From Planctomycetaceae bacterium (GTDB lineage: Bacteria; Planctomycetota; Planctomycetia; Planctomycetales; Planctomycetaceae): a DNA stretch of 37,500 bases. A program made the translations under genes and the position numbers. This document shows, in pieces, positions 1 to 37,500 of the stretch (positions are counted from its first letter, which is position 1; each line of letters starts with the position of its first letter). The notes beneath the pieces are model-generated. The model was not told where the DNA came from. It did not search any database and saw only the letters and a list, made by a program, of their open reading frames with translations. Where the stretch lies: positions 1 through 37,500 of the forward strand of contig WFTL01000133.1 in the NCBI GenBank assembly GCA_015485495.1, written 5' to 3'.

Positions 1-159
1 GGAGGGCGCCGCGTCTAGTGGCAGTGGGTCTCACCGGAGGGCTCGCGCCCTGCCGCTGCAATGGTGAGGAATCGGCAAGTGAGAACCGGAGAGCGGGTGT
101 CGTGGGTCAGCGGGAAGAACGACACGGACAATCATCCCGTTGTCCGACATGCGTCGCAT

Positions 160-3100
160 TCAGGTGTCGACGGTCAGGCCGTCGCGCACAGAAATCTGCT
201 GAGCCCGGCGGACCGCGGCACCTGCGGCGGCCAGGCCGGCGGCCGCCACTCCTCCCAGAGTGGCGGTCAGCGACACCCACGGGAGATCCGCTCCGGTGCT
301 CATCAGGTGCGGCAGCATGGCCAGCAGAGCCGCCAGGGTCCCGGGAAGCATTCCCCAGACAAGCAGCACGATATTCTCAGTCACGATCAGTCGGCCGATG
401 CGGAGCCCGCTGAAACCGAGTGCCCGCAGCAGGGCAATTTCTGCCTGGCGTTCGACCACGTTGCGAACCATCACGACGGCCAGACCGAAAATTCCGATCA
501 GCAGCCCCAGTCCGCCCAGAAGCTGAAATGTGGACAGGTAAGTGTTCTGCACGGCCAGAAACCCGGCCAGTCGTTCGGCCACAGGTTCCGTGTCTATCCC
601 GTACTCGCTCAGACCGCTCTCCAGAACATCCGCCAGGATGCGTGCCTGGCTGTCCGATGCTGTTTCCGCCAGAAACCAGCGGCTGCCGACGACATCAGGG
701 TCCAGTTTCTGAAGGTGATCCCGAGTCATCACCAGAACCCCCTGAAACAGGCTTCCGTCCAGCATGCCGACAATCCGCAGCTCCGCCGTCGGGTTCTGTT
801 CATCCGGATAGAGAATGGAATCTCCCAGGCCCTTTTTCAGACTGTACATCAGCGTGTTCATATCGCCGATCACGGGGATCACACGGCGTCCCCGTTCTGA
901 CGGCAGGTCCTGACGAAGAAGCTGCCAGGGATTGTCTCCGGGGGTGTTCGCAAACCGGAATCCGCCGCGATTCAGAAAGCCGTCGTCGGCCCCCAGCAGT
1001 GTGGGCAGCCGCGTCTGATACAGATTGCGGCAGCTGGCGTCTTCTCCGGGCCGCATACTGAACGACCAGATGGACACCGTGTCTGACAGTCCGGACTGCT
1101 CCCAGCGATCTGTCAGGTTGACCGCTTCGCGTCCGGCCGCCGTCCCGATGTCGTGCAGGATCGGATGCGATGATTCCGCCACCAGTCGAAATCCTCCATT
1201 GCCGGAATGAAGGTCGGGAGTTTCCGACAGAGGGTTTCGTCGGCCGGCCGCCACAGCCACGATGAGAAACGTGGCACAGGCGATCAGAGCCGTCGTCAGC
1301 AGACTCCGCTGCGGACTGCGGGCCGCGCTGGCCACGGCCAGTGCGGACAGATGCCGCAGACGAAGACGCGAAACGGATCGCAGAATCAGCCTCAGCAGCA
1401 GCAGCCCGGCTGCCAGCAGGGCGGTGCCGCCGGTGAAAAACGCCACCATGGTCCAGGTGAGTCCGGCGAAAGCTTCCCCCGCCGGCAGCACACCCCCGGC
1501 GGCAGCCAGAGGCAGAGCGGTTCCGATGAAGAAAGCGGTCGCTGTCAGGCGACGGTCCCGACGAGACTCTGCGACAGGCGGAATCATCGGGGCCGATTTC
1601 CCCTGCAGCAGATCGCGCACCGACGACCGTTCCAGCCCGCGCACCGCCCGATGAATGACGATGGCCGTCAGCAGCAGAGCCGCCGCGGCTGCCGCCGGCA
1701 GCTTCCACATTCGAACGTCCAGAATCAGAAACCGTGTTCCCACGGCGCCGATCCACCAGGTGGTCAGCCCATAGATCATCAGCCGCGCAAACCCCGCCGC
1801 CAGAAACATGCCGGGAACCGTTCCGACGGCGGCCACGATCAGCCCTTCACACAGGAAAAACCAGCGAACCTGCCGCTGTGACCACCCGACCGCATGAAGC
1901 AGTCCGGCCTGACTGATGCGTGTCTGAACTCCCAGACGAAACATGAGTGATGCCAGAAGCACGGCGGACAGGATGAGAAAGAAGCTGAAGCCGGCGAACA
2001 ACTGTGTGAAATCGTTCGCTCCCACGGCCGCCTGCAGGCCTTCCGCCAGGACCGGCCGGGGCATCAGTCCGAATCGGTCCGGCCCGCACTGCCGGGGAAT
2101 CTGTTTTGCCAGCGTCCGGGCAATGACAGCCAGTTGTCCTTCCGGAAGAGGGTGGCGGTCTCCGGCAATGCGGATCGACGTCGCTTCTCCGTAGCGGCTG
2201 CTCCACAGTTTCCGGGCAGTCTCCAGCGATACGAAGGCTTTCGGAGCGGCCCGCCAGCGGGACCAGTATTCATCATCCCGCGGAGTGATCCGGCTGGTCT
2301 CCATGGGAAACGGCTCATCCCACTCGCTGAAGGAATCGACGTCCGTGACACCCGGGATGAAGGGCGTCAGCCCCGGATCCCGACTCACACGATCATCCTC
2401 CGGAAGAACTTCCGCGACTCGAAACCGTTTTCGCTGTTCCGGCAGCTCTCCATGACTGCCCACTTCGTGCCAGCGGGCCGTCACGGCATCACCCGCGCCG
2501 ACTTTCAGATCATCCGCCAGCCAGTCCGACAGAATGATTTCGTCATCATCCGGTACCGATGAGCCGAATGGTCCCAGCGGCGCCGTCGCCTCCACCGGCA
2601 GCCCGGCCACAATGGAATACATCGAATAGCGTTCGTTTTCGTGCGTCCGGTCGGCCGCGGCGAATTCATTGATCAGATACACCAGAGTGGGAGCCGTCCG
2701 CAGCCCCAGCCGGCTGGCCGTCCGAATCACGGCGTCACTGACGGCCGTCGACAGAATCATGCGATCGGTTTCGGCCGAAATGTACCCGCGATCCTCGTCC
2801 ACACGCAGCCGCAGTGACAGGTCGTCCGGTGTCAGAGCATCGCCGACGGCCTCGGTGAGCTGCTCGTCCGATGTCTCACCGTCCGCATGGATCAGCAGCG
2901 TGTTGATCCGGGATGGGCGGGCAATCGGGTGACGCCGGCTGCGCGGCACGGCGGCCAGTCCCAGACGTTCCTGCAGGGCTGCCAGGGACACGAAGGCACA
3001 GAATGGAAGCTGTTGTCCGGTTTTCAGTGTGAACCGCGATGCCCCCACCGTGTCCGGCAGAACCGCCTGCACCCGGAACTGCATCTCGGCCGATACCTGA

Positions 3101-3603
3101 TCCCGCTCACCCAGCAGGCTGTCCCGCGGAATCGAAGATGGCAGTTCGGCCCATACGGAAATCACGTCGCCCGGGCCGGCTTTCAGAGCCCGTGCGCAGC
3201 GGTCGCCCAGCACGATGCCATCGGCATCCGGAACAGCCGCACCGGCCGTGTCGAGCAATGCCCACCCGGACTTGCTGATCCCGGTGATTTCGACAGAGCC
3301 GGCCCGATACACCGAATCCCCGGCGTGACGTTCCAGACCGGCAGTCAGCATCACGGCGGGAGCGACCTGAGCGCCCGACCGTTCCTGCAGGTCGGCCGCC
3401 AGCCGTTCGCGGACGAATGGCCCCTGGACCACATGAGTCACCTGTCCGAGTCGCTGCAGCGTCATCTGCTTCAGACTGCTGCGCACAGAATCGCCGACAA
3501 TCATCGCGCCGCCGATGACAGCCGTGGAAATCATCACCGCCGACGCCACCACGATGTTGACGCGACGATAAAACAACAGACTGCGCAGTACAGATGCCAG
3601 CAT
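160..3603 (-). CDS. Large FtsX-type ABC transporter permease
   Basis: The 1147-residue product is an inner-membrane permease of the MacB/FtsX class. One N-terminal membrane segment (about residues 17-38) is followed by a long periplasmic region of roughly 480 residues. A first FtsX-like bundle lies at about 535-660, further membrane segments follow to about 800, then a second extracytoplasmic stretch and a second FtsX bundle at the C-terminus (about 1035-1140). The repeated FtsX-style pattern (E-I-A-L-L-R-A-L-G-F in the C-terminal copy, L-L-H-A-V-G-W in the first) supports two fused permease halves. Such proteins normally work with a LolD/MacB-type ATPase on lipoproteins, lipids or peptides; the substrate cannot be read here. 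No ATPase gene is next to it in the window, and only a 42-codon open frame follows its stop. Start ATG at 3603 places the first membrane segment close to the N-terminus, as expected. Confidence 0.9.
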   Translation of the reverse strand: MLASVLRSLLFYRRVNIVVASAVMISTAVIGGAMIVGDSVRSSLKQMTLQRLGQVTHVVQGPFVRERLAADLQERSGAQVAPAVMLTAGLERHAGDSVYRAGSVEITGISKSGWALLDTAGAAVPDADGIVLGDRCARALKAGPGDVISVWAELPSSIPRDSLLGERDQVSAEMQFRVQAVLPDTVGASRFTLKTGQQLPFCAFVSLAALQERLGLAAVPRSRRHPIARPSRINTLLIHADGETSDEQLTEAVGDALTPDDLSLRLRVDEDRGYISAETDRMILSTAVSDAVIRTASRLGLRTAPTLVYLINEFAAADRTHENERYSMYSIVAGLPVEATAPLGPFGSSVPDDDEIILSDWLADDLKVGAGDAVTARWHEVGSHGELPEQRKRFRVAEVLPEDDRVSRDPGLTPFIPGVTDVDSFSEWDEPFPMETSRITPRDDEYWSRWRAAPKAFVSLETARKLWSSRYGEATSIRIAGDRHPLPEGQLAVIARTLAKQIPRQCGPDRFGLMPRPVLAEGLQAAVGANDFTQLFAGFSFFLILSAVLLASLMFRLGVQTRISQAGLLHAVGWSQRQVRWFFLCEGLIVAAVGTVPGMFLAAGFARLMIYGLTTWWIGAVGTRFLILDVRMWKLPAAAAAALLLTAIVIHRAVRGLERSSVRDLLQGKSAPMIPPVAESRRDRRLTATAFFIGTALPLAAAGGVLPAGEAFAGLTWTMVAFFTGGTALLAAGLLLLRLILRSVSRLRLRHLSALAVASAARSPQRSLLTTALIACATFLIVAVAAGRRNPLSETPDLHSGNGGFRLVAESSHPILHDIGTAAGREAVNLTDRWEQSGLSDTVSIWSFSMRPGEDASCRNLYQTRLPTLLGADDGFLNRGGFRFANTPGDNPWQLLRQDLPSERGRRVIPVIGDMNTLMYSLKKGLGDSILYPDEQNPTAELRIVGMLDGSLFQGVLVMTRDHLQKLDPDVVGSRWFLAETASDSQARILADVLESGLSEYGIDTEPVAERLAGFLAVQNTYLSTFQLLGGLGLLIGIFGLAVVMVRNVVERQAEIALLRALGFSGLRIGRLIVTENIVLLVWGMLPGTLAALLAMLPHLMSTGADLPWVSLTATLGGVAAAGLAAAGAAVRRAQQISVRDGLTVDT

Positions 3604-3758
3604 CGTCCCGTCAGCCTACCCGATTCCGGCAGGATCAGAAACTCCGGCCGTTCGACCGATCTTTCCGGGACCCCGGTTCACAGCTGCTTCGCCGGATTCT
3701 GCTGATCAGACTGTTTCCCGAATCCGGACATCGAAAAAGAAAACCGCACCGACTGTGC

Positions 3759-3787
3759 TTGAGCTGTCCGGACGATCGGCATACAAG
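3759..3787 (+). promoter_or_regulatory. Candidate sigma70-like promoter
   Basis: TTGAGC (3759-3764) and TACAAG (3782-3787) are separated by exactly 17 bases, each matching 4 of 6 consensus positions. The -10 element lies about 40 bases before the ATG of the small protein at 3828. This is an inference from spacing and position only. Confidence 0.3.
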
Positions 3788-3827
3788 CCCCCACTGGACT
3801 CACCCGAATCCCCGCAGCAGTGTTTCG

Positions 3828-4130
3828 ATGGCCGAACGCGAATATTCCCGCTACCAGCAGAAAGTCATTCGGCGATTCTATGAGAATCGTGATCAGATCG
3901 ATGACCAGAAACTCAGTGAACTGGTCACCAGCCTGTTTCTGGCATCAGACCGCCAGAAACCGACTCTGTGGAAACGCGTCCAGGATATTCTGACCCGCAT
4001 GGATCTGCCGGAATCCCGGATTCAGCATGTCATGGATTCCCAGGATCCTGCTGTTCTGGCAAAGGTCGTGGAAGAACTCCAGAACGGCCGCCTGCGACGC
4101 GGGTCCGGGCGAAAGAAAACAACCGACTGA
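3828..4130 (+). CDS. Small conserved-looking hypothetical protein (100 aa)
   Basis: This 100-residue, highly charged soluble protein has no signal peptide or membrane segment and is probably mostly helical. It starts MAEREYSRYQQKVIRRFYEN and ends in a basic tail (GRLRRGSGRKK). The open frame extends upstream to 3594, but the ATG at 3828 is preferred: the upstream residues are low-complexity and Pro/Arg/Ser-rich like other non-coding frames, whereas the sequence changes to normal coding composition at MAER. I recall similar short proteins of this size in planctomycete genomes but know of no function. The alternating helix with conserved-type Tyr/Arg/Glu could bind nucleic acid or a partner protein; that is speculation. 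It stands alone, divergent from the permease and convergent with the PPC-domain gene. Confidence 0.75.
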   Translation: MAEREYSRYQQKVIRRFYENRDQIDDQKLSELVTSLFLASDRQKPTLWKRVQDILTRMDLPESRIQHVMDSQDPAVLAKVVEELQNGRLRRGSGRKKTTD

Positions 4131-4191
4131 CTCTGCTCAAAGCAGCCGCACCATCCGCATGCGTGGCCGTCGTGTGTCAGCCGCGCAGAAG

Positions 4192-5892
4192 TCACGAATC
4201 GTTCGCATCCGGTTCGTCCTGCACGGAATCATTTTCCTGAATGGATTCTTCGCGCACCGGCGGAATGACTGTCAGCCAGACGTCGGCGGTGGACCGGCCG
4301 GAGTTTCCCAGCGTCACGGTGGCCGGTTTCCGCATTTCGGATTCCTCCGCACCGCACATGATATGAATCGTGCCGGAGAACGGAACAGCCTCGGATGACG
4401 CCGTCACCCGCAGGGTCACCGCTTTGGCGCTGTCACCTTCCTTTTCCGAAACTACCGGATCGGCCTGGACACCCGGCGGCAGGCCGTCCACCGACACCTG
4501 CAGCCGTTCAGAAAATCCGGCCATCCGCTCAATCGTCACGGGAATGTCGGTCGGCTTCGTCCCGTCGATCACGTACTGGGCGTCTGTAAGAAAAGCCTGA
4601 AACCCGGGAACCGACGGTTCACACGTCAGCACGTAGAAGTACCGAAATCCTCCCGCATCGAAACGATCCGTCACGGTTGCCGTCATGCGGCCGTTTTCCG
4701 GCAGGGCCACCGTGATGTCCGCATCCTGATCGGTACGGCTTCGATCGTCGACTTCCTTCAGAACCCGGCCGTCCGCTCCCGTGACCACCAGCACCGGATC
4801 CAGCAGAGAATGAATCGCCCGTGCCGTCACCTGCACACGCACGGACTGTCCGGGAATTCCGGTGATCGTGTAGACATCCCGTTCGCCCGGCCGGGCGATG
4901 CGTCCGGTGACCGATCCGCTGCTGGCCAGCACCCGCGACGCATCCGTTTCCACCATGCTGGCATGCAGCACGCCGCGAATCGGGTGACTCAGAGCCCACC
5001 TGCCGCTGACGAACGTCCACAGATCGTCGCACTTCGGTACGGACGCAGTCCGCGATTCTTCTGTCAGATTCCAGCCATAGACGGTCACTGCGGAATCCGA
5101 CCTGCAGTCGACCACCGACGGAAACACGTGATCGATAAACGGTCCGGAAGTGACCGTCAGTCGATAGACGTACGAGGGCGCCCCCGCCAGATGAATGCTG
5201 CTGTTGGGTTGCGCCGGAAACGCGAACGTTCGAATGAAATATGTCTGTCCCTCGCCCCCCCCGGCATTCTCCAGGACGATCTGCGGATCCAGACCATGAT
5301 CGTCGTCATTTTGTGCAATCACGGCTCCGCGTTCGTCCAGGATCTGCAGGACAGCATCCATGGGAGAACCGAGATCCCGATGGGCCTGCAGAGACGCCAC
5401 CAGGGTGCGCCCGGCGGGAACCTGCACCCGGAACACGTCCACATCACCGCGGCGTTCCAGAACACCGTTGACCGTGGCTGTCGGCAGGTCGATGACAGTT
5501 GCCTGGTCCGGAGTGTTGTTGTCTTCCTGTTCGATCCGTTCCGGAATCCCGCCCACCACGAACGGCAGCGGTGCAGTGCTTCCCGAAGCAGCATACAGGC
5601 GAATCCAGTGAACTCCCGGATCGGCGTTTTCCGGAATGTCCACTGTCAGTTTCTGCCGATCATCCGACACGGTGCCCTGAAGCTGCCCGGAATCGCACCA
5701 GAAGTGCAGATCGCCTTCGCCGGCATCGCCGTGCAGGGTGGTCGTGACGCTTTCGCCCCGCTGTCCGCCGGCCGGAAACAGGTGGCTGTACGCGGGAGGT
5801 TCTGCGGCCGACACAGCCGCCATTCGGCTCAGAAAAATGCTCAGCAGAAAAACGCCGCAACGGACACCGACCGGAAACGACAAACGCATCAT
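4192..5892 (-). CDS. Secreted PPC-domain protein
   Basis: This 566-residue exported protein has an N-terminal signal peptide (hydrophobic stretch about 9-29, ending in A-V-S-A-A-E). A beta-rich N-terminal domain is followed by a PPC (bacterial pre-peptidase C-terminal) domain at about 120-250, recognisable from the E-Q-E-D-N-N-T start, the D-V-D-V-F-R strand and the N-D-D-D-H turn. A second PPC-like repeat lies at about 325-425 (R-D-V-Y-T-I-T, then D-P-V-L-V-V). A further Ig-like C-terminal region and an acidic Asn/Asp tail follow. No peptidase domain is present, so the PPC modules probably serve as binding or surface modules. Its ATG overlaps the stop of the DUF1501 gene by one base (TGATG), which implies translational coupling. 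Together with DUF1549/DUF1553 and DUF1501 it forms a typical planctomycete operon of unknown biochemical role. Confidence 0.88.
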   Translation of the reverse strand: MMRLSFPVGVRCGVFLLSIFLSRMAAVSAAEPPAYSHLFPAGGQRGESVTTTLHGDAGEGDLHFWCDSGQLQGTVSDDRQKLTVDIPENADPGVHWIRLYAASGSTAPLPFVVGGIPERIEQEDNNTPDQATVIDLPTATVNGVLERRGDVDVFRVQVPAGRTLVASLQAHRDLGSPMDAVLQILDERGAVIAQNDDDHGLDPQIVLENAGGGEGQTYFIRTFAFPAQPNSSIHLAGAPSYVYRLTVTSGPFIDHVFPSVVDCRSDSAVTVYGWNLTEESRTASVPKCDDLWTFVSGRWALSHPIRGVLHASMVETDASRVLASSGSVTGRIARPGERDVYTITGIPGQSVRVQVTARAIHSLLDPVLVVTGADGRVLKEVDDRSRTDQDADITVALPENGRMTATVTDRFDAGGFRYFYVLTCEPSVPGFQAFLTDAQYVIDGTKPTDIPVTIERMAGFSERLQVSVDGLPPGVQADPVVSEKEGDSAKAVTLRVTASSEAVPFSGTIHIMCGAEESEMRKPATVTLGNSGRSTADVWLTVIPPVREESIQENDSVQDEPDANDS

Positions 5893-7235
5893 CAGATCAG
5901 CTCACGAATCGGAGTCGGATCGCTGACCAGATGCGTCGGACGTCCCTGCGGCGTGTACAGGACCTTTCCCGGATCGATTCCCATCTTGAAATAGATGGTC
6001 GACACGAGATTTTCCGGAGACAGCACGCGGTCGACGGCCGCATAGCCTTTGCGGTCCGTGGCTCCCACCACGGTGCCGCCGGGCGTGCCGCCGCCGGCCA
6101 TCAGCACCGACATGGCATTCGCCCAGTGATCCCGGCCCGGCAGAGTCGCATCGGGAAGAGTCGAAATGCGGGGCGTGCGGCCGAATTCTCCCATGGCGAC
6201 CACCAGAGTGCGTTCCAGCAGGCCGCGTTCTTTCAGGTCGCAGATCAGCGTCGCCACGGTGTTGTCCCAGGCCGGCAGACGTTTGCGCAGCGCCGGAAAC
6301 AGCTCCCGGTGATGGTCCCAGCCGCCGTCGTTGATCGTCACGAACGGCACGCCGGCTTCCACCAGGCGGCGTGCCAGAAGACAGCGCTGTCCGAAACTGT
6401 TGCGGCCGTACCGGTCCCGCACGTCCTGCGGTTCCCGCGAAATGTCGAACGCCTTCTGAGCTTCCGGCGATGTCACCAGGTTGTAACCCTGCTCATGGTA
6501 CTGATCGAACGTGGCCACCGGGTCACCGGCCGCTTCAGAATTCAGCCGGACCATCCGGTCGATCTGTTCTCTCAGACGCGTTCTCCGGTCGAACCGCGCC
6601 CCGGCCAGAGCCCGGGGCAGGGCGACATCACGAACCCGGAAGCTTTCTGAATTCGGATCGTCCGGAACGACGAACGGAGCATACCGGGCCCCCAGAAAAT
6701 TCGGGCCGCCGGAACGAGTCATCGAAGGCATGCTGAAATAAGCCGGCAGACCGTTGTCCGGACCTCGTTCCCGAGCCACCACGGCTCCCATGCTCGGATG
6801 AAAACTCACATACGCTCCGCAGCCGACCGGAATGCGGGGCGGCGCTCCGGTCATCATGTAATGATTTCCGGCTCCATGATTGCCCTGATTGTGACGGATC
6901 GAACGAATCATGGCACATTCACCCAGCAGCCCCGCCAGCCGGGTCATGTGTTCCGAGTACAGCACGCCTGGAACCGATGTCCGCACGTAACTGAATTCTC
7001 CGCGGTATTCTGCAGGAGCATCCGGTTTGGGATCGAAGGTTTCGAAATGCGTGGGGCCGCCGTCCATCCAGATGAGAATGACGCGGTCGGCGGTCGGCTG
7101 AGGTCCCGAGGGAGCGGCGGCGGATTCTCCGCGGGCCCTCAGAAGGTTCACCAGACCGCCGCCCAGAAGGCCGCCGATTCCCAGCTGGATGCAGTCCCGC
7201 CGCGTCGTGCCGTCGCAGTTTCTGTGAAGCGTCAT
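5892..7235 (-). CDS. DUF1501 protein, Tat-exported
   Basis: The 447-residue product belongs to the DUF1501 family, which sits in the alkaline phosphatase/sulfatase fold group and is very abundant in planctomycetes. A twin-arginine signal is visible near the N-terminus (T-T-R-R-D-C-I-Q-L-G, residues 10-19, followed by a Gly/Leu-rich stretch), so export in folded form is likely. The diagnostic W-M-D-G-G-P-T-H-F-E-T-F-D-P-K-P run is at about 56-71, an N-Q-G-N-H-G-A-G-N-H-Y run follows at about 115-125, and the C-terminal half has M-G-E-F-G-R-T-P and G-R-D-H-W. No catalytic activity has been firmly assigned to the family. The gene lies 70 bases after the DUF1549/DUF1553 stop and overlaps the PPC gene start, so all three are probably cotranscribed. 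GGGAAG lies shortly upstream of the ATG and may serve as ribosome binding site. Confidence 0.93.
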   Translation of the reverse strand: MTLHRNCDGTTRRDCIQLGIGGLLGGGLVNLLRARGESAAAPSGPQPTADRVILIWMDGGPTHFETFDPKPDAPAEYRGEFSYVRTSVPGVLYSEHMTRLAGLLGECAMIRSIRHNQGNHGAGNHYMMTGAPPRIPVGCGAYVSFHPSMGAVVARERGPDNGLPAYFSMPSMTRSGGPNFLGARYAPFVVPDDPNSESFRVRDVALPRALAGARFDRRTRLREQIDRMVRLNSEAAGDPVATFDQYHEQGYNLVTSPEAQKAFDISREPQDVRDRYGRNSFGQRCLLARRLVEAGVPFVTINDGGWDHHRELFPALRKRLPAWDNTVATLICDLKERGLLERTLVVAMGEFGRTPRISTLPDATLPGRDHWANAMSVLMAGGGTPGGTVVGATDRKGYAAVDRVLSPENLVSTIYFKMGIDPGKVLYTPQGRPTHLVSDPTPIRELI

Positions 7236-7305
7236 GGCGTTCTTCCCGTTCCGGTTTCTGTGTGCGGTTCTGAAGTGTCAGGAAGGCGTCTGCTCGGAAA
7301 CTTCG

Positions 7306-9504
7306 TCAGTCCTGAAAAATGAATTCCGGCGTGTTGATCATGGCCCACATGAGATCCTCGATGGCTTCGCGCCGGGAAACATCCGGTGCATTCAGCACTT
7401 CGGCCACCAGTGCCGTTTCTTCTTCTGTCGGATTTCGCGCATAGATGCGGCGGTAAAGGTCCCGGGCCACTCCGGCAGCATCCCGGTCAGAAGCTGCCAG
7501 CCTGGCAGCGGTGGACGCGTCATCGTGGATGTCGCGTATGATCTGTTCGGAATTCATCAGGTGCAGTGTCTGCACCACCGCCAGATCCTTCGTCCGTTCA
7601 CAGGGAGGATCCTGATTGGCATCGGGACGCCCGAATGTGTCCAGAAACAAAGACGGCGTGCGGTGGGTCCAGATCTGTTTCGCTGTGGCCCCGGGCGGCA
7701 TCGCATCGAACCTGCGGGGAACTCCGGTCACAGCCGTCACCGCATCCAGCAGCACCTCAGCCCGCAGGCGGTGCCGGTAGTGGCGGGAATAATTGCGGGT
7801 GTCGGCCAGATTGCGTTCATTCGGCAGGGAACTGAGCTGATAGACGTGCGAAGCCGTGATTGTTCGGATGAGTTCTGCCAGGGAAAACCCGACATCGCGA
7901 AAATGTCGTCCCAGAGCTTCCAGCAGGGGCTGGTTGGTGGCCGGGTTGGTCGCTCGAAAATCGTCCACCGGCTCCACCAGCCCGCGGCCCATCAGGTCGG
8001 CCCACACCCGGTTGGCCATCACCTGAGCGAACAGAGGGTTGTCCGGTGACGTGATCCAGTCGGCCAGAACATCCCGCGGGTCGCGGTCGCCCGGTTCCGG
8101 CAGAGTCCCCCACAGCGGACGGGGTTCCATGACCTGCCCGGTCACCGGATGCGTCACACGACCGGCGGTGCCCGTAAAAATGAATTCTTCGGATCCCGAA
8201 ATCGGCGGCGACAGACCGGTTCCCTTGCGGCCGATGCGACCGAAGTACGCCGCGAAGTGATAGAAATCGTCCTGTCCCCACTTTTCGAACGGGTGGTGAT
8301 GGCATCTGGCACATTCCAGCCGCACACCGAGAAACAACTGGCTGACCAGAGTGGTGATTTCTTCCGGAGTCCGGCGATCCCGATACAGCGTCACGGCCCC
8401 GTTGCGAAAAGTGCTGCCCCTGGCACCGATCAGTTCGCGCACGAACTGATCCCACGGCATCCGTTCGTGAAACCGGCGACGGATCCAGTGGTCGTAATTC
8501 AGAACCGCCTTGATGCCCACGCGGTAGGGATTCGGGCGCAGAAGATCCATCCATTTCCCCGCCCAGTGATCGGCGAAATCCGGTTCGTCAAGAAGCCGGT
8601 CGACCAGCCGTGCCCGTTTGTCCGGACGATCATCCGTGAGGAACGCATCGACCTCTTCCGGAGTCGGAATCCGGCCGCACAGGTCGATCGTCACGCGGCG
8701 CAGAAACACGAAATCACTGCACCGTTCCGACGGCGTGATGTGCAGCTGTTTCAGACGCTGCCAGACCAGTTCGTCGATAAAATTCCGGACAGGCAGCCGA
8801 TCGTATTCTTCATCCGGAACGGGTTCGGGGCGCGGAATGAGTACGTCGCAGACGGCGATCCGTCCCATGAATCGCGCCATCACGGCCGTGCTTCCGGTGA
8901 TGGAACCGGCGGTCAGCAGACCGGATTCATCCACCGCGGCGATCGGCGCTTCATTCGACTGGAACAGAGCCAGATGAGTGACATCGCGCGTCGACCCGTC
9001 GTCGTACCGGGCCGTCACGCGCAGAGCCTGCTGCTGCCCCCACGCCAGCACAACCGAATCCGGCGTAACAGAGACGGCTTCCAGAGCAGGAGCCTCAGGA
9101 GCCCGACGCGGCATCCCCTGACGAATCCAGTTTCGGATGACGGCGTATTCCGCGCTGTCTGCCGGCAGCCGCAGTCCGCCGCCATGAGGAATCCGGCCGG
9201 CCGGTTTGGCCAGCAGAAGGCTGCGGTCCGCCGCGGCAGGAAACACCCGTCGACCTCGGGCCTGTTTCGTAATGGCATCGAAATCGAAATCGGCATCGAA
9301 ACCCAGCAGGGAAAGCTGAAAGCCGCCCTGCCCGCGTGCCTTCCCGTGACATGCTCCCTGGTTGCAGCCCTGCCGAGTCAGAATGGGAACAACGTCGTTC
9401 TGAAAATCGATCTCCACCGGTTCCGCTTCTGTTCCGAACGCCGTCGAACAGAAAACAGAGCCAAGGAGCAGAACAACAGAATGTCGATGGCAGCGCCGCA
9501 TCAT
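7306..9504 (-). CDS. DUF1549/DUF1553 cytochrome-like surface protein
   Basis: This 732-residue exported protein has the usual planctomycete order. A signal peptide (about 1-24) is followed by an N-terminal cytochrome-like segment containing C47-x4-C52-H53. A bacterial Ig-like (Big2) domain lies at about 120-210 (from V-S-V-T-P-D). DUF1549 follows at about 225-425 (R-N-F-I-D-E-L-V-W, then R-R-V-T-I-D-L-C-G-R-I-P-T) and includes a canonical C398-A-R-C401-H402 heme motif. DUF1553 fills the C-terminal part (A-N-R-V-W-A-D-L-M-G-R-G, then L-H-L-M-N-S). An alternative GTG start at 9564 would add 20 residues without a signal-like character, so the ATG-ATG pair at 9504 before the hydrophobic core is preferred. 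The gene heads the operon with DUF1501 and PPC and is divergent from the sulfatase. The precise role is unknown; heme attachment is inferred from the motifs. Confidence 0.92.
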   Translation of the reverse strand: MMRRCHRHSVVLLLGSVFCSTAFGTEAEPVEIDFQNDVVPILTRQGCNQGACHGKARGQGGFQLSLLGFDADFDFDAITKQARGRRVFPAAADRSLLLAKPAGRIPHGGGLRLPADSAEYAVIRNWIRQGMPRRAPEAPALEAVSVTPDSVVLAWGQQQALRVTARYDDGSTRDVTHLALFQSNEAPIAAVDESGLLTAGSITGSTAVMARFMGRIAVCDVLIPRPEPVPDEEYDRLPVRNFIDELVWQRLKQLHITPSERCSDFVFLRRVTIDLCGRIPTPEEVDAFLTDDRPDKRARLVDRLLDEPDFADHWAGKWMDLLRPNPYRVGIKAVLNYDHWIRRRFHERMPWDQFVRELIGARGSTFRNGAVTLYRDRRTPEEITTLVSQLFLGVRLECARCHHHPFEKWGQDDFYHFAAYFGRIGRKGTGLSPPISGSEEFIFTGTAGRVTHPVTGQVMEPRPLWGTLPEPGDRDPRDVLADWITSPDNPLFAQVMANRVWADLMGRGLVEPVDDFRATNPATNQPLLEALGRHFRDVGFSLAELIRTITASHVYQLSSLPNERNLADTRNYSRHYRHRLRAEVLLDAVTAVTGVPRRFDAMPPGATAKQIWTHRTPSLFLDTFGRPDANQDPPCERTKDLAVVQTLHLMNSEQIIRDIHDDASTAARLAASDRDAAGVARDLYRRIYARNPTEEETALVAEVLNAPDVSRREAIEDLMWAMINTPEFIFQD

Positions 9505-9667
9505 TCCAGGGCAGGACAGACCAGGCGGGGAATCGTGATAGGGAAGGGCAGAAAAGTGTACCACTTCTTCAGCAGGATTTCACGGATATCTCACAATCCA
9601 CGCTGTCGGGGCTGCAGTTCGCACGGCCCGTCGCATCAGCCTGCCAGCTTTCACAGGGAAAGAATCT

Positions 9668-9696
9668 TTGACGGTTCCCGCGGCAGTCGCTACACA
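9668..9696 (+). promoter_or_regulatory. Weak candidate promoter for the sulfatase
   Basis: TTGACG (9668-9673, 5 of 6 consensus) is followed after 17 bases by TACACA (9691-9696, 3 of 6). It lies in the divergent region about 80 bases before the sulfatase start. The -10 match is poor, so this is only a pointer. Confidence 0.22.
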
Positions 9697-9776
9697 GAAC
9701 AGCACGCCCTGCGCTGAATCCTCTCGCCGGCCCCGTTTTCCGGACGGCAGGCGGGCCCCCTGCCGGAGACACCGTG

Positions 9777-11312
9777 ATGCTGATGAAACGACTGCTGACA
9801 GCCGCCGCCCTGATGGTGCTGGCAGCGGCCGGACGGGCCGGGACGGTTTCCCAGACACCGCCGAACATCGTCCTGATCGTGGCCGATGATCTGGGATATC
9901 GTGAACTCGGATGTTTCGGACAGACGAGAATCCGCACGCCCCGCCTGGATCATCTGGCCGAACAGGGGATGAAGCTTCTTCAGCACTACAGCGGAAACGC
10001 GGTGTGCGCTCCGTCGCGCTGTGTCCTGATGACCGGGAAGCATCCCGGACATGCGTGGGTTCGCAACAATCGATCCACACCGCCGGAAGGCCAGTGGCCC
10101 CTGCCCGACAGCGAAATCACTCTGGCCGAACTGCTGCGGGACAGAGGCTACGTGTGCGGTGCGTTCGGCAAGTGGGGACTGGGAGGCCCTGGTTCCGAAG
10201 GCGTCCCCCTGAACCAGGGATTTCGACGGTTCTTCGGCTATCTGTGCCAGGCCCATGCCCACAGTTACTATCCGGCGTTTCTCAGAGTCGACAACGGACG
10301 GATCGACCTGAACAACAACCCTCCCGTTCCCGGTCACGCCGGACTGCCGCAGAATGCCGATCCGTCCGATCCGAAAAGTTACCGCCGTTTTCAGGGACAG
10401 GATTACGCACCGGACCGCATCAACGAACAGGTGCTGCAGTTCATCCGGGAACATCGAAACGAACCGTTCTTCTGCTACTACCCCAGCGTCATTCCCCATC
10501 TGGCGCTGCATGTTCCCGAAGACGATCTGAAACCGTATCTGGAACTGGGCTGGAACGACCCGCCGTTCACCCGCCGCCGCGGCGGGTACACTCCGCATTT
10601 CACACCGCGGGCCGCTTACGCAGCGATGATCAGCCGGCTGGACCGTTACGTGGGACGCGTTCTGGACCTGCTGGATGAACTGGGGCTGAGCGACAATACG
10701 ATCGTGATTTTCAGCAGCGACAACGGCACCAGTCACGTGAAGGACGAAGTCGATTACGAATTTTTTCGCAGCGTGGGCGAACTGCGAGGCCTGAAAGGAT
10801 CGCTGTACGAAGGAGGAATCCGGGTTCCCACAATCGTGCGCTGGCCCGGACATGTGCCTGGCGGAACCAGCAGCGACTTCGTCAGCGGCTTCGAAGACTG
10901 GCTGCCCACGCTGCTGGACATCGTGGGAGCGGCCGATGCGGTTCCGTCTGCCTGTGACGGCATCAGTCTCCTGCCGACCCTCACGGGACACCACCAGCAG
11001 GCCCGCCCGTTTCTGTACCGGGAATTCACCGGATATGGCGGACAGCAGTCCGTCCGTGCGGGCGACTGGAAAGCCGTGCGTCAGAAGCTGCTCAAAGCCA
11101 CCCGCATCCGCACGGAACTTTACAATCTGGCCGATGATCCATCTGAACAGCACGATGTGTCTTCAGAACACCCCGACATCCTCAGACGGCTGGAAAAGAT
11201 CATGACCCGCGAACACACCCCGTCGGCGGATTTCCCCATCCCGATTCTCGACAGCCCTGCGCAGGCTGCTGTGCCGGCCGGCCGGGCCGGAGGCAGCGTT
11301 GAAGACGGCTGA
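9777..11312 (+). CDS. Secreted type I sulfatase (arylsulfatase family)
   Basis: This 511-residue sulfatase hydrolyses sulfate esters, probably from sulfated polysaccharides, in the periplasm or outside the cell. The N-terminus is a signal peptide (K4-R5 then a Leu/Ala core to about residue 21). The metal-binding V-A-D-D-L-G-Y lies at 35-41. The sulfatase signature C77-A-P-S-R81 carries the cysteine that is converted to formylglycine by a separate maturase. G-K-W-G-L-G and F-S-S-D-N-G-T further on also fit the fold. The start is chosen at ATG 9777 because GGAG (9765-9768) lies 8 bases upstream; a GTG at 9774 and a second ATG at 9783 are alternatives. No maturase gene is present in the window. 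The substrate cannot be predicted. The gene is divergent from the DUF1549/DUF1501 operon. Confidence 0.95.
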
Positions 11313-11476
11313 TTTCCGCTGTCCGGTGTCGGCTTCCGACCGGGAATCGGGTGCCGACCGATCCAGGCTTTGTCCCGGCCGCCGGTTCTGGTATTGGTCC
11401 GGTCGCGTCAGGGGCGACTTTTGCCGTCAGGCCGAACAGTTCCCGTTCCCGATTTTCTTCGGACACAGCGTCTTTC

Positions 11477-13152
<1,676 letters not shown>

Positions 13153-13162
<10 letters not shown>

Positions 13163-13184
13163 GCCACCTGCCCGGCCGGCAGGT
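13153..13184 (-). terminator. Intrinsic terminator of the P460-like gene
   Basis: Read on the minus strand, a 7-bp stem (ACCTGCC 13166-13172 paired with GGCAGGT 13178-13184, loop CGGCC) lies 14 bases after the stop of the P460-like gene. Six bases after the hairpin comes a run of seven T (13159-13153), which is the complement of the last two Lys codons of glnS. The spacer is slightly longer than ideal. Confidence 0.5.
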
Positions 13185-13197
13185 CACCGGCCCCCGG

Positions 13198-13809
13198 TTA
13201 TTCGTTGTGTTCTGCCGGGTCGTTGAAGAACACGTAGTCATCCCCTTCTGCACTGCTGTGGCAGGCGATGCACCCGGCCGGTCGTCCGGACAGCAGCATG
13301 CCTCCCTGATCGGCCGGGGCCCGGGCGACAGAACCGTCGGGATTGTATTTGATCCAGTACCAGTCTCCGGCTTCCGGATTGTAGTTTCGCGTACGGTACA
13401 TCACGGTGATGGCAGCCAGTGTCGTTCCGTCGTTTCGGTAGTTCTCCTTCACAATGATGGCGAGGTCCGGCAGATCGGTCGGGTGACCGGCTGCCGTGCG
13501 GTTCAGATACATTTTCAGGAACGCTCCGTGAGGGCTCTGCCCCGAATACGCCTCACCGCTGCGGCCGGGAACGGGAGCCCAGTTGCGGTATTTCTGCGCC
13601 TGCAGGTACGCCCACAACCGCTGTTCAAAGCGTCCCTGATCAGACTGCCGTGACGACGAACCGGAATCGGATGGCATCCGACGCATCGGCCGGCGCCCAC
13701 TGCCCCGGGATCCGGACTGGGCCGATGCATCCGTCACCGACAGCCCCGCCATGGCGACCACCAGAATCATCACTACACGTCGACGACAACAGAAACGCAG
13801 CAGCTTCAT
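13198..13809 (-). CDS. Cytochrome P460-like monoheme protein
   Basis: This 203-residue exported protein has a signal peptide (R-R-R-V-V-M-I-L-V-V-A-M-A core, cleavage near D-A-S-A-Q), an Arg/Ser-rich linker and a C-terminal cytochrome P460-like domain. Features seen are W-A-P-V-P near the domain start, a conserved-type I-V-K121-E-N-Y segment and one heme-binding motif C180-I-A-C183-H184, near the C-terminus as in the family. Cytochromes P460 of ammonia oxidisers carry a lysine-heme cross-link and oxidise hydroxylamine; many relatives lack that activity. K121, 59 residues before the heme cysteine, is a candidate for such a lysine, but this is inference. The ATG at 13809 is chosen because it begins the signal peptide; the longer frame to 14178 has no such character. 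The gene is divergent from the His-rich peptide gene and convergent with glnS. Confidence 0.8.
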   Translation of the reverse strand: MKLLRFCCRRRVVMILVVAMAGLSVTDASAQSGSRGSGRRPMRRMPSDSGSSSRQSDQGRFEQRLWAYLQAQKYRNWAPVPGRSGEAYSGQSPHGAFLKMYLNRTAAGHPTDLPDLAIIVKENYRNDGTTLAAITVMYRTRNYNPEAGDWYWIKYNPDGSVARAPADQGGMLLSGRPAGCIACHSSAEGDDYVFFNDPAEHNE

Positions 13810-14192
13810 GGGACTTCCCCTGCGGACATTCAGAATCCCTGAGGGCACCGACGCAGCACGAAGTGCCGATCGAGACCGCTCCGACACAGGATGTGACGGG
13901 AATCGGCAGGTGCTGTTTACGGATATCTTCTCATTCGACCGCCGTTCTCCTGCCCGCAGACGGCTCCGTGTGAACCGCCTCACATACACGGTCCCTGCTG
14001 CGCCGCACTCCGGGACGAACGTGTCTGCGGACTGCAGATCCAGGCCGCAACAATGGCTCCCCCGTCGCGCCCCGGGGAAACCAGGAGACACGCACACACT
14101 TTTTTCGAGGATTCTGTAACAGCGCGTCTGCAGGGCCGTTCCTGAAGGTGTCGCACGGCAACCTTCAACCTTTCGCACCTGGAGACACGATC
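13810..14192. other. Divergent intergenic region (383 nt)
   Basis: The stretch lies between the starts of the P460-like gene (minus) and the His-rich peptide gene (plus), so it must hold at least one promoter for each. I see no convincing sigma70 pair. A run of six T lies at 14100-14105. A weak 6-bp inverted repeat (GAAGGT / ACCTTC) sits about 20-50 bases before the His-rich start and may form a leader hairpin. Frames through the region look non-coding. Confidence 0.5.
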
Positions 14193-14477
14193 ATGAAAAC
14201 GCTCGCCACCATCACTCTGACAGCCCTGATTCTGCTGGGCACGGGCCTGAATTCTGCCGAAGCCGGCCGTCGCCACGGAGGCCATCACGGGGGACACCGC
14301 GGCCGGGGCGGCCATCACGGCTGGAGTCAAAGCCGTCATCACGGCTGGGGCCATTACCAGCGACACCATTTCAATTACTACGGGTACAACGGCTATTACC
14401 CCGGTTATCACCACGCGGGCCATCATGATGTCCATGTCCCGATTCATCACGGCGGCCACGTCCATGGATGGTGGTGA
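14193..14477 (+). CDS. Small secreted His/Gly-rich protein
   Basis: The 94-residue precursor has a clear signal peptide (M-K-T-L then a Leu/Thr/Ala core, cleavage near S-A-E-A at about residue 24). The mature part of about 70 residues contains about 20 histidines, many in H-H pairs, with many Gly, Tyr and Trp residues and no cysteine. A 12-base unit (CATCACGGCTGG) occurs twice, at 14313-14324 and 14337-14348, giving H-H-G-W repeats, so the gene probably grew by short duplication. Such composition suggests binding of transition metals or heme outside the cytoplasm, but no family function is known to me. GGAG at 14181-14184 lies 8 bases before the ATG, a strong site compared with its neighbours and a reason to choose this start over 14148. 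A hairpin at 14506-14542 probably ends its transcript. Confidence 0.8.
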   Translation: MKTLATITLTALILLGTGLNSAEAGRRHGGHHGGHRGRGGHHGWSQSRHHGWGHYQRHHFNYYGYNGYYPGYHHAGHHDVHVPIHHGGHVHGWW

Positions 14478-14505
14478 TCCGGCTTCTTTCTGAATCTGCA
14501 TCGAG

Positions 14506-14542
14506 CGGCGTCCCTGACCGGAATATTCCGTCAGGGACGCCG
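14506..14542. terminator. Bidirectional hairpin at convergent gene ends
   Basis: A perfect 13-bp stem (CGGCGTCCCTGAC 14506-14518 with GTCAGGGACGCCG 14530-14542) encloses an 11-base loop that contains the self-complementary GGAATATTCC. It sits between the convergent His-rich and glycosyltransferase genes. No T-run follows on either strand, so it may stall polymerase or protect 3' ends, and need not be a classical intrinsic terminator. The right arm includes the stop codon and last three codons of the glycosyltransferase gene. Confidence 0.65.
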
Positions 14543-15835
14543 TCCCACGTTCTGCGGCAGGGCCTGCAGACGTTCTGAAATGATCGGACCGGTCCGGTCC
14601 ATTCCGAAAGCCGTTACAGCGGCGTTTCTCAGAGCGTCGCCACTGACCTGACCGAGCTGTCGAATGGCGTCTGACAGAGCACGGTCCAGAGCCTCTTCCG
14701 ATGTCGGATCGTACAGCCATCCCTGGCCCAGTTCGGCAATCCGTTCCGGAAAAGCTCCGTGCCGCGGCAGAAGCGAAGGCACCCCGGCAAGAGCCGCTTC
14801 CAGAACGAACAGTCCTTTGGGTTCCCGATAACGTTCGGGAACGCACAGCAGATCCAGACTGGCCAGAAACGCGAATTTTTCCTGACGCGTTTCCGGACTT
14901 CCCATCCAGCACAGCCGATCGAAACCGACATCGTTCTGCACGTTCTGCAGATGATCGAGAAACCAGCGGCGGTGCCGTTCGGGCAGGTACCCGGCGATTC
15001 GAAAGTCGACTTCGTGATGCCGTGGCACTGTGCGAGCCGCCAGGTTCAGGAACCGATCGGCCCCCTTTTCCGGACACACGCGGGCGAAGTACCCCACGAC
15101 ACGTCGGCGTTCCCCGTCTGAACGCCGCTCCGGTACGGGAGAAGGAATGCCGGTATCGAGACTCAGCGGAATGATGTCGAAGCGATCGCGGTCCAGTCCG
15201 ATGTTCGATGCCAGTTCATCGGCATACCAGTGACTGTGTGCCCACAGCCGATCGAAGTGCCGGCAGTTGTCCCGCACAAGATCCACGGCTGTCCTGCGCC
15301 ATCGTTCCGGCAAAGCGTCCAGAAAGATATCGTCCCCCTGCAGCAGACACACGATCGGCCCGTTCCAGACGTGTTTCAGAGTCGGCACGATTCCGGAAAC
15401 GAGCGCGTTGCTGAAGATCACCACATCCGGCTGCAGATCTGCAGTCAGATAGGAGACGAGCTGTTCGATGTCCCGTCGCTGCGGTCCGCGGGGGCCCTGC
15501 AGCATGTCGACGGTCAGCCAGCCGAGCTGAGCCGCATCGGTGGCGCTGCTGCGGCGTGTGAGACGTTTCAGAAGCTGTGGATGATCCAGCCAGGATTTCA
15601 GAAAACGCGGCAGCCGCGACCACCCGGGAAGGACCGAATCGAGATACACGTTGACAGCCCCCAGAAACACCTGAGGACCGCTCACATCTGTTTCATCAAC
15701 CCGAATCGGTGTGTACATAGGAATGAGGGCCACGTCGTTGCCGGCCTGCATGAGCGCACGGGCCAGGGTGTTGTCCTGCATGCAGGATCCGCAGAACATG
15801 CTGGCGCTGCCGGCGGTGATGATGGCGACCTTCAT
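14531..15835 (-). CDS. Glycosyltransferase family 4 protein
   Basis: This 434-residue cytosolic or membrane-associated glycosyltransferase has the GT-B fold of family 4. The N-terminal acceptor domain begins M-K-V-A-I-I-T-A-G-S-A-S-M-F-C-G-S-C, a Cys-containing variant of the usual Gly-rich loop that I associate with a planctomycete and proteobacterial subgroup. The C-terminal donor domain starts near V-V-G-Y-F-A-R-V-C-P-E-K-G (about 248-260) and has the E-x7-E type element R-E-P-K-G-L-F-V-L-E at about residue 335-345. It transfers a sugar from a nucleotide donor to an unknown acceptor. No other polysaccharide genes flank it, so it may act on a lipid, protein or small molecule. Its last codons and stop lie in a strong hairpin. 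No Shine-Dalgarno site is visible at the ATG. Confidence 0.9.
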   Translation of the reverse strand: MKVAIITAGSASMFCGSCMQDNTLARALMQAGNDVALIPMYTPIRVDETDVSGPQVFLGAVNVYLDSVLPGWSRLPRFLKSWLDHPQLLKRLTRRSSATDAAQLGWLTVDMLQGPRGPQRRDIEQLVSYLTADLQPDVVIFSNALVSGIVPTLKHVWNGPIVCLLQGDDIFLDALPERWRRTAVDLVRDNCRHFDRLWAHSHWYADELASNIGLDRDRFDIIPLSLDTGIPSPVPERRSDGERRRVVGYFARVCPEKGADRFLNLAARTVPRHHEVDFRIAGYLPERHRRWFLDHLQNVQNDVGFDRLCWMGSPETRQEKFAFLASLDLLCVPERYREPKGLFVLEAALAGVPSLLPRHGAFPERIAELGQGWLYDPTSEEALDRALSDAIRQLGQVSGDALRNAAVTAFGMDRTGPIISERLQALPQNVGRRP

Positions 15836-15994
15836 TCGACCGCATTGTGCCAGGAGCAGCCGCCAATTGCCATCTGCCTGCGACTCACGTGGTTTCCCTG
15901 CCCCTGTCGGAATCTGCCGGCCTGCGGGTATTCTGGCAGATTCCCGGAACGTGCTGTGACAGCCAGTTCAGATGCAGAACGGGACTTCTTTACG

Positions 15995-16006
15995 CCGATA
16001 TATCGG
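15995..16006. promoter_or_regulatory. 12-bp perfect palindrome, possible operator
   Basis: CCGATATATCGG lies in the 245-base divergent region between the glycosyltransferase and the pentaheme cytochrome, about 75 bases before the cytochrome start. A symmetric AT-centred site at this position could bind a dimeric regulator; no second copy was noticed nearby. Confidence 0.3.
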
Positions 16007-16080
16007 GCATATTCCGCAGATTTTGCGCAGACCGCTGGATTGCGCGCACCGCGATGGATCCCATCTGAAGCAGCAAAAAC

Positions 16081-17979
16081 GTGTGGACGAAACACCCATT
16101 CCGAGTGTGGCTCGAACGGGAACCACAGTTCGGCCGTTTTATCGTGGCCGGGATGGCCCTGGCCGTGTGCGCTCTGTCGGGAACTTTGGCAGCGGCAGAA
16201 TCTGCCGATCCGGATCCCGACGACCCGCGGACTCTTTACGAACAGGCCATCGATCAGGTGCATGCGGATGTGTTCCGGGACAACTGTTTCCCGTCAGCCC
16301 GGCAGTGCGCTGCCTGTCATCCGCGGCATTTCCGGGAATGGTCCGTGTCATCGCACGCCTACGCTCAGCTCAGTCCGGTGTTCCATGCCATGGCGAACCG
16401 TCTGAACACGCTGACTTCCGGCACCCTGGGAGACTTCTGCATCCGCTGTCACACTCCGGTGGGAATGGCGCTGAACGAACCGGTCAGCACGAGCAATCTG
16501 AACCGTCATCCGGTGTCGCGCGAAGGCGTGACCTGCGTGGTCTGTCACCGCATCAATCAGGCATGGGGAAAAGGAGCCGGGCGCGTGGCGCTGGTTCCCG
16601 GCGATCTGCATCAGCCGGTGTACGGTCCGCGCGGCAGCGCCGTGCTGCGGCAGATTCTGGCAGATCCGGACCGCTACGGTGTTCTGAAAACCAGAAAGGA
16701 GCCTCAGGTCCGGGGACGCGATATCCATGGAGCATCTTACCGATTCTTTCAGCTCATCCGACCCGGATTCTGCGCGGTGTGCCACGATGTGTTCGCACCG
16801 GATGGTTTTCGTCTGGAAGACGCCTTTTCGGAATACAAGCAGTCGCCGGCGGCCCGCATCCACGGCCACACCTGCCAGGACTGTCATATGGGGATTTCTC
16901 CGGGCGAACCGAATGGTTACTCGTGCGGTCCGGCGGCCGTCATCGGCAATGTGACGACTCCCCCGAGGCGCCATGCCAATCACATGGTTGTGGGCCCGGA
17001 CTATTCGATCGTTCACCGGGGCCTGTTCCCGCACCATCGCACGGCGATCCGTGAAGAAGGAACGGTCGATCTGATCGATCAGGCCACCGATGGGGAGTTC
17101 CACGAAACCGGGCTGGCCACCATGCGGGAATGGCTGCTGTTCGACGATGCCGGCGGCTGGGGAACGGATGCATTCGAAAGCACGGTGAGTCCGGACCGGT
17201 GGTTTCCGTCGCCCTGGAACAGTCCGCAGCGGCGCCGGGCGGCCCGCCGGATTCTGGAGGAACAGGGCCGGCTGCTCGCCGAAGCAGCCGATGCCCGGCT
17301 GCGGCTGCTGAAGGCAGGGTATCGGCTCGGACCGATTCGGGTGCGGCGCTGCGATTCCGATCGCATCGACTTCGAAACCGAACTGTCGAACGGAACGACC
17401 GGTCATTCCGTTCCCACAGGATTCGACGCGGAGCGTGTCGTCTTTCTGAGAGTGCATGTGTGGGCACCAGACGGCCGGCTCGTGTTTCAGTCCGGAGACC
17501 TGGATCCCAACGGAGATCTCCGGGACAGCCATTCCCGCTATGTTCACAACGGCCTGCTGCCGCTCGACCGGCAGCTCGTCTCCCTGCAGTCGCGCTTCGT
17601 TACCCGGAATCTGCGGGGAGGCGAACGCGAGCAGGTGCTCAACGTGCCGTTCTCGCTGGATCCGCTGCCGTACGTGCGCCCGTCCACACGCCCCTTCACG
17701 GTGCTCGGTCGGCCGATCGGTGCCAGAAAACACAAACAGAACATCGAACCAGGCGGCAAGATCTCAGCCGTGTACTCGCTGCGGGGACGCCAGGTCCCCT
17801 GCCCGGGCCCCTACACAATCCAGGTGCAGCTCATCGCCGGAATGGTCCCTGTAAATCTCATTCATGAAATCTCTTCTGCCGGATTCGATTACGGGATGAA
17901 CGCCCGTCAGGTGGCTCAGCGCATTGTCGCCGGTCACCTGATTGTTCATGAACGAACGGCCGTGGTCACGGTTCGGTAA
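16081..17979 (+). CDS. Exported five-heme c-type cytochrome
   Basis: This 632-residue exported protein has five CxxCH motifs, starting at Cys 76, 120, 152, 231 and 265, all in the N-terminal half, so it should carry five c-type hemes. Its arrangement resembles the cytochrome c554-type multiheme group. After a His-rich segment (H-A-N-H-M then F-P-H-H-R, about 300-325) that may supply distal ligands, the C-terminal half lacks heme motifs and is beta-rich (G-H-S-V-P-T-G-F-D at about 441-449). That half resembles the C-terminal extension found in many multiheme cytochromes. The signal peptide is at about 18-39 (F-I-V-A-G-M-A-L-A-V-C). The start is GTG at 16081: a stop lies 15 bases upstream in frame, and the next Met is already inside the hydrophobic core. 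A beta-barrel gene follows 67 bases later. Electron transfer is certain in class, but partners are unknown. Confidence 0.85.
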   Translation: MWTKHPFRVWLEREPQFGRFIVAGMALAVCALSGTLAAAESADPDPDDPRTLYEQAIDQVHADVFRDNCFPSARQCAACHPRHFREWSVSSHAYAQLSPVFHAMANRLNTLTSGTLGDFCIRCHTPVGMALNEPVSTSNLNRHPVSREGVTCVVCHRINQAWGKGAGRVALVPGDLHQPVYGPRGSAVLRQILADPDRYGVLKTRKEPQVRGRDIHGASYRFFQLIRPGFCAVCHDVFAPDGFRLEDAFSEYKQSPAARIHGHTCQDCHMGISPGEPNGYSCGPAAVIGNVTTPPRRHANHMVVGPDYSIVHRGLFPHHRTAIREEGTVDLIDQATDGEFHETGLATMREWLLFDDAGGWGTDAFESTVSPDRWFPSPWNSPQRRRAARRILEEQGRLLAEAADARLRLLKAGYRLGPIRVRRCDSDRIDFETELSNGTTGHSVPTGFDAERVVFLRVHVWAPDGRLVFQSGDLDPNGDLRDSHSRYVHNGLLPLDRQLVSLQSRFVTRNLRGGEREQVLNVPFSLDPLPYVRPSTRPFTVLGRPIGARKHKQNIEPGGKISAVYSLRGRQVPCPGPYTIQVQLIAGMVPVNLIHEISSAGFDYGMNARQVAQRIVAGHLIVHERTAVVTVR

Positions 17980-18046
17980 CAGACCAGACCTGTTGACAGC
18001 CGGTCTGCCGAACGGCGGCAGCAGGAACATCAGAAATTGTCGTCCG

Positions 18047-19741
18047 ATGAAACCCGTTTCCCGGCATCACGGCATTGTCCGGACCGTTCTGCTGCCGGTC
18101 CTGATCCTGATCGTCGCATCAGGATCAGGACCGGCCGACAGGACGGAGCGCGCTGCCGCGGTGGTGTCGTACGAACCGGTTCCGACGGAAGGTTCGGTCG
18201 AAACCCCGCCTGTTCCGGAAGGCGATGCCCGGCCCGGCGTGGCCACGTATGGTGAATCTTTCGGCAACCCGTTCGCTCCGGCTGTCGTCTACGACCCGAA
18301 CGTCCCTCAGCCCGAACCGCCACCGATCGGTCAGTTTCTGGAACACCTTCCGGAGCTGCTTTCGAAGCCGGCGGAACCGGCCGCCGAAATCGCTTCCCAC
18401 ATCCTACACGCGGAACACGACCGCGTGACGACCTCGCTGAGCAGTCAGCCCCTGGGCATGCGGCCGATTCCCGGCCGCCCTCGCCTGCTGGTAGAAACGG
18501 GCGAACGGTTTCTGGCCCCCGGGTTTCTGAAACAGGGGATCCGTCTGCCGACGGGAGCCATCTGGCGTCCGTCGCTGTGGGTTTTCGGCACACTGAGAAC
18601 GGGCGTCAGTTATTTCGACAGCGGTGCTCCGGGGCATGTTTCCGAATGGGCCAATCGTCTGGACCTGTTCTCCCAGCTCAACCTGACCGGAACCGAACGA
18701 CTGGTTCTGGGGCTGCGCCCGCTGGATGAGCAGGCCGGTGCGGTGCGGCGATTCACCGGTTACGATTTCGATCGTGGACGACCGCTGGATGCCTGGAACG
18801 ACGGCGTCCAGACACTGTTTTTCGAAGGGGATTTCGGCGAAATCTTTCCCCGCCTGGACCCCGACGACAGGCGGGCTCTGGACTGGGGATTTTCTGTGGG
18901 TCGGCAGCCGATGCTGTTTCAGCAGGGGCTGCTGCTGAATGAAGACCGCATCGACGCCGTGACGGTCACCCGCAACACGCTTCAGGGACACGGCCATCTC
19001 AACGTGCGGGTCACCGCCGTGTGGGCCTGGAATGACATCAATCGGATGACTCCCGCCGGCCTCGCTCTGCCGGATGGCCGTGCCCGCCTGATCGGTCTGT
19101 TCACGGAAAGCGATGTCCGCGGCAGTACGATCAATGCGGACATCGCCTGGGTGTGGTCGGATCGCCGCACGGACGATCTTCTGGTGACGGGTCTGAGTGC
19201 CATTCAGCGGATCTCGGGATACCGGAACATCTACAATTCTTCCGTGCATTTCCTGGCCTCTTTTCCCACCACGGCGGAAACTCCACTTGCCGGTCAGGGA
19301 GAACTGCTGTTCAGCCAGTTTTCCTGGACGCCCCATCACACGCACGACCTGGTGTATCTGAATGCCTTCTGGGCCATCGATCAGTTCACGTCGGCTTCCC
19401 GCGGACCGCTCGCCGGCGGCCCGCTGGGGCAGACGGGCATTCTGTTCACAGCCCCCGGACTGGGCCGTTATGCGGCTCCGCTGAACAGCCAGGCGACGAA
19501 TGTGGTCGGAGCCAGTCTGGGATACCAGATGTTCTTCGACGACACGCGGCAGCAGCTCATTCTGGAAGTGGGCGGCCGGCAGGACACGGACAGCACGGAC
19601 CAGGCCGCTGCGGCAGCGGGATTCCGCTGGCAAAAGAAGCTCAGTCAGCACTGGCTGATCGTCGTCGACGGATTCGTGTCGAAGCGGGAAGGCCGCGGCG
19701 TCGGGCAGGGTGGCCGAGTGGAATTCCAGATGAAGTTCTGA
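18047..19741 (+). CDS. Outer-membrane beta-barrel (porin-like) protein
   Basis: The 564-residue product has an N-terminal signal peptide (I-V-R-T-V-L-L-P-V-L-I-L-I-V-A-S-G). A Pro-rich linker follows at about 50-110 (N-V-P-Q-P-E-P-P-P-I-G). The rest, about 430 residues, consists of alternating amphipathic strands and polar turns that end in Phe (E-F-Q-M-K-F), the usual signature of an outer-membrane beta-barrel inserted by the Bam machinery. I do not recognise a named family. The frame is open from 17942, overlapping the cytochrome gene, but ATG 18047 is chosen because the signal peptide follows it directly. It lies 67 bases after the cytochrome gene on the same strand, so cotranscription is likely. 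A conduit for electrons or a channel for the cytochrome's substrate is a plausible inferred role. It converges on the phosphohexomutase gene with an 8-base gap. Confidence 0.78.
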   Translation: MKPVSRHHGIVRTVLLPVLILIVASGSGPADRTERAAAVVSYEPVPTEGSVETPPVPEGDARPGVATYGESFGNPFAPAVVYDPNVPQPEPPPIGQFLEHLPELLSKPAEPAAEIASHILHAEHDRVTTSLSSQPLGMRPIPGRPRLLVETGERFLAPGFLKQGIRLPTGAIWRPSLWVFGTLRTGVSYFDSGAPGHVSEWANRLDLFSQLNLTGTERLVLGLRPLDEQAGAVRRFTGYDFDRGRPLDAWNDGVQTLFFEGDFGEIFPRLDPDDRRALDWGFSVGRQPMLFQQGLLLNEDRIDAVTVTRNTLQGHGHLNVRVTAVWAWNDINRMTPAGLALPDGRARLIGLFTESDVRGSTINADIAWVWSDRRTDDLLVTGLSAIQRISGYRNIYNSSVHFLASFPTTAETPLAGQGELLFSQFSWTPHHTHDLVYLNAFWAIDQFTSASRGPLAGGPLGQTGILFTAPGLGRYAAPLNSQATNVVGASLGYQMFFDDTRQQLILEVGGRQDTDSTDQAAAAAGFRWQKKLSQHWLIVVDGFVSKREGRGVGQGGRVEFQMKF

Positions 19742-19749
19742 TGCCGGCC

Positions 19750-21594
19750 TCAGACCGGATCGGAAACGGAGTCTTCCGCAGTGTGCGCATCCGCCCAGGC
19801 AGTCAGAGCGGTCTGGACTTCGCTGAGTTTCGCATCGCCGGCCAGGCGGGCCCGCGGCAGGTCTTCCGGACCGGACAGGTCCGACTGACAGAAGAAATAG
19901 AACTTGATCTTCGGTTCCGTGCCGGAGGGACGCACGGCGATCTGCACCCGAACGGGCTGATGCGGGTCGGAACGGAAAAACAGCAGATTCCCACGAGGTC
20001 CGTCGACGGCATCAGCCAGGACATTTCCGGAACCCGGCTGAAAACGCCGGCCGTTCTGGTAGTCGGTGACATCGACGAGCTGGACAGAGCCGAGCTGCGA
20101 TGGCGGGTTCGTCCGCAGAGTCTGCATGAGGCGGTCGATGCGGTCTCTGCCGGTCGGGCCTTCGCAGTAAATCGACTTCTGACTTTCACAGTGGAAGCCA
20201 TGGCGGCGATGCAGATCGTCGAGTGCATCCAGAAGACTGCGTCCCTCGGCTTTCAGTTCGGCAGCTCGTTCCAGAACAAGCAGAGCGGCAACGGCTCCGT
20301 CCTTGTCGCGACAGTAATCACCCGCCAGAAATCCGATGGATTCTTCCGTACCGAAAACGAAATGCTGCGTGCCGCGTTCTTCCATCGTCTGGGCGATGTA
20401 CTTGAATCCCACGAGCAGTTCGTACACCGCCGTGGCGCCGTATGCTTCGGTGACAGCCCGGGTCAGAGGCGTGGTGACGAGGGTTTCCACGACGTAGTCG
20501 TCCGGATGCAGACGCCCGTTGTCCTGTCGTTTCTTCAGCAGATAGTCGGCCAGCAGGGCACCGGTCTGGTTGCCAGTGAGCGGTACGAAGCGCCCGTTCC
20601 GGTCCCGCACCATGACCCCCAGGCGGTCGGCATCCGGATCGGAAGCCAGAATGAGTTCCGCGGGGTGGTTTTCTGTCCGGATCCAGTCGATGACCGGGTC
20701 GAACACGGCGGTCAGTTCCGGGTTGGGAAGCTGATTCGGAACGCCGGGGAAATCGCCATCGGGCCTGCGGTGACCTTCGAACAGAACCACGTCCGTGAAT
20801 CCGGCTTCGCGCAGAACGGGCCACACGGACGTTTCCCCGGTGCCGTGCAGCGGCGTGAACACGGCCGCAATGTCTCGTGCAGTTGACTGGCTGAGACCCG
20901 CTGCAGCAGCCACATACTTCCGATCGATCTTGTCACCCACGATCCGGATGCGGCCGTCAGCGACGGCTTCCGAAAAATCCACCGAGGGAATGTCCTGCGC
21001 GGCAGCCACTTCACGGATGATGCCCTGGTCGTGAGGAGCGATGACCTGGGCGCCGTTGTTCCAGTAGGCCTTGAATCCGTTGTCGGCCGGCGGGTTGTGC
21101 GATGCGGATATCATGACTCCCACATCGCAGTGCAGATGCCGGACGGCGAACGACAGTTCCGGCGTGCTGCGGTGCGATTCGAACAGAAACACCTGCAGTC
21201 CGCAGGCCGCCAGAGTGGATGCGGTCTGTTCGGCGAAGTGCCGGGACTGGTGCCGTGTGTCGTGAGCGATGACTGCCGAACCGCCTGCGGAACCGGTCGA
21301 TCGGCGCAGCCAGGCAGCCAGTCCCCAGGCGGATTCCGCGATGGTCCGGTCGTTGATGGTCGCCGGGCCGAATTCCCCCATCGGACCGCGGCGACCACCG
21401 GTCCCGAAGGGAATGCGGGTCCAGAACAGCCGGTTGAGTGTGTCCCAGTCTTCCTGGCGGATCAGGTCCTCGATGCGGCCGCGCCAGGGTTTCAGCCAGT
21501 CCCGGGAAAGCCACTCCAGCACGTGGGTTTCCGTTTCGCCTGCCAGCAGTCCTTCCTGAGCCGCCTTCCGCAGCCGATCCGTTACGTCCGTCAT
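19750..21594 (-). CDS. Phosphohexomutase (phosphoglucomutase/phosphomannomutase)
   Basis: The 614-residue alpha-D-phosphohexomutase moves phosphate between C6 and C1 of a hexose or pentose phosphate in the cytosol. All four domains are recognisable. The catalytic phosphoserine S165 is in I-S-A-S-H-N-P-P. The metal-binding loop is D319-P-D-A-D-R324. The sugar-binding loop is G-T-E-E-S, and the phosphate-binding loop near the C-terminus is R-P-S-G-T-E-P-K. The length is close to PgcA-type phosphoglucomutases of Bacillus (about 580 residues), which also act in glucose-1-phosphate supply. Glucose, mannose and ribose-type substrates cannot be separated from sequence alone. ATG at 21594 (M-T-D-V-T-D-R) is chosen; the frame continues upstream to 21702 with an Arg-rich non-coding-like stretch. 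It converges with the barrel gene. Confidence 0.93.
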   Translation of the reverse strand: MTDVTDRLRKAAQEGLLAGETETHVLEWLSRDWLKPWRGRIEDLIRQEDWDTLNRLFWTRIPFGTGGRRGPMGEFGPATINDRTIAESAWGLAAWLRRSTGSAGGSAVIAHDTRHQSRHFAEQTASTLAACGLQVFLFESHRSTPELSFAVRHLHCDVGVMISASHNPPADNGFKAYWNNGAQVIAPHDQGIIREVAAAQDIPSVDFSEAVADGRIRIVGDKIDRKYVAAAAGLSQSTARDIAAVFTPLHGTGETSVWPVLREAGFTDVVLFEGHRRPDGDFPGVPNQLPNPELTAVFDPVIDWIRTENHPAELILASDPDADRLGVMVRDRNGRFVPLTGNQTGALLADYLLKKRQDNGRLHPDDYVVETLVTTPLTRAVTEAYGATAVYELLVGFKYIAQTMEERGTQHFVFGTEESIGFLAGDYCRDKDGAVAALLVLERAAELKAEGRSLLDALDDLHRRHGFHCESQKSIYCEGPTGRDRIDRLMQTLRTNPPSQLGSVQLVDVTDYQNGRRFQPGSGNVLADAVDGPRGNLLFFRSDPHQPVRVQIAVRPSGTEPKIKFYFFCQSDLSGPEDLPRARLAGDAKLSEVQTALTAWADAHTAEDSVSDPV

Positions 21595-21975
21595 AGCCTG
21601 CACTTTGCGTCTTCTGGAAACCGGTTGATCTCGCCTTCCGCCGCGGAGTGGTCCCGGGGCTCGAAGCGAGGCGGCATTCGAGCGGAAAATTCGCAGCTTC
21701 AAAGTCTAGTCGTTGACATTCAGGATGCCATCCCGGACGATTTTCAGATCATCGTCGGTCCGGCTGTCTTCACCGCAGCCGCCATCGATGCTTCCTCTGA
21801 AGTTTCTCATACTGGCAGTTCTGTCAGACGCGATTTCTGCGACACCCTTCCCGTTCTGAATTCCCGACAGATTCGTTCCGGATCTGTCACATGGCCTCTG
21901 GCATGCGCCACCGGCCGATCGTATCTGGCATTCTGACCGCTCCCGTCTCCTGATTCTCTCAGCAGATTCCATCCC
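21595..21975. other. Divergent intergenic region (381 nt) with a doubtful small ORF
   Basis: This region lies between the starts of the phosphohexomutase (minus) and coaE (plus). TTGACA occurs at 21713-21718 on the plus strand, but the best hexamer 17 bases later (GACGAT) is a poor -10, so no promoter is claimed. A 34-codon minus-strand frame (21706-21810) is discussed separately. Nothing else is recognisable. Confidence 0.45.
21706..21810 (-). CDS. Possible small protein (34 aa)
   Basis: ATG at 21810 opens a 34-residue frame ending G-I-L-N-V-N-D. Its composition is acidic and less Arg/Pro-biased than nearby spurious frames, and its codons (CTG, AAA, ATC, GAC, GAT) match those of neighbouring genes. 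No ribosome binding site is visible, and no family is recognised. It may equally be part of a 5' untranslated region of the phosphohexomutase gene. Confidence 0.2.
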   Translation of the reverse strand: MRNFRGSIDGGCGEDSRTDDDLKIVRDGILNVND

Positions 21976-22602
21976 ATGAACGTGCCGGTCATCGGCATTC
22001 TTGGCGGCATCGGTTCCGGCAAATCGTCGGTCGTGCGCCGCGTCACGGATTTCCGCCTGGCGGTGATCGATGCGGACCGCATCGGCCACCGTCTGCTGGA
22101 AGATCCTTCCATGCAGAATCAGATCCGTGACGAATTCGGGTCGGCCGTATTCGATGCGAACGGACAGGTGATCCGCGAACGTCTGGCAGACATCGTGTTC
22201 GGCTCTTCGGACGACCAGGTCGCCGCCCGCAGACGTCTGAATGCCATCATGCATCCGGCCATTCGGCAGCAGATGGAACAGCAGATTCACCAGACGGCAC
22301 CGACCTGCGATGCCGTGGTTCTGGATGCGGCCCTGCTTCTGGAGGCCGGCTGGGCCGATGTGTGCGACCGGCTGATCTGGATCGACACGCCGGTCGAGCA
22401 GCGCCGGGAACGCGTTCTCCGGGACCGTGGCTGGTCCGCAGAAGAACTGGAACGCCGCGAACACACTCAGTGGCCTCTGGACAGGAAACGGTCGCACGCC
22501 GACTTCATTGTGGACAATTCGGGAACCATCGACGCAGCCGCCCGGCAGATGACGGACGTTCTGCGACAGATCCTCACGCAGACCGCCCCCTCATCTGCCT
22601 GA
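21976..22602 (+). CDS. coaE: Dephospho-CoA kinase
   Basis: The 208-residue cytosolic kinase phosphorylates dephospho-CoA with ATP, the last step of coenzyme A synthesis. The P-loop G10-G-I-G-S-G-K-S17 follows the first strand. I-D-A-D-R at 34-38 is the conserved CoaE element. H-P-A-I-R at about 94-98 and the lid region with V-E-Q-R-R-E-R-V also fit. The length matches the family (about 200 residues). ATG at 21976 gives a start directly before the first strand. The rho gene starts 22 bases after the coaE stop, so the two are probably cotranscribed; coaE-rho adjacency is a pairing I associate with planctomycetes. A 263-residue open frame on the opposite strand is a shadow. Confidence 0.95.
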
Positions 22603-22624
22603 AAGACGGGAGACTCCACCTGTC

Positions 22625-23980
22625 ATGAATCAGCCGTCGCGAACAACACGAAGAAAATCGGCAGACTCTGCGGCCGCATCGGAGGATCGGCCGAACGGTT
22701 CAGACGCGCAGCCGGCCGATATCAACATCGCCGAACTGCAGAAAATGACGATGGCTGAACTGCTGAAGGTTGCGAAACGGGAACAGCTTACGGAATACAG
22801 CGGGCTGAAAAAGCAGGATCTGATCTTCCGGATTCTCAAAGAACGCACGCAGATGAACGGACTCATGTTCGGTGAGGGGACGCTGGAGATCCTGCCGGAC
22901 GGCTTCGGATTCCTGCGCAGTCCGGACTACCACTATCTGCCGTGTCCGGACGACATCTACGTCAGTCCCAGTCAGATTCGGCGGTTCGGACTGCGGACCG
23001 GCGCCACCGTGGCCGGACAGATCCGCCCGCCCAAGGAAAACGAACGGTATTTCGCTCTGCTGCGCGTGGAAGCGATCAACGGGCAGGACCCGGGGCTGCT
23101 CACGACCAGGGTGTTCTTCGACGACCTGACCCCCCTGCATCCGGATCGGCGGCTGCGCATTTCCGACAACAGCGATTCGATCAGTACCCGCGTTGTGGAC
23201 CTGGTGGCCCCCATCGGCATGGGCCAGCGGGGGCTGATCGTGTCGCCGCCCCGGGCCGGAAAAACGATTTTGATGCAGCAGCTCGCCCGGGCCGTTCGGC
23301 AGAACCACCCGGATGCCTACGTCATCATGCTGCTCATCGATGAACGGCCCGAAGAAGTCACCGACATGGAACAGCGGCTCAAGGGAACCAACTGCGAGGT
23401 GGTCAGCAGCACGTTTGATGAGCCGGCATCCCGACACATTCAGGTTTCGGAAATGGTCATCGAAAAGGCCAAACGGATGGTGGAATACGGCCAGGACGTG
23501 ATCATCTTTCTCGATTCGATCACGCGGCTGGCACGGGCCTGGAATACGGAAATCCCCAACTCCGGCAAGACACTGTCCGGTGGAGTCGATGCCACGGCTC
23601 TGCAGCATCCCAAACGCTTTTTCGGAGCCGCCCGGTCGGTCCAGGAAGGCGGCAGTCTGACAATCGTCGCAACTGCTCTGGTTGATACAGGCAGTCGCAT
23701 GGACGAAGTAATCTTCGAAGAATTCAAAGGCACCGGAAACACCGAACTCCATCTGGACCGCAGACTGGTAGAAAAACGCGTCTGGCCGGCGATCGACATC
23801 AACCGGTCGGGAACGCGCCGCGAAGAACTTCTGATGAATGAAGACGAACTGCAGAAAGTCTGGCTGCTGCGGCGGGTTCTGAACGACATGAATCCGGTGG
23901 AAGCCATGGAACTTCTCACCAGCCGCCTGCAGCGGACGAAATCGAACGCCGAATTTCTGCTGACCATGAATCTGAGCTGA
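22625..23980 (+). CDS. rho: Transcription termination factor Rho
   Basis: The 451-residue protein is the hexameric ATP-dependent RNA helicase that terminates transcription. A short polar N-terminal extension (about 1-33) precedes the Rho-N helical domain (about 35-73) and the cold-shock-like RNA-binding domain (about 82-150, with D-G-F-G-F-L-R). The ATPase core carries the Walker A-type R210-A-G-K-T214, the Walker B strand [10 protein letters not shown] and the Q/R-loop regions (S-G-G-V-D-A-T-A-L). The length is a little above E. coli Rho (419) because of the N-terminal extension, which is common in GC-rich bacteria. It follows coaE by 22 bases. The frequent hairpins without T-runs in this window would fit substantial use of Rho-dependent termination, which is inference. 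Confidence 0.97.
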
Positions 23981-24003
23981 CGGACTGAACCTTCCCACCG
24001 CCG

Positions 24004-24037
24004 GCCGCAGGGGACAGCGCGTTCCGGGCCCTGCGGC
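24004..24037. promoter_or_regulatory. Hairpin between rho and ribH
   Basis: A 9-bp perfect stem (GCCGCAGGG 24004-24012 with CCCTGCGGC 24029-24037) with a 16-base loop fills much of the 76-base gap between rho and ribH. No T-run follows. It may be a 3'-end structure for rho or a leader element 19 bases ahead of ribH. It does not resemble an FMN riboswitch, which is much larger. Confidence 0.4.
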
Positions 24038-24056
24038 GGAATCCGGACCGATCACC

Positions 24057-24533
24057 ATGACACGAATGATTCAGGGACAACTGTCAGCGGCCGGAGAACG
24101 GTTCGCCATCGTGGTGTCTCGTTTCAACGAACTGATTACGGAACGGCTGGCCCGCGGTGCCGTCGACACGATCGTGCGTCTGGGAGGCGACCGGGAGGCG
24201 ATCGATCAGGTGCAGGTGCCCGGTTCTTTCGAGATTCCTCTGGCCGCATCACGGCTGGCATCCAGCGGCCGCTATTCCGCCGTCATCTGTCTGGGAGCCG
24301 TGATTCAGGGAGCCACGTCCCATCACGAATACATCAACAGCCAGGTGGCTGCCGGGCTGATGTCCGTCATGCAGACGACCGGCGTGCCGGTCACATTCGG
24401 TGTGATCACCTGCGAAACCATGGACCAGGCCCTGGACCGGGCCGGCGGAAAGGTGGGCAACAAGGGCGAAGAAGCCGCTCTGGCAGCGGTGGAAATGGTC
24501 CGTCTGCTGCAGCAGATCGACCGGATCGGCTGA
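24057..24533 (+). CDS. ribH: 6,7-dimethyl-8-ribityllumazine synthase
   Basis: The 158-residue enzyme condenses 5-amino-6-ribitylaminouracil with 3,4-dihydroxybutanone 4-phosphate to lumazine, the penultimate step of riboflavin synthesis. Family motifs are in order. R22-F-N-E is near the N-terminus, and G-S-F-E-I-P at 56-61 and G-A-V-I-Q-G-A-T-S-H89-H-E-Y follow, with His89 at the catalytic position. G-N-K-G-E-E-A-A lies near the C-terminus. It is expected to form pentamers or 60-subunit capsids, as is usual for the family. No other riboflavin genes are adjacent; it follows rho and converges with the DUF58 gene, with a gap of only 6 bases. Confidence 0.97.
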   Translation: MTRMIQGQLSAAGERFAIVVSRFNELITERLARGAVDTIVRLGGDREAIDQVQVPGSFEIPLAASRLASSGRYSAVICLGAVIQGATSHHEYINSQVAAGLMSVMQTTGVPVTFGVITCETMDQALDRAGGKVGNKGEEAALAAVEMVRLLQQIDRIG

Positions 24534-24539
24534 CGGAGT

Positions 24540-25436
24540 TCAGAAACGGGCCTGCCGCTGAAACAGGTATTCTGTCAGAGCGCGGTCGAAGGGCATGCTG
24601 GTATCCAGCGGCACGTAGTCGGCTCCCGTGGAAAAACAGGCCTGCTGATACTGCGTCCGCAGCGATTGAAGCGCATCCAGGTAATCGGTACGGATTCCCG
24701 CGGCGTCGACGATTCGGTGTTCCCCCGATTCCGGTTCCTTCAGATCGACGCTGCCGGAAAACGGAAAGGTCACTTCGGCTTCGTCCAGCACATGAAACAG
24801 AATGACATCGTGCCCCGCATGACGCAGCATCTGCAGACTGCTGATGATGTCATCCGGGTCCGACAGCAGGTCGGACATCACCATCAGCAGGCTGCGATGG
24901 CGCACCAGAGACGCGATCCGGGTCAGGCTGTCGGCAATCGCGCTGCCGCCTTCCGGGCGGCTCTGCTGCAGCACCGCCAGCAGGCTGTTCAGCTGTGAAC
25001 GCCGGCTGCGGGCCGGCAGACTGTGCCGGATGCGGTCGCTGAACGTGAACAGCCCCACGGGGTCCTGCTGGTGAATCATCAGCCAGGAAATCGCGGCTGC
25101 CAGGCAGATGGCATAATCGAACTTCGTCAGTTCCTGTCGGTACGTGTAGGCCATGCTGCGCGACAGATCCATCAGCACGTAACCGGTGATGTTGGTTTCT
25201 GCCTGGTAGCGGCGGACATAAATGCGATCTGTTCGAGCGAACACTTTCCAGTCGATGTCCCGCGGGTCGTCTCCCGGGTTGTAGCGCCGGTGTTCGCTGA
25301 ATTCGACGCTGAATCCCTGAAACGGACTGGAATGAAGGCCGCTGAGAAACCCCTGAACGATGAACCGCGCACGGAGATCCAGTCGGGAAATGTGTCGGAT
25401 GACTTCCGGTTTCAGATACTGTTCGGCACTCGGCAT
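24540..25436 (-). CDS. DUF58 protein with vWA-like domain
   Basis: The 298-residue soluble protein belongs to DUF58. The family signature G-D-D-P-R-D-I-D-W lies at 55-63, and a von Willebrand A-like domain with the MIDAS motif D90-L-S-R-S94 follows. Members usually act together with a MoxR AAA+ ATPase in chaperone-like or metal-insertion roles, often with membrane vWA partners encoded next door. Here no moxR, transglutaminase or other vWA gene is adjacent; the upstream neighbour is the NYN-domain gene, 48 bases away. The function is therefore left open. The protein has no signal peptide or membrane segment. Its stop is 6 bases from that of ribH, which is convergent. Confidence 0.9.
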   Translation of the reverse strand: MPSAEQYLKPEVIRHISRLDLRARFIVQGFLSGLHSSPFQGFSVEFSEHRRYNPGDDPRDIDWKVFARTDRIYVRRYQAETNITGYVLMDLSRSMAYTYRQELTKFDYAICLAAAISWLMIHQQDPVGLFTFSDRIRHSLPARSRRSQLNSLLAVLQQSRPEGGSAIADSLTRIASLVRHRSLLMVMSDLLSDPDDIISSLQMLRHAGHDVILFHVLDEAEVTFPFSGSVDLKEPESGEHRIVDAAGIRTDYLDALQSLRTQYQQACFSTGADYVPLDTSMPFDRALTEYLFQRQARF

Positions 25437-25484
25437 GGGCGCCAGTGTGGCATCCGACGCGCCGGCTTTCCAGCGGCCCGGCCT

Positions 25485-26006
25485 TCAGAGATCTTCCAGT
25501 TCGGATTCGAGCTGCGACAGATAATCGGTGTCGAACACCGTATCCGGCGGCCGCCGATCCGAACGGTCGACTGCCGGCTCCGACAGATCGCCCGGGTCCC
25601 CCGGGCCGGTCAGGCCCGACCAGAACGTGTGGCTGTCGACACTGCGGCAGCGGCGGCGCTGAGCGGCCCTGCGGATGCGGCGGTCGCCCGACACGACCAG
25701 AAGCCGGCGCGGTGCACTGTGGGCAGCGATGAGTCGTTCCAGTTCCGTGTCCGCATCCGTCCCGGCCGGAGCGAACACAACGGACAGCCCGTGGATCGTC
25801 TGATGCCGATCGGCATCGTCGTCGCCGCCGATCGCGTCGAAAACAACTGTCGTTCGGGAAGCTGCCGTTTCATCCAGATGCGCCGAAAGCTGCTGCAGCA
25901 GCCGCTGCCGGCAGACATGCAGGTCCCCCGGACCATACTGCCGGCGCGCCAGTCCGGCCGCGTGCAGCAGGTTGTATCCGTCGATCAGCACGAAAGGCTG
26001 TCCCAT
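25485..26006 (-). CDS. NYN-domain (YacP-like) putative ribonuclease
   Basis: The 173-residue protein has the PIN-like NYN fold of the YacP/Rae1 group. L-I-D-G-Y-N-L-L (7-14) supplies the first acidic residue. V-V-F-D-A (about 54-58), the D-A-D-T-E-L-E run (about 83-89) and S-G-D-R-R-I-R-R (about 105-112) provide the remaining acidic and basic positions. Members are predicted metal-dependent RNases; Rae1 of Bacillus cuts mRNA on the ribosome. A C-terminal tail of about 40 residues is acidic and proline-rich. ATG at 26006 is chosen because GGAG (26016-26013 on the minus strand) precedes it by 6 bases and the first strand starts at once; the longer frame to 26189 lacks this. It lies 48 bases before the DUF58 gene and may be cotranscribed. 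Confidence 0.88.
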   Translation of the reverse strand: MGQPFVLIDGYNLLHAAGLARRQYGPGDLHVCRQRLLQQLSAHLDETAASRTTVVFDAIGGDDDADRHQTIHGLSVVFAPAGTDADTELERLIAAHSAPRRLLVVSGDRRIRRAAQRRRCRSVDSHTFWSGLTGPGDPGDLSEPAVDRSDRRPPDTVFDTDYLSQLESELEDL

Positions 26007-26182
26007 GAGCGGCTCCGTGCTCGTCCTCCCTGTCCCTTCCCAGCCGAAATCCGGCATTCTGTGTGCTTCGCAGCCTCCCTCCGGAAGACTGCGGCTGGCT
26101 GGTCCGGGAGACGTCACCATATCGCAGAAGCCGTTTCGGCGACATGCGAAACGTAAAAAGAACCACGCACGAGGCCGCCGTG

Positions 26183-27148
26183 TCAGCACACAGCAGCGGC
26201 CGGCGTCCGGCTGTCTGCGGCCTGTTCGTGTTCAATCACCTGACGCAGCGCATGCAGGACCGCTGGATGATGTTCCGTCTCACTGCTCAGACTCAGTTCT
26301 TCCAGCAGGTCGGAAATCGGCACGTCGTTCGGACAGCAGGGGCCGTTCGTCAGATCGACCCACGCTCGTACCGTGCGAATGATTCGGCAGCCGAACGGCA
26401 GATCGGCATCGTCTGCAGCAGCCCCGATTTCACTGTGAGAACTGGCCAGGAGAATCGGAAATACTCCGGAAAGCACCGGTCCCAGTGACTTGACCAGCTC
26501 CGTGCCGTGAAACGTCCGTTCCTGCTGGTCGGAATCTTCCAGCTGTCCCACGGCTTTTCTGATGACTCGTGCCGTGATTTCGATGTTTTCGATATCCATC
26601 AGCAGAGCCGCCACACGGATGTCATCGATTTCCCGCTCCGACAGCCGCATACGCCGGGCCACCTGTTCCGACAGTCCGGCCACCTTTCGGGCCCGGCTTT
26701 CCAGATGCGGATTGGCCGCCTGCAGATAACGGGCCAGCACTTCCATCACCCCCACATGGGCTTCGTGAACTTCTGTGGTTCGGCGTACCAGATCATCACA
26801 CAGTGTTCCCACCAGAATGGCCGTCAGCCCCAGAACCGCTCCCCAGACCGTCATGGCCAGACCGGCCAGCAGAGGCGAGGCAGGTCCCGCAAAGCCGCCG
26901 GGATCCTGTGAGACGACTGCGGCAGCCGCCACGAAACTCAGCAGTGCCAGCACGCCGGCCCGATAACGGCCCAGAAAAAAACCGGCCAGGACCACAGGCA
27001 GGCAGAACAGATGCAGGACCACCATCTTCATGCTGCCGGTCAGGTGCAGCAGAAGAACCAGTCCACCGACAATGGCGATCAGCAGGCCTTCCAGCACTCG
27101 CTCGCTGCGTGCCGTGCCGCCCGGCAGATGTCTCGTGTTCGCATTCAT
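26183..27148 (-). CDS. Membrane protein with degenerate HD-GYP domain
   Basis: The 321-residue product has four predicted membrane segments in the first 115 residues and a C-terminal cytosolic domain that follows the HD-GYP pattern but has lost its key residues. Where active proteins have L-L-H-D-I-G-K, this one has L-L-M184-D185-I-E-N. Where they have H-H-E-R-x-D-G-x-G-Y-P, it has S-S-H238-S-E and no G-Y-P. The surrounding pattern (R-I-I-R-T-V-R-A-W-V-D-L) still matches the active neighbour (R-I-V-A-V-A-D-V-Y-D-A-L). It is therefore probably a non-catalytic sensor or regulator of cyclic-di-GMP signalling. The ATG at 27148 lies 43 bases after the stop of the intact HD-GYP gene; an alternative start at 27214 would overlap that gene by 23 bases. 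Confidence 0.75.
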   Translation of the reverse strand: MNANTRHLPGGTARSERVLEGLLIAIVGGLVLLLHLTGSMKMVVLHLFCLPVVLAGFFLGRYRAGVLALLSFVAAAAVVSQDPGGFAGPASPLLAGLAMTVWGAVLGLTAILVGTLCDDLVRRTTEVHEAHVGVMEVLARYLQAANPHLESRARKVAGLSEQVARRMRLSEREIDDIRVAALLMDIENIEITARVIRKAVGQLEDSDQQERTFHGTELVKSLGPVLSGVFPILLASSHSEIGAAADDADLPFGCRIIRTVRAWVDLTNGPCCPNDVPISDLLEELSLSSETEHHPAVLHALRQVIEHEQAADSRTPAAAVC

Positions 27149-27191
27149 AATGGCAGGTCCATGGAATTCACATGCTGCAGAAATGCCGATG

Positions 27192-28367
27192 TCACAGCCG
27201 GTCGGTTTCCGCATGCGGACTGGAGTGTCCGGCGGACAGGCACACGGGCGGATCCGAGATCCTGTCAGCGGAGGCAGATTCTACTCTCGTGGATGCCGGC
27301 AGCGTCTCCGTCACGTCCGCCAGAATGCGGGCTTCTGCTTCCGTGAGCCGGCCCGTGTCGGAACGCGGCCCGGTACCGGTTCCGTTCCGGGAGTCATCTG
27401 CACAGCGTTCAGAAATTTCACGAAACTGCTGTTCGATCGACAGGAACACATCGACCACATCCGGATCGAAATGCGCCCCGGCTTCCTCACGAATGATGCG
27501 CACACATTCGTCGTGACTGCGGGCCTTCTTGTACACGCGTCGGGAACGCAGGGCATCGTACACATCGGCCACGGCGACAATCCTCGCAGCCAGCGGGATC
27601 CGGTCTCCGGACAGCCCGGACGGATAACCCCGTCCATCCCATCGTTCGTGGTGACACAGAGCGATCTCCCGGGCCATGGCCAGAAAGTTCGATCCGCCCA
27701 GACGCCGTTCGATCTGACAGATGCAGTCGGCCCCCCGTTGCGCGTGCGTCTGAATGCGAACCCGTTCTTCCTGTGTCAGACGAGCCGGCTTCAGCAGGAC
27801 CGCATCTTCCACACCGACCTTGCCGATGTCGTGCAGCGCAGAACTGACGCCGATGTTTCTGACGAAATCCGCATCGATCCGCTGCTGATAACGCGGGTCC
27901 CGCCGCATGGCGGCTGCCAGGCGCGTTGAATACAGGGCGATCCGTTCCAGGTGCATCCCGGTATCGGTGTCACGCGATTCGGCCAGTTTGGCCAGTCCGA
28001 AGATGACCGCATCGCGCGTAAGCAGCAGTTCTCTGGCAGCCCGAAATGCATCCTTCTGAGACCGGGACGCTTTCCCCGCACTGTCGCTTCGCAGACGCCC
28101 GGCCAGCAGACACGTGGTGGCCAGCTGAGGGATCAGAATCCACAGGAACGCAAGCAGATGAATGCCGGCCTGTTCCGCTTCTGTCCGGTCGGGATGAACG
28201 ATCCGGTCCCCATCATCCCCAGGAAGCGTCGCGGGACGGCGGCTGGCCACCCAGTCGGAATGCGCTTTCAGAAATGCCTGCTGAACAGCCAGTCCGGCTG
28301 CCAGACTGACCGTCTGCACAGCCAGAAACAGCAGCAGAGTGCGGTGCTTCAGCAAAAAAGAACGCAT
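27192..28367 (-). CDS. Membrane HD-GYP phosphodiesterase
   Basis: The 391-residue protein is predicted to hydrolyse cyclic di-GMP. Two N-terminal membrane segments (about 10-32 and 69-90) enclose a short periplasmic loop. A helical linker (about 100-125) leads to an intact HD-GYP domain with L-H179-D180-I-G-K and H239-H-E-R-W-D-G-R-G-Y-P249, so metal and substrate residues are present. The loop is too small for a typical ligand-binding sensor domain. A Ser/Thr/Arg-rich, low-complexity tail of about 70 residues follows. The ATG at 28367 is chosen because the first membrane helix starts just after it; the open frame runs upstream to 28739 without domain character. The following gene encodes a degenerate copy of the same domain, so the two proteins may work together. 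Confidence 0.88.
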   Translation of the reverse strand: MRSFLLKHRTLLLFLAVQTVSLAAGLAVQQAFLKAHSDWVASRRPATLPGDDGDRIVHPDRTEAEQAGIHLLAFLWILIPQLATTCLLAGRLRSDSAGKASRSQKDAFRAARELLLTRDAVIFGLAKLAESRDTDTGMHLERIALYSTRLAAAMRRDPRYQQRIDADFVRNIGVSSALHDIGKVGVEDAVLLKPARLTQEERVRIQTHAQRGADCICQIERRLGGSNFLAMAREIALCHHERWDGRGYPSGLSGDRIPLAARIVAVADVYDALRSRRVYKKARSHDECVRIIREEAGAHFDPDVVDVFLSIEQQFREISERCADDSRNGTGTGPRSDTGRLTEAEARILADVTETLPASTRVESASADRISDPPVCLSAGHSSPHAETDRL

Positions 28368-28647
28368 GGCGGACCACAGCAGACGAAGTTCCAGACCCGG
28401 ACGGCAACAGCAGCCGATGCTGGAATCCTGGTTCGCAACCGGTTCGCAGAGCGTCCCTTTCCCTGTGGAAATGCGGGGATATTCCCCCAGGACTGACGAT
28501 TGTGCGGATCGCTCCGGCAGCAGACCGGCAGATCGTGGTGTCAGATCGCTGCCGCAGATACCGTGCATATTCGAAATCACGCCACCAAAGCCCGGAACAG
28601 GGGATGGCAGACAGAACGACAGAATCTCCGCAGCCTGTGTCGCGGGA

Positions 28648-31600
28648 TCAGGAATCAGCCGCAGGAAACGGCTGCGGGAGGGAAATGGAGGATGCTCCAC
28701 CGCTGCCGCGGACCACGCGAATGCGCACCTGAATGGCATCCGCCATCTCGGTCACATGAGAAATCACGCCCACGCGGCGTCCCTGCGACTGCAGATGCAT
28801 CAGCGCTCCCAGAACCACACTCAGCGTGTCCGGATCCAGACTGCCGAAACCTTCATCGATGAACAGAGATTCGATTTTCAGACGGCCGGATGTCAGAGAC
28901 GCCAGTCCCAGGGCCAGGGCCAGAGATACCAGAAACGATTCGCCGCCGGACAGGGACAGAACGGATCTCCGCTCGTCTCCCATGTGCTGGTCGACGACGA
29001 TCAGGTTGAGCGATTCCGGAAGGCGTTCCAGACGATAGCGTCCGGAAAGCTGCTCCAGGTGAAAGTTCGCCTGGCGAAGCAGAACATCCAGGGTGCGTCG
29101 CTGAGCGATCATGCGGAATCGATCGCCGTCTCTGGAACCGATCAGATCACTGAGTTTCTGCCAGGGTTCTGCGGCGGTTCGTGCCGCGTCCAGCTGCTGC
29201 TGTGTCCGGCCCCGCTGCTGCCGCACCTGATCGTCGGCAGCCAGATCGGCCTGTGCATCAGCCACCGCAGCCTGACGCTGTGCCTGTTCGGCCTCCAGAT
29301 CGGATCGAAGATCGGCAATCTCCGATTCCGATCGCCGTGTCGGACGCTGCCGGTCATGCTGTTCCAGCCGACGCCGGCAGTCCGCCTGCGTGGTTCGCGC
29401 TGCCGTGACGCGATCGTTCGCTTCCTTCAGCAGACGTTCTTCCGTTTCCAGCCACGTCCTGTCCCGTTCCAGGAAATCCCTGAGCTGTTCGTCCGTCAGC
29501 GACAGGCCGCTGCTGCTGCGGAATGCATCCCGCCACCTGTCCAGACGACTGCGACAGAGCTGAACGTCTTTTTCTGCCTGCCGGCAGGCGTCCTGAGCGG
29601 CCCGGTATTCCGCCCGCACACCCTCCAGTTCCCGTTCCGTTTCATGGTGACGCTTCTGAAGGGAACGGAGTGCCTGCTCGGATTCTCGAACGGCTGCAGC
29701 CGTCTGCTGCTCTGCTTCGGTCGCAGAACGGCCTTCCAGCAGACAGGATCGTTCCTTCTGCAGTTCTTCAACCTGCTGAGCCGCCTGGTCGGCGGCAGCC
29801 TGCCTGGTCCGAAGCTGTTCGGCAGCCCGGGTGACGGCGGCCTGAAGAGGTTCCAGCAGTTTCACAAGGGCGCTGCGTTCCGCTTCGAAATCCTTCAGCC
29901 GTTCCCGAATGTCGCGGCAGCGCCGCAGGCCGGATTCCAATTCATCCCGAAATGTCGCCGGATCATCGTCGAAACGACTGCGCGCTTCCGGAAGGCCATT
30001 CCAGACCGGTGCCAGAGCCATGAGGACATCCTGTCGCCTCCGGCCGGCCGCATCCCGCCGGCTTTCGGCCGCGGACAACTGTTCCTGCAGACTCGACCGC
30101 TGCTCCGTCAGGTCCTGCAGATGCGTCTGCTGTTCCTGAAACGTCTCTCGGCAGGACTGTTCCTGAAGTCGGCATTCCTGCAGGCGGGACGCGGCCTGAC
30201 GCCACGCCTGTTCCTGCAGCTCCAGTTCCTGGCGGGTTTCGTGAATGTGGTCCAGATGCTTCCGGGTCTCATCAAACCACTGCTGCACGGAAGCGACCAC
30301 ATCCCACCCTTCATCTTCCTGATGGCCGCCGTCTGTGTCCGCCGGAAGCTCCGACTGTTTGTCGATCGCCGGAATGGCCGCTGGCGTCTCATGCTGCAGA
30401 GCGGCCATCGCAGCCCGACAGGCCTCCTTCTGCTGCCGCAGATCCGTTTGCAGTGCGTCCAGCTGCTCCTGATCGCGACTCATCTGGTCGGTCAGCATGT
30501 CCAGATTCGTTTCCAGCCGAACCGCCTGCTCCTGCAGGTCCTGCAGCCTGGCTGTCAGTTCGTCCAGGTGATTTCTGGCGGCCTGAAGAGCGGCGCCCTC
30601 GATGCCTGGGGCGTCGTCTCGGAACGGGTGTTCCCGTGCGCCACAGACCGGGCAGGGCTGGCCGTCCTGCAGAGTCGACCGCAGATGGCGCACATGATCG
30701 CTCACCGCCTGTTCCATGAATTTCAGCTGAGCTGCTGCAGCCTGCACCGCCGCCTGTGCAGAAGGAATCTGTTCCCGAAGCTGTTCGAGATGGTTCTGGT
30801 CGCGCTGCCGCGTTTCTGAGTGCTCCTGGATCTCCCGGACGATCTGATCGCAGGTCCGCAGCCGATCGACTCTCCAGGCCAGGCGTTCTTTCAGCTCCGT
30901 CAGCGCATGATATTCCTGATCGAGTGCCGCGCGCTGCACCGCCAGCCGATCGCCATCAAAAGCGGCTTCCGCTTCCTGAGCTTTCGTCAGTGCCTGTTCA
31001 GCATCGGCGTGTTGCCGGGCGGCGATGTCCACAGACTCCTGGACGTCTGCCATCGCGGAATCGATCTCAGAAATCCGCTGCTGCAGATGTTCCACAGCCT
31101 GATGACATTCGCGGTATTCCTCGGTCTCCCGAATCGCATCGTCCACAAGCTGCAGCCACCGGGTACTCTGCTCGAGAAACGGTTCGTATTGTTTCAGGCG
31201 TTCGGCTGCCGGCTGCAGTTCTGCAGTCTGCTGCTCAATGTGACTCAGCACATTCTGCCGGCGTTCGTATTCGGCCACTGACCGATCGTGTTCGCCAGTT
31301 GCTTCTTCCTGATGAGTCTGTGCCTGCCGGAGATTTTCTCTGGCCAGGTCCAGACGTGAGTCCAGGGCCCGGGCCTGGCGGATCAGCGGTTCGATGTTCT
31401 GCCGTTCGGTTTCTTTCTGTGCCAGGTCGCGATCCGCCGTTTCGCATGCGGCGCGGATGCCCTGTTCTTCGTGCTGCAGTTTCTGCAGCCGGTCCGTCAG
31501 TTCTGCCTGTCGTGCTTCCGCCAGTGTCTGTCGATGCACGGCCTGTTCCCATTCGTTCCACAGCACGGCAGCTTCCCGCTGAACGGTTTTCGTGGTTTCC

Positions 31601-32502
31601 AGCTGCTGCCGTCGAGGTTCCAGGTCGGCCAGGTCCTGCTGAGCTTTCCGGTGGGCCTGTTCGGCCTTTTCGCAGTCTTTCTGCAGTCGCTGCCGCTGCT
31701 CGTACCAGTCGGAAAACCTCCGGACGATGTCGAGTTTCTGCTCGGTTCGGTGCTGCTGACGGATGGTTCGATGGAGACGTTCTTCGGCAAGACGGCGTTC
31801 GTCTTCCGACAGGGGCCGGATTCCTTCGAACTGAGCTTCCAGCAGTTCGATCTGCTGCTGCTGTTCCCGGGCCCGGGCATAGACGGTCTGAGAAATCCGT
31901 TCGAAGCGATCCGTTCCTGTCAGAGCCTGGAGAATTTCAGCCCGTTCCCGGTCTCCGGCTTTCAGGAATGCGGAGAATTCATTCTGTGCCAGCAGAACGG
32001 CCCGCGTGAACTGGTCAAAGTTCAGTCCCAGCCACCGCACAATGGCCTGCTGCACCTCCGTCTTCTTTCCTCCGGCTTCGATCGGGCCGTCTTCGTCGAT
32101 TCGAACATCACCCCGGTACAGCACCATTTCCGGGGCCTGCAGGCGGCCGTCCGATCGGTTGTAGCTGCGCCGGATACTCCACCGGGCCGTTCGAATCTGA
32201 CCGTCCACTCCGGTGAACACGACTTCCGCCCATCCACTGCCCGCCCCGCGCCGCAGCAGATTCGCCGTGCTGTCCTGAGTCACACCGTCTTCGAGCCGTT
32301 CCATCCGTCCGGCCCGGTTCAGACGCGGAATCCGGTCGAACAGAGCAACACAGACTGCATCCAGCAGACTGCTTTTTCCGGAACCGGTGGGGCCACTGAT
32401 GGAAAACAGGCCGGCGGACCGAAGCGGTTCCTGCGTGAAGTCCACATGATGCGTGCCGGCCAGCGAAGCAATGTTGTGCACGGAAATCCGCAGAATCTTC
32501 AT
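28648..32502 (-). CDS. sbcC: Exonuclease subunit SbcC (Rad50-like ATPase)
   Basis: The 1284-residue SMC/Rad50-type ATPase forms the SbcCD complex, which processes DNA hairpins and blocked double-strand ends. The N-terminal half-domain has Walker A G37-P-T-G-S-G-K-S44 and an A-Q-N-E-F-S Q-loop at about 171-176. Two long Gln/Glu/Arg-rich coiled coils flank a zinc hook at C617-P-V-C620. The C-terminal half-domain has the signature L-S-L-S-G-G-E-S, Walker B L-F-I-D-E-G-F-G and the D-loop S-L-D. It is longer than E. coli SbcC (1048 residues) because of extended coiled coils. The ATG at 32502 overlaps the sbcD stop by four bases (ATGA), so translation is probably coupled. A long frame on the opposite strand (28339-30819) is a shadow. 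Confidence 0.97.
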   Translation of the reverse strand: MKILRISVHNIASLAGTHHVDFTQEPLRSAGLFSISGPTGSGKSSLLDAVCVALFDRIPRLNRAGRMERLEDGVTQDSTANLLRRGAGSGWAEVVFTGVDGQIRTARWSIRRSYNRSDGRLQAPEMVLYRGDVRIDEDGPIEAGGKKTEVQQAIVRWLGLNFDQFTRAVLLAQNEFSAFLKAGDRERAEILQALTGTDRFERISQTVYARAREQQQQIELLEAQFEGIRPLSEDERRLAEERLHRTIRQQHRTEQKLDIVRRFSDWYEQRQRLQKDCEKAEQAHRKAQQDLADLEPRRQQLETTKTVQREAAVLWNEWEQAVHRQTLAEARQAELTDRLQKLQHEEQGIRAACETADRDLAQKETERQNIEPLIRQARALDSRLDLARENLRQAQTHQEEATGEHDRSVAEYERRQNVLSHIEQQTAELQPAAERLKQYEPFLEQSTRWLQLVDDAIRETEEYRECHQAVEHLQQRISEIDSAMADVQESVDIAARQHADAEQALTKAQEAEAAFDGDRLAVQRAALDQEYHALTELKERLAWRVDRLRTCDQIVREIQEHSETRQRDQNHLEQLREQIPSAQAAVQAAAAQLKFMEQAVSDHVRHLRSTLQDGQPCPVCGAREHPFRDDAPGIEGAALQAARNHLDELTARLQDLQEQAVRLETNLDMLTDQMSRDQEQLDALQTDLRQQKEACRAAMAALQHETPAAIPAIDKQSELPADTDGGHQEDEGWDVVASVQQWFDETRKHLDHIHETRQELELQEQAWRQAASRLQECRLQEQSCRETFQEQQTHLQDLTEQRSSLQEQLSAAESRRDAAGRRRQDVLMALAPVWNGLPEARSRFDDDPATFRDELESGLRRCRDIRERLKDFEAERSALVKLLEPLQAAVTRAAEQLRTRQAAADQAAQQVEELQKERSCLLEGRSATEAEQQTAAAVRESEQALRSLQKRHHETERELEGVRAEYRAAQDACRQAEKDVQLCRSRLDRWRDAFRSSSGLSLTDEQLRDFLERDRTWLETEERLLKEANDRVTAARTTQADCRRRLEQHDRQRPTRRSESEIADLRSDLEAEQAQRQAAVADAQADLAADDQVRQQRGRTQQQLDAARTAAEPWQKLSDLIGSRDGDRFRMIAQRRTLDVLLRQANFHLEQLSGRYRLERLPESLNLIVVDQHMGDERRSVLSLSGGESFLVSLALALGLASLTSGRLKIESLFIDEGFGSLDPDTLSVVLGALMHLQSQGRRVGVISHVTEMADAIQVRIRVVRGSGGASSISLPQPFPAADS

Positions 32503-33752
32503 GCTTCCGGTGAGTCCTCCCGGAGAATTTCGCGAAGTGCATCCAGCACGCTCCGATCCGGAACGGTGTCGTACTTTTCTTTCCAGGCTTCCAGGAAAAG
32601 CTCCTCCGGATCGATGTTCTGAAGAGCCGATGCATCCGGCGGTTCGGGGGAGACATCGGATGAAGCTGTGCCGCTTCGTTCGACGCGAATCGATGCCAGG
32701 CGAAACGGCCGTCCTTCCAGGGCCTGCTCGATTTTCGAACGACGGGCCGGGTCCGGCCCGTCTTCCTGAACGCGGACTTCCAGATACGGAAACCGATTCG
32801 GGTCCGTTTCGCCGTTTTCGGGCAGATCGTTCAGCAGCCGAAGAACTTCAGGCAGCACCGCACTGCCCCGTGGCGGAACGCGCAGAAGCTGCGTCGTGCG
32901 CGGGATCAGACGGGATTCCACGGACGTGAGCCGATTTCCGTCCACCTGGACCGACAGGATCTGGTGGCGGTAATCGATTTCGGAAAACGAAAGCGGAATG
33001 GGACTGCCGCTGTACCGCACCCGGCCGCCCTCAAAAGACTGGGCCAGATGCAGATGTCCCAGAGCCACATAGGCAATGCCGTCATCGAACACGTCCGCCG
33101 GCAGCGCCTCCGCACCACCGATGACCAGATGTCTCTCAGAATCCGCGGTGGAGCGGCCGCTGCGGATGTGGCAGTGTCCCATGGCGATGATGGCCGCGTC
33201 CGGACATTCGGCGGCCCGCCGAGTCGCTGCCGCCTGGTACGTCTGACCGTAGAGTTCCCGAATGCCGTCCAGCCAGGCATCATGTCCGGCAGCCACCGCA
33301 GGCACATCGGACGGCCGCAGAAAGGGAACGGCCATCACCAGTGCGGCGGTCGTGCCGTCTCGTGAACGAATCGGCACGATCAGGCGGTCCGTGTCGATCT
33401 GTCCCTCACGGTCTCGCGGGACGGTACCCACAATGGAAATGTGCAGCGATCGGAGCACATCGGCCGGCGCTTCCAGGCGGGCTCCGGCATCGTGGTTGCC
33501 GGCTGTCACCACAATCTGCAGATCGGGAACCGATGCATGAGCATCCGCCAGGAAGTGGTACCATCGTTTCTGAGCAGCCGCGGACGGATTGATGGAATCG
33601 AAGATGTCCCCTGCGATCAGCAGAGCATCCGGACGCTCCTCCTGAAGCTGTTTCAGCAGCCAGGACAGAAAACACCGGTGCTCTTCATCCCGGTCATAGC
33701 CGCGCAGCGACTGGCCCAGATGCCAGTCGGCCGTATGAAACATCTTCAGCAT
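32499..33752 (-). CDS. sbcD: Exonuclease subunit SbcD (Mre11-like nuclease)
   Basis: The 417-residue Mn-dependent nuclease is the Mre11-type partner of SbcC. Phosphoesterase motifs appear in order: H-T-A-D9-W-H11-L-G, G-D49-I-F-D, G-N86-H87-D and the paired metal histidine loops G-H-C-H and G-H-L-H. A capping and SbcC-binding region follows. The ATG at 33752 is chosen because it begins the first strand in the family's usual way (M-L-K-M-F-H-T-A-D-W-H); the frame extends to 33842 with an alternative ATG at 33806, but the extra residues are polar and unlike the family. Its stop overlaps the sbcC start. A gap of 162 bases separates it from the amidohydrolase gene upstream. Confidence 0.96.
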   Translation of the reverse strand: MLKMFHTADWHLGQSLRGYDRDEEHRCFLSWLLKQLQEERPDALLIAGDIFDSINPSAAAQKRWYHFLADAHASVPDLQIVVTAGNHDAGARLEAPADVLRSLHISIVGTVPRDREGQIDTDRLIVPIRSRDGTTAALVMAVPFLRPSDVPAVAAGHDAWLDGIRELYGQTYQAAATRRAAECPDAAIIAMGHCHIRSGRSTADSERHLVIGGAEALPADVFDDGIAYVALGHLHLAQSFEGGRVRYSGSPIPLSFSEIDYRHQILSVQVDGNRLTSVESRLIPRTTQLLRVPPRGSAVLPEVLRLLNDLPENGETDPNRFPYLEVRVQEDGPDPARRSKIEQALEGRPFRLASIRVERSGTASSDVSPEPPDASALQNIDPEELFLEAWKEKYDTVPDRSVLDALREILREDSPEA

Positions 33753-33914
33753 CAATGTTCTGAACTGCGGTTCATCAGGTGCTGCACGTCGGGTCTGATT
33801 GTGCATCGGTTCCGACGCTGTTCTCTCACTCCCCGAGGACACTATACGCCGAACGTGCCGGGTTCTCGACTGTTCCGTGTCATGCTGTGTCCGAAGGAAT
33901 GCTGTGCCCGACGG

Positions 33915-35189
33915 TCAGGATGACAGCGAACGCCCGTTCAGGCTGAGTGTCATGCGTTTCGATCGCGAGATCAGAGTGCCGATCGGAAATGCGGCTGCAG
34001 ACAGAAGAGCTTCCGGAGAATCATGAGGAATGGCGATCAGCGTGGCGGCGGCCGGGTGAAGGGACAGCCCCAGAGCGTCGGCCGCTCGGACAGTCACCAT
34101 CGGCAAAAGTGTCTCGACAGACATCGAAGGGGCCCGGGCGGCCAGAAACCGGACTTCCTTCCACAGGTTCAGATCCGGATTCGAACTCCGCCCGTCGGTG
34201 GCCAGAATGACCGTGCCTCCACCGGCCAGAATTTTCTGCCAGGGATGAGGAGCATGGCCGAAAAACGCATGTGTTCGCGGACAGTACACGGCCGCAATCT
34301 GCGGGTGCCGACCCAGAAACGCGATTTCGTCCTGTTCGAGATAATTGCAGTGAATCGCCAGAGCATGGCGGAGTCGACGGAGTTCCTGCAGCCAGGACCG
34401 GATGCGGGTTCCCGGTTTCAGCACCCGGGGATGCCACAGGTCCAGGGATTCCAGGAAGGAACGGAACGGGCCGGTCCCGCATTCCAGAAGCTCGCGTTCT
34501 TCGCGGGTTTCTGCCAGATGGACAGCCAGAGGAACCTGGTGATGTTCGCATGCGGACACGGCAGCGCGAAACAGTTCCGGATGCACACTGTACGGGGCAT
34601 GAGGACTGATGCCCGGCAGACACGGACGGTCCTGTGACTCTGTCTGACGACAGGCCCGGATGTGGTTCTGCAGAATGGTCATCTGAGCATCGATGCGGTC
34701 CGGCAGAAATCCGGTCAGCTCCCGAAAGCTGACCACGGTTCCGGCAGATACCGCGGACAGAGCGCTGTGTCCGGCGTCGGATGTGGTGATCTCACCCACA
34801 CCAAGGACACCGGCATCAGAACATTCCTTCAGGCCGGCCGCCACGGCGTCTGCCGGATCGGGAATGTTCCGCCGGCAGCGGATGACGGCACCGATCCACT
34901 CTGTGAAGGGACAGGATGGCTGCAGGGGTTCGGGAAGAGATGAAAATTCCAGATGGGTGTGGGCATTGACCAGAGGAGGAATCACGGCCAGGGGCAGTGG
35001 CGGGGCCGCGGCGGGAAGGGCCGTGCGGGCGATGAGTTCCCCGTGATGATATCGCAGCCGGACATTTCGCTGTGGTCGACCGCAGCGGTCGAACCAGAGT
35101 GCCACGTCGAGGACCTGGTCGCCGTCAGCGGAATTCCATTCGGCGGCGGCGGACGCTGTCAGCCGGTTCAGATGAAACGAAGCAGTCAC
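33915..35189 (-). CDS. Amidohydrolase-family metal-dependent deaminase-like enzyme
   Basis: The 424-residue protein belongs to the ATZ/TRZ branch of the amidohydrolase superfamily, a TIM barrel with one catalytic metal. Metal and catalytic residues are visible: N-A-H77-T-H79-L-E-F, H-A-P-Y-S-V-H at about 200, V-H-L-A-E-T-R-E-E at about 230, and A-T-D-G-R-S-S-N-P-D-L-N-L-W-K-E near residue 336, where the Asp is the final metal ligand. Relatives include guanine and S-adenosylhomocysteine deaminases and aminodeoxyfutalosine deaminase of menaquinone synthesis. The wording is closest, from memory, to the latter type, but no futalosine genes are adjacent, so the substrate stays open. The start is GTG at 35189. 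It lies 40 bases after the mraY stop and may share its transcript. Confidence 0.87.
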   Translation of the reverse strand: MTASFHLNRLTASAAAEWNSADGDQVLDVALWFDRCGRPQRNVRLRYHHGELIARTALPAAAPPLPLAVIPPLVNAHTHLEFSSLPEPLQPSCPFTEWIGAVIRCRRNIPDPADAVAAGLKECSDAGVLGVGEITTSDAGHSALSAVSAGTVVSFRELTGFLPDRIDAQMTILQNHIRACRQTESQDRPCLPGISPHAPYSVHPELFRAAVSACEHHQVPLAVHLAETREERELLECGTGPFRSFLESLDLWHPRVLKPGTRIRSWLQELRRLRHALAIHCNYLEQDEIAFLGRHPQIAAVYCPRTHAFFGHAPHPWQKILAGGGTVILATDGRSSNPDLNLWKEVRFLAARAPSMSVETLLPMVTVRAADALGLSLHPAAATLIAIPHDSPEALLSAAAFPIGTLISRSKRMTLSLNGRSLSS

Positions 35190-35229
35190 GTGCAGCCTGA
35201 TGACAACAGCAGAATCGCATCGGTCCCGT

Positions 35230-36333
35230 TCAGTGCAGCTTCAGACTGGCGATGCCGACAATCGCCAGCAGAGCAGAACCGATCCAGAAACGCACCACGA
35301 TCTTGATTTCGTGGTCTCCGCGAAACAAAAAGTGATTGTGCAGCGGGCTGCAGCGAATCAGACGCCGGCCCGTGATTCGGAACCAGACGACCTGCAGAAT
35401 CACACTGACAGTTTCCAGGACGAAAATCCCTCCCACAACCGCCAGCAGCAGTTCCTGTCGAATCACCAGAGCCGACAGGCCCAGCAGTCCGCCGATTGGC
35501 AGCGCTCCGGCATCTCCCATGAAGACCTGGGCCGGATAACAGTTGAACCACAGAAATCCCAGCATGGCTCCCACCAGTGCTCCCAGAACAACCGCCAGTT
35601 CCCCGCTGCCGACAATATGCGGAATCATCAGGTATTCCGCCATGGTCCGGTGGCCGCACAGGTACGTCAGAGCCACAAAGGCGGTGCCGACGAAGATCGT
35701 GCAGCCGGTGGCCAGACCGTCCAGACCATCTGTCAGATTCACGGCATTGGACGTTCCGACCACGATCAGAATGCCCCAGAGAACAAACCAGGGGCCCAGC
35801 ACGATCATCCGGTTGCCAAACGGCCAGACCAGGGCCGTCCCTTCGGGCTGATGCTGCTGCTCCAGCCAGATCAGCAGAACGGCGACGCAGGAAATGAACA
35901 GTTGTCCCCCCAGTTTCTGGCGAATCGTCAGGCCCTTGCGCACAGTCGTCAGCTTGATCCAGTCGTCCAGAGCCCCCAGGGCGGTCAGGGTGCCCATCAC
36001 AAACAGGCCGGTCAGCACATAACGGCTGGTCAGATCGCCCCACAGAAGCGTCGACCCGGCAACCGCCGCCATGATGAACACTCCGCCCATCGTGGGGGTC
36101 TCGTTCTTGCAGGCATGCAGCCGGTTGAGCTGTTCGGAATCGCTGCGAATCGGTTCCCGAAAACGGCGTTTCAGCCAGCGAATCACAGGAGGACCCAGAA
36201 CCACTGTGAGGATAAAGGCTGACACACCGGCCGCTGCGGTGCGAGCCGTCAGGTAGACGTCCGAATCACCGGCCGTCCGCCTCCGGACCTGCTCCATCAG
36301 CGAACCGAACGAATGGACAAACCACAGAAACAT
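35230..36333 (-). CDS. mraY: Phospho-N-acetylmuramoyl-pentapeptide-transferase
   Basis: The 367-residue integral membrane enzyme transfers phospho-MurNAc-pentapeptide to undecaprenyl phosphate, forming lipid I for peptidoglycan. The length matches the family (E. coli 360), with about ten membrane segments. Catalytic-site elements are present: L-D-D-W-I-K, N-A-V-N-L-T-D-G-L-D-G-L-A, F-M-G-D-A-G-A-L and a late H332-N-H334 in place of the usual triple His. The downstream R-F-W-I element is also typical. ATG at 36333 (M-F-L-W-F-V-H) is chosen because it gives the standard N-terminus; the open frame extends to 36459 without membrane character. The gene is not in a mur/fts cluster here. It supports peptidoglycan synthesis in this organism and is divergent from the epimerase-like gene. 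Confidence 0.95.
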   Translation of the reverse strand: MFLWFVHSFGSLMEQVRRRTAGDSDVYLTARTAAAGVSAFILTVVLGPPVIRWLKRRFREPIRSDSEQLNRLHACKNETPTMGGVFIMAAVAGSTLLWGDLTSRYVLTGLFVMGTLTALGALDDWIKLTTVRKGLTIRQKLGGQLFISCVAVLLIWLEQQHQPEGTALVWPFGNRMIVLGPWFVLWGILIVVGTSNAVNLTDGLDGLATGCTIFVGTAFVALTYLCGHRTMAEYLMIPHIVGSGELAVVLGALVGAMLGFLWFNCYPAQVFMGDAGALPIGGLLGLSALVIRQELLLAVVGGIFVLETVSVILQVVWFRITGRRLIRCSPLHNHFLFRGDHEIKIVVRFWIGSALLAIVGIASLKLH

Positions 36334-36565
36334 GATCAGCGGCAAAGCCGGAAAGAGAAACAGATCGAAATCACGCCGCTGCAGTGTGACGAAAAGCGAA
36401 AAATGCGGATACCCCAGTGATTCGTCCGCATTTTCCGGTGAAACCTTGTGTCCGGTCATTCGATCCGTACGATGACCTGCCCCGTCGGAATCCGCTCCCG
36501 CCGTTCCTCCGGGGCATCCGATTCACGCCGTCCGACAGAGATCCGACAAAGAAGGGCCGTTCCCG

Positions 36566-37500
36566 GTGCCAGGGGCGGACAGTTCATCTGTGCAGCCGAC
36601 AGACAATGATCTGATTCTTGTGACCGGAGCCACCGGACTGGTGGGCAGTCATGTGGCCGAGCAGGCTCGCGACCGCGGCTGGAAAGTCCGCGCTCTGTGT
36701 CGCCCGGGATCGTCCACCGGTCTGCTCAGGAAGTGGGGAGTGGAAATCGTAGACGGCGACCTGGGCGATGCGGACAGTCCGGCCCGTGCCTGCGAAGGAG
36801 CCACCATCGTCGTTCACTGTGCGGCGAAAGTCGGTGACTGGGGGCCCGTCTCCGAATACCGCCGGATCAATGTCGACGGGACCCGTGCTCTGCTGGATGC
36901 CGCCCTCGCTTCCGGATGCCTCAGACGGTGGGTCCAGATCAGTTCCCTGGGTGTCTACGAAGGAACCGATCACTACGGAACGGATGAAACGACTCCCCCG
37001 AATGCCCGCGGAATCGACGGATACACGCTGACCAAGGTCGAATCGGAACAGCTCGTCGTGAAATACATTCAGGACCACGGGCTGCCGGCCGTCATTCTGC
37101 GTCCCGGGTTCATCTATGGTCCGCGCGACCGCACGGTTCTGCCGCGCCTGATGGAACGCCTCGCAGATGGAAAATTCGCTTATCTGGGTTCCACGGACCG
37201 CCTGATGAACAACACGTTCGTCGGAAATCTGTGCCAGGCCGTATGGCTTGCGGTGGAACGAGATGATCAGATCGGAGAAATCTTCAACATCCGCGATCCG
37301 CGTGCTGTGACGAAGCGGGAATTCGTTGAAACGATCTGTGAAGCGGCCGGATACGAGAAGCCGAAAAAGGTCGTACCGCTGCCCGTTGCCCGGTTTCTTG
37401 CCCGATCAATGGAAAGGCTCTGGAAACTGCTCGGCAAAAAAACGGCCCCCCTCCTGAACAGCGCCCGCATCAAATTCCTGGGCCTCAATCTGGATTTCAG
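36566..37500 (+). CDS. NAD-dependent epimerase/3-beta-HSD-like protein, 3' end missing
   Basis: At least 311 residues are encoded before the window ends, with no stop. The extended SDR fold is clear: an N-terminal L-V-T-G21-A-T-G-L-V-G27 dinucleotide loop, Q-I-S-S-L-G-V-Y with the catalytic-type Ser, and Y153-T-L-T-K157 as the active-site pair. R-P-G-F-I-Y-G-P-R and N-N-T-F-V-G-N-L are typical of the 3-beta-hydroxysteroid dehydrogenase/sugar epimerase branch. The substrate may be a nucleotide sugar, sterol-like or polyketide-like compound. No in-frame ATG exists between the stop at 36473-36475 and the first strand. GTG at 36566 is chosen because AAGGG lies 9 bases upstream; GTG at 36590 is an alternative. 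Divergent from mraY. Confidence 0.88.
   Translation, partial: MPGADSSSVQPTDNDLILVTGATGLVGSHVAEQARDRGWKVRALCRPGSSTGLLRKWGVEIVDGDLGDADSPARACEGATIVVHCAAKVGDWGPVSEYRRINVDGTRALLDAALASGCLRRWVQISSLGVYEGTDHYGTDETTPPNARGIDGYTLTKVESEQLVVKYIQDHGLPAVILRPGFIYGPRDRTVLPRLMERLADGKFAYLGSTDRLMNNTFVGNLCQAVWLAVERDDQIGEIFNIRDPRAVTKREFVETICEAAGYEKPKKVVPLPVARFLARSMERLWKLLGKKTAPLLNSARIKFLGLNLDF

Follow-up and report, generated by a model that had tools for sequence, protein, structure and literature searches.

The window, by which we mean the whole 37,500-nucleotide stretch analysed (positions 1 to 37,500 of contig WFTL01000133.1, Planctomycetaceae bacterium assembly GCA_015485495.1, forward strand), carries two genes encoding a pentaheme c-type cytochrome, hereafter C, and a predicted outer-membrane beta-barrel, B (Table 1). 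The start codon of B lies 67 bases downstream of the stop codon of C on the same strand; the ORF coordinates thus confirm the arrangement given in the original prediction, made from the letters alone. The same holds for the five CxxCH motifs placed in the N-terminal half of an exported-looking protein, all of which fall in the first 43% of the C chain, and for the C-terminal Phe of B. Shuffling the residues of C (20,000 shuffles) yields a mean of 0.013 CxxCH motifs and a maximum of 1. A hydrophobic, signal-peptide-like stretch, read by eye, precedes residue 39 of C, which is presumably exported. The signal-peptide codons of B contain a 42-base perfect hairpin that is absent from the related loci L068-L070.

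Table 1. Features of the cytochrome-barrel gene pair (positions in the window)
Feature	Position	Strand	Details
Pentaheme c-type cytochrome C	16081..17979	+	GTG start, 632 aa; Cytochrome_C554 30.1 bits (cut-off 20.8)
Probable Sec signal peptide of C, residues 1-38	16081..16194	+	By-eye reading of translation
Heme motif 1 CAACH, residue 76	16306..16320	+	Cys and His invariant in alignment A1
Heme motif 2 CIRCH, residue 120	16438..16452	+	Motif in translation; alignment A1
Heme motif 3 CVVCH, residue 152	16534..16548	+	Motif in translation; alignment A1
Heme motif 4 CAVCH, residue 231	16771..16785	+	Motif in translation; alignment A1
Heme motif 5 CQDCH, residue 265	16873..16887	+	Motif in translation; alignment A1
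Stretch with five invariant non-motif His of C (92, 216, 301, 442, 484)	16354..17532	+	Alignments A1 and A6
C-terminal beta domain of C, residues 414-632	17320..17976	+	DSSP of AlphaFold model; Ig-like domain matches
Outer-membrane beta-barrel B	18047..19741	+	Predicted; ATG start, 564 aa, C-terminus ...MKF
18 membrane strands of B, residues 176-563	18572..19735	+	DSSP of model; face pattern
Perfect 18-bp inverted repeat, 6-nt loop, in B signal-peptide codons	18094..18135	+	Sequence

Near relatives from five genomes share 57-65% identity with C and 51-61% with B, one of the B sequences being cut by a contig end. Between the window and L068, pN is 0.20 against a pS of 0.72 for C, and 0.25 against 0.75 for B. 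The existence of near relatives of both genes and the mostly synonymous nature of the differences from L068-L070 mark C and B as constrained genes.

Among 392 genomes of the window's phylum (the assignment to Planctomycetota is inferred), C occurs in 60 and B in 60; 59 have both, one has C only and one B only. The exceptions are G304, with C but no B, and G081, with B but no C. Of 65 barrels (67 rows minus two second fragments, in G265 and G076), 62 immediately follow C in the same orientation, which rules out chance adjacency. Conversely, 65 of 70 cytochromes are paired, that is, followed on the same strand by a barrel at no more than 3 kb, the first of two tandem cytochromes counting as paired; these 70 score at least 243 bits or are near full length, weaker rows such as a 193-bit piece in G212 being omitted. 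In the best 80 of 392 related loci, on which all locus, cluster and motif counts given here are based, the genes stand together in 76, and the record titles span nine phylum-level groups; many of these relatives are metagenome-assembled genomes, and single taxon labels may be wrong. The genes are therefore kept together, not separated, in nearly all relatives. Weaker cytochrome matches (E up to 1e-3) are found in 37 of 59 relatives; at a cytochrome E < 1e-40, the set of genomes with C (17) equals the set with B (17). Named isolates with relatives of the pair include Nisaea, Thalassobaculum, Tistlia and Sulfidibacter.

In one Acidobacteria metagenome-assembled genome (locus L119) the C-terminus of C is joined to the N-terminus of B in a single polypeptide. 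The barrel signal peptide is missing at the junction in all three frames, which excludes a frameshift artefact.

The five heme motifs are present in all 81 cytochrome ORFs from the 80 loci, and 10 of 17 pair-bearing genomes have a six-heme form. In three six-heme relatives the region of the extra heme appears no more than PSCyt1-like, its scores of 18.2-18.7 lying below the Pfam cut-off of 22. Each of the five His residues listed in Table 1 is invariant in 17/17 rows of A1 and 75/75 rows of A6, two alignments that share genomes and hold five and seven invariant non-motif His, respectively. These five are candidate sixth ligands of the five hemes.

C belongs to the pentaheme c552/ExtKL fold group. 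Its AlphaFold model, of moderate confidence (pLDDT 78.5), matches the penta-heme cytochrome c552 of Thermochromatium tepidum (5ze8) with a Z of 15.3, 351 of 385 residues aligned and an rmsd of 4.6. The likeness covers nearly the whole chain, comprising the heme domain and a C-terminal domain with an H..PTG motif, although identity in the structural alignment is 17%. The profile match of C to the c552 group has an E of 1.8e-16, and its C-terminal beta domain matches Ig-like domains. To our knowledge, no porin partner is known for the T. tepidum protein. In its available text, PMC11976967 states that c552 has been given no clear role and, citing Baquero et al. 2023, describes it as evolutionarily related to the archaeal nanowire protein AvECN.

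The AlphaFold2 model of B is a confident barrel (mean pLDDT 87.7, pTM 0.82) with 18 long strands, counted from DSSP elements with five short elements left out. The proposal of an outer-membrane barrel is thus upheld at the level of a structural model. The family of B had gone unrecognised in the original prediction, and this stands for its sequence only. No Pfam or NCBIfam family scores above cut-off (Porin_4 reaches only 12 bits against a cut-off of 27), and a comparison of 72 barrel members with sequence families returns just three stray families, one member each, with a best E of 0.027. The predicted fold, in contrast, is recognisable as that of the OprD/Occ channels (e.g. OccK7, PDB 4frt), with a Z of 28.5 over 323 residues and an rmsd of 2.8. 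B differs from these 18-strand channels in its sequence (10% identity, no Pfam match) and in the cytochrome encoded alongside. Phe is the last residue in 67 of 72 full-length barrels. The face of B assigned to the lumen carries many conserved Arg, Asp, Glu and Gln residues and is better conserved than the other face; it must be noted that faces were assigned by hydrophobicity, that strands 3 and 6 show little contrast, and that lumen residues are usually better conserved anyway.

In many relatives, the pair is part of a larger cluster, C-B-(R)-T-N-M-D, where T is a 4-heme and D a 10-heme cytochrome, N an Fe-S protein and M a membrane protein. Single-linkage groups from the 80 loci contain T in 56, N in 46, M in 42, D in 41 and R in 34. 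Ten hemes are found in 32 of 41 D ORFs, and PF13247 is matched by the N protein that was tested. Of 44 M ORFs, 40 carry two WX3HX13H motifs and 34 carry SGXXG; helices of M number four or five by a crude hydropathy count. These features match those published for PCC4, a putative porin-cytochrome complex proposed from gene lists (He et al. 2017, PMC5566968) and comprising a porin, 5-, 4- and 10-heme cytochromes, an Fe-S protein of PF13247 (subgroup II) and a five-helix membrane protein that carries SGXXG and two WX3HX13H motifs. The porin and 5-heme cytochrome have their counterparts in the window, and the remaining components in its relatives; composition and motifs thus suggest that the relatives' cluster is PCC4. 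In the literature searched we found no experimental test of PCC4, and nothing linking it to ExtKL, although such a link may have been published.

The window's own genome differs from PCC4 in having only two tetrahemes, which are not linked to the pair. D is not found there at E<=1e-20 (19 of 21 first-look candidates scored), nor M at E<=1e-10 (23 of 23 scored), nor the N family at E<=1e-40 (19 of 19 scored), and the reading as a full PCC4 was accordingly rejected for this genome. The two tetrahemes are tandem T homologues on another contig (G000:C3, ORFs 9388-12261); the N, M, D and R models find nothing on that contig, which ends where R would be expected. The T family (E<=1e-20) occurs in 7/7 genomes with a five-heme pair, three of which (G008, G013 and G014) contributed rows to the model, in 0/10 with a six-heme pair and in 0/42 without a pair. 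It adjoins the pair in G008 and G014, both devoid of D; neither D nor T is found in the ten six-heme genomes. Among these genomes, weaker M-like proteins occur in G012, G019 and G032 (54-79 bits, versus at least 230 in G013, G016 and G020), and weaker N-like proteins in G012 and G032 (174-268 bits, versus at least 700 in the same three genomes).

Of the 59 pair-bearing genomes in the phylum, 37 have D; of the 44 high-quality ones, 18 lack it. A locus showing the pair alone need not belong to a reduced genome, since 14 of the 20 genomes whose loci have no 10-heme gene in view carry one elsewhere. In a quick tree, the C of the window is nested among relatives having D (SH-aLRT 97 and 100); its full and solo labels refer to the 10-heme gene alone, 17 of 87 rows are unlabelled and uncounted, and the placement of L056, on a very long branch, is unsure. 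The lineage of the window has probably lost the dedicated inner-membrane part, i.e. the 10-heme cytochrome, the Fe-S protein and the membrane protein.

Among characterised systems, the available text of PMC6148476 presents Geobacter ExtI and ExtKL as a porin with a periplasmic pentaheme. As in the window, the porin is encoded with a cytochrome of the fold group of C and without an outer-surface cytochrome. Unlike ExtI/ExtKL, the window's pair has no adjoining rhodanese gene, and scores against the ExtKL model (NF040886) stay below its equivalog cut-off of 250 bits, at 21.4 for C and at 51 and 32.4 for two relatives. MtrAB, PioAB and MtoAB likewise combine an outer-membrane barrel and a multiheme cytochrome encoded together. 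However, these have 10 hemes, and MtrB 26 strands, in the portion of PMC7198977 available, against five hemes and 18 predicted strands here, a strand count that speaks against an MtrB-type barrel for B. Cyc2, to which the L119 fusion is analogous, is a cytochrome-porin unit made of one polypeptide with one heme, going by the accessible text of PMC6344600, whereas two genes and five hemes are involved here. Porin clusters with eight hemes in Verrucomicrobia, as far as described in the accessible part of PMC5615132, were set aside for their different heme count. The suggestion of a new, smaller type of conduit was therefore half right: the set in the window is reduced, but the larger cluster matches the PCC4 of 2017, and ExtI/ExtKL is published.

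We favour, with somewhat better than even confidence, the view that C and B constitute the outer-membrane part of an electron conduit of the PCC4 type, reduced in the window. C would sit against B on the periplasmic side or else be partly lodged in the mouth of the barrel. An even strand number places the N-terminus of a barrel in the periplasm, and the periplasmic placement of C is suggested by the L119 fusion, which joins the C-terminus of C to the barrel N-terminus. With 18 strands (radii computed for a tilt of 37 degrees and a spacing of 4.4 A), the barrel seems too narrow to hold a fully inserted wire like that of MtrAB, so that contact at or in the mouth, with a partly inserted heme, is preferred. 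The five invariant His would supply the sixth ligands, so that every heme is bis-His coordinated and C carries electrons instead of acting as an enzyme with an open site. The tetraheme T would be its periplasmic partner, and electrons would travel among T, C and a donor or acceptor accessible via B. With the dedicated inner-membrane part lost, the module would rely on the cytochromes generally present in the periplasm. Points that weigh against this reading include the putative status of PCC4, the moderate confidence of the C model, the two genomes with one gene of the pair only, and the nearest folds of B, which are substrate channels, MtrB being absent from the 50 matches listed. In addition, an electron route to the inner membrane is unsupported in the window's genome and in the six-heme genomes, where parts of it were not found.

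A further, tentative extension, which we regard as possible though doubtful, is that a pentaheme of the nanowire-related c552/ExtKL fold, docked on a narrow 18-strand Occ-type barrel and helped only by small periplasmic tetrahemes, makes a minimal port that exchanges electrons with the cell's surroundings in the absence of a dedicated inner-membrane complex, has been repeatedly uncoupled from PCC4 and, in its six-heme form, works without the tetraheme too.

The original prediction of a porin-cytochrome pair was of the right kind, given the 18-strand barrel and the joint genes, but the alternative it named, a cytochrome beside a substrate channel, stands next to it and gains weight from the Occ-type fold of B. 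According to this alternative, which we hold to be rather unlikely, B imports a soluble redox substrate (an oxyanion, a chelated metal or a quinone), C acts on it in the periplasm as reductase or oxidase, or donates electrons to the enzyme that does, and no electrons cross the outer membrane. The closeness of the fold match to OprD/Occ and the richly charged, conserved lumen face, the latter in part a general barrel trait, are both consistent with it. So is ExtI, whose partner is a pentaheme of the same fold group: in the available text of PMC5877670, this porin affects selenite and tellurite but not Fe(III) citrate reduction, and the authors weigh a channel role. However, the five invariant His could suffice to ligate every heme, in which case no evident open site is left, and the 4- and 10-heme cytochromes and the membrane protein found with the pair resemble a long electron chain. 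The L119 fusion fits a stable complex better, though it is compatible with a channel and its enzyme.

It is very improbable that the reduced pair is a decaying, functionless remnant. Although the missing inner-membrane part and the hairpin in the B signal-peptide codons would agree with decay, neither frame is interrupted, no heme motif or invariant His has been lost, and the level of non-synonymous difference is similar to that seen among relatives with the full set (slightly higher for B). The many high-quality pair-bearing genomes without D also indicate that reduced sets persist. Least credible of all is a secreted or surface-exposed C that polymerises as an extracellular cytochrome wire, with B as exporter or anchor: the reported kinship of its best structural match with AvECN (PMC11976967, available text) speaks for it, but the L119 fusion puts C at the periplasmic side, C carries a large C-terminal Ig-like domain, and a barrel of 18 strands offers little room for the export of a heme protein in folded form.

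The present results add a predicted fold for the PCC4 porin, of the 18-strand Occ type and not the 26-strand MtrB type, and link the PCC4 five-heme cytochrome to the ExtKL/c552 group. The natural fusion in L119 provides a clue to topology, co-inheritance of the pair is near-perfect, and the tetraheme emerges as the component retained by genomes without the inner-membrane half. Outer-membrane electron exchange in planctomycetes becomes testable on a set of two or three proteins. If the pair does act as a minimal port, such exchange would be common among planctomycetes so far unsuspected of it and would proceed by a mechanism unlike the insulated wire of MtrAB.

The cytochrome (C) and the barrel (B) of the window are kept together in relatives; their separation in most relatives would have refuted the original prediction of a pair. 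Within a set of 59 relatives (the window's genome included), the same 17 genomes hold matches to both (cytochrome E below 1e-40, barrel E up to 1e-3), weaker cytochrome matches occurring in 20 further genomes. Sixteen of the 17 have the two genes on a single contig and the same strand; in the other, G014, the genes are split between two contigs and the cytochrome runs into the end of its own. The pair is absent from two congeners, bar a short broken heme-domain match in one (L021, G001:C23:3569-3796), which holds three TGA and one TAA and is possibly a pseudogene remnant. Across 392 genomes of the phylum, C is found in 60, B in 60 and both in 59. A same-strand C lies directly upstream of 62 of the 65 barrels (two exceptions, in G081 and G076, are at contig starts; the third, on G128:C37, is not), and no barrel lies within 3 kb of five of the 70 cytochrome matches. 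A scan of named genomes, mostly MAGs, covered the best 80 of 392 related loci, and the barrel follows C in 76 of them. C is cut by a contig end in L079, L085 and L088, and about 840 bases are left behind a shortened C in L131. By their record titles, these loci come from Planctomycetota, Acidobacteriota, Verrucomicrobiota, Pseudomonadota, Nitrospirota, Gemmatimonadota, Rhodothermota, Myxococcota and KSB1. One genome (G192:C1) has the pair twice. Judged by its match range, the copy near 627-631 kb looks six-heme; the copy near 463-467 kb looks five-heme and has a 10-heme gene about 7 kb away.

Features of the window, and partner genes of the pair in relatives (R to D, from one or two representatives of each scanned)
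Feature	Position	Strand	Remarks
Protein with one CIACH	13198-13860	-	Pfam Cytochrome_P460 (34.3 bits, cut-off 27); about 2 kb upstream of the pair, opposite strand
His/Gly-rich ORF, 109 residues	14148-14477	+	signal-like start; beside the P460 gene; no Pfam match; product perhaps metal-binding
13-bp perfect stem	14506-14542		between two convergent ORFs; likely a bidirectional terminator
C, pentaheme cytochrome	16081-17979	+	CxxCH at residues 76, 120, 152, 231, 265
B, 564 residues, terminal Phe	18047-19741	+	starts 67 bases behind C
Perfect 18-bp inverted repeat, 6-nt loop	18094-18135		within signal-peptide codons of B
R			FAD/NAD/2Fe-2S reductase
T			c554-type cytochrome, 4-heme (or 8-heme)
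N			cyclic-nucleotide-binding + 4Fe-4S protein
M			membrane protein, about 280 residues
D			10-heme cytochrome

The five CxxCH motifs expected of C are all present, and shuffled copies never hold more than one (mean 0.013). Exactly five occur in 81/81 C ORFs from the best 80 of 392 related loci. Five invariant non-motif His, equal in number to the core hemes, are found in 17/17 rows of one cytochrome alignment (A1) and 75/75 rows of another (A6), and could provide the sixth heme ligands; A6 has two more invariant His, absent from A1. A six-heme form is found in 10 of the 17 pair-bearing genomes, the added heme lying in a PSCyt1-like N-terminal domain that scores below the Pfam cut-off in the three six-heme relatives scanned. 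Pfam Cytochrome_C554 covers only part of C (30.1 bits, cut-off 20.8). The predicted structure (75 sequences; pLDDT 78.5, pTM 0.81) combines a helical heme domain with a beta domain at the C-terminus. Its standout match, over nearly the whole chain, is 5ze8, the penta-heme cytochrome c552 of Thermochromatium tepidum (Z 15.3, 351 aligned, rmsd 4.6); all but one of the other 49 matches listed are limited to an Ig-like domain at about 370-594. The sequence profile also links C to 5ze8 (E 1.8e-16), with a weak second stretch around an H..PTG motif in the C-terminal domain. The model of ExtKL, a Geobacter pentaheme, matches one six-heme relative with 51 bits (E 8.5e-14; cut-off 250). Cable-bacteria pentahemes are described as belonging to one family with ExtKL and as structurally like c552 (PMC11976967), which is in turn tied to the archaeal wire AvECN (Baquero et al. 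2023, as cited there).

The second gene likewise encodes the barrel described, and its predicted structure (72 sequences; pLDDT 87.7, pTM 0.82) has 18 long strands by our own count, preceded by a low-confidence N-terminus and two helices. That the barrel belongs to no recognised family stands by sequence, no Pfam family being above cut-off in B and no NCBIfam family for C or B; 72 B-family barrels scanned singly with Pfam gave three stray matches, in one member each. It does not stand by fold. The model comes closest to OprD/Occ channels and Campylobacter MOMP (Foldseek E 4e-10), and B aligns with OccK7 over 323 residues (VIA Z 28.5, rmsd 2.8). Most strands have one clearly more hydrophobic face. 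The less hydrophobic face is the better conserved (mean entropy 1.14 versus 1.96) and carries invariant Arg, Glu and Gln. RNA 18040-18180, around the signal-peptide hairpin of B, is much more stably folded than shuffled copies (z -5.6), and the near relatives L068-L070 have no perfect stem of at least 12 bp. The hairpin may slow translation; otherwise it may have been inserted, or be an artefact of assembly. Two tandem full-length cytochromes of the C family precede a single barrel at L125 (2161-7841) and on G157:C22, G243:C110 and G384:C65, an arrangement reminiscent of two cytochromes per porin.

In an Acidobacteria MAG (L119, 8824-12243), C and B form a single ORF of 1139 residues, the C-terminus of the cytochrome running into the N-terminus of the barrel. 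No frame at the junction encodes the hydrophobic signal peptide with which the related barrels compared begin, so that this looks like a true fusion and not a sequencing slip. The N-terminus of known even-stranded barrels lies in the periplasm. C, being fused to that end, should therefore be periplasmic or sit in the barrel's mouth.

The commonest whole-set gene orders in relatives are C-B-R-T-N-M-D (15 loci) and C-B-T-N-M-D (9 loci); in several planctomycetes the remaining genes are divergent or upstream of the pair. Among the best 80 of 392 loci, T is present in 56, N in 46, M in 42, D in 41 and R in 34, some genes being hidden by short contigs. He et al. 2017 (PMC5566968) proposed a complex, PCC4, that occurs also in Planctomycetes and comprises a porin, periplasmic 4-, 5- and 10-heme cytochromes, an Fe-S protein of family PF13247, and a membrane protein of five helices in which WX3HX13H occurs twice, together with SGXXG. 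The relatives' cluster shares the porin, the three kinds of cytochrome, the Fe-S protein and the WX3HX13H membrane protein. Both WX3HX13H motifs are found in 40/44 M ORFs and SGXXG in 34/44; three M proteins have four or five hydropathy peaks. The cluster is identified with PCC4 by composition and motif, as set against the published description.

The window's genome, which is 98.2% complete, gave no M, N or D at the thresholds applied. Two tandem T homologues, both tetrahemes (281 and 247 bits with the T model), lie away from the pair (L148, G000:C3, 9388-12261), on a contig that has no N, M or D match and ends where R would be. T is present in 7/59 relatives, exactly the seven with a five-heme pair, and at E<=1e-20 in 0/10 six-heme genomes and 0/42 genomes without the pair; three of these seven genomes (G008, G013, G014) contributed rows to the T model, and the match in G021 is partial. 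T adjoins the pair in G008 and G014, both without D. D occurs in 37/59 pair-bearing genomes of the phylum (26/44 of those at least 90% complete), and its presence requires at least seven changes on the cytochrome tree, five of them forced by well-supported branches. Since the nearest neighbours of the window's C (L068-L070; SH-aLRT 97 and 100) come from genomes with D, the simplest explanation is a loss within the lineage of the window, the alternative being an assembly gap. Both C and B remain under constraint.

C and B most likely make up the outer-membrane part of a conduit of PCC4 type, which in this lineage is reduced to C, B and T. A serious alternative, akin to the cytochrome plus substrate channel of the original prediction, is that B is a substrate channel and C an enzyme, because the fold of B is that of substrate channels and deletion of extI, the Geobacter porin gene, alters selenite and tellurite reduction, not Fe(III) citrate reduction (PMC5877670). 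The heme count, called low for known conduits in the original prediction, is no objection to a conduit, since the Ext clusters of Geobacter also contain pentahemes (ExtC, ExtF, ExtKL; PMC6148476). B is unlikely to hold an MtrA-like wire along its full length, because MtrB has 26 strands (PMC7198977) and B 18 in its model (backbone radius about 23 Å and 16 Å, respectively, by a simple formula with assumed tilt). In a PCC4-type conduit, C would dock on the periplasmic side of B, take or give electrons by way of T, and exchange these with a partner either outside or within the lumen of B.

The new, smaller type that the original prediction considered holds only in part, since this kind of pair had already been proposed (PCC4) and has an analogue in ExtI with ExtKL. 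The accessible parts of the literature on porin-cytochrome systems (see also PMC10732223, PMC4245776, PMC13264449, PMC5615132, PMC6344600, PMC11475568) yielded no statement of the following, which may exist all the same. The analysis adds to the proposal a predicted porin fold, a connection between the five-heme cytochrome and the ExtKL/c552 group, the natural fusion, a variant with six hemes, the association with T, and the reduced set.
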